A stretch of DNA of 35,076 nt from Verrucomicrobiales bacterium (GCA_018058245.1 JAGPCC010000013.1:1-35076), one strand, 5' to 3'; positions 1-35,076 are shown, numbered from the stretch's first letter. Made by a program: numbers and translations. The notes: a model not told the origin generated them from the sequence alone.

Positions 1-1
1 T

Positions 2-763
2 TTCCAGGGAAAGCTCTTTCGTATTGAAGAACCGGTGGTGGATCCCGTCTCGGTCATTCGCGAACTCGCACGTGGCGTCGCAAAGGAAACGCACCTCATC
101 GAGTGGGGCAGAAATGCCGTGATTCATTCGGCAAACGGCGAAATTTCCTCGATCACGCTGACGACAGATTCCGGGGAAATGATCACGATTCAGGCCACAA
201 ACTACGTGCTTGCAGCGGGGGCGGGGAACGGCCCGCTCCTCGAGGAACTCGGCATTCCCGCACCTGCGATGCAATTGCGACCACTGCATCAATTGATCAT
301 CCGAAAGGCGGGACTTCCCGATTTTTTCTCTGTCTGTGTCGGAACGGGAGCAAAACCACCCCTCGTTTCTACGACCCATGTCGACGGCGCGGGGCGCACG
401 GTCTGGTATATTGGCGGCGACATCGCCGAACAAAGCGGTGTCGCCCGCAGCGAAGCAGAGCAGATTGTCGCCGGGCGAGCACTCTTTACCAAGTTTCTAC
501 CCTGGATCAATCTGCGCGACGCCGAATGGTTCACCTGGAGGGGAAAACGAGCGGAACCTCTCACAGGAACGGGTGATCGACCTTCCGGCGCCTATCTGCA
601 GCGGATCGGCAACGTACTCGTCGCTTGGCCGACAAAATTCGCGCTCGCCCCGCATCTCGCCGATCAAGTGCTGTGCGAGACTCCTCACACCGGGATCGGT
701 GAGGCACCTCGCTTGGGTTTACCGCCTGCCGTGCTAGGTAGAGCGCCCTGGGATCTGGAGTAG
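2..763 (+). CDS. FAD-dependent oxidoreductase (DAO family), C-terminal part
   Basis: The reading frame is open from base 2, so the gene starts upstream of the window and only about 254 C-terminal residues are visible. It reads as the C-terminal part of a D-amino-acid/glycine-oxidase-like flavoprotein. The segment YVLAAGAGNGPLLEELGI is the usual strand and turn where these proteins close over FAD, and GAYLQRIGNVLVAWPTKFAL near the end fits the C-terminal FAD-contact region. The FAD-binding GxGxxG motif is expected at the missing N-terminus. The family oxidises amines or amino acids with release of peroxide, but the substrate cannot be read from this fragment. A GTG at 35 is internal. The MATE exporter follows after 58 bases on the same strand. 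Confidence 0.75.
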   Translation, partial: FQGKLFRIEEPVVDPVSVIRELARGVAKETHLIEWGRNAVIHSANGEISSITLTTDSGEMITIQATNYVLAAGAGNGPLLEELGIPAPAMQLRPLHQLIIRKAGLPDFFSVCVGTGAKPPLVSTTHVDGAGRTVWYIGGDIAEQSGVARSEAEQIVAGRALFTKFLPWINLRDAEWFTWRGKRAEPLTGTGDRPSGAYLQRIGNVLVAWPTKFALAPHLADQVLCETPHTGIGEAPRLGLPPAVLGRAPWDLE

Positions 764-821
764 AGAGGAGATCTTGCGTCGCATTCGATCTTCGACGACA
801 TGATCCCCTTTTGATCCCGCG

Positions 822-2216
822 ATGAAAGCTCCGCCTTCCTTGACAACCGACCCCATCCGCCAACTCACTTGGCGCATCGCATTGCCAACGAGTGTGGGGA
901 TGTTTTTTCAGACGATGTTTAACTTCGTCGACACCTATTTTGCAGGGAAACTTCATACTGATGCCCTCGCCGCTCTGTCTCTCTCGTTTCCCGTTTTTTT
1001 CCTGCTCGTCGCGGCCGGCAGTGGACTCAGTCAAGGTTCCACTTCGCTAATCGCCAATGCATTTGGGGAAAACAATCTTGCCGCCGCCCGCAGGATTTTC
1101 TCCCAGTCGCTCCTTCTCGCGACTGGCGCAGGTATCGTCCTCTCCGTGGTCGGGTATTTTCTCGCGCCGGCCTTGTTCCAATGGTTGGGGGCGGAAGGCC
1201 ACTATCTATCGATGTGCCTCGCTTATATGCGGGTCATCTTGGTCGGAGGAATGTTTTTTCTCCTCAGTGGAACGGTGAATGCCGGTCTCGCCGCCTTGGG
1301 GGAAAATCGCCCCTACCGGAATTTCCTCGTGATCGGATTCATCGCCAACTGCCTCCTCAATCCTCTCCTCATGAACGGATTCTGGATGATCCCGCCTCTC
1401 GGTGTCTCCGGAATCGCAGCGGCGACGGTCGTGATTCAGGCCGGTGGGGTATTTTATCTCTGGAAGGTTGTGAGCCGCACGGCAATCGCTTCGGATCTAC
1501 CTGCTGAGATGTGGTATCCCCACAGGGCGACACTTCGCGAGATCGCTGATCAGTCGATCCCGGCCGCGCTGAATATGCTCACCATCGCTGCGGGGATTTT
1601 TGTGATGACTTGGTATGTAAAACATTTCGGCAAAGAAGCCGTCGCCGCAGCAGGCATCGCGACTCGGATTGAACAGATTTTCCTGATGCCGGTGATTGGT
1701 CTGGGCAGCGCCATGCTCAGCATCGTCGGGCAAAACCACGGGGCCGGGTTTTCCCATCGTGTCCGTGAGGCGTGGGTCACGAATATCCGAGAGGGCATTG
1801 TGTTGATGATCCTTGGCGGAGTGATCCTTGGATTCGGCGGACCAAAACTCGTACGGTTCTTCACCAGCGATGAAGTTGTCATCGGACACGGAAGGGACTA
1901 TCTCTTCACTGCCGCGATCACTCTCGCCGCCTATCCGATTCTGTTTGTCACTGTTTTTCTGATGCAGGGCCTGAAGCGCCCCGCTTACGGACTCTGGATC
2001 GGCATCTACCGCCAGCTCCTCGCTCCCCTGATCGTTTATCACACCCTCGTTTTTGGTCTGGGATGGGGAACTTGGGGAGTTTGGTGGGGCGTCTGTCTTG
2101 TCACCTGGAGTGCAGCTCTTTTCACACTGGCTTGGGGCTGGCGAGTAGTTTCCAAGATGACTGCACCTCTAGATCAATCGAAAGAGGAACAGGATAAAAG
2201 CGGAAGCGAGGGCTGA
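822..2216 (+). CDS. MATE family efflux transporter
   Basis: The 464-residue product is almost entirely hydrophobic with about 12 predicted membrane segments, the normal size and layout for a multidrug and toxic compound extrusion (MATE) protein. The N-terminal stretch RQLTWRIALPTSVGMFFQTM followed by FNFVDTYFAGKLHTDALAAL is the hallmark first helix and loop of the family. The second half repeats the pattern (QSIPAALNML, GIATRIEQIFLMPVIGLGSA). MATE proteins sit in the inner membrane and export cationic drugs or metabolites using Na+ or H+ gradients. The substrate is unknown here. The C-terminal tail (KSKEEQDKSGSEG-like) is charged and probably cytoplasmic. The start has no strong ribosome-binding site. 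Confidence 0.9.
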   Translation: MKAPPSLTTDPIRQLTWRIALPTSVGMFFQTMFNFVDTYFAGKLHTDALAALSLSFPVFFLLVAAGSGLSQGSTSLIANAFGENNLAAARRIFSQSLLLATGAGIVLSVVGYFLAPALFQWLGAEGHYLSMCLAYMRVILVGGMFFLLSGTVNAGLAALGENRPYRNFLVIGFIANCLLNPLLMNGFWMIPPLGVSGIAAATVVIQAGGVFYLWKVVSRTAIASDLPAEMWYPHRATLREIADQSIPAALNMLTIAAGIFVMTWYVKHFGKEAVAAAGIATRIEQIFLMPVIGLGSAMLSIVGQNHGAGFSHRVREAWVTNIREGIVLMILGGVILGFGGPKLVRFFTSDEVVIGHGRDYLFTAAITLAAYPILFVTVFLMQGLKRPAYGLWIGIYRQLLAPLIVYHTLVFGLGWGTWGVWWGVCLVTWSAALFTLAWGWRVVSKMTAPLDQSKEEQDKSGSEG

Positions 2217-2301
2217 ACCCCGGACCGGCAGATCGTCCATCCCGCCTTGACTCAAAAGGGTTCCCGTTGCACTTGTGGTTTTCTGATCGCCTATCCTCGT
2301 C

Positions 2302-3099
2302 ATGCGCCTACGTCCTCTTGCTTCCACCGGTTTGTTGCTTTCCTCTCTGGGCCTCGGAACCGTCAAATTCGGTCGCAATCAACAGGTGAAATATCCCTCC
2401 GCTTTTGATCTCCCGGCCGATTCGGAGATTCTAGAACTGCTCGATCTGGCGCGATCCGAGGGAATCAATCTTCTCGACACTGCTCCCGCTTATGGTTCGA
2501 GTGAGGAACGGATCGGTGAATTGTTGGGAAATCGCCGGGAAGACTGGAATCTGATGTCAAAAGCGGGCGAAACCTTTCATGAGGGTTGCTCTCATTTCGA
2601 TTTTTCCACTGCTGCGATCACCGCAAGTTTGGAGCGAACCCTGTTACGTCTTCGAACGGACAGGGTGGAGTGCCTCCTCCTCCATTCCGATGGAAACGAT
2701 CTTGAGGTTCTCAACCACTCCGGGGCGGTGGATGCTCTATTTGCCCTAAAATCGGCGGGAAAGGTTCGCGCCATCGGGATTTCGACAAAGACCGTCTCCG
2801 GTGGTCTACGAGCGATCGAACTCGGTCTTGACGCCGTGATGGTGGCCTACAGCCCTTGGCAGCTGGAGGAAAAACCGGTCCTCGATGCGGCAATCCATTC
2901 CGGGACGGGCATTTTTCTGAAAAAAGCTCTCGGGAGCGGTTGGTTCGGAAATGGCGAAGCCCCCGAAAATCCTGTTGAAGCCGCTTTCCGTCATGTATTT
3001 GCGCACCCCGCAACCACTACCGCTGTCGTGGGCACGATCAATCCGAACCATTTGCGGGCCAACTGCGAATCCCTCCGACGAATCGAGGAAATTGAATGA
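2302..3099 (+). CDS. Aldo/keto reductase family protein
   Basis: The 265-residue protein has an aldo/keto reductase TIM barrel. The catalytic tetrad is visible: Asp59 and Tyr64 in LLDTAPAYGSSEERIG, Lys87 in NLMSKAGE, and His128 in CLLLHSDG. The C-terminal part contains TTTAVVGTINPNHLRAN, matching the family's NADPH-binding segment. Members reduce carbonyls with NADPH in the cytoplasm. The protein is shorter than the usual 300-330 residues, and the KAGE and GISTKTVSGG features resemble the bacterial YeaE/general-stress subgroup. It lies between the MATE exporter (85-base gap) and a PHP phosphatase, all on one strand, possibly co-transcribed. The ATG at 2302 follows a pyrimidine-rich leader, not a Shine-Dalgarno sequence. 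Confidence 0.88.
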   Translation: MRLRPLASTGLLLSSLGLGTVKFGRNQQVKYPSAFDLPADSEILELLDLARSEGINLLDTAPAYGSSEERIGELLGNRREDWNLMSKAGETFHEGCSHFDFSTAAITASLERTLLRLRTDRVECLLLHSDGNDLEVLNHSGAVDALFALKSAGKVRAIGISTKTVSGGLRAIELGLDAVMVAYSPWQLEEKPVLDAAIHSGTGIFLKKALGSGWFGNGEAPENPVEAAFRHVFAHPATTTAVVGTINPNHLRANCESLRRIEEIE

Positions 3100-3144
3100 A
3101 ATCACGTCAAGTGTGTCCTAGAGGTATAGGAACCTCCTCTACTC

Positions 3145-3984
3145 ATGTCCGATCCAGCTCCGATTTTCTTCGATAGTCACATGCACACTCCGCTCTGCAA
3201 ACATGCGGAGGGACACCCGATTCTCTATATGGAGCACGGTGTTTCGCAGGGACTCTCCGGGATCATCATGACGTGCCACAGCCCGATGCCGGACGGATTT
3301 TCAAGTCGGGTGCGAATGGCTCCAGAACAGTTTAATGAATACTTGGGGCTCGTAGAAGAAGCTGCCGACGCCGCTCCCGAGGGTTTTGAAGTGCGCCTCG
3401 GCATGGAGAGCGATTTTTTTCCGGGGATGGAACCTTGGCTGCGCGAACTCCATGCAAAAGCCGACTTTCACTACATTCTTGGATCGGTTCACTGGCACAT
3501 TGCCGAATACATGGATGCCTTTTGGAAAGGAAACCCGCTGCATTTTCAAAAGCAGTACTTCGAACATCTCGCCGAATCAGCCGAATCGGGACTTTTTGAC
3601 AGCCTCGCTCATCCAGATCTTGTCAAAAACGCCAGCCCGGTAGACTGGGATTTCGCGAGAATCCAACCTTCCATCGAGCGCGCCCTCGACCGGATCGCCA
3701 AAACGGGAGTGGCCATGGAAATCAATACTTCGGGTCTCAACAAGTCCTTTCCCGAGATGAATCCAGGGCCGAAAATGCTGCGCCTCATGGCAGAGAGAGC
3801 GATCCCCGTAGTGATCGGATCGGATTCCCACACTCCGACCCGCGTCGGCGACAACTTTGATCTAGCACTCGACTTCCTCTCGGACGCCGGTTACAAAACC
3901 GTCAGCGTATTTCGTCATCGCGAAAGGAGCGATCTGGAGATCAGTGCAGTGAAGGACAGCCTCACTCTCCTGAGCCGACTATAA
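3145..3984 (+). CDS. PHP-domain histidinol-phosphatase-like protein
   Basis: The 279-residue product is a PHP-family phosphoesterase of the HisJ/HisK type. Metal ligands are in place: FDSHMHTPLCKH at the N-terminus (Asp10, His12, His14, His19), GMESDFFPG, LGSVHWH, DSLAHPDLVK and a closing GSDSHTP. These ligands normally hold a trinuclear metal centre that hydrolyses phosphate monoesters. HisJ-type enzymes dephosphorylate L-histidinol phosphate in histidine synthesis. No other his gene is nearby, so that exact role is inferred from family only and another small phosphate ester is possible. Length is normal for the family. The stop codon overlaps by six bases the 3' end of the convergent minus-strand gene. 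Confidence 0.82.
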   Translation: MSDPAPIFFDSHMHTPLCKHAEGHPILYMEHGVSQGLSGIIMTCHSPMPDGFSSRVRMAPEQFNEYLGLVEEAADAAPEGFEVRLGMESDFFPGMEPWLRELHAKADFHYILGSVHWHIAEYMDAFWKGNPLHFQKQYFEHLAESAESGLFDSLAHPDLVKNASPVDWDFARIQPSIERALDRIAKTGVAMEINTSGLNKSFPEMNPGPKMLRLMAERAIPVVIGSDSHTPTRVGDNFDLALDFLSDAGYKTVSVFRHRERSDLEISAVKDSLTLLSRL

Positions 3985-4875
3985 CGAATCCTCAATATCC
4001 CCGATCTCCTTCGCGAGATTCGTCATCCGTTGGACCTCTTGTCGATAACCAGACTCATCATTCTGGAGGTAAAACTCGTCACGGCGGATGCGACACTCCT
4101 CCAAAGCGACTCGGAGTTCCTCGATTCGCACCCGAGTCTGCTCAAGATCTGCCTTGCTCGGGACAGGAGCTTTCACTACCGGAGCCGGCCGGATAGTCGG
4201 CTCGGTCGCGGCTTGTGGCATCACCTCGTCAGGAGCAGGCAGCTCGATGGGAGAGTTTACCCGCGAGGCGAGTTCGACCGATTCGATCGCGGGTTGCAAG
4301 GCCGATCGTTCCGAATTGGCAGCAGTGGTGTCCTTGTCGGTAGCGTGAAGCATCTTCCCGGCCTCCGCATAGAGTCGGTCCATCGGAGGCTCAAAAATCG
4401 GGGCAGCGACATACACGAGGCGAATCACAGAGAGCGAAAACACGATCAGCGCCGAGATTTTCAGACCCCATTGCACTCTCGAGTCCGAGAGAAGCTGGCG
4501 CATAAAGGAATCTCGACTCCCCGAAGCCGGTTCCAGACCGTTCTCCGAATCGTCTGTGACCAGTTCAAAAATCGATTCACATTCGCAAAGGACAAGGTCT
4601 TCGTCGTACAACCAGTTGTAAAAGTTGAGCAATCCCATCGCCGTGAAGGCCCCGCGGTCGATTTGGTAGACCTGTTTTGAGATCTCCTCGAAACTGCGCT
4701 TCCCATCAAAACGTTGTAACATTTCGAACTGCCAACGATTGATGGAGTATCGTTGCGAGCGGGAACTCCTCTCCACCACGACGCTAGTGTCCGTCCGAAA
4801 AAACCGCAACTCTTCTCGCAGCCGAAAGCGAAGCGGGAAGATTTCGTCAAGATTTCCTGGAAGTGAACTACTCAA
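3979..4875 (-). CDS. PqqD-like domain / single membrane helix / coiled-coil protein
   Basis: This 298-residue protein has no named family that I recognise. Residues about 14-105 look like a PqqD-type winged helix of the kind that binds peptides: two beta strands (LRFFRTDTSVVVER), then a helix ending in MLQRFDGKRSFEEIS, then a helical hairpin. A single hydrophobic helix follows at about 138-158. Next come an Ala/Pro-rich linker and a C-terminal charged coiled coil (about 243-298). The predicted topology is N-terminus inside and coiled coil outside. PqqD-like domains are known as recognition elements for ribosomal peptides and also occur in peptide-export genes; a role here is inference. It lies 93 bases after the S8 protease on the same strand, with its own possible promoter. 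Confidence 0.6.
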   Translation of the reverse strand: MSSSLPGNLDEIFPLRFRLREELRFFRTDTSVVVERSSRSQRYSINRWQFEMLQRFDGKRSFEEISKQVYQIDRGAFTAMGLLNFYNWLYDEDLVLCECESIFELVTDDSENGLEPASGSRDSFMRQLLSDSRVQWGLKISALIVFSLSVIRLVYVAAPIFEPPMDRLYAEAGKMLHATDKDTTAANSERSALQPAIESVELASRVNSPIELPAPDEVMPQAATEPTIRPAPVVKAPVPSKADLEQTRVRIEELRVALEECRIRRDEFYLQNDESGYRQEVQRMTNLAKEIGDIEDSL

Positions 4876-4902
4876 GGGATACAGATTTCTAAGATTCCAA
4901 AA

Positions 4903-4908
4903 ATTATA
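4903..4908 (-). promoter_or_regulatory. Possible -10 box upstream of the PqqD-like gene
   Basis: On the minus strand the 93-base gap after the protease gene contains a perfect TATAAT, 28 bases before the ATG at 4875. No good -35 hexamer sits 16-18 bases upstream. The gap is much richer in A+T than its surroundings. The last gene of the cassette may therefore be transcribed separately as well as by read-through. Confidence 0.25.
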
Positions 4909-4968
4909 ATATTGTATCTGTGTTCGTCCAGAGAAATTATGGGAAATCTTTTAAATCCTTGTTTTAAT

Positions 4969-5745
4969 TCATTTCGCGACAGGTTTTGCCAGTACGGAAA
5001 GTAGAGGTTTTATGCTCCACGGGCTGATCCCCGGAAAGGACGAGATCAATTTCGCAATTTTCCCGGCGATGAGAGGTGCGGCATAACTGCTACCTGTCTC
5101 GACTTTTTTTTCGCCGTTCAGCCAAGGTACTTCAACTCGCTCTCCCGAGGCACAAAAGGAAACCATCCGTCCCGAAGAAAAATAGAATTCGTCCGAAGGG
5201 CAATCAATCCCTCGAACGCTGATCACGCTCGGAAAATACGCAGGCCACTCCCGAATACCGACATCAATATTGCTGCTTGCCGCCACAACCTGAACTCCTT
5301 CCAGATAGGCTCGATCCACCCATTCCTTGTATTCCATCAGGTAGCGAGGCAGTCCGCGACAGCCGAAACTACAGTTGATGACTTGATACCCCCGATTGAT
5401 CGCCTGATTGACACACTCTGCGATGACAAAACTACGGGCCTGATTGCTGCTGTCGAGCGCCCGAAAACTACCGATCGTCACACTGGGGGCCTCCCTGCGG
5501 ACGAGACTAGCAACGGCAGTGCCATGCCCGTAAACATCTCCGCCGACTCCTTCAAAGATCCGTAGATTGATCCCGTCGCAGGATACGGAGACATCGTCCT
5601 CTAGCTTCAGGCCCGACAATGCGGGATGTCCGACATCAATTCCAGAATCGATGATGGCCACCTTCACTCCCTCGCCATCCCCGCACTCCAGTGCTTCGCG
5701 CGCCGCCTTGAGGTCTGGCCAAACGATGGATGAATCAGCCTCCAT
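4969..5745 (-). CDS. S8 subtilisin-like serine protease, compact cytoplasmic form
   Basis: The 258-residue product has a complete subtilase triad: Asp33 in VAIIDSGIDVGHPAL, His74 in VYGHGTAVASLV and Ser220 in TGSSYAAPLIAGKIAKL. Asn159 in VVAASSNIDVG is the likely oxyanion-hole residue. There is no signal peptide and no propeptide, and it is shorter than secreted subtilisins (about 275 mature plus 80-100 pro). It is therefore probably a cytoplasmic maturation or signalling protease, as seen in cyanobactin PatA/PatG-type enzymes; that comparison is inference. Its ATG lies inside the last codons of the GAF gene (11-base overlap), so the two are translationally coupled. The PqqD-like gene follows. 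Confidence 0.85.
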   Translation of the reverse strand: MEADSSIVWPDLKAAREALECGDGEGVKVAIIDSGIDVGHPALSGLKLEDDVSVSCDGINLRIFEGVGGDVYGHGTAVASLVRREAPSVTIGSFRALDSSNQARSFVIAECVNQAINRGYQVINCSFGCRGLPRYLMEYKEWVDRAYLEGVQVVAASSNIDVGIREWPAYFPSVISVRGIDCPSDEFYFSSGRMVSFCASGERVEVPWLNGEKKVETGSSYAAPLIAGKIAKLISSFPGISPWSIKPLLSVLAKPVAK

Positions 5746-6331
5746 CTCGAAATCCTAAGGCAGATGAAAACAAGAGCTCATTGATCAGTCGTTCGAGCAA
5801 ATTGGATGTCCGAGCGAGAATCTCGACATCCCCGGAACTAAAACCCTCGCGGACGCGCTCCGTCTCTTCCAATTGCACACAGGAAATGACACCTCTCAAA
5901 CCGAATCCAAAGTAGAATGGGACCGCGATCATCGCCGTAGTATGCTTGGCGATTTTGCGGTCCAAGGTGTCATCGTGGCCATCACTCGCCTGGATGGCGT
6001 TCTCACAATAGGGTTGTTGCTGGGCGTAGACCATGGAGATGATCCCCTGCCCCATCGGCTGCTGGAAGCCGACGAGACTATCTTGGTCTTCTCCCGAATT
6101 GAAACAGGCCACGAGTCGGTAGGATCGTTCATCAGCGATCCACACTGTGCCCTCACATCCCCCTGCTTCCGCAAATGCAGTGCGGAGCAATCCGAGCGAG
6201 ACTGGATCGAGCAACTCCACCAGTTGCATGGGATCGGTTGCCTCGATCCAATCGTCGAAATGCCTTTCCAGAATTACCGCAGAATCGGCCAGCCCTGGAT
6301 GCCTCAGCAACTTCGTTTGCACTCCCGACAT
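5735..6331 (-). CDS. GAF-domain-like sensor protein
   Basis: The 198-residue protein has one recognisable domain, a GAF-like sensor fold at about residues 40-190: GTVWIADERSYRLVACFNSG, then QGIISMVYAQQQPYC, then MIAVPFYFGFGLRGVISCVQ, then a C-terminal helix. GAF domains bind small ligands or light-sensing chromophores, or act as dimer platforms. No output domain is attached, so the signal must pass to a partner. The start at 6331 is chosen because it lies one base after the stop of the 73-aa gene. A longer upstream frame to 6424 would overlap that gene fully. The 3' end overlaps the S8 protease start by 11 bases, suggesting the protease is the partner (inference). Confidence 0.65.
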   Translation of the reverse strand: MSGVQTKLLRHPGLADSAVILERHFDDWIEATDPMQLVELLDPVSLGLLRTAFAEAGGCEGTVWIADERSYRLVACFNSGEDQDSLVGFQQPMGQGIISMVYAQQQPYCENAIQASDGHDDTLDRKIAKHTTAMIAVPFYFGFGLRGVISCVQLEETERVREGFSSGDVEILARTSNLLERLINELLFSSALGFRDGG

Positions 6332-6332
6332 A

Positions 6333-6554
6333 CTATGCCTGAGCTTGCAGCGTCTGAACCAACTCGTGGAGAGCTTTTTCGTTCCCCAAGATTCCGGGGA
6401 GGAGTTCCGCGCGACCTTCCGCATTCAGTTTGCCAGAAGCGAAGAGAGTGATTTTCTCAATCTGTTCTTGGGTGAGCGGAGAGGAGGAACGCCCAGAAGC
6501 TTCTGGTCCGAGACTTTCCAAAAACTGAGTAAGAATGGCGATTTCGTTGTTCAT
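6333..6554 (-). CDS. Small 73-aa protein, first gene of the GAF/S8/PqqD-like cassette
   Basis: I do not recognise a family with certainty. The product is helical. Its second half (EKITLFASGKLNAEGRAE, then ALHELVQTLQ) resembles the N-terminal region of anti-sigma factors, where a short helix, GxL turn and E/R-rich helix repeat, but the zinc ligands (His, Cys) of that class are absent. It has no Cys and no obvious core segment, so it is a weak candidate for a modified-peptide precursor. A TTG 27 bases upstream could extend it, but the ATG at 6554 is preferred. Its stop is one base from the GAF gene start, indicating translational coupling. Confidence 0.55.
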   Translation of the reverse strand: MNNEIAILTQFLESLGPEASGRSSSPLTQEQIEKITLFASGKLNAEGRAELLPGILGNEKALHELVQTLQAQA

Positions 6555-6692
6555 AGATTCTTTGTGTGCTTGCAGATACAATGAATGACGAAAGATGTGA
6601 AACTTTTATGCGGGTATCATGAAACATTTTTTCCGCAGTCGCCGAATTAACTGAAATTCAATCAATATAGCAAAAATTACAATTATGGCTAT

Positions 6693-6721
6693 TTGACGAA
6701 ATCGCACTGAGGGTTTATTTT
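6693..6721 (+). promoter_or_regulatory. Possible sigma-70 promoter for a small RNA
   Basis: TTGACG (6693-6698, 5/6 to consensus) and TATTTT (6716-6721, 4/6) are separated by exactly 17 bases. Transcription would begin near 6728. No protein gene follows on this strand before the hairpin terminator at 6777-6815. Confidence 0.35.
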
Positions 6722-6727
6722 CCGTTA

Positions 6728-6816
6728 GGCAATGGATTCGACTTTTGAATCAGTTCCGTTTATTTGAGGGGTTATTAGCGGCGTTGTCCAGAATCGGACA
6801 GCGCCGCTTCTTTTTC
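6728..6816 (+). ncRNA. Candidate small RNA of about 88 nt
   Basis: A promoter-like pair upstream, a small hairpin (GATTC 6735-6739 with GAATC 6747-6751) and a strong terminator-type hairpin ending in a T-run define a possible independent transcript with no protein gene. It matches no RNA family known to me (not 6S, SRP, tmRNA or RNase P by visible motifs). The call depends on structure only. The same bases can be read as a minus-strand coding frame, so the structure could have another explanation. Confidence 0.35.
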
Positions 6817-6963
6817 AAACAGGTCGGCGGTTCCCCAAAAGGCGACGTTCTTATACGCAAAACGGCCCGGTACCGGGACTTTCATCCACTGCACCGGGCC
6901 GCCCCGTTCCGCACAAATTCGTTTTACCCTTCCCCACCTCGCACTATCGATAGGGAACTTTCC
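6775..6963 (-). other. Structured element with a 62-codon open frame (gene remnant or conserved RNA)
   Basis: On the minus strand the frame between a TGA at 6964-6966 and the TAA at 6775-6777 is open for 62 codons and reads protein-like (RWGRVKRICAERGGPVQW, later YKNVAFWGTADLFEKEA). The only ATG is at 6885 and would give 36 residues (MKVPVPGRFAYKN and on). No Shine-Dalgarno sequence precedes it. The element contains perfect 9-bp arms CGGCCCGGT (6863-6871) and ACCGGGCCG (6893-6901), plus the terminator-type hairpin at its end. It could be a remnant gene, a small gene or an intergenic repeat unit; I cannot decide between these. Confidence 0.3.
6777..6815 (+). terminator. Intrinsic-terminator-like hairpin
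   Basis: The arms AGCGGCGTTGTCC (6777-6789) and GGACAGCGCCGCT (6796-6808) pair over 13 positions with a single G-U wobble and a six-base loop. The tract TCTTTTT follows at 6809-6815. The polarity fits the plus strand; the minus-strand side has no T-run. Confidence 0.55.
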
Positions 6964-7271
6964 TCACCTGCAAGAGAATTCTCTCTCAGGCACCTAAGTA
7001 GAATAACCTAACATTCGGCTCTCTTTCCGCAAGATCTTTTTGCGAACTTTCTCGAATTTCCCTCTTATATTTTAAAAACGAGGTCGAATTTCTAGTTTTC
7101 GGGCCTATGAACTCTCGGGAATGGGGCCAAAATGACACGATCATTTGCTAAAAATATCTCTCGACAGAATCTTTCCCACCTTCATTGTAAGGAATGCTTT
7201 ATCATAATTGAGAATTAGATTCTCACACCTGACGTAACCCGCTTATCTATCATTCGCCCACGCCCTCACTC

Positions 7272-10200
7272 ATGCGCCTAAAGTCACTTGAGATTCACGG
7301 ATTCAAATCCTTCGCCGACAAGACGAAGCTTGAGTTCCATGAAGGTGTGACAGGAATCGTTGGACCAAACGGGTGCGGCAAATCCAACATTGTCGACGCG
7401 ATGCGATGGGTGCTAGGTGAGACTTCCGCCAAGGCTCTCCGAGGTGGCGAGATGTCGGACGTGATCTTCAACGGAACGGATCGGCGAGCGGCACTCGGCA
7501 TGGCCGAAGTCACCCTGACCCTTTCCGGTTGTGCCGGCATTCTTGAAACGGACTACGATGAAGTCTCGTTGGGCCGCCGCGTTTTCCGGGACGGAAAGAG
7601 CGACTACCTGATCAACAAACAGCCTTGCCGGCTAAAGGACATCCACAATCTCCTCATGGGGACAGGAATTGGCCGGACGAGCTATTCCATCATGGAGCAA
7701 GGGAAGATCGACATGCTCCTCAGCTCCAAACCGGAGGATCGTCGTGCCGTTTTCGAAGAAGCCGCCGGCATCACCAAATACAAAGCACAAAAGAAGGAAG
7801 CGCTCCGGAAACTCGACTACACCGAGGTCAACCTCGTCCGCATCCGTGATGTCATTGCAGAAAATGAGCGTCAGATTCGCTCACTCTCTCGTCAGGCGTC
7901 CAAGGCAAAACGGTATCAGTCCCTCTTCGACGACGTGCGTACGTTGGAACTGCACCTCAGTCACAAGAACTGGCGAGAGTTACGCGGAGAGAAATCGGAA
8001 CTGACGACGTCGATGCGCAACTTGCGACTTCGGCAGGATCAGCTGGAAGACGCCATCGAAAAGCGTCAGGCCGAAATGGCGTCTGCCCGTGTCGAATACC
8101 AGGAGATCGAGTCCCGCCTCGCGGAACTACAGGCGATACTCGCACGACTGGAAAATGAAATCAGTAGTGCTAACAATCGCATTGAATTCAACGGCGAACG
8201 TGCTCACGAGCATTCCATACTCATTCGCAAACACGAAACCGAGATCACTCAGGCGGCGGAAAAGCGGACGCGGCAGGACTCCGACATTGAGAATGCAAAC
8301 CGACAACTGGAAGCCGTCGCGCTCCGGATTTCGAGCGAGCAGATTCTCGTAGAAGAGCTGGAAACGGAAAATCGCCAGGCTCGCGCACGGCGCGAGGAAC
8401 TCAATCTGAGTCTCCGCCAGGTCGAAGAGGAAAAAAGCAAACTTAACAGTCGTATCGCGAGCCTCGAAGCCACGATCTCGACGAATGAAAGCCAGTCGGA
8501 GTCCGATCAATTGCGCGCAAATCAGCTGACGGACGAGATTGCTCGGCTCCGTTTTGATGAAGACTCCCGCCAGACGGATGGTGCCGAGCTGAAAGACCGT
8601 ATCGCCGGCCACCAAAGTTCTATCGAGATCTACGAGGAAAATCTGAGCGAACTGGAGCAAAAATTCCATCGCGCGAAGAGATCCGCTGCGGACATGCAGG
8701 AGGATCTCGCGTCCCTTCACAAGTTGCGGGCGGAAAAGCGCTCTCGACTTGAAGTGCTCGAGCAACTCATCGCCGATGGAGAAGGTTTTGAAAAAGGCAC
8801 CCAAGCGGTGCTAAAAGGGCTCGATGATCCCGCCTACTACGGAGACCGCATCCGGCAACCGCTCGCCACCTACATCGAAGTGGATGCGCTCTACGCAGAT
8901 GCGATCGAGGCAGCCTTGGGACGGCTTCTCCAGGCAGTCATCGTCGCCGATGCGGAAGTTGCCGAACAGGTGATTACCTCTCTTCGCGAGGGCAAAATCG
9001 GGCAAGCGTCCCTCATCGCAGAAAGTCATCTCGACGGGAAAGCAGAGACCGCTCGGGAGAAACCTCCGCTCGGTGCCATTGGCTGGGCGATCGACAAAGT
9101 GACAGCCCAAGCCCGAGTGGCTCCATTCATACAGCGCCTCCTTTCCGACGTCCTGCTCGTCGAAGATCTGAACACCGCGCTTCGGATGCGAGAGACTCAT
9201 CCCGACCACGCCATCGCGACACTTACCGGTGAGTTCATCACGCAGGAAGGGATCATCCACGGCGGTCGTACCGGCGATGAATCCGTCTCGGTACTGCGGA
9301 TGCAGACAGAGATCCGGGACCTGAGCACCCTGACAAACACGCTTGACGAAGAAGTCGTCCAGAGACAGGAACGTCGGGACGAATTGAATCGCCGAGTCGA
9401 TGAATTCGAAGACTCTCTTCATGACGCTCGCGAACGACTCCAACAAAAACGTGTCGCCTCGTCGACCCTCGAAGGCAAACTCGCGCTCATCGAACGGGAC
9501 TTGAATCAGTTCCACAACCGGATCGAAAGCCTCGAGTGGGAAAGGAAGGAAGTCGAAGATCGGAAAACAAAAGTGACGCTCGAACTACAGGCCAACCGCA
9601 CCGAGAGAACGACAACCCTGACAAGAGTCGAGGATCTTAACGGAGTGACGCAATCGACCTTAGGGGACCTAGATGCCGCTCGCACGCGCGAGGAGGAACT
9701 CGCAGGAAAAGTGACCGAGGCGCGCACTTGCTTAGCAGTGGAACAGGGAACCCGCCAGAATCTCGAAGAGCAGCGAGAGCCGATGCTTGCCCGACTCAAT
9801 GAATTGATCGAACTCATCGGACGCCGCGAGTCGGAGATCGCCAGCTATCGTGAACGCATTGCAAACTCCACTCTCGAAACGGCAACCCTTCAGGAACAGA
9901 TCCATCTCTGGCAGACCGAGGTGAGCACTGCGGCCGAAGAGAGAGAGACGATTCTCACGGAACGCAACGGTTACTCCGCACGGATTGAAGAAGGGGAAGG
10001 AGAACTCACGAAAATGCGCCGCGAGGTTCAGACGGTCGCAACGCAGCGGGGAAAAGAGGAAGTCAAAGTCGCCCAACTTGACATCAATCTGGAAAACATC
10101 GAACGGACCTGTCGGGATCGGTATCGGACGGAATTGGAGTTTTTCGAGCCGGACAGTCACGCCCTCCTTCTTGCGATTGAAGAGCGCAAAAAAAACGGCG

Positions 10201-11075
10201 CGGCTCGTTTGAAGAGTTTTGCGGATTTCGACGGCGAAAACGAGAACGAGGTGACCACCCCGTCGGTGAACCCAGAGTCCATCGAATCGGAGGAACGGAC
10301 CGAACTCACGGAGGGCTCCGAAACGGCCTCATCCGATGAATCCCTCGACGAGAATTTCCTCGAGGATCCAGCGGAACCTGACTGGCCATTTGTGGAGGAT
10401 GTCGTTTCGCAGTTGCGCACGAAACTCGACTCGATGGGGCCGGTGAACATCGACGCCATTGAGGAGTTCGACGAGCTCGAAGAGCATTACAAGTTCAACG
10501 TACAGCAACTCGAAGATCTAGAAAATTCCAAAGAGGAACTACTCCGCATGATCGCTAGGATCAACCGTGATACACGGAAAATGTTCTCGGAAACGTTTGA
10601 AAAGATCCGGAAGAATTTTCGAGACATGTTCCGGGAACTCTTCGGTGACAAAGCGAAAGCAGACCTTGTTCTCATGGACGAGAGCGACCCTCTCGAGTGC
10701 GGTATCGACATCATCGCAAAACCTCCCGGCAAAAAATTGCAATCGATCAGCTTAATGTCCGGCGGCGAACGTTCCATGACCGCCGTGGCACTCCTCTTTG
10801 GCATTTATATGGTGAAGCCGTCCCCCTTCTGTGTCCTCGACGAGCTCGACGCTCCGCTCGATGAAGCAAATATCACTCGATTTATCCGAGTGCTCGACCG
10901 TTTCATCGGAGGAAGTCAGTTCGTGATCGTGACGCACAGCAAACGCACCATGTCTCGCGCAGATGTCATGTACGGCGTCTCCATGGAGGAATTCGGAGTC
11001 TCCAAAACGGTCGGCGTGACTTTCTCAAAAGCGAACGAGTCGAAAGGCGGCAAACAAGCATCGATCGGCGGCTGA
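7272..11075 (+). CDS. smc: Chromosome segregation protein SMC
   Basis: The 1267-residue product is a full SMC ATPase. The N-terminal head starts MRLKSLEIHGFKSFADKT and carries Walker A GPNGCGKSNI at 31-40. Long coiled coils (about 170-510 and 680-960) flank a hinge at about 515-680. The C-terminal head has the signature LMSGGERSMTAVALLFGIY at about 1161 and Walker B FCVLDELDAPLDEANI about 25 residues later. SMC dimers with ScpA/ScpB load at origins and organise the chromosome. An acidic, Glu/Ser-rich insert at about 975-1046 lies before the C-terminal head. No scpA/scpB is present in the window. The start ATG follows a pyrimidine-rich stretch without Shine-Dalgarno. Confidence 0.95.
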   Translation: MRLKSLEIHGFKSFADKTKLEFHEGVTGIVGPNGCGKSNIVDAMRWVLGETSAKALRGGEMSDVIFNGTDRRAALGMAEVTLTLSGCAGILETDYDEVSLGRRVFRDGKSDYLINKQPCRLKDIHNLLMGTGIGRTSYSIMEQGKIDMLLSSKPEDRRAVFEEAAGITKYKAQKKEALRKLDYTEVNLVRIRDVIAENERQIRSLSRQASKAKRYQSLFDDVRTLELHLSHKNWRELRGEKSELTTSMRNLRLRQDQLEDAIEKRQAEMASARVEYQEIESRLAELQAILARLENEISSANNRIEFNGERAHEHSILIRKHETEITQAAEKRTRQDSDIENANRQLEAVALRISSEQILVEELETENRQARARREELNLSLRQVEEEKSKLNSRIASLEATISTNESQSESDQLRANQLTDEIARLRFDEDSRQTDGAELKDRIAGHQSSIEIYEENLSELEQKFHRAKRSAADMQEDLASLHKLRAEKRSRLEVLEQLIADGEGFEKGTQAVLKGLDDPAYYGDRIRQPLATYIEVDALYADAIEAALGRLLQAVIVADAEVAEQVITSLREGKIGQASLIAESHLDGKAETAREKPPLGAIGWAIDKVTAQARVAPFIQRLLSDVLLVEDLNTALRMRETHPDHAIATLTGEFITQEGIIHGGRTGDESVSVLRMQTEIRDLSTLTNTLDEEVVQRQERRDELNRRVDEFEDSLHDARERLQQKRVASSTLEGKLALIERDLNQFHNRIESLEWERKEVEDRKTKVTLELQANRTERTTTLTRVEDLNGVTQSTLGDLDAARTREEELAGKVTEARTCLAVEQGTRQNLEEQREPMLARLNELIELIGRRESEIASYRERIANSTLETATLQEQIHLWQTEVSTAAEERETILTERNGYSARIEEGEGELTKMRREVQTVATQRGKEEVKVAQLDINLENIERTCRDRYRTELEFFEPDSHALLLAIEERKKNGAARLKSFADFDGENENEVTTPSVNPESIESEERTELTEGSETASSDESLDENFLEDPAEPDWPFVEDVVSQLRTKLDSMGPVNIDAIEEFDELEEHYKFNVQQLEDLENSKEELLRMIARINRDTRKMFSETFEKIRKNFRDMFRELFGDKAKADLVLMDESDPLECGIDIIAKPPGKKLQSISLMSGGERSMTAVALLFGIYMVKPSPFCVLDELDAPLDEANITRFIRVLDRFIGGSQFVIVTHSKRTMSRADVMYGVSMEEFGVSKTVGVTFSKANESKGGKQASIGG

Positions 11076-11153
11076 GGCATCTACTGAAAATTCATTTTTC
11101 GCCCCTACGAAATATTGCTTGAGGGCAGGGTTCTTTCCCACCACCGTTTACCC

Positions 11154-12041
11154 ATGAGATTCACCGTCCCCCTTCTTTCGGTGCTTGGAACAGCACTGAC
11201 AGCGATCAGCCCGTTGCGGGCAGCGGAGTCCCCCCCCGTCACAAAACCGGGTATTCGCGAGCTCAAGCTCGTCACTGACATCCAAGCCATCACCCCGGGC
11301 AAACCGTTTACCATCGCCCTCGTGATCGATCCGCAAGCGGGTTATCACACCTACTGGCGCGGCCCCGGTATCGTGGGAGTCGCTACCGCGATGAAATGGA
11401 CACTGCCAGAGGGATTTACAGCAGGCGCGATCCAATGGCCGGCACCGCAAAAGGTCAATATGGCAGGAATCACCGCCTACGGATATCGGGAGAGGACACT
11501 TCTCTTGACCAAGGTCACTCCACCGAAAGAAATCGCGGGTAACGAAGTCACCCTCCAAGTAAAATGCATCTGGATGGCTTGCGCGACCTCGTGCAACCCT
11601 GGTCTTGCGGAGCTCTCGCTCACCCTCCCCGTGCAAGACACCGGAAAGCCAGAACAACCCGATGCGAAAGTAGCGACCGAAATCGAAGCCGTTCGCACAT
11701 CACTCCCCCCGTCAGCGCCATCGTCATGGAAAATCGTTGTCCGGTCTCCTTCTGCCGTCGAAATTGCGCTAGAGATCGAAATCCCCGACCTGAAAATTAA
11801 GGACACTGAATCCGTCTATTTCTACAGTGACGACATGCAGGTCGATTCCGATGAACCACAAGCGATCTCCTTGGATGACGCTGGCCGTCTCCAGTTACGG
11901 CTTGTCCGGCCCGAGTTTGCTCCGCGCTCCCCTGACCATCTCTCCGGCCTCCTTTTCTGTTCCCAGCCTTGGCCGGGTCTGAATTCCCACTACGTCGAAA
12001 TTTCAGCACCTTGGCCTGCGGGCACCTTTCCCCATGAGTAA
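11154..12041 (+). CDS. Secreted DsbD N-terminal-domain-like protein
   Basis: The protein (295 residues from the ATG at 11154) has a typical signal peptide, MRFTVPLLSVLGTALTAISP ending near AAES. The mature part matches the N-terminal periplasmic domain of DsbD/ScsB-like thiol reductases: PGKPFTIALVIDPQAGYHTY, YWRGPG, MAGITAYGYRERTLLL, and the Cys pair C143/C147 in MACATSCNPG. DsbD normally passes electrons from its membrane domain through this domain to periplasmic partners. Here the membrane and thioredoxin domains are absent, so it is a stand-alone version; its electron donor is unknown. An upstream start at 11115 would place extra residues before the signal peptide and is not preferred. 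Its stop overlaps the SET gene start by eight bases. Confidence 0.78.
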   Translation: MRFTVPLLSVLGTALTAISPLRAAESPPVTKPGIRELKLVTDIQAITPGKPFTIALVIDPQAGYHTYWRGPGIVGVATAMKWTLPEGFTAGAIQWPAPQKVNMAGITAYGYRERTLLLTKVTPPKEIAGNEVTLQVKCIWMACATSCNPGLAELSLTLPVQDTGKPEQPDAKVATEIEAVRTSLPPSAPSSWKIVVRSPSAVEIALEIEIPDLKIKDTESVYFYSDDMQVDSDEPQAISLDDAGRLQLRLVRPEFAPRSPDHLSGLLFCSQPWPGLNSHYVEISAPWPAGTFPHE

Positions 12042-12573
12042 ACGGTCTGCGCTGAAGCGAGGCGAACGCTGTGACTCCGACTGGTGTGAGGTGCGACACT
12101 CCGGGATCCATGGACGCGGACTTTTCGCCAAGCAAAGAATCCCGGAAAACACCGCCGTCATTCAATATATCGGGGAAAAAATCGATAAGGAGGAGTCAAC
12201 CACAAGGGGCTGGGCGCAGATCGATCTCGCCAAACTGACCGGAGACGCTGCCGTCTACATCTTCGCTCTCGATGATGACTATGATCTAGACGGGAAGACA
12301 CCCAAAAACGCTGCCCGACTCATCAATCACAGCTGTTCCCCGAACTGCGAGTCCTACATCGACGAAGGAGAAATCTGGATCGCGTCCCTGCGCGAAATTG
12401 CCGAAGGGGAGGAACTCTTCTTTAACTACGGATTTGACCTCGATTACTTCGAAGATCACCCATGTCTCTGTGGCAGCACCAACTGCGTCGGGTTCATTGC
12501 TGGGGAGGAATTCTGGACCGATCTGAAAAAGCGGCTCGCCAAACCCGCCCGGAAAAAGAAACAGAAGGGCTGA
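12034..12573 (+). CDS. SET-domain protein lysine methyltransferase-like
   Basis: The 179-residue product carries a complete small SET domain. Visible motifs are HGRGLFAKQRIPENTAVIQY (28-46 region), the SAM/knot motif RLINHSCSPNCE (95-106), EELFFNYGFD with Tyr132, and a post-SET Cys cluster CLCGSTNCVGF (C144, C146, C151). Such enzymes use S-adenosylmethionine to methylate lysine side chains. SET domains are typical of eukaryotes but occur in some bacteria, in chlamydiae acting on histone-like proteins. The target here is unknown. It lacks a signal peptide, so it is cytoplasmic although translationally coupled (ATGAGTAA overlap) to the secreted DsbD-like gene. A Lys-rich tail (PARKKKQKG) closes the protein. 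It ends seven bases from the convergent LysM gene. Confidence 0.88.
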   Translation: MSKRSALKRGERCDSDWCEVRHSGIHGRGLFAKQRIPENTAVIQYIGEKIDKEESTTRGWAQIDLAKLTGDAAVYIFALDDDYDLDGKTPKNAARLINHSCSPNCESYIDEGEIWIASLREIAEGEELFFNYGFDLDYFEDHPCLCGSTNCVGFIAGEEFWTDLKKRLAKPARKKKQKG

Positions 12574-12580
12574 CCCGCCT

Positions 12581-13216
12581 TTAAGGAATCCGCAGACTCT
12601 GGCCGGTCCGGATGCTATCGCCGGAAAGTCCATTCACCCGTTTGAGCTCAGCAACGGAGGTGTGATACCGCCCTGCGAGCGAAAAAAGAGTGTCGCCGGA
12701 AGCCACTTTGTGATAACTCGCCGCTTTCGCGGGTGCTGGTTTTGCGGAAGATGGTGCTGCTGCGGCTGAGTTACTGCCCGCCGAAGCGAGAACGGTCATC
12801 TCCGAAGCCCCTGACACACCGGTGCCAGCAATGGCACCGGCGCTGCTTCCGACAACTCCCGCAGGTCCGACAAAATCCCCCGTATTCCGCGAAGCCGAGG
12901 CCTCTGCATAGGTCGGATACGAAGTCGATTGCCCACCGCCCGTCGGAGAAGTAGACGCCATTTCCGTAGGGGGCTCTGCTACTTTGTTTGCGGAGCGGTC
13001 TCTCCCCGAGGAATTGTCGCGGACCCAGTCCTTACGATAATTCCCACTCTCATCGAAGGGATAATCTTTTTTCTCCATGCCGTGACCAGCTGGAGTTTTC
13101 AACTTTGCCTGATCGTATTTCACATCCTTGTAGCTCTTTGCGACCGTTTTACACTGCGTCAAGAAGAGAGGGATGATCAAAAAAAACAACGGGAGCACAT
13201 TCTTGGAAAAGGCCAT
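12581..13216 (-). CDS. LysM-domain lipoprotein
   Basis: From the ATG at 13216 the product is 211 residues. It begins with a hydrophobic signal and a lipobox-like LFLTQC (Cys22), so it is probably a lipoprotein, although Gln before the Cys is unusual. A charged segment and a long Ser/Ala/Gly/Thr-rich linker follow. A C-terminal LysM domain (SYHKVASGDTLFSLAGRYHT to the end) binds peptidoglycan N-acetylglucosamine. The likely role is as a cell-wall-attached structural protein. An upstream in-frame start at 13267 would put 17 residues before the signal sequence and is rejected. The upstream minus-strand gene is the thioredoxin-like protein, 98 bases away. Confidence 0.8.
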   Translation of the reverse strand: MAFSKNVLPLFFLIIPLFLTQCKTVAKSYKDVKYDQAKLKTPAGHGMEKKDYPFDESGNYRKDWVRDNSSGRDRSANKVAEPPTEMASTSPTGGGQSTSYPTYAEASASRNTGDFVGPAGVVGSSAGAIAGTGVSGASEMTVLASAGSNSAAAAPSSAKPAPAKAASYHKVASGDTLFSLAGRYHTSVAELKRVNGLSGDSIRTGQSLRIP

Positions 13217-13288
13217 AACAGAAGAGAGTTGTATCCAAGAGACGATCCAGTATGGCCACCCCTTCACAGAAACTCTCTAAAATTACCA

Positions 13289-13315
13289 AACTTTTCCTAA
13301 AAATAAAGAAAAGTT
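13289..13315 (-). terminator. Hairpin at the 3' end of the thioredoxin-like gene
   Basis: Perfect 8-bp arms AACTTTTC (13289-13296) and GAAAAGTT (13308-13315) flank an 11-base A-rich loop. The structure overlaps the stop codon at 13314 on the minus strand. The following T-content is moderate (TGGTAATTTT), so this is a weak terminator or mRNA-end structure. Confidence 0.3.
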
Positions 13316-14255
13316 AATTTTTCTCTGGAGCTTGGGACGGACTGGTGCCTTTCGAAATGTTTTCCAACTGTTCCTTTGCCGTCGCCCCCGTTTCTGTCTC
13401 CACCGAGATCTTCATGACCTCTCGCAGAGTCGAGACATAACCGACCGCATCGTCCAATTGACGTTGCACCGTCGCCTTATTCATCAAGGCTCGCTGCAGG
13501 ACTTCCCCTTCCAGCTTGCCTTCTAAAATATACGAATCCGTCAATTGGATCATTTCTTTCCACTTGGACGAAGCCGTGAGCACTTGCAATCGCGCGCTGT
13601 AGTCGGCATCTGCGATCATTCTCAAGTAAGTCTCTTTAAGTCCTAGGGTATTCTCCGGGTCAGCGGCCAAAATATCGCCCATTTCTCTGCGGTAAAATCG
13701 AGCCGTGAGGATTCCGGGCAGTTCAGGGATACTCTCGACAAGCTTTTTCGCCCTCTCCAGACCCACTAATGAACCCGCTTCGCTCGCGAGGGCGCGGCGT
13801 GCCTGATGAGCCTCCGCCATGCCCAAGATCTGCGCAGCATACTCTGCGGGGGGGAGAGGCTGGAAACCGTTTACCCCAAAAGGGCGAGCCTCTACATCCG
13901 TCAAGACCACGGTCGGAAAACCTTTCGCCTGATAGACGGCCCGCAAAAAAGACTTTTGCGCAGCCTCTTCTTTCGGGAGTTTTCCACTCTTCGGATACTC
14001 CAGTTTTAAGAGCGTAAAATGAGGCGCGACCGCCTCCATGAAGGCTGGCTGTCCGAGAATGTCCTGGTAGAATTTCCCGCAGATATCAATCCAGTCCGTT
14101 CCGGTAAAAACGATCATGAGATCTTTGCCTTCTGTTCTTGCCTCCTGAAGAGCGGTGGGATAGTCGCCGTGCCAAACGGCAACATCAGCAGCTCGCGCCG
14201 GCACCGAAACAAGGGAAACCGGAAGAAGACAAAGGAGGAAAAAAGATCGTTTCAT
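13314..14255 (-). CDS. Secreted thioredoxin-like protein with helical C-terminal domain
   Basis: The product is 313 residues from the ATG at 14255. It begins with a signal peptide (MKRSFFLLCLLPVSLVSV, cleavage near ARAAD). Residues about 30-150 form a thioredoxin fold (DLMIVFTGTDWIDICGKFY, later GFPTVVLTDVEARPFG with the cis-Pro). At the active site the usual WCxxC reads W-I-D-I-C: the first Cys is replaced by Ile56 and only Cys59 remains, so classical disulfide exchange is unlikely. The C-terminal 150 residues are helical and TPR-like. The role may be chaperone-like or scaffolding (inference). An upstream start at 14333 is rejected because the signal peptide begins at 14255. The divergent cytochrome c gene lies 145 bases away. 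Confidence 0.75.
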   Translation of the reverse strand: MKRSFFLLCLLPVSLVSVPARAADVAVWHGDYPTALQEARTEGKDLMIVFTGTDWIDICGKFYQDILGQPAFMEAVAPHFTLLKLEYPKSGKLPKEEAAQKSFLRAVYQAKGFPTVVLTDVEARPFGVNGFQPLPPAEYAAQILGMAEAHQARRALASEAGSLVGLERAKKLVESIPELPGILTARFYRREMGDILAADPENTLGLKETYLRMIADADYSARLQVLTASSKWKEMIQLTDSYILEGKLEGEVLQRALMNKATVQRQLDDAVGYVSTLREVMKISVETETGATAKEQLENISKGTSPSQAPEKN

Positions 14256-14400
14256 AAAGAGTGAGGAGCGGGAAAAGAGATCACCTCTCTTCTCTATTGT
14301 GGTGAAAGGGACGGTTCGCGACAACAGAATCATGGAAAATTTGCCCCTCCGTCATACACGAAGACCTTTTGACCGCAATCGGAAGATATTCTAGTCTTTG

Positions 14401-16068
14401 ATGTTCCGAATTCAAATGACGCGATTTCCCTCTCTCCTCCTCGCTCTGGTTTTCTTCTGGGTTCCCTGCTCCGAAGGTCAGGACAACAAAGTTATCGAAC
14501 TGGGACGTGCCACCTTGCAGTCTTGTGTCGCCTGCCACGGTCCTGACGGTAAAGGAGTCAAAGCCGGTGATTTACAGATGGCACCTTCCCTGCACGATTC
14601 GAAGTTCATCAAGGAGGATCATCCCGAAGAGCTCACCGCCATCGTCCTGAAGGGGATCCTGAAAGAAGGAAATGAATACATCCAGGCGATGCTCGCTCTG
14701 GAGGCAGCCTTGAACGATGAACAAATCGCCGCGCTGATCTCCTACGTGACGCAGGAATTCGGGGGAAAACGACGGAAAGTAACACCCTCCGAGGTTGCGG
14801 ATTTCCGCAAAGAATATCGCTCTCGCAAAAGCCCGTGGAAGCGGTCCGAACTCGAAGAGATGCTACTGGAAGCCGCCGCTCCGAAGTTGCTCTCCAATGT
14901 TCGTTACTCCCTCTACCCCGGCGAATGGAAGAAACTCCCCGATTTTTCATCCCTGACTCCTACCTCGACCGGAGAACTGAAAAAGGGGCAAATCGCCCTC
15001 AATCCAGCGAAGGAACAGAAAAAGGGATTCGGAATGGTATTTGATGCCGATCTCACAATCCCGGAATCCGGAGACTATATTTTCGCACTTACCTCGGACG
15101 ACGGTTCTGCACTGATCATTGACGGGGAAACGATTGTCGGCAATGACGGAATCCATCCTGCAAAAACGACATCCATGAAGGAGGCACTGGAAGCCGGCAA
15201 TCACACCATACAAGTCCAGTATTTCGATGGCGGCGGGAACCGGAACCTTTCCCTCTCCGTCAAAGGCCCCCGAAAAATGGGCACGATGTGGCTCTCGTCC
15301 GAACGGACCGATAAGAAAAAGACGGACCAGAGTTTTCCTCCGATTCCGCTTTCTGCGAGAAATCCGGGCGAGGCGATCGTGCAGCGTTCCTTTCTTCCCG
15401 ACGCAAATCCGCGGGCAATCGGAGTTGGATACCCCGGCGAGGTCAATCTTGTCTGGGACGCCGATGTCCTGAACCTCGCCTACGTTTACCGGGGACGTTT
15501 CATGGATGCCTCCACCGAATGGAACGGTCGTGGCTCAGCAAGCACGCCGCTCGGGACAGACCGGGTCAAAATCGTGCAGGGTCTCCCCTTCCAAATGCTC
15601 GAAAGCCTCGACGAACCCTGGCAACCGTTTTCCGAGGCAAAGGTGAAGTATGAACGCGACACCGCCGACCCGCAGAAGGAAATCACCCTCACTGTGAGAC
15701 ATCCCGACTACCAGTTCCACGGATACCGCCTCGATGAGAAACGGTTTCCGACCTTTTCCTACGACTATCGCAAGCTCACAGTGAAGGACCGTTATACTCC
15801 CGAAGAGATCAATGGAGTCACTTCGCTCGTGCGAACCCTCACGTTCTCCGGGGATCCGGAGGAAAACGTCTATCTCCGGATTGCAGATTCGGGGCCGCAA
15901 ACAATGAGCGATGGATGGATCGACGTCGGAGGAAACCTCAAAATCAAAATTGCCGGTGAGGAACCCATTTCCCGGAAGTCGGGCGACAAGAATGAAACGC
16001 TCGTCCCCATCACCAGCGGGAGCGAGATCGTGATCACCTATCGCTGGAACACACCGCTCAAACCCTGA
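14401..16068 (+). CDS. c-type cytochrome with PA14-like domain
   Basis: The roughly 555-residue product has an N-terminal signal sequence (to about residue 26), then a c-type cytochrome domain with heme motif CVACH (42-46) followed by GPDGKG. A PA14-like beta domain follows at about 150-300 (GFGMVFDADLTIPESGDYIF, DDGSALIIDGETI, AGNHTIQVQYFDGG). A C-terminal beta-rich domain of about 245 residues is typical of PVC cytochromes of this class. PA14 domains usually bind carbohydrate. The likely site is the periplasm, passing electrons from the downstream dehydrogenase. Start is 14401 or the ATG at 14416; both leave a good signal peptide. The next gene begins 27 bases after the stop. Confidence 0.85.
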   Translation: MFRIQMTRFPSLLLALVFFWVPCSEGQDNKVIELGRATLQSCVACHGPDGKGVKAGDLQMAPSLHDSKFIKEDHPEELTAIVLKGILKEGNEYIQAMLALEAALNDEQIAALISYVTQEFGGKRRKVTPSEVADFRKEYRSRKSPWKRSELEEMLLEAAAPKLLSNVRYSLYPGEWKKLPDFSSLTPTSTGELKKGQIALNPAKEQKKGFGMVFDADLTIPESGDYIFALTSDDGSALIIDGETIVGNDGIHPAKTTSMKEALEAGNHTIQVQYFDGGGNRNLSLSVKGPRKMGTMWLSSERTDKKKTDQSFPPIPLSARNPGEAIVQRSFLPDANPRAIGVGYPGEVNLVWDADVLNLAYVYRGRFMDASTEWNGRGSASTPLGTDRVKIVQGLPFQMLESLDEPWQPFSEAKVKYERDTADPQKEITLTVRHPDYQFHGYRLDEKRFPTFSYDYRKLTVKDRYTPEEINGVTSLVRTLTFSGDPEENVYLRIADSGPQTMSDGWIDVGGNLKIKIAGEEPISRKSGDKNETLVPITSGSEIVITYRWNTPLKP

Positions 16069-16095
16069 ACTTTTCGACTCAACCCTGTCCGGTCC

Positions 16096-17580
16096 ATGAC
16101 CCAACCCTCTTTACTCCCAGGCTTCGCTCTTCTTGCCTCGATCACCTCGCTCTGGCTTGTCAGTGCGGAGGAACCGAAGGAGTCCGACTATTACAAAATC
16201 ACCCCGATCACCGCACCGAGTGGCGAGGTGATCGAGGGAGGTGGAATCGAGTTGCTACCGGATGGAAAGGTCGCCATTTGCACCCGGCGAGGGCAGGTAT
16301 GGATGGTGGAAAACGCTTTTTCCTACCCGGACAAAGCGGTGAAGTGGACTCTCTTCGCCGAATATCTCCACGAACCTCTCGGGCTCGCTTGGAAAGATGG
16401 ATGGCTCTACGTCGTGCAGCGTCCCGAAGTGACCCGGCTCAAGGACGAGGATGGTGATGGACGGGCGGATGTCTTCGAGACGGTAAGTGACGGCTGGGGA
16501 GTGAACGGAAACTATCACGAATACACCTTCGGATCTCAGTTCGACAAGGATGGGAACATCTGGTGCGCCCTCTGCCTGACCGGCTCGTTTACGGCGGAAT
16601 CGCTCTACCGGGGCTGGATTCTCCGCGTTTCCGAAGAGGGCAAACTGCTCCCAACGGCGAGTGGAGTCCGTTCTCCGGGCGGAGTGGGATTCAACGCCGA
16701 AGGTGATGTTTTCTACACCGAAAACCAAGGGGCTTGGAATGGCTCTAGCTCTCTCAAATGGATCAAGCCGGGATCGTTTCAGGGAAACCCGAACGGGAAT
16801 GTCTACTATCCGTTTTCGGAAGGGGCTGTCGGCAAACGCCCCGTCGATCCGCCGTATACGGAGGAAGGCAGCCGTATGGTGACCGAGCGAGCCAATATCC
16901 CCGAACTAGTTCCACCGGCAGTCATTTTCCCTCACCAAAAAGTCGGGAATTCACCAACCGGGATTGTCCCCGATCTCAGCGGAGGGAAATTTGGCCCCTT
17001 TGCAGGGCAGGTCTTTGTGGGGGAACAGACTCACTCGAAAATTCACCGCGTCTTCTTGGAAAAAGTAAACGGCATCTACCAGGGTGCGATGTTCCCCTTT
17101 CTCGAAGGATTCCAGTCCGGTAATATTGCACTACGGATTTCCGACGACGGGGCCCTGTTCACCTCTGGATCAGATCGTGGGTGGGGCGCACGAGGAGGGA
17201 TGCCCTACAACTTCGAAAGGATCAATTGGACGGGGAAGTTGCCTTTTGAAATCAAGGAAATGCACGCCCTGAAGGACGGTTTCGAACTCACGTTCACCAA
17301 ACCCGTGGCCCCTGCCACGGCGATCAATGCGTCCTTCCGTATGGAAGCCTACACTTACCTCTACCAAAAAGCTTACGGGAGCCCTGAAGTCGATCAGGTT
17401 ACACCAAAGGTCACCGTAGGTGCGGTCGCCGAGGATGGCTTGAGCGTAAAACTGATCGTGGAACCTCTCACGCGGGGGCACGTCCACGAACTTCACGCCG
17501 ATGGCCTGAAGGCAAACGACAGTGGCGAGGCCTTGCTCCACTCAGCCGCCTACTACACGCTCAACGAGATTCCTGAGTAG
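16096..17580 (+). CDS. Secreted beta-propeller dehydrogenase-like protein (PVC type)
   Basis: The 494-residue protein carries a signal peptide (SLLPGFALLASITSLWLVSA) and a beta-propeller of the sugar/sorbosone dehydrogenase-like group. Repeated blade motifs are visible: IELLPDGKVAICTRRGQVWM, PLGLAWKDGWLYVVQRPEVT, PGGVGFNAEGDVFYTENQGA and SDDGALFTSGSDRGWG. Most of this family use PQQ or related quinone cofactors to oxidise sugars or alcohols; the cofactor residues cannot be confirmed by eye. A C-terminal beta domain (about 385-494, KEMHALKDGFELTFTKPVAP) resembles Ig-like or carbohydrate-interaction modules. It forms a probable operon with the upstream cytochrome c/PA14 gene, which would be its electron acceptor (inference). 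Confidence 0.75.
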   Translation: MTQPSLLPGFALLASITSLWLVSAEEPKESDYYKITPITAPSGEVIEGGGIELLPDGKVAICTRRGQVWMVENAFSYPDKAVKWTLFAEYLHEPLGLAWKDGWLYVVQRPEVTRLKDEDGDGRADVFETVSDGWGVNGNYHEYTFGSQFDKDGNIWCALCLTGSFTAESLYRGWILRVSEEGKLLPTASGVRSPGGVGFNAEGDVFYTENQGAWNGSSSLKWIKPGSFQGNPNGNVYYPFSEGAVGKRPVDPPYTEEGSRMVTERANIPELVPPAVIFPHQKVGNSPTGIVPDLSGGKFGPFAGQVFVGEQTHSKIHRVFLEKVNGIYQGAMFPFLEGFQSGNIALRISDDGALFTSGSDRGWGARGGMPYNFERINWTGKLPFEIKEMHALKDGFELTFTKPVAPATAINASFRMEAYTYLYQKAYGSPEVDQVTPKVTVGAVAEDGLSVKLIVEPLTRGHVHELHADGLKANDSGEALLHSAAYYTLNEIPE

Positions 17581-17641
17581 ATCCGGTCTCCTTTTCTCGC
17601 CAAGATTCGTCGTCACTCCGGGAGAGCTTAAGAATTCAGCT

Positions 17642-17650
17642 TGATATAAT
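17642..17650 (+). promoter_or_regulatory. Extended -10 promoter for the flippase gene
   Basis: TGATATAAT at 17642-17650 is a perfect extended -10 element (TGn plus TATAAT). No good -35 box is seen, as is allowed for extended -10 promoters. Transcription would start near 17657, which leaves a short leader and favours the ATG at 17688 over the one at 17661. Confidence 0.45.
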
Positions 17651-17687
17651 ATCCATAACGATGATATTTTATAGAACTGAAACTTCT

Positions 17688-19163
17688 ATGTCGTCTGTCT
17701 CCCTCACTCCGCCGGATAGTTCGGCTCAACGTGACCGCTCCTTGCGGCTCGCGGTGATGACGTCGTTGATCTCGAAGGTGGGAACCATCGTCTTGCGCCT
17801 CGTTTCGATCCCAATTGCGGTCCATCTTCTCGGGATGGAGCTCTTCGGAGTCTATGCGGCGATCACGATGGCGGTGGGGCTGATTGATATGCTGCACATC
17901 GGGATTGGTCCCGCGCTGACAAAGGCCCTTTCCATTGCGATCGCACGAAATGACAGGGAAACAGAAAAAACTGTATTCGGGACCAGCATCCTCCTTAGCA
18001 TCGGTCTGACTTTCTTTGCCGCAGTGGCCGCGATCACTCTACTTCTGAAGGTCCCCATCCCAACTCTGTTCGGAGCGGAGTTCGCTTCGGTGAGTGATAC
18101 GATGTTCAATGCAGCCTTGCTCGGACTCCTCATCATTCAGATCGAAATGATCTGCATCCCCTTCGAAATGGGCCGAGACGGATACCAAGAAACTCGCTAC
18201 ACGAATGCTTGGGGGGCTGCAGGAAATATCGTCGGTGCCCTCACCCTGCTCATCGGCATCTGGTTTTTCCCGACGATTGAGTTCCTCCTCATTGCGGTAA
18301 ACGGCTCCATTGCTCTCGCAAAAGTCTGCAATACCTGCCATCTCCTCCTCCAGCGACCGTATTTATTCCCCCGCCTTTCGCTCTTTCGGAAGGCTCTCGT
18401 TCCCTCGCTCGCCAAAGATGGAATCCGATTTTCGATCACCTACATTCTCGCTGCTGCCGTCGAGTACAATTTGATGGCATTTCTGATCGGCCGTCATGTC
18501 GGTCCAGAAGCGGTCGGCGTCTACAACGTCATGATCACGGTCCACTTTTCACTCTCGGGACTCGTGGGAATGTTCACCAAACCGTACTGGCCCGCTCTCA
18601 TGGATGCATTCGAACGCAAGGATACTCTGTGGATCATCCGCACCTCGAACCGGCTCCGACTGGGAGGACTTGGTTTTGCCCTGTGCTCCGGAATCGGACT
18701 GATCACACTAGGGCCGATTGTGCTCCCGATGTGGGCGGGGTCTGAATTTTACACCGCTGTCACTGAATCATTCCAAATGGATCGATTCGCACTGCTGGCA
18801 TTCGCCGGGTATTTTCTCGTTCACGTGTGGCGACATATCAATCAGACACTCGCTCTCGGAATCGGCTGGATCTCCCCAGTGGCTCGCGTCGTGGTCTGCG
18901 AAGCGATTTTCCTGATCTCTGTGACTTCCTATGCCCTGTTTCAGAGCGGAAAAATCTCAACGATGTACTTTGTGATGACGGGATCGATTGTGCTGTTTTC
19001 GGGTTGGCTTTTCCCCTACTTTTTTGCCCGCGGTCGAGGTGATGGACAGAAATTGAACGAAGAAGTCGTGAACAAATCTCGAGCAACCGTCTTACCTCCG
19101 CCAAGTCCGCTGGAATTCACAAATACGGAAGAAATTCCGCAGGTAGTGGAGCTTCACAGGTGA
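17688..19163 (+). CDS. Oligosaccharide flippase (Wzx/MviN-like) membrane protein
   Basis: The product is about 491 residues with 12-14 predicted membrane helices, in the polysaccharide-transport (MOP) family, close to Wzx flippases. Recognisable starts of the family pattern are LAVMTSLISKVGTIVLRLVS and VHLLGMELFGVYAAITMAVG. Such proteins move lipid-linked sugars across the inner membrane in O-antigen, capsule or exopolysaccharide synthesis. An ATG at 17661 gives 500 residues, but the 17688 start fits the extended -10 promoter. The last 47 bases overlap the 3' end of the convergent rluA-type gene. The C-terminal cytoplasmic tail (about 40 residues) is hydrophilic and poorly conserved in appearance. 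Confidence 0.83.
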   Translation: MSSVSLTPPDSSAQRDRSLRLAVMTSLISKVGTIVLRLVSIPIAVHLLGMELFGVYAAITMAVGLIDMLHIGIGPALTKALSIAIARNDRETEKTVFGTSILLSIGLTFFAAVAAITLLLKVPIPTLFGAEFASVSDTMFNAALLGLLIIQIEMICIPFEMGRDGYQETRYTNAWGAAGNIVGALTLLIGIWFFPTIEFLLIAVNGSIALAKVCNTCHLLLQRPYLFPRLSLFRKALVPSLAKDGIRFSITYILAAAVEYNLMAFLIGRHVGPEAVGVYNVMITVHFSLSGLVGMFTKPYWPALMDAFERKDTLWIIRTSNRLRLGGLGFALCSGIGLITLGPIVLPMWAGSEFYTAVTESFQMDRFALLAFAGYFLVHVWRHINQTLALGIGWISPVARVVVCEAIFLISVTSYALFQSGKISTMYFVMTGSIVLFSGWLFPYFFARGRGDGQKLNEEVVNKSRATVLPPPSPLEFTNTEEIPQVVELHR

Positions 19164-20064
19164 TCTCGGTCCCGGAAAGAGGATGCCGAAAGGTTAAGGA
19201 TCGGGCGTGAAGCATGAGCCGAGGCACTTTTGTCTTCTGTTTGGAAATCTGACTGTAGATCGGATCTCCAAGAATCGGGCAGCGAAGGGACTCCTTCAGA
19301 TGCACCCGTATCTGATGGGTTCGTCCCGTGTGGATGACACAACGCAGCGAAGCCCATTTGTTGGCCTCATTGCTCCGGATGATGGTAAAGTCCGTCACCG
19401 CTTCTTTCCCGGCAGGCGCTGTCACCACTGCCATCTTCTTTCGATTCACCGGATGCCGACCAATCCGATTGGTGATCGTTCCAGAAGCTGCAGCGGGAAT
19501 TCCATCGGTCACGGCGACGTATTCCTTCCCAGTCTCGCGCTCCGAAAATTGGCCGACCAGCGAGTGATAGGCTGCATCGCTCTTGGCAGCGACGAGACAA
19601 CCCGAGGTGTCTTTGTCGAGACGATGGACAATTCCCGGTCTGTCCTCCCCGGCCAGACCACTGAGTTTTCCTGCACAATGATGAAGCAGCGCGTTGACGA
19701 GGGTACCATCGAGATTTCCGGAAGCGGGGTGGACAACGAGGCCAGACGGCTTGTCCACGACGATGATTTCGTCGTCCTCATAGAGAATCGAGAGATCGAT
19801 CACCTCACCGCGCGGCGCGGTCTTTACTGTATTCGGCCGAGAGACCACTATGAGATCGCCCGCCGCGACGGCGGAACGGGGTTTCACGATCCTTCGATTG
19901 AGAGTGACCCGTCCCTCCTTGATCAGTATCTGCAAATGAGCCCGAGAAATTTCCTCCCCGATACCGGCCATCGCGGAGGGTAGGTATCGATCCAAGCGCT
20001 CTCCAGCAGCTTCTATAGACACTTGAAAATGCCAAACAGAGTCGGCCTCAGCGCTTTCCTCCAT
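19117..20064 (-). CDS. RluA-family rRNA pseudouridine synthase
   Basis: The 315-residue protein has an N-terminal S4 RNA-binding domain (AGERLDRYLPSAMAGIGEEI, LIKEGRVTLN) and a catalytic domain with GIVHRLDKDTSG, where Asp150 is the catalytic aspartate. IHTGRTHQIRVHL and the C-terminal LHARSLTFRHP complete the RluA-type core. The domain order matches RluD, which modifies 23S rRNA helix 69, but RluC or related targets are possible; no symbol is given. It is six bases downstream of the SGNH hydrolase gene on the same strand, so they are likely co-transcribed. Its 3' end overlaps the convergent flippase by 47 bases. Confidence 0.9.
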   Translation of the reverse strand: MEESAEADSVWHFQVSIEAAGERLDRYLPSAMAGIGEEISRAHLQILIKEGRVTLNRRIVKPRSAVAAGDLIVVSRPNTVKTAPRGEVIDLSILYEDDEIIVVDKPSGLVVHPASGNLDGTLVNALLHHCAGKLSGLAGEDRPGIVHRLDKDTSGCLVAAKSDAAYHSLVGQFSERETGKEYVAVTDGIPAAASGTITNRIGRHPVNRKKMAVVTAPAGKEAVTDFTIIRSNEANKWASLRCVIHTGRTHQIRVHLKESLRCPILGDPIYSQISKQKTKVPRLMLHARSLTFRHPLSGTEITCEAPLPAEFLPYL

Positions 20065-20070
20065 GCCGAT

Positions 20071-21231
20071 TTAGTCCAGTTTTGGCGTGTAGAGGGGCAT
20101 TTCGAAATTCGGGCGTAGGTCGTCAAATATTTGCCAAGTCGATAGATTCTTGTAGCGGGAGAGCGGCACCAGAACGAGCGAGGTTTCAGACCCTACTTTG
20201 GTTTTCGCCGCACCGGTCAACTTTCGGGAGAAAATAATCCCCTGAGCGATTCGGATGCGGTCAAAGGGGTAGTTGCCTCGACTATCTTCCAACACTTGAT
20301 ACTCATAGACACCCAACGCATTCGCATAATCGAGTTCGGACAGGTTGCCCAATTCCGACTTTTCGATCAAACGCACCCGTAGCTCGATCTCTTCGGGCAT
20401 TTGTTCCGGGCGGTCTCCGGCGATCGCTATCGTGGGATTCGTGGGAGTCCCCTTTTTTTCGGCCTGGAGGGGAACGGCTCGCACGATCTTCAGTGTCGGA
20501 ACGGCGGGTGCCACTTCCATGAAATGATTGAAATCCTCTGAAACTTTGTTCGCCCATCCCGCCGCCTCCTCTGGACCGTAGTGGATCCCGTCTGTTGCGG
20601 GATAGGGATCTGTGAACTTGGTACACTTCTGACTTTCAAAAACCACTCCCTTATACTTCTCCACCGACGATTTCATGAGATCGGCAAGGAGCTTCTGAAG
20701 TTCTATCGAATACCGCTCTTCATGAGAATTCGGAGGCAGCACCCAGTAGGAAGCGGCTCCGCCGTCGTTGATCGATTGACACATCTGGTCGATGAGAGAG
20801 CGGACCTCTTCAACATTTTCCCGGCTCGTGCGGCGTTTCGAACGCAGGGTGGCATACAAATTCACACCTGTTTGGACCACCACGACATCTGGCTTCGACT
20901 CTGCAATGAGGTCTTCCAACTTCGGAACTGCCCGGATGTAACCGATGCGCCGCTCACTGGAACTCGATTTTTCCCAAAACCCGATCGTACAGGGAAGTGC
21001 CTGGTAACTTTTCAACCAATAATAAGGACTCGCCCCCCCGGCGACCACGGTATGCACATCGAATCCAGAAGATCGCAACGATGAATCAAAGGTAGTGCCA
21101 AAGGAACCAATGCTCATGGAATCCCCAAGAAAGAGGATCCTCGGTTTCCCGGATGCCCCCAAAACCGAGGAGGGGAAAATAACCGCACAGGCAAAGATTC
21201 CGAAACAAAGCTCAAAAATACGAGATCTCAT
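20071..21231 (-). CDS. Secreted SGNH-type hydrolase
   Basis: The 386-residue product has a signal peptide (about residues 1-26) followed by an SGNH/GDSL hydrolase domain. The four blocks are visible: Ser38 in LFLGDSMSIGSFG, Gly65 in VVAGGASPYYW, Asn124 in VVVQTGVNLYA, and Asp214 with His217 in ATDGIHYGPEEA. SGNH enzymes cleave ester bonds, often acetyl groups on sugars or peptidoglycan. A C-terminal domain of about 150 residues with no recognised fold follows. An 8-6-8 palindrome lies 7 bases upstream of the ATG. The AGGA in front of the start codon gives a moderate ribosome-binding site. It forms a pair with the pseudouridine synthase downstream. Confidence 0.85.
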   Translation of the reverse strand: MRSRIFELCFGIFACAVIFPSSVLGASGKPRILFLGDSMSIGSFGTTFDSSLRSSGFDVHTVVAGGASPYYWLKSYQALPCTIGFWEKSSSSERRIGYIRAVPKLEDLIAESKPDVVVVQTGVNLYATLRSKRRTSRENVEEVRSLIDQMCQSINDGGAASYWVLPPNSHEERYSIELQKLLADLMKSSVEKYKGVVFESQKCTKFTDPYPATDGIHYGPEEAAGWANKVSEDFNHFMEVAPAVPTLKIVRAVPLQAEKKGTPTNPTIAIAGDRPEQMPEEIELRVRLIEKSELGNLSELDYANALGVYEYQVLEDSRGNYPFDRIRIAQGIIFSRKLTGAAKTKVGSETSLVLVPLSRYKNLSTWQIFDDLRPNFEMPLYTPKLD

Positions 21232-21237
21232 TTCCTA

Positions 21238-21259
21238 CCGTGTAGCAAATTCTACACGG
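21238..21259. promoter_or_regulatory. Perfect 8-6-8 palindrome upstream of the SGNH gene
   Basis: Arms CCGTGTAG (21238-21245) and CTACACGG (21252-21259) flank the six-base spacer CAAATT. It lies in the leader of the SGNH gene, 7 bases before the ATG. No T-run follows in either direction, so an operator or an mRNA hairpin fits better than a terminator. A second element with the same 8-6-8 form and an AATT-containing spacer occurs at 28334-28355. Confidence 0.4.
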
Positions 21260-21342
21260 GAACACAAGACTTAAAATCCGCAATATTTATAATTTTCGCA
21301 ATTTTGATTCACTTTTGGACGAATCTCACGCATTTTACAAAC

Positions 21343-22053
21343 TCATAGATCGAGACCGACCGCACAGAGCTTTTGGAAATCTTCCCATTCCAGCCGCAAG
21401 GAGCTATCCGCCTCTCGAATTTTCTGCATCGTGATCGCAGCCACTTGCTCGCGTGCCAAGGTCAACGCTCGACTGACGCGAGTCTGATCACATTGCCACA
21501 TTTTTGCAATATTCGCTTGGCTGATGCCATGGAGATAGGACAGCTTCATCATCAACAGGGTATCCGGTCCGAGGGAGTCGAACGCTTCCCGGATAGCCCG
21601 CCCCATCAGCTCTGCAAGATCGCTATCGAGAATGTTTTCATCGACATTTTCCCCGGCGATCCGATCGAATTGATCTCCCCCCTTCGCATCGTCGTCGTCA
21701 TAGGTCGGGAGTTCACCACGAAATCTGTCGCGCCGCTTCAGATCCAACCACCGATTCCAGGTGATGCGGATCATCCAGGTCGAAAGGGAAGATCTGCCTT
21801 CAAATTTCTCGATGAGTGGTCGTGTCTGTCCATTTTTTCCCGCCCCGAAGCACTCGGCAATCACGTCTGCGACAAGGTCTTCTGCCTGGAGGCGGTCAAC
21901 CCCCCGTGACATCAGGACTCGCTCCAGCATCGGCCGGTAATTCTCCTGAAACTCCCGCACCGCAGCAATGTCTCCGCTCGCCGCACGATCCACGAGATCG
22001 AGATCCTCTGCGTATCGCAACGGTTTTACTTCAGAAATGGGCCCGCTCATCAT
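21343..22053 (-). CDS. ECF-type RNA polymerase sigma factor
   Basis: The 236-residue protein has the sigma-2 region (LVDRAASGDIAAVREFQENY, LQAEDLVADVIAECF, LSTWMIRITWNRWLDLKRR) and the sigma-4 helix-turn-helix (SYLHGISQANIAKMWQCDQTRV). A hydrophilic linker lies between them. Such factors direct RNA polymerase to a small regulon. No anti-sigma gene is adjacent: the next minus-strand gene downstream is the SGNH hydrolase and the upstream one is an ABC ATPase. Two ATG codons sit together at the start. Its control mechanism is not visible. A second ECF factor is encoded at 28948. Confidence 0.87.
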   Translation of the reverse strand: MMSGPISEVKPLRYAEDLDLVDRAASGDIAAVREFQENYRPMLERVLMSRGVDRLQAEDLVADVIAECFGAGKNGQTRPLIEKFEGRSSLSTWMIRITWNRWLDLKRRDRFRGELPTYDDDDAKGGDQFDRIAGENVDENILDSDLAELMGRAIREAFDSLGPDTLLMMKLSYLHGISQANIAKMWQCDQTRVSRALTLAREQVAAITMQKIREADSSLRLEWEDFQKLCAVGLDL

Positions 22054-22137
22054 TCCCGCGACTATAACAGTGACTCCGCGAATTGATCAACCTTTACTGC
22101 GACAAAGTGCTGGAACAAAAACCGGGAAAAAATCCCC

Positions 22138-22827
22138 TCACCGCTCCAGTCGGACATCTTCGACGATCACTCCATCCTGCAAATGGATCCGTCGATCCAC
22201 TCGATCGAGCAAACGATCATCATGAGTGGAAAATAGAAACGCCGCCCCACGTTCGTGATTGATCTGGCGCATCAGGTCAATGATGAGATTCGCATTGCGG
22301 GTGTCCAAATTGGCAGTCGGTTCATCTGCGATGACGAGAGCAGGATCTGTCACCAGTGCCCGTGCGATCGCAACACGCTGCTGCTGTCCACCGCTTAACT
22401 TCTGCGGCCGATGGTGCATACGGTCGCTGAGTTCGACTTCTGCGAGAAGACGTGTCGCCTTTTCCATCGATTCTTTTTTCCCCAATCCGTGGATCTGGAG
22501 GGGGAGCATCACATTTTCCAGCGCACTCAGCACCGGGATGAGATTAAAATTCTGGAACACAAAACCAATCGAATCGTTTCTCAATTCACTCCGGCGCCCG
22601 TCCGAGAGTTCGGCGGCCTCTTTCCCCGCCACGATCACTTCGCCTGTAGTCGGCACGTCCAAAAGACCGATCAGATTGCACAAGGTGGACTTCCCGGATC
22701 CAGATGGCCCCCACACTGCGATAAACTCTTTTTCTCGAATTTCGAGACTCACATGGGAAAGGGCATCCACTCGCGTGTCTCCAAAATGGTAGGTTTTCGT
22801 CAGGTTTCTCGCCTCAGCAACTTTCAT
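22138..22827 (-). CDS. ABC transporter ATP-binding protein (LolD/MacB type)
   Basis: The 229-residue protein has a full ABC ATPase set: Walker A GPSGSGKST (40-48), Q-loop FVFQNFNLIPVLSALEN, signature KLSGGQQQRVAIARAL, Walker B ALVIADEPTANLD, and the H-loop in FSTHD. The FNLIPVLSALENVMLPL segment and the size match LolD/MacB/FtsE-type ATPases, which work with FtsX-like permeases in lipoprotein release or export. No permease gene is in the window, so its partner is encoded elsewhere or upstream of the divergent promoter region. A 7-bp inverted repeat lies two bases before its ATG. Confidence 0.92.
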   Translation of the reverse strand: MKVAEARNLTKTYHFGDTRVDALSHVSLEIREKEFIAVWGPSGSGKSTLCNLIGLLDVPTTGEVIVAGKEAAELSDGRRSELRNDSIGFVFQNFNLIPVLSALENVMLPLQIHGLGKKESMEKATRLLAEVELSDRMHHRPQKLSGGQQQRVAIARALVTDPALVIADEPTANLDTRNANLIIDLMRQINHERGAAFLFSTHDDRLLDRVDRRIHLQDGVIVEDVRLER

Positions 22828-22829
22828 GG

Positions 22830-22850
22830 AAGTATTTCGTGATAATACTT
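22830..22850. promoter_or_regulatory. Inverted repeat in the ABC/glycosyltransferase divergent gap
   Basis: Perfect 7-bp arms AAGTATT (22830-22836) and AATACTT (22844-22850) with a seven-base spacer lie in the 60-base gap between two divergently transcribed genes. It sits immediately before the ABC gene start. A shared operator is possible; the A+T-rich composition makes a chance match less unlikely. Confidence 0.3.
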
Positions 22851-22887
22851 GCAGTCTATTCGCCTAAGCTCATTTTGCACAGGTTAA

Positions 22888-25206
22888 ATGATTGAACGAA
22901 CTCTGCTGATAATCTGGGGGATCTGGCTCCTTCTCATCCTCGTCGCGGCATTTCGCGTACTTGGCTTTCTTTCCGCAAGGAGGCGACAGGATAGACTTTG
23001 GGGAAAAGGGGCCCGTAATCAGCAACCGGTCGCGTTGATCGTCCCCGTCAAAGGCTTCGATCTGCAGGCCACTCCTCGTTTTTTTGATATGATCTTCGGT
23101 CAGGATTATTCCGACTACCGGGTCATCGTTTGCTTCGAGTCGTGGGACGATCCTGTCGCCCAATGGCTGAGCGAGCACCTCGAGGCAGGACCCGGCAATC
23201 CCGTCTGGACCCATCCGCAGTCGGACGACGGACTGCGGAGCATTACTCTCGTCTGCGCGGGCGTCTCCGAAGGAGAAGGACAAAAGGTACACAACCAAAT
23301 CGCCGCTTTTGCAGATCTCACGAGCCGCGATGCAGTGATTGCTTTCGCCGATGCGGACATCGTTTGCGGCCCAGACTGGCTCGCCCGACTTGTCGCGCCC
23401 ATCAATCAGGGAACTCACCCTCTTTCTACCACCTATCGCTGGCTCGTGCCAAAGCGTCCGACTTTCCCCAATCAAATCGCCAGTGTCATCAATGGATCCA
23501 TTGCGACTCAGGGCGGCGGAGAGATGACGAACGTCCTTTGGGGCGGGTCGATGGCGCTGTCCCGTGAAGTTTTCTTGGAACTCGACGTGCCCCGACTCCT
23601 TTCGGGTTCACTGAATGATGATCTCCGCCTCAGCAAAGCGGCGAGAAAGGCGGGGCATAAGATCGCTTTTGTCCGCTCGCTCATCATTCCGACGATGATC
23701 GACTTCAACTGGCGGACTTTTTTCGAGTTTGCGAAGAGGCAGTACACCCAGGTAAAATTCTTCAGCCCGATACTCTACACCGGTGTAAATGTGGTCCTCG
23801 GATTCTACGTTCTTGGTGCCGCATCCATCGTCGCTGCGATCGTCTACGGATACTTCCCTGCTTGGATTCCCGTGGCTGCGGCCTACATCATCGATCAATT
23901 CCGAGCTCTCGCACGGCAGCAAATTTATCTTTCCCTTTTCCAGGAAAACGGAATTCGACAGAAGCTCTTCGCGGCCGGATGGCTGGAGCACATGCTCACC
24001 CCTTTCTGGATTTTGATCCACTGGATGATCGTGGTGAGCACGTGGACACAAGACAAAATCACTTGGGCTGGGATTCGCTATCGGCTCCGTTCCCCTTCGA
24101 AGACACAGATTCTTTTTCGTCCAGTGTCTGCAGAACGGCTCCCGGCAGGTGTACCCGGCTTAGCGATGCTCGGGGCGCTCCACGATCAAAGCCGGCGAGG
24201 ATACACTCAGTCTGTCAGGACCCTGCAAAAAACCGAGGAAATGCCGGTGACATACACTCCGACGGAAGAGGAGACGACCGAAGTGACCGTCACAGATCTC
24301 ACCCCAAAACCAGTGGGAGCGGAAGAGATCAAATCTCAAACCATCGGGGAAACTCCCGCGGAGCCCCCCGTCGAAAACGAAGCAACTGCAATTCCTTTGG
24401 AGGAATCCTCACTCAAGGAGGAAACCCAACCCGATCCCGAAGTTCCCACCGAATCCTCCACAGAGAGCCCCCCAAAAGTTCTTCTTTTAGGCTGCGCATC
24501 ACTCAACGGGGAAACCGAACCCTCCGCCACAATCGAACCGAAAGTCCTTCTTTTAGGATGTCCATCGCTCCAGGAGGAAGAAAAATCGACAGAAGATGTC
24601 AGCGAGACGGTGTCTAAAGCGGTACCTGAAACAGTTTCTGCTCCCGCCATCGAGACGCTCCCTGCGCCCAGAATTTCGCATCCCGGTGGCCCGAGCGCCG
24701 TGATCCCGATTACGACTGCTTTCTACGAGCGGCGCGAACACAAGTCGTTCCGTCTGAGCGCACGTGAAAGAGGTTCTCTCTCGGCCATGGAAGCGGCGCT
24801 GATGAAGACCCGCGTAGTTCCGGCGTTCCTTCATCCGACACGACACCAAACTGCGGAATCCCCACGCCCCAGTGGAGTCTCCGTCAGATTACCTTTCGTG
24901 CCGGGTGCCCAAGGGAACGCCTCCGCAACCACCGCAACAACCGCTCGCACTGTTTCCGCCCCTGCTGTATCGGAAGCGGTTCTTGCGGGGACCACTACGA
25001 TCTCCGCCGCTACCTCTTCTTCTTTGACCTTTCCTCTCGTTCGCGAAAAGTCATCGGCCGCCCGGAGACCAAATGCCGGGGGCCACAATCAAGCACCCCA
25101 TCGAGGTACAGCAGCACTTTCCTCCCGCGCCTCGTGGTCCAGCCGAGGAAACACCCACGCACCGGAAGCCCGCCCTGTGAACCGACGGTCTTCCTCGCGC
25201 CCCTGA
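22888..25206 (+). CDS. GT2/GT21-like glycosyltransferase with long disordered tail
   Basis: The 772-residue product begins with an N-terminal membrane helix (LLIIWGIWLLLILVAAFRVL). A glycosyltransferase domain follows at about 45-320: the DAD motif in AFADADIVCGPDWLARLV, GGSMALSREVFLELD, SLNDDLRLSKAARKAG and AKRQYTQVKF. Membrane helices follow at about 290-400 (GFYVLGAASIVAAIVYGYF and others). This order resembles ceramide glucosyltransferase/HpnI-type enzymes that glycosylate lipids. From about residue 420 to the end the protein is Pro/Thr/Ser/Glu-rich and predicted disordered, which is unusual in the family. Two copies of PKVLLLGC-x-SL occur in the tail at 529-539 and 551-561. The start lacks a clear Shine-Dalgarno sequence. 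Confidence 0.8.
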   Translation: MIERTLLIIWGIWLLLILVAAFRVLGFLSARRRQDRLWGKGARNQQPVALIVPVKGFDLQATPRFFDMIFGQDYSDYRVIVCFESWDDPVAQWLSEHLEAGPGNPVWTHPQSDDGLRSITLVCAGVSEGEGQKVHNQIAAFADLTSRDAVIAFADADIVCGPDWLARLVAPINQGTHPLSTTYRWLVPKRPTFPNQIASVINGSIATQGGGEMTNVLWGGSMALSREVFLELDVPRLLSGSLNDDLRLSKAARKAGHKIAFVRSLIIPTMIDFNWRTFFEFAKRQYTQVKFFSPILYTGVNVVLGFYVLGAASIVAAIVYGYFPAWIPVAAAYIIDQFRALARQQIYLSLFQENGIRQKLFAAGWLEHMLTPFWILIHWMIVVSTWTQDKITWAGIRYRLRSPSKTQILFRPVSAERLPAGVPGLAMLGALHDQSRRGYTQSVRTLQKTEEMPVTYTPTEEETTEVTVTDLTPKPVGAEEIKSQTIGETPAEPPVENEATAIPLEESSLKEETQPDPEVPTESSTESPPKVLLLGCASLNGETEPSATIEPKVLLLGCPSLQEEEKSTEDVSETVSKAVPETVSAPAIETLPAPRISHPGGPSAVIPITTAFYERREHKSFRLSARERGSLSAMEAALMKTRVVPAFLHPTRHQTAESPRPSGVSVRLPFVPGAQGNASATTATTARTVSAPAVSEAVLAGTTTISAATSSSLTFPLVREKSSAARRPNAGGHNQAPHRGTAALSSRASWSSRGNTHAPEARPVNRRSSSRP
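24472..24570 (+). repeat. Two copies of an 11-residue repeat in the glycosyltransferase tail
   Basis: The codons at 24472-24504 and 24538-24570 encode PKVLLLGCASL and PKVLLLGCPSL, spaced by 22 residues. They are the only strongly hydrophobic segments in an otherwise acidic and Ser/Thr/Pro-rich tail and each carries one Cys. Confidence 0.7.
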
Positions 25207-25279
25207 CAACGACCCACTCCCTGTTTTCGCCTTCCCTAGAACCGGGTCTTTCTTTAAATTTCAGCTCAACAGATCCCTC

Positions 25280-25630
25280 ATGGCAGAAGATTTTACCTTT
25301 ATTGACCGTTGCGCTCTCATCGTGCGTCCCACATGGAAATTCGTCGAGTGGCTCAACCAACTCAATGACGACTCGATGGGGGAAGATCCCGGAGTTTTCA
25401 CCGATACGGTTTACTTGGTGGAAGAAATTGACCGCATGGATGCCGCTGGCACTGCGGCGCTGCTGGAGGTTCATTTTCCCGATATCGCGACAAATGAGTT
25501 CGGGAGTTGGTGGACGCACGAACCGGACTGGCCTCCGATGCAGAGCCTCAACGACTTTTTTCAATACTTTGAGTGCTCCACCTCGGAAATGGTTCTCGAT
25601 CTCCTGAGCGAAGAAAACTACGACAACTAA
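25280..25630 (+). CDS. Small acidic protein of unknown function
   Basis: The 116-residue protein has no assigned function that I recognise. It is strongly acidic. Its pattern, ALIVRPTWKFVEWLNQL, VYLVEEIDRMDAAGTAALLE, HFPDIATNEFGSWWTHEPDW, LNDFFQYFECSTSEMVLDLL, resembles a widespread family of uncharacterised small bacterial proteins with a similar layout (an inference from general pattern, not checked). No signal peptide or membrane helix is present. It lies 73 bases after the glycosyltransferase and 13 bases before the kinase-like gene, so the three are probably one operon. Confidence 0.7.
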   Translation: MAEDFTFIDRCALIVRPTWKFVEWLNQLNDDSMGEDPGVFTDTVYLVEEIDRMDAAGTAALLEVHFPDIATNEFGSWWTHEPDWPPMQSLNDFFQYFECSTSEMVLDLLSEENYDN

Positions 25631-25635
25631 AGGAG
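25631..25635 (+). promoter_or_regulatory. Shine-Dalgarno site deciding the GTG start at 25644
   Basis: AGGAG at 25631-25635 lies 8 bases before GTG at 25644, just after the stop of the preceding gene. It is the clearest ribosome-binding site in the window and supports a GTG start for the kinase-like gene. Confidence 0.6.
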
Positions 25636-25643
25636 CGACCTCA

Positions 25644-26672
25644 GTGAACATAAATCTCAAGCGAAAGAAGTTCTACCCTGTCAGCGATGGTCTGGGCAAG
25701 TATCTGAAGCACTATCAGCGCGCTCTTGAGATCCCGCCGCTCTACGAGGAGCTCCACCGATTTTCCCAGCTTTTCCCCCTCTTCGACCGGGACGGAGCGG
25801 ATACCTTTTGGAAAACAGCCTACTACGAGCCTTCCATCCGCGCGGAACTGGGGGCCAAACTGATCCAGATTTATTCCCTCCTCAAGACAAACGAACTTCG
25901 ATCCAGAGAGCACCTTCTTCTGGACCGCGTCGATTTCTGCGATTTTGGAAATTCCTGTCCGTTCCGGATCAGAATCGTGAACCAGTTCAATGATAACTAT
26001 GACCACTTTTATGTGAAGATCGCAGATTCGTCGCGCATCTACGGCCTTGAGTTGGAGCATATTCTCTCTCCGAACCGGATCAATTACCTCCTCAACGGAA
26101 ACACCCTCATCGAAGAGCACATCGCTGGCGTTCCGGGAGACACCTTCATTCGGGATTACTTTGATCGACCGGAAACGAATCGTGTTCGGATCGCAAAAGA
26201 ATTTGTGAAATTCAACGAACGGAGCTTTGTGCGTTTGCTCGGTGATATGCGGAGCTACAACTATGTGGTCGATATTACTCCCGATTTTGAAGATGCTCAG
26301 TATCGAGTCCGGGCGATCGATTTTGACCAGCAGAGTTATGAGGGAAATAAGGAAATGTACCTCCCTCAGACCTTCTTGGAGAATGCGCTTGTTGTGGATC
26401 TCTGCACCACGCGCCTGAACTACCAGACGATGCGACAGTATCAGGATGAGGAGCGCACCCTGATTAAAAGGCGATGCCAGATCGCCCATACCCGCCTCGA
26501 CGCGCTCTGGGAAGCGATGCTGTCCGATGAGATCTCCCCGGAGGAACACGTTCTCATTCTCAGAGATGGTCTCAGTCAATACCACGAAACTTCCGAGTTC
26601 TCAGACTGTGAGACGATGGGACAGCTGGTACGGAAAAATCTTGAGGTTTCACTAGCGAAAACAAATACTTGA
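25644..26672 (+). CDS. Protein with kinase-like motifs, unknown function
   Basis: The 342-residue protein is not recognised as a named family, but its second half matches the order of motifs in aminoglycoside-phosphotransferase/choline-kinase-like folds. A possible N-lobe Lys is in FYVKIADSS (Lys125), an Glu-containing helix in GLELEHILSP (136-138), a hinge and glycine turn in LIEEHIAGVPGDTF, the catalytic-loop pattern GDxxxxN in LLGDMRSYNYVV (Asp201, Asn206), and the metal-binding DFD in VRAIDFDQQS (226-228). The N-terminal 100 residues are helical and unique. If correct, it would phosphorylate a small molecule or protein. The start is GTG with a good Shine-Dalgarno site. It lies between the small acidic protein and the methyltransferase gene. 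Confidence 0.5.
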   Translation: MNINLKRKKFYPVSDGLGKYLKHYQRALEIPPLYEELHRFSQLFPLFDRDGADTFWKTAYYEPSIRAELGAKLIQIYSLLKTNELRSREHLLLDRVDFCDFGNSCPFRIRIVNQFNDNYDHFYVKIADSSRIYGLELEHILSPNRINYLLNGNTLIEEHIAGVPGDTFIRDYFDRPETNRVRIAKEFVKFNERSFVRLLGDMRSYNYVVDITPDFEDAQYRVRAIDFDQQSYEGNKEMYLPQTFLENALVVDLCTTRLNYQTMRQYQDEERTLIKRRCQIAHTRLDALWEAMLSDEISPEEHVLILRDGLSQYHETSEFSDCETMGQLVRKNLEVSLAKTNT

Positions 26673-26695
26673 GGCCAAATTCCGCGACAATACTT

Positions 26696-27274
26696 ATGTC
26701 GCACCACGCTCAATTTCTCAAGGCTTTCATCCGAAATTCTGCGCAAGTGGGAGCGATCGCCCCCAGCTCCGTTGAACTTGCATCCCTCATGACGGACTGG
26801 CTGGACTGGAACACTCTAACAAGTGTGATCGAATACGGACCCGGCACAGGCGTCGTCACCGAGGTTGTAACAAAACGGATCCAACAACAAACCCGCTTTT
26901 TTGCGATCGAGCGAGATCCCCAATTGGCTGCCATTTCGAGATTGCGCTGTCCTAACGTCGATGTTTACGAAGATTGCGTCAGTCGGGTGCCTACACTCTG
27001 TCAGGAGGCAGGCATCTTACAAGTAGACGCCATTCTCAGCGGACTTCCTTGGGCCTCCTTTTCACCAGAATTACAGGACCGACTTCTCGCCGCCATGTTC
27101 GAGGTGCTGCCTCCCGGCGGGAAATTTGCAACCTTCGCCTACTGGCAAGGGCTGCTTCTACCTGCCGGTCAGCGCTTCCGACGTTTCCTCAAAGCAAACT
27201 TTTCCGTGGTGGAACAGAGTGCAACCGCTTGGCGGAACCTCCCACCGGCCTTTGTCTACCAGTGTGTTCGCTGA
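26696..27274 (+). CDS. SAM-dependent methyltransferase (phospholipid/rRNA type)
   Basis: The 192-residue product has a class I methyltransferase fold. Motif I is VIEYGPGTGVVTEVV (46-52), the acidic end of the second strand is FFAIERDPQL, and a catalytic-region motif SGLPWASF resembles the phospholipid N-methyltransferase (PmtA) pattern. The N-terminal FLKAFIRNSAQVGAIAPSS is typical of the same group. It probably methylates phosphatidylethanolamine or a related lipid, but an rRNA or small-molecule target is possible. The ATG at 26696 is preferred over a TTG at 26669 that overlaps the upstream stop. It is the last gene of the apparent operon that starts with the glycosyltransferase. Confidence 0.78.
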   Translation: MSHHAQFLKAFIRNSAQVGAIAPSSVELASLMTDWLDWNTLTSVIEYGPGTGVVTEVVTKRIQQQTRFFAIERDPQLAAISRLRCPNVDVYEDCVSRVPTLCQEAGILQVDAILSGLPWASFSPELQDRLLAAMFEVLPPGGKFATFAYWQGLLLPAGQRFRRFLKANFSVVEQSATAWRNLPPAFVYQCVR

Positions 27275-27287
27275 GTTCCAATCGGAC

Positions 27288-28250
27288 TCACGAAGCGGCG
27301 GCGACTGACGCGACCATCTTTTCCAGGCCGATACGGGCACATTCCAGCGCAGGCATCGCCCAGTAGGTCGGATTAAACAGTTCAAGCGAGAGAACGGGAT
27401 AGGCCCCGACCTCTTTAAAATTGCGGAGAATCTGCGTAAGAGGGGCGATCCCGTCACCTGGAAAAACACGATCCGCATCTTTGATCTTCGCTTGCGGAGG
27501 ATCTGCCGGGTAGTCGTTCATGTGATAGTTCTGCAAAGCCTGCGGACCGAGGAGTCGCATCGAATCAAACGGAGAACCTCCTTTATAGGTGTGAAAAACA
27601 TCGCCGAGAAAACAGGCTTTGGGGTGTCCTGACCGGATCGCTACGTAGATCGCCTTCTCGACTGTTCCTATCGTAGGGTTGCCGCCCCACATTTCGACCT
27701 GAGGTACCACTCCGATCTCGTCCCCGATCTCCAGGAGAGTCCGATACCGTTCTCCGGCGTCGTCCAGCGTCACGATCTCACCATTCGGAACACCGACGGG
27801 CGGCGCGGCGATCCGTTTCCCCCCAAGGCGTGCGATGAGATCCATATCTCGTCTTGCTTCTTCCAATCCTGCAGCTCTCTCGGCGGGATCATTCCCGATC
27901 CATTTTGCAAATCCAATGGCACTCTCAACGGTCAGTCCATTGTCTTCAATCCGCTTCCGGAGGTCGTCCACGGAACCGCCGGCCGCTACATATTCGTTCA
28001 ATTTACGCAACCAGGGTTCGATCGCATCGTATCCGGCTTTCCCGGCAATATCGACTTCCGCTGCGGCATCCAATTCCTGCCCTCGGATCGTTGACATGTT
28101 CAAACTAAAGCGGAAAGACTTCGCTGGAGTCATCGCTACCTCTGCGGCAAAGGAAGGAACTTTGGTAGCAGCGAGAGTTCCGAGAGTGAGGCCGGAACCG
28201 GCCAAGAAATTTCTTCGGTTCGAGAGACGGGGGGAGTGCGAGGCAGACAT
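27288..28250 (-). CDS. Tat-exported TIM-barrel sugar isomerase/epimerase-like protein
   Basis: The product is 320 residues from the ATG at 28250. It has a twin-arginine signal (SNRRNFLAGSGLTLGTLAAT, cleavage after FAAE) and a xylose-isomerase-like TIM barrel. Metal-ligand candidates occur in VVPQVEMWGG (Glu), ACFLGDVFHTYKGG (Asp, His), NYHMNDYPA and LSLELFNPTYW (Glu). These proteins isomerise or epimerise sugars or hydroxy-acids. Tat export suggests folding with a cofactor or metal in the cytoplasm before secretion. Many PVC genomes encode such secreted forms. An upstream start at 28295 would add 15 residues before the Tat signal. A palindrome lies 84 bases upstream, in the divergent gap to the thioredoxin gene. 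Confidence 0.85.
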   Translation of the reverse strand: MSASHSPRLSNRRNFLAGSGLTLGTLAATKVPSFAAEVAMTPAKSFRFSLNMSTIRGQELDAAAEVDIAGKAGYDAIEPWLRKLNEYVAAGGSVDDLRKRIEDNGLTVESAIGFAKWIGNDPAERAAGLEEARRDMDLIARLGGKRIAAPPVGVPNGEIVTLDDAGERYRTLLEIGDEIGVVPQVEMWGGNPTIGTVEKAIYVAIRSGHPKACFLGDVFHTYKGGSPFDSMRLLGPQALQNYHMNDYPADPPQAKIKDADRVFPGDGIAPLTQILRNFKEVGAYPVLSLELFNPTYWAMPALECARIGLEKMVASVAAAS

Positions 28251-28333
28251 GATGAATTCTTGCCATTTTCCCGAACGAGAATCAACTCCCTTCACGCTAC
28301 TTCATCCCGTCTCGCCAGTATTCTGGCACGATC

Positions 28334-28355
28334 TAGGAGTGGCAATTCACTCCTA
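28334..28355. promoter_or_regulatory. Perfect 8-6-8 palindrome in a divergent promoter region
   Basis: Arms TAGGAGTG (28334-28341) and CACTCCTA (28348-28355) flank GCAATT. It lies in the 215-base gap between the Tat-TIM gene and the thioredoxin gene. No T-run follows. It shares its exact geometry and AATT-containing spacer with the element at 21238-21259, although the arms differ. Confidence 0.4.
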
Positions 28356-28465
28356 ATCACAAAAATGAGAAAGATTTTTCCAATAATTTTTCCTCATCCC
28401 GCGTAACAATTGCAAGGTGGGACCCCATTCTTCGTCTTATCCACTGACCGACCGCTCTAGATGCA

Positions 28466-28966
28466 ATGAATTTTCCCTCCCGCCTACTCGCTTGTGTCCT
28501 TCTTTTTTCGCCCACGCTGCGTGCGGAAGAACCTTCCGTAGTGAATCTACTCCCTGCGGTTCTTCATGACGCGGCGGGAAAGGAGATCGACTCCTCCTCC
28601 TTGAAAGGGAAATACGTCGGACTCTATTTTTCCGCCCACTGGTGCCCTCCGTGTCGTGCCTTTACGCCGAGCCTCGTAAAATTCCGGAATGAAAATGCCG
28701 AAAAGAACTTCGAAATCGTTTTTGTGAGTCTCGATAAGTCCACAGGCGACAAGAAGAGGTATATCAAAGATACGGAAATGAAATGGCCCAGCATCCCGGG
28801 AGCAAGTAGTAAAACCGCTGATTCCCTCGCGCAGCAGTTTTCTATCGAGTCCATTCCCACCTTAGTGATCCTAGCACCAGATGGCTCCGTCGTAACAGCG
28901 CAGGGTCGCGAAGATGTGATGATGTCGTACGAAACCGCATTGCTAAGATGGAAAAAGAAACCCTAG
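28466..28966 (+). CDS. Secreted TlpA/nucleoredoxin-like thioredoxin
   Basis: The 166-residue protein has a signal peptide (about residues 1-20) and a thioredoxin fold of the TlpA/nucleoredoxin type. The active site SAHWCPPCRAFTP holds Cys60 and Cys63, and the cis-Pro lies in ESIPTLVILAPDG. It has the Lys/Asp-rich insert (SLDKSTGDKKRYIKD) seen in nucleoredoxin-like members. Such proteins reduce disulfides in the envelope. Its 3' end overlaps the ECF sigma factor start by 19 bases, so the two are translationally coupled. This links envelope redox chemistry to the sigma factor (inference). Confidence 0.88.
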   Translation: MNFPSRLLACVLLFSPTLRAEEPSVVNLLPAVLHDAAGKEIDSSSLKGKYVGLYFSAHWCPPCRAFTPSLVKFRNENAEKNFEIVFVSLDKSTGDKKRYIKDTEMKWPSIPGASSKTADSLAQQFSIESIPTLVILAPDGSVVTAQGREDVMMSYETALLRWKKKP

Positions 28967-29679
28967 TTTTGAGCCGTCCAGAAACAACATCCGAGGATAG
29001 AAGCGGGAGCACAGTGATGATTCCTGAGACGTCCCCTCATCGGGACAACGCCGATGCAGCCCCGGATTTCGACGCAGCCCGTGTCGGTGGCAAAGCGTTC
29101 ATGCGGAAGCCGGACCCCGACATTGACTTGGTGGAGCGTGCGCGGAACGGAGACACCCATGCCTTCGATGAGTTGGTGCGCAAGTACACCCCGAAGCTCT
29201 ACGGTTTGGTCTATCACATGACCTCGAACCGCGACGACACGAACGATCTGCTCCAGGATGTCTTCGCAAAAGCGTACCGCTCCCTAAAGCGCTTCCGGGG
29301 AAAATCCTCGTTTTACACTTGGATCTATTCCATCGCGACGAACATGACGCTGAATTTCCTGAAAAAGCGAAACCGCCGTCGCACCTTGAGCCTCGACGAT
29401 GTTGATCTTACGATCGAAAATGACCCCGACTATATTGAAGCCACTTCGAAAAGTGACCCAGTCAGAGAAGCAGGACTTTCCGAATTGCAGGAAAGATTGA
29501 ACGTGGCAATGCAACAGCTGTCAGTAGACCACCGAGCTGTGGTCACGATGTTTGACATTCAGGGAATGCCTCACGCAGAGATCTCGAAGATCCTTGGAGT
29601 TTCCGAGGGTACCGTGAGATCACGGCTCTTCTACGCGCACAGACTATTGCAATCCTGCCTGGAAGATCTTCGAAAGTAG
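28948..29679 (+). CDS. ECF-type RNA polymerase sigma factor (RpoE/SigW-like)
   Basis: The 243-residue protein has a sigma-2 domain (VERARNGDTHAFDELVRKYT, DDTNDLLQDVFAKAYRSL, FYTWIYSIATNMTLNFLKKR) and a sigma-4 helix-turn-helix (MFDIQGMPHAEISKILGVSE, GTVRSRLFYAHRLL). This is the RpoE/SigW subgroup. About 50 N-terminal residues precede the domain; alternative ATG starts at 29017 and 29101 are possible, and 29101 gives the usual length. It is coupled to the thioredoxin gene upstream and is 15 bases before the putative anti-sigma gene. Directed transcription of envelope-stress genes is the family role. Autoregulation is likely but its promoter motif is not seen. Confidence 0.9.
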   Translation: MEKETLVLSRPETTSEDRSGSTVMIPETSPHRDNADAAPDFDAARVGGKAFMRKPDPDIDLVERARNGDTHAFDELVRKYTPKLYGLVYHMTSNRDDTNDLLQDVFAKAYRSLKRFRGKSSFYTWIYSIATNMTLNFLKKRNRRRTLSLDDVDLTIENDPDYIEATSKSDPVREAGLSELQERLNVAMQQLSVDHRAVVTMFDIQGMPHAEISKILGVSEGTVRSRLFYAHRLLQSCLEDLRK

Positions 29680-29772
29680 CTCACCTGCGGTGTTGTGAAC
29701 GGTTCTGTGATTGAAAAGATCCAAAAGCACCGCTTATTACTAATCCGTTCCCGAGATATTCCTGAAAAGGTG

Positions 29773-30234
29773 ATGAAAGATTCTGAAGATGTCCAACGAT
29801 TGATCCGCCTGAAGCGTTACGAAACGCCAGGGGACGAATATTTTGAATCCTTTCTAGAACAGTTCAAAGAGCGACAGCGATCCGAGATGCTGCATCGTTC
29901 AGCAAGGGGACTTCTCCTGGAACGAGCGCAGGTCTGGTTTGATGAACTTCACGGAGCAAAATGGCTCGCACCCATGGGAGCCGCCGCCGCCCTCGCCGCT
30001 GGGGTCTTTTTCCTGGTCGCTCCGAGTTCTGAGAACTCCGCTCAACCGGCTCAACTTGCATTGGAGGAACCTGCGGCACTCTTCCTGACTCCCCAACAGA
30101 GAGCCGACGAAGAACAGGTCATCTCGGTACAACTGCCCCATATAAGTCAAAGGGTCCCCGGTTGGAACAACCCCTCCGCAGAGCGCCAGCGGCTCCTCCC
30201 GGTCGGAGCGAAAGGCGCTTTCCGAGAATTTTAA
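29773..30234 (+). CDS. Putative membrane anti-sigma factor
   Basis: A family cannot be named. The product (153 residues from ATG 29773, or 179 from GTG 29695) has a charged cytoplasmic N-terminus with RLIRLKRYETPGDEYFESFL and an RSEML-like helix, one membrane helix (WLAPMGAAAALAAGVFFLVA) and a roughly 70-residue periplasmic tail. Position and topology match anti-sigma factors that follow ECF genes. No zinc-binding His/Cys motif is present, as in several non-ZAS anti-sigma families. The AAGG before 29773 is close to the ATG and does not settle the start. It is directly upstream of the PDZ protein. Confidence 0.55.
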   Translation: MKDSEDVQRLIRLKRYETPGDEYFESFLEQFKERQRSEMLHRSARGLLLERAQVWFDELHGAKWLAPMGAAAALAAGVFFLVAPSSENSAQPAQLALEEPAALFLTPQQRADEEQVISVQLPHISQRVPGWNNPSAERQRLLPVGAKGAFREF

Positions 30235-30246
30235 TTCTCTTTGGAT

Positions 30247-31152
30247 ATGTGCTTTCGATTCCTCATCCTCGCTGGCCTGCTTCAGGCGGGCGCACCTCGC
30301 TGCGATCTTAAAGCGGACGATGGATCTCCTTCGACTGCTTCGATCACCTGGCCCGGAGGGATCGAGAGTCCAGCCATCTGCCTCGACAAAACCGTCTGGT
30401 TTGTCAGCGTAGTCCCCGATACTGTCTTGTTAGATAGCTTGTCCACAGTAGCCATTCGAAAAAGTAAGATAGAGTCGAAGGGGAAAGTCCTCTTCCTTGA
30501 GACAGAACAGAGACTCTGCCTGCTCGAGACAGAATCGGCCCTACCGGGAGTGTCTCCGTTTCCCGTAACCAAGGTCACCCTCACGAAGGCGGGTCAGAAG
30601 CTGAAGTGTTATTCCCATCAATCCGCCTGCATGACGACAGTGGCCGGGAAAGACTGGTCCTATCGCGGGCAGGAATTCTCGCTGCCCCTGCTGCGATTGC
30701 GAGTTGCCGATCCAGAGGAATTCTGCTCTGCAGGCACGCCAGTGGTTTCAGAATCAGGCGATCTCGTCGGCATCCTCACTGATCACCACCTCGATTCGGC
30801 AGGTGACGCCTACGCGATCCCCGCTTCGAGGATCCAAAAAATGGTCGAAGAGGTAAAACGGTTTCAGAAATCGCAACCCGTCTGGATCGGACTCACATTC
30901 CATGACGAACCCTCCACTCCCGAGGTGATCTTGGTGAAAGCAGGATCACCGGCGCAGGAAGCGGGCTTCCAGAAAGGAGACATTATTCTCTCCATGAAAA
31001 ACGAGGAAATCACTTCCCTCAATGATCTCGCCGAAGTGATTCTCTCTCTCCCCGCAGGTGTCGAGGCCCCCGTTTCCATTCTCCGCGGACTCTCTCGGGA
31101 AAACCTCACGCTGATTCCCCGATTCGCCGAAATCAGCGCGGCAGCCCGGTAA
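30247..31152 (+). CDS. Secreted PDZ protein with degenerate trypsin-like domain
   Basis: The 301-residue protein (ATG 30247; TTG 30241 is also possible) has a signal sequence, a region like the C-terminal half of an HtrA/DegP protease domain, and a PDZ domain at about 212-290 (VWIGLTFHDEPSTPEVILVK, AQEAGFQKGDIILSMKN). In HtrA the nucleophile motif is GNSGGP. Here the matching stretch reads FCSAGTPV, so the serine is replaced by Ala162 or displaced by one residue, and no clear catalytic His-Asp is seen. It is probably an inactive peptide-binding pseudo-protease. Its place after the ECF and anti-sigma genes suggests a stress sensor like DegS without cleavage (inference). It converges on recR, 15 bases away. 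Confidence 0.75.
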   Translation: MCFRFLILAGLLQAGAPRCDLKADDGSPSTASITWPGGIESPAICLDKTVWFVSVVPDTVLLDSLSTVAIRKSKIESKGKVLFLETEQRLCLLETESALPGVSPFPVTKVTLTKAGQKLKCYSHQSACMTTVAGKDWSYRGQEFSLPLLRLRVADPEEFCSAGTPVVSESGDLVGILTDHHLDSAGDAYAIPASRIQKMVEEVKRFQKSQPVWIGLTFHDEPSTPEVILVKAGSPAQEAGFQKGDIILSMKNEEITSLNDLAEVILSLPAGVEAPVSILRGLSRENLTLIPRFAEISAAAR

Positions 31153-31167
31153 TCTTGTCGAGAGCAC

Positions 31168-31779
31168 TCACATTCCCACACGACCTTGTAAGGCTCGCAT
31201 CAGGGTGAGTTCGTCCGCATTCGTGAGCCCTCCGCCCGCCGGCAGCCCTTGGGCGAGCCGAGAGATCTTCACGAGAGGGAACTGGTGGAGCAACTCTGCC
31301 AGGTAGTTGGAAGTGGCCTCCCCTTCCACATCGGAGTTGAGGGCAAGAATCACTTCGGTAAATCCACCCTCTTGGAGTCGCCCGATCAACTCCCGGATGC
31401 GCAGATCCTCAGGTCCGACATTGTCCAAGGGCGAGATCCTTCCGCGCAGAGAATGATAGTGACCGCGAAACGCTCCTGATCGCTCCAGGGGCAGGATATC
31501 CGTCGGTTGCTCTACGATGCAGAGGAGCTGTCCGTCCCGCTCGCTCCCTTCACAAATGGAACATCCATGTGCCGCCGTAGAGAAAAATCCACAACGTATG
31601 CACTCGAATACTTCATTCCCAGCCGCCTGGACCGAGTCAGAGAATGCCATCGTCAGGCCACTTCCCTGCTGCATCATCCAGACAGCAATCCGTTCAGCAC
31701 TCTTCGGTCCGATGCCGGGGAGCCTCTTCAGATGGGAAATCAGCGCCTTCACCGGCTCGGGGTAGTCGACTTGTGCCAT
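31168..31779 (-). CDS. recR: Recombination protein RecR
   Basis: The 203-residue protein is complete RecR. It has the N-terminal helix-hairpin-helix (LKRLPGIGPKSAERIAVWMM), a C4 zinc finger (Cys60, Cys63, Cys73, Cys76 in ECIRCGFFSTAAHGCSIC), and a Toprim region (LCIVEQPTDILPLERSGAFR, RGRISPLDNVGPEDLRIREL). The C-terminal GGLTNADELTLMRALQGR is the family's Walker B-like end. RecR with RecO loads RecA on gapped DNA. The start at 31779 is preferred over 31824, which lies inside the hairpin leader. The usual partner dnaX/ybaB genes are not adjacent; instead a degenerate cyclase lies upstream. Confidence 0.95.
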   Translation of the reverse strand: MAQVDYPEPVKALISHLKRLPGIGPKSAERIAVWMMQQGSGLTMAFSDSVQAAGNEVFECIRCGFFSTAAHGCSICEGSERDGQLLCIVEQPTDILPLERSGAFRGHYHSLRGRISPLDNVGPEDLRIRELIGRLQEGGFTEVILALNSDVEGEATSNYLAELLHQFPLVKISRLAQGLPAGGGLTNADELTLMRALQGRVGM

Positions 31780-31823
31780 GGAGAAAAAATACGTAATGAG
31801 CGGGTTTCGGGATGCCTTTGTCA

Positions 31824-31857
31824 ACCAAACCCTGTTTGGTCATCGACCCAACAGGGT
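31824..31857 (-). promoter_or_regulatory. Overlapping, mutually exclusive hairpins in the recR leader
   Basis: Two perfect or near-perfect inverted repeats share bases. Arms ACCAAAC/GTTTGGT (31824-31830 and 31834-31840) form one hairpin. ACCCTGTT/AACAGGGT (31829-31836 and 31850-31857), extended by GGT/ACC after one mismatch, form a longer hairpin with a 5-base loop. Only one can form at a time. On the minus strand a perfect TTGACA follows at 31818-31823 region. They sit about 45-78 bases before the recR ATG and after the cyclase stop, so an attenuator, operator or weak terminator is possible. Confidence 0.4.
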
Positions 31858-31896
31858 AGCCTAAGAGACTCGGTATGGATCGCATCTTTCGTTTGG

Positions 31897-33204
31897 TCAC
31901 ATTCTTGAGATCAAACGGGCGTGCCCCTCCTCGGTTAACTCTCGTGTCAGACGGCTTTGTTTCGGTTCCGGCACGGACACTCCGTCCTGCGATTTTCCGA
32001 TGAAGTAGGCACTCGGGCCATCCTCCGTTCCAGGCACTCGGGCACGACTGAAGCAATCGAGGGCCGCCTCATATTTCTTTTCCCGCAGATGAATGATCCC
32101 CTGCCAGAAGAGATCGCGCCTTTGGCGATCCTCGTCCGAAAACGTCTCGCGTTTTGCGAGGAGTTGGTAGACCTCGGTCAGAGTTCCTTCCTCCGGATCA
32201 TAGAGCATATCCATCGGCCTGACTTCAAACTCCTCCCCGGTCAGCAGCAATGTTATCGGGCTCATCAAGAGATCCGCCCCATAGTCCGCATTGGCCCGCG
32301 CGAGTCGCCCCGAGAAATCAGAAACTGCACCAATTCCGCCAAACGAAAACTGACCGAACGCTCCGTAAATACCTGCCGTCATCTTACCACTAGTGATCCC
32401 GATGCCGAATTGGAGAGGTTGAAACCAACGACTTTCACATTCCTGGCTCAGGTTCCGCAAACGACTGCGAAGCTCCAGAGCAGCTCGACACGCTGCTACG
32501 GCATGGTTTCCCTGCGGCTGCAACAACCCAAACGACGCCTCCACGAATTCGGGTGTTGTTTCGTTGAGATAGGCCCCTTTTGTTGCGAGAAAGGAGGAAA
32601 CACTACGAGTAAACAGGTTACTAATCTTGATCAACTCGGCCCCTTGTAGGGTTCCTTGCAGCTCATGCAAATTCAAAAACCGACAGGTGAGGACCGTAAC
32701 TTCACGATCGATTCCTTGAAAATCTGGTGGAGTGGAGGCATTCAACAAATCACAAAACGTACGGTCGGAAACCCGATGGCCGAGAACGTCTTCGAGGACA
32801 CGCTTCCGCATTCCACGTTCCGTTCCCGCAAAGGCGAAGCCGGCTATCGCCGAGAGAATCACCGCAGCGAGGGAAGAGAAGGGGTCAAAAAGCACATTGT
32901 AGAAGGCAAGTGTCGGCGACAAACTCGCCGCAATGAGAGCGATAAAAATCGCGATGATGATCTTCATCGCTGGCCGTGAGACATCGATCACACACCACGA
33001 AACTCCCATCGAGAGCCCGGCAATCAGCAGGATTTCGAGCCACCGAACTCGCAGCAGGGCCTCGCCACTGAAAAAACCGCGCGTGGCATAGGTCCCCGCG
33101 AGCGAGCGCACCATTGGTTCGAACGCCTCTACAAAATAGAGGATGAAAATCACCACAGTGACAGCACCCCCGATCAGCAGAGAAGTTAATAAGTAACGAG
33201 GCAT
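31897..33204 (-). CDS. Membrane protein with degenerate class III cyclase domain
   Basis: The 435-residue product (ATG 33204; TTG 33207 is also possible) has 3-4 N-terminal membrane helices (LLIGGAVTVVIFILYFVEAF, MKIIIAIFIALIAASLSPTL) and a class III adenylate/guanylate cyclase-like domain at about 165-345. The fold pattern is clear (EVTVLTCRFLNLHEL, FGIGITSGKMTAGIYGAF, GRLARANADYGADLLMSP). Key positions differ: the first metal Asp in the LFAD-type motif is replaced (VLTCRF), the second region reads TTPEFVEASFG, and the V-N-x-x-x-R Asn is lost although Arg is kept. It is probably inactive or uses other residues. A helical C-terminal tail follows. Its role may be in signalling through dimerisation. 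Confidence 0.75.
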   Translation of the reverse strand: MPRYLLTSLLIGGAVTVVIFILYFVEAFEPMVRSLAGTYATRGFFSGEALLRVRWLEILLIAGLSMGVSWCVIDVSRPAMKIIIAIFIALIAASLSPTLAFYNVLFDPFSSLAAVILSAIAGFAFAGTERGMRKRVLEDVLGHRVSDRTFCDLLNASTPPDFQGIDREVTVLTCRFLNLHELQGTLQGAELIKISNLFTRSVSSFLATKGAYLNETTPEFVEASFGLLQPQGNHAVAACRAALELRSRLRNLSQECESRWFQPLQFGIGITSGKMTAGIYGAFGQFSFGGIGAVSDFSGRLARANADYGADLLMSPITLLLTGEEFEVRPMDMLYDPEEGTLTEVYQLLAKRETFSDEDRQRRDLFWQGIIHLREKKYEAALDCFSRARVPGTEDGPSAYFIGKSQDGVSVPEPKQSRLTRELTEEGHARLISRM

Positions 33205-33387
33205 CAATTTCGAAGAGACACCTCATTTTCAGCGACCGCTTTACGCGCGTCCCAACGACGGACGGGAAATGCCAATCATTCCGAGAATAACAACGTCTCT
33301 TTACAGAATAGAGCCTGCGATGCAATGGGCAAGGCCAGAGTCGCAAATCCTGCCAGGAAATTTCGCAATTCAGAGGTTTCTACCTCC

Positions 33388-34896
33388 TCATGCAGACCGA
33401 TTCACTGGCACCGGATGAGAGTGCGTTCCACGCTTTGCGCTCATCCTCCGATTGAGTCGCTTGAAAAAATTCATACTTTCCGAGTCCTTCAGCCAATCAT
33501 CGTGAAGATGATGGATTGATTCGATTGACTGTGTGTGGGCTATCCCCGGAGTTCCCGCATGATGTCGAGAGGTCATTCCGGTCTCTTCACAGAAACGATT
33601 CAGTGACTCGCGATAACGCAGATGCAACCAAGCCGCATGTTGTTGTAGCGCCGAAAGATCAACTGCAAGCGCCTCCTGTAGAGCGACCGCCCAATCCTCA
33701 TTTTCATCAAACTCGATCGGTACATCATCATGCTCCCAAAGTTCGCAGTAACTCTGCGTCTCTCCATTTCCAACCGCAAAGTTAATCCGTGCGATCCCGC
33801 CAGACATGCAGATGACCCGCGCACTGAGACAACTCCCGCAATACAAGCGCGAGTGGAGTAGAAACGAGGCGATTTCCCAGATATGCAATGAACCGAATGC
33901 TGCAGCTTGCCATTCGGGAAATGCCTCAACCCACTTCCGCAAGGAAAGCCGTTTCCCATGGGAGGATTCCTGAGTTGATTCAAAAAAGACCAATCCGAGA
34001 TTGTTCTGATCACTGACCTCGCGAAGAGCCTCGCAAGCTCGGTCGAAATCTTCCGGTCTCACCTCACCGACTTCGACCGCAATCCAACCGTTCGGGAAAC
34101 GGTGCCTGATGTTCTCCAGTGATTCACAATCACGGAATTCGCGCAACTGACGGGCACACACCTGAGGGAGAACACTGAGCGCACAAGGCATTTTTTCACA
34201 GGTAATCCCCTCGCTAGCAAGGAAGTTCGCACTCCGTTCGTCACGGACCCCGACGAATTGTGCCTGGCGCATTGTACGTAGCAAATCGGTCCGATTCTCG
34301 ATAGAAAGCGTCGCTTCGGGTGGCAAACTGACCGCGTGAAAAGAAACTCCAGCCCCATAGAATTCCCCTTCCGGTGATACTACATACGCAAGACTGCCTC
34401 GCTGACCCGTTCTACGACGAACGTAGCGGACCAAGTCTTCCCGACTGCTGATTTCTGAAAGGCTCTCGAATCGCTCCGCCTCGTTTCCCTTCGCCGCAGC
34501 TCGGTATCCTTCCACCAGATCCATATCCGTCTGGCTACCGCCGAAATGAATCACCCTCAAATCCGAACTCTTCATTTCCAAAATACATTCGCCGTAATTC
34601 CTCACAGGATGAGCGCCAACTTCACTCAATTCTGAATTGACGAGGCCTCCACAGCGATATCGGGAAAAATTCACGAGACGAGACAGCACGTGCGGCATCA
34701 GCAACTCACCCAAGCGATACTGATCCGAGGCTCCCACAAGAATCGCTTCATGGGAGGTGGACAGCATTTCGTTCACCTCGGCCAAAGGTGCGACCCACCC
34801 GAGACCAGGATGATGATGTCCAGACAAAGGAAGTGCCGCCTCCTGACGAGAACGGTTTGCGCTGGAAAAATTTAGAAAATTATCGCTCCTGATCAT
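33388..34896 (-). CDS. Polysaccharide pyruvyl transferase family protein
   Basis: The 502-residue product matches the polysaccharide pyruvyl transferase family in its central part: an N-terminal Rossmann-like strand (HEAILVGASDQYRLGELLMP), the diagnostic FVGVRDERSANFLASEGI, later WIAVEVGEVRPEDF and the C-terminal SFLLHSRLYCGSCLSARVIC. In most members the H-S-R/H-x-x motif and an Arg bind phosphoenolpyruvate; these are partly visible. The family transfers pyruvate onto sugars in exopolysaccharide. About 30 extra residues lie at the N-terminus, and about 100 charged residues at the C-terminus are not part of the family core. It is 183 bases upstream of the cyclase-like gene on the same strand. 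Confidence 0.75.
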   Translation of the reverse strand: MIRSDNFLNFSSANRSRQEAALPLSGHHHPGLGWVAPLAEVNEMLSTSHEAILVGASDQYRLGELLMPHVLSRLVNFSRYRCGGLVNSELSEVGAHPVRNYGECILEMKSSDLRVIHFGGSQTDMDLVEGYRAAAKGNEAERFESLSEISSREDLVRYVRRRTGQRGSLAYVVSPEGEFYGAGVSFHAVSLPPEATLSIENRTDLLRTMRQAQFVGVRDERSANFLASEGITCEKMPCALSVLPQVCARQLREFRDCESLENIRHRFPNGWIAVEVGEVRPEDFDRACEALREVSDQNNLGLVFFESTQESSHGKRLSLRKWVEAFPEWQAAAFGSLHIWEIASFLLHSRLYCGSCLSARVICMSGGIARINFAVGNGETQSYCELWEHDDVPIEFDENEDWAVALQEALAVDLSALQQHAAWLHLRYRESLNRFCEETGMTSRHHAGTPGIAHTQSIESIHHLHDDWLKDSESMNFFKRLNRRMSAKRGTHSHPVPVNRSA

Positions 34897-34912
34897 TCGT
34901 AAATATTACACT

Positions 34913-34941
34913 TTTATAAATAATTTACAAACATAAATCAA
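34913..34941 (-). promoter_or_regulatory. Possible sigma-70 promoter of the pyruvyl transferase gene
   Basis: On the minus strand TTGATT (34936-34941) and TATAAA (34913-34918) are separated by exactly 17 bases. Transcription would start only about 8-10 bases before the ATG at 34896, giving a very short leader. The region is A+T-rich, which raises the chance of a random match. Confidence 0.35.
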
Positions 34942-35076
34942 AAGCTTTCATAATTTCAGCATTCCCCAAACTGAGAGAATGGAACAACATAAAATGAAGT
35001 CACCAAACCAACGAGGTAACCCAAAGAGAACCGGGCATCCTCGCTGTATGCACGCATACCCCTCGCTCTTCCACAG
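34942..35076. other. End of window without visible gene
   Basis: The last 135 bases show no supported coding frame. A small inverted repeat GTATGC/GCATAC (35046-35051 and 35054-35059) is the only structure noted. A neighbouring gene may begin beyond the window. Confidence 0.5.

Follow-up and report, generated by a model that had tools for sequence, protein, structure and literature searches.

Organization and conservation of the gene cassette

The window, a 35,076-nucleotide stretch of DNA from a Verrucomicrobiales bacterium, carries a cassette of four minus-strand open reading frames, which encode a small protein (SML), a GAF-domain protein, an S8 (subtilisin) protease and a PqqD-like membrane protein (Table 1). 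The genes were confirmed where the initial annotation had placed them, as was the coupling it described for the first three: the SML and GAF genes are separated by a 1-base gap and the GAF and S8 genes overlap by 11 bases. The PqqD-like gene begins 93 bases past the S8 stop codon, at a TTG codon. An ECF sigma factor gene (SIG), overlooked in the initial annotation although its product is the defining member of the system, was found elsewhere in the window.

Table 1. Positions of the features in the window and the evidence for each
Feature	Position	Strand	Evidence
SIG, ECF sigma factor (C-terminal tail conserved)	21343..22053	-	Orthologous to the sigma gene that sister families carry next to, or fused with, SML-GAF-S8
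ECF-type promoter upstream of SML, GCATAA-N15-CGTC	6587..6611	-	Same element in 20/22 genus loci
SML, small protein, 73 aa, anti-sigma-like, zinc-less	6333..6554	-	Conserved in 22 A-type loci and beside SIG in sister families; profile and fold likeness
GAF-domain protein, 198 aa, putative sensor or gate	5735..6331	-	GAF_2, 4.3e-5
Compact S8 (subtilisin) protease, 258 aa	4969..5745	-	Pfam S8 (PF00082), 6.4e-24; invariant catalytic residues
Sigma70-like promoter of the PqqD-like gene, TGGACG-N16-TATAAT	4903..4930	-	Conserved in aligned upstream regions
PqqD-like accessory membrane protein, 298 aa, TTG start	3979..4875	-	AF2 model and Foldseek

The order SML-GAF-S8 was conserved in all 22 A-type loci (those of close relatives, window included), an adjacency far beyond chance, and the A-type locus was mostly syntenic, lying between a PHP-domain gene and smc. 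The expectation that all four genes stay together in relatives was borne out for these three but not for the PqqD-like gene, which was present at 17 of the 22 loci. At the five loci from which it was missing, tblastn detected no real homolog; the matches at L072 and L056 were fragments overlapping the S8 gene. Because of these absences, and because it has its own conserved promoter, the PqqD-like gene is an accessory of the window's genus and not a core part of the cassette.

The PqqD-like protein had no Pfam match. Its AF2 model comprised an N-terminal PqqD/RRE-like domain, one transmembrane helix and a conserved C-terminal helical hairpin. Foldseek matched the N-terminal domain to TbiB1 and 6jx3 (lasso B1) with a probability of about 1.0, to PbtF with 0.84 and to PqqD (5sxy) with 0.66; the E-values were marginal (0.009-0.7) and the fold was the winged helix of RREs. 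The original PqqD-like designation therefore survived structural comparison, within the limits of those E-values.

The match of the GAF protein to GAF_2 was under the family cut-off. Homologs were present in 39 of 57 related genomes, and copies 50-75% identical to the window's were found in 29 other genomes of its genus. In the S8 protease, Asp33, His74, Ser220 and the oxyanion residue Asn159 were invariant in 20/20 aligned relatives. This agreed with the full Asp/His/Ser triad reported in the initial annotation, as did the lack of a recognizable signal peptide in the N-terminus; the S8 domain starts approximately 24 residues from that end, too close to accommodate a propeptide. The best NCBIfam profiles for S8 were those of mycosin, QhpE and PatA, all far below family cut-offs, so none of these identities was adopted; no quinohaemoprotein, type VII secretion or cyanobactin genes were seen in the window. 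Assignment to a defence system was rejected, since PADLOC matched S8 to generic subtilase models alone and returned no hit for the remaining three proteins.

Another contig of the genome from which the window derives carries a second GAF-S8 pair, downstream of which lies a gene for an L,D-transpeptidase with a long N-terminal domain. Such B-type operons (GAF-S8-YkuD) in the window's genus lack SIG and SML, and GAF-S8 pairs without SIG or SML were also found in Actinobacteria, Chloroflexi and Hyphomicrobiales. This distribution over several phyla suggests that GAF-S8 is an older sensor-protease pair, which was joined to a sigma/anti-sigma pair in the Verrucomicrobiota.

Linkage of the cassette to an ECF sigma factor

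SIG matched TIGR02937 (sigma-70 family) at 1.4e-19, with 70.3 bits against a cut-off of 42.9, and Sigma70_r2 above its cut-off; it has the region 2 and region 4 of an ECF-type sigma factor. A further 28 genus genomes carried orthologs 58-88% identical to it, and it was 38% identical to the homolog at locus L049. Beyond region 4 the protein has a C-terminal tail in which W223, D225, L229 and C230 were invariant.

In sister families of the Verrucomicrobiota, the cassette opens with the ECF sigma gene, in the order SIG-SML-GAF-S8. Among the hosts that could be named are Prosthecobacter, MAGs of the Limisphaerales and Chthoniobacter flavus Ellin428, where gaps separate the halves. All four genes lay on one strand at L118-L122, L134, L146, L147, L155, L158 and L162; at L116, S8 was convergent with SIG-SML-GAF, and at L124, L150, L152-L154 and L159, SIG-SML was convergent with GAF-S8. 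In the window's genus, SIG was located upstream of the cassette, on the same strand and 8.9-22.4 kb from the GAF gene, in 16/16 genomes in which both were on one contig; a block of genes therefore appears to split what is a single operon elsewhere. No SIG match was obtained in two cassette-bearing genomes of the genus (G033 and G014), possibly due to incomplete assemblies.

Of 286 genomes surveyed from the class, 19 carried SIG (E<1e-30) or S8 (E<1e-60): 15 had both genes, two had S8 alone and two had SIG alone (Fisher p=5e-21, a value that overstates independence since the counted genomes are kin). Thirteen of the 15 co-occurring pairs were within 3 kb of each other. In genome G249 (locus L126), a single 466-aa open reading frame encoded SIG (residues 1-213), SML (206-279) and GAF (275-461); no S8 gene was detected in this genome at E<=1e-40. 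Elsewhere, S8 adjoined GAF in almost every genome, including those of phyla without SIG. The linkage of SIG to SML-GAF-S8 is well supported by these observations: SML, GAF, S8 and the ECF sigma factor form a widely conserved bacterial regulatory set, and the PqqD-like gene lies outside it.

Identity of SML and the candidate regulon

Since an ECF sigma factor defines the system, SML is most likely to be an anti-sigma factor and not a peptide substrate. Its family profile comprised an N-terminal helix, an EVxG[H/R] linker and a three-helix part. The protein is helical and has no long hydrophobic segment, and thus lacks the transmembrane helix of membrane anti-sigma factors that are subject to intramembrane proteolysis. 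No Pfam family was found for it. Two SML homologs matched PRK13920 ("putative anti-sigmaE", best 7.6e-4) and four of 26 members matched zf-HC2 (best 0.002), in both cases below the family cut-off. When the AF2 model (pLDDT 75) was compared with the PDB by Foldseek, five of the 23 matches were chains of anti-sigma factors, drawn from the three entries for DdvA, RskA and RslA; these had the highest probabilities, with non-significant E-values (3.4-10). DdvA was also weakly matched by the SML sequence profile (E 0.24). Profile comparison with one Rhizobiales anti-sigma factor gave no confident match (probability 6%), and nothing significant resulted from PDB sequence searches with the SML and PqqD-like profiles. 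Two other identities were discarded as inconsistent across members: VbhA antitoxin (2.4e-4 in one member, a better match than the anti-sigma ones) and GatB/YqeY (0.046).

Zinc-less forms are known among the class I anti-sigma factors (PMC7406223). Like RskA, RslA, DdvA, ChrR and RsiW of that class, SML is a helical domain encoded beside, or in one case fused to, its ECF sigma factor, although it has only 73 residues, is soluble and is devoid of transmembrane or sensory domains, and the likeness is weak. Given the gene order, the fusion, and profile and fold matches that are weak but agree with each other, SML is best read as most likely a zinc-less anti-sigma domain.

At the 20 genus loci with a promoter-like element before SML, GCAT(A)-N-CGTC was conserved with constant spacing, while the letters of the spacer had diverged. 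Sister families had a similar element, (T/C)GCAA-N-GTC, in the SIG-SML interval; it is suggestive only, since the pattern was adjusted after some of the sequences had been seen. Upstream of 19 B-type operons there was one degenerate match, and none was found before SIG in the window's genus. Genus-wide, the exact pattern showed a modest excess over the control with the reversed pattern (80 matches versus 50). This statistic is weak by itself, and the case for a regulon rests on which genes recur behind the pattern.

Two groups of genes did so. In 13 genus genomes, the exact pattern preceded genes for lipoproteins and secreted Gly/Tyr/His-rich proteins, a loosely defined cluster that comprises at least two families; in the window's genome the motif likewise precedes a gene for a secreted (GSSHGGGH)n protein. 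In five genus genomes, the pattern preceded a gene for a basic peptide of 47-53 aa and, after it, a radical-SAM gene whose product was GrrM/OscB (428 bits against a cut-off of 310). A search for the GrrM family was positive in 15 genus genomes, and 13 of the 14 readable operons had a good promoter match within 520 bases upstream, seven of these 354-358 bases before the enzyme start. No GrrM gene was found in the assembly of the window's own genome. The initial annotation stated that no modifying enzyme is nearby; this is true of the window, where none was found among the open reading frames, as a RiPP cluster would have beside its precursor, but the same promoter precedes the GrrM radical-SAM operon in related genomes. 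SIG is the candidate reader of these TGCATAA-N15-CGTC promoters.

Proposed mechanism and comparison with known systems

With a probability of roughly 0.55, our preferred reading is that SML, GAF, S8 and SIG constitute one signalling module, in which the GAF-controlled S8 protease removes the anti-sigma factor SML and so frees SIG. In the resting cell, SIG would be bound and blocked by SML. An intracellular signal would be sensed by the GAF protein, which would control S8; upon this signal S8 would cut SML, probably within the conserved EVxG[H/R] linker that follows the first helix and that suits a protease site. The freed SIG would then transcribe from TGCATAA-N15-CGTC promoters, and its targets would include the SML-GAF-S8 operon itself, providing feedback, and, in related genomes, the secreted Gly/His/Tyr-rich proteins and the GrrM operon. 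We infer the anti-sigma role of SML, its cleavage by S8, the gating of S8 by GAF, the recognition of this promoter by SIG and the regulon. The initial annotation had already put forward that the GAF protein could control S8 and that S8 could cleave the small protein; that part of the idea is retained here as the best mechanism, but the anti-sigma nature of the small protein had been missed.

Since no S8 gene was detected in the genome that encodes the SIG-SML-GAF fusion, GAF may act directly on SML, as a co-anti-sigma or releasing factor of the SML-SIG complex. S8 would then target a regulon product or SIG itself; it could, for instance, switch the response off by destroying SIG or the C-terminal tail of SIG. 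The invariant motif in that tail fits such a role, and a review lists subtilases as candidate peptidases for the degradation of ECF sigma factors without an anti-sigma factor, as in ECF54 (PMC8999054). However, S8 stays beside GAF in almost every other genome, even in phyla without SIG, and the SML linker fits a protease site equally well; we consider this alternative unlikely. It is more improbable still that GAF-S8 works independently, as a protease module acting on a substrate of its own (the N-terminal domain of the B-type L,D-transpeptidase, for instance, or, here, the PqqD-like protein), with SIG-SML as neighbors through shared regulation only. The GAF-S8 pairs without SIG in other lineages and the B-type operon in the same genus are in keeping with this possibility, but it is opposed by the fusion, the strong co-occurrence of SIG and S8 and the synteny kept in many families. 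Least probable is a peptide-processing cassette in which the PqqD/RRE domain holds the small protein, as a precursor peptide, for cleavage by S8: the RRE-like fold, the sub-threshold resemblance of S8 to the RiPP proteases QhpE and PatA and the GrrM maturase under the same promoter in relatives are outweighed by the retention of SML where the PqqD-like gene is absent, its position between SIG and GAF in the fusion, its lack of leader/core architecture and the absence of a maturase from the window and of GrrM from the genome assembly.

Cleavage of SML by a GAF-controlled S8 protease would have precedents, by analogy, in two systems that use proteases on sigma-binding partners. In CRISPR-Calp, a sensor-linked soluble protease cleaves the anti-sigma factor of an ECF sigma factor (CalpL/CalpT/CalpS; PMC11417357). 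The window module shares the combination of protease, putative anti-sigma and ECF sigma factor, but CalpL is a SAVED-Lon protease that senses cA4 and CalpT is a 33-kDa protein, whereas here the sensor (GAF) and protease (S8) are separate proteins, non-homologous to those of Calp, and SML has 73 residues. The protease of the module is not of the SAVED-Lon type that goes with type III CRISPR; an informal look among the open reading frames of the window revealed no CRISPR proteins. In Craspase (gRAMP/TPR-CHAT), the protease cleaves Csx30, a partner bound to the ECF-type sigma factor RpoE (PMC9729208); this protease is caspase-like and RNA-guided, the partner protein is different, and sensor and protease are again non-homologous. 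ECF54, compared by description, resembles the module in that a subtilase gene adjoins the ECF sigma gene, but it was described without an anti-sigma factor, the sigma factor itself being the proposed target, whereas the window module has SML.

The literature search found no paper joining an ECF sigma factor, an anti-sigma factor, a subtilisin and a GAF protein. The logic of the module matches that of Calp and Craspase, and the combination of GAF and S8 with an ECF sigma factor is not described in the literature found. More tentatively than the module itself, we propose a non-CRISPR system of the Verrucomicrobiota in which a GAF-gated S8 protease without a secretion signal may degrade a minimal zinc-less anti-sigma factor, and the freed ECF sigma factor may induce GrrM-type radical-SAM modification of peptides along with secreted Gly/His-rich proteins; in this view, GAF-S8 is an older sensor-protease pair that several phyla use.

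CRISPR systems provide most of the known cases in which a soluble protease under sensor control sets a sigma factor free. If a subtilisin and a GAF protein do the same in a widespread chromosomal module, this logic would prove to be a general one and the compact GAF-linked subtilisins of several phyla would gain a role; the candidate regulon in the Verrucomicrobiota would make the signal testable.

GAF and S8 gene pairs

A GAF gene adjoined that of a compact S8 (subtilisin) protease in Actinobacteria, Chloroflexi, Hyphomicrobiales and others (L163-L178, L192, L196). In a few of these loci the GAF reading frame was a predicted frame that overlapped a longer S8 frame. A Crp/Fnr-type regulator was encoded upstream in some of the Chloroflexi loci.

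The YkuD L,D-transpeptidase of the B-type operon, the second GAF-S8 operon of the genus, may be a processing target of the S8 protease encoded with it. This transpeptidase had a conserved N-terminal domain of approximately 190 residues, followed by an internal signal-like segment.

Coordinates of the additional features
Feature	Locus	Strand	Remark
B-type operon, GAF-S8 then YkuD	L003:7747-10415; also L034-L048		L003: own genome, contig C310
ECF sigma, small anti-sigma-like protein (SML) and GAF in one ORF	L126:7856-9256		
ECF sigma, zinc-less membrane anti-sigma, long secreted-type S8	L194:3933-6816		Rhizobiales
Second ECF sigma factor	window 28948-29679	+	Different (RpoE-like) type
CobW/ZigA-like GTPase	L118:6852-8051, L119:9927-11123, L134:767-1897		Immediately 3' of S8
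GrrM/OscB radical-SAM maturase, preceded by 47-53-aa basic peptide	L243, L244, L253, L269, L271, L286-L300		TGCATAA-N15-CGTC upstream
Secreted protein, GSSHGGGH repeats	L217:1588-1881		Own genome, C37; TGCATAA-N15-CGTC pattern upstream

Sigma factor loci

The three Rhizobiales genes of L194 are consecutive, a parallel sigma/anti-sigma/S8 set. No S8 gene was found at E≤1e-40 in the genome that carried the sigma-SML-GAF fusion. The P-loop of the CobW/ZigA-like GTPase appeared degenerate in L118 and L119.

Genes sharing the promoter

The basic peptide encoded ahead of GrrM/OscB followed the pattern ..DRIR.VR.G.RA.QPL.YRI..VR...
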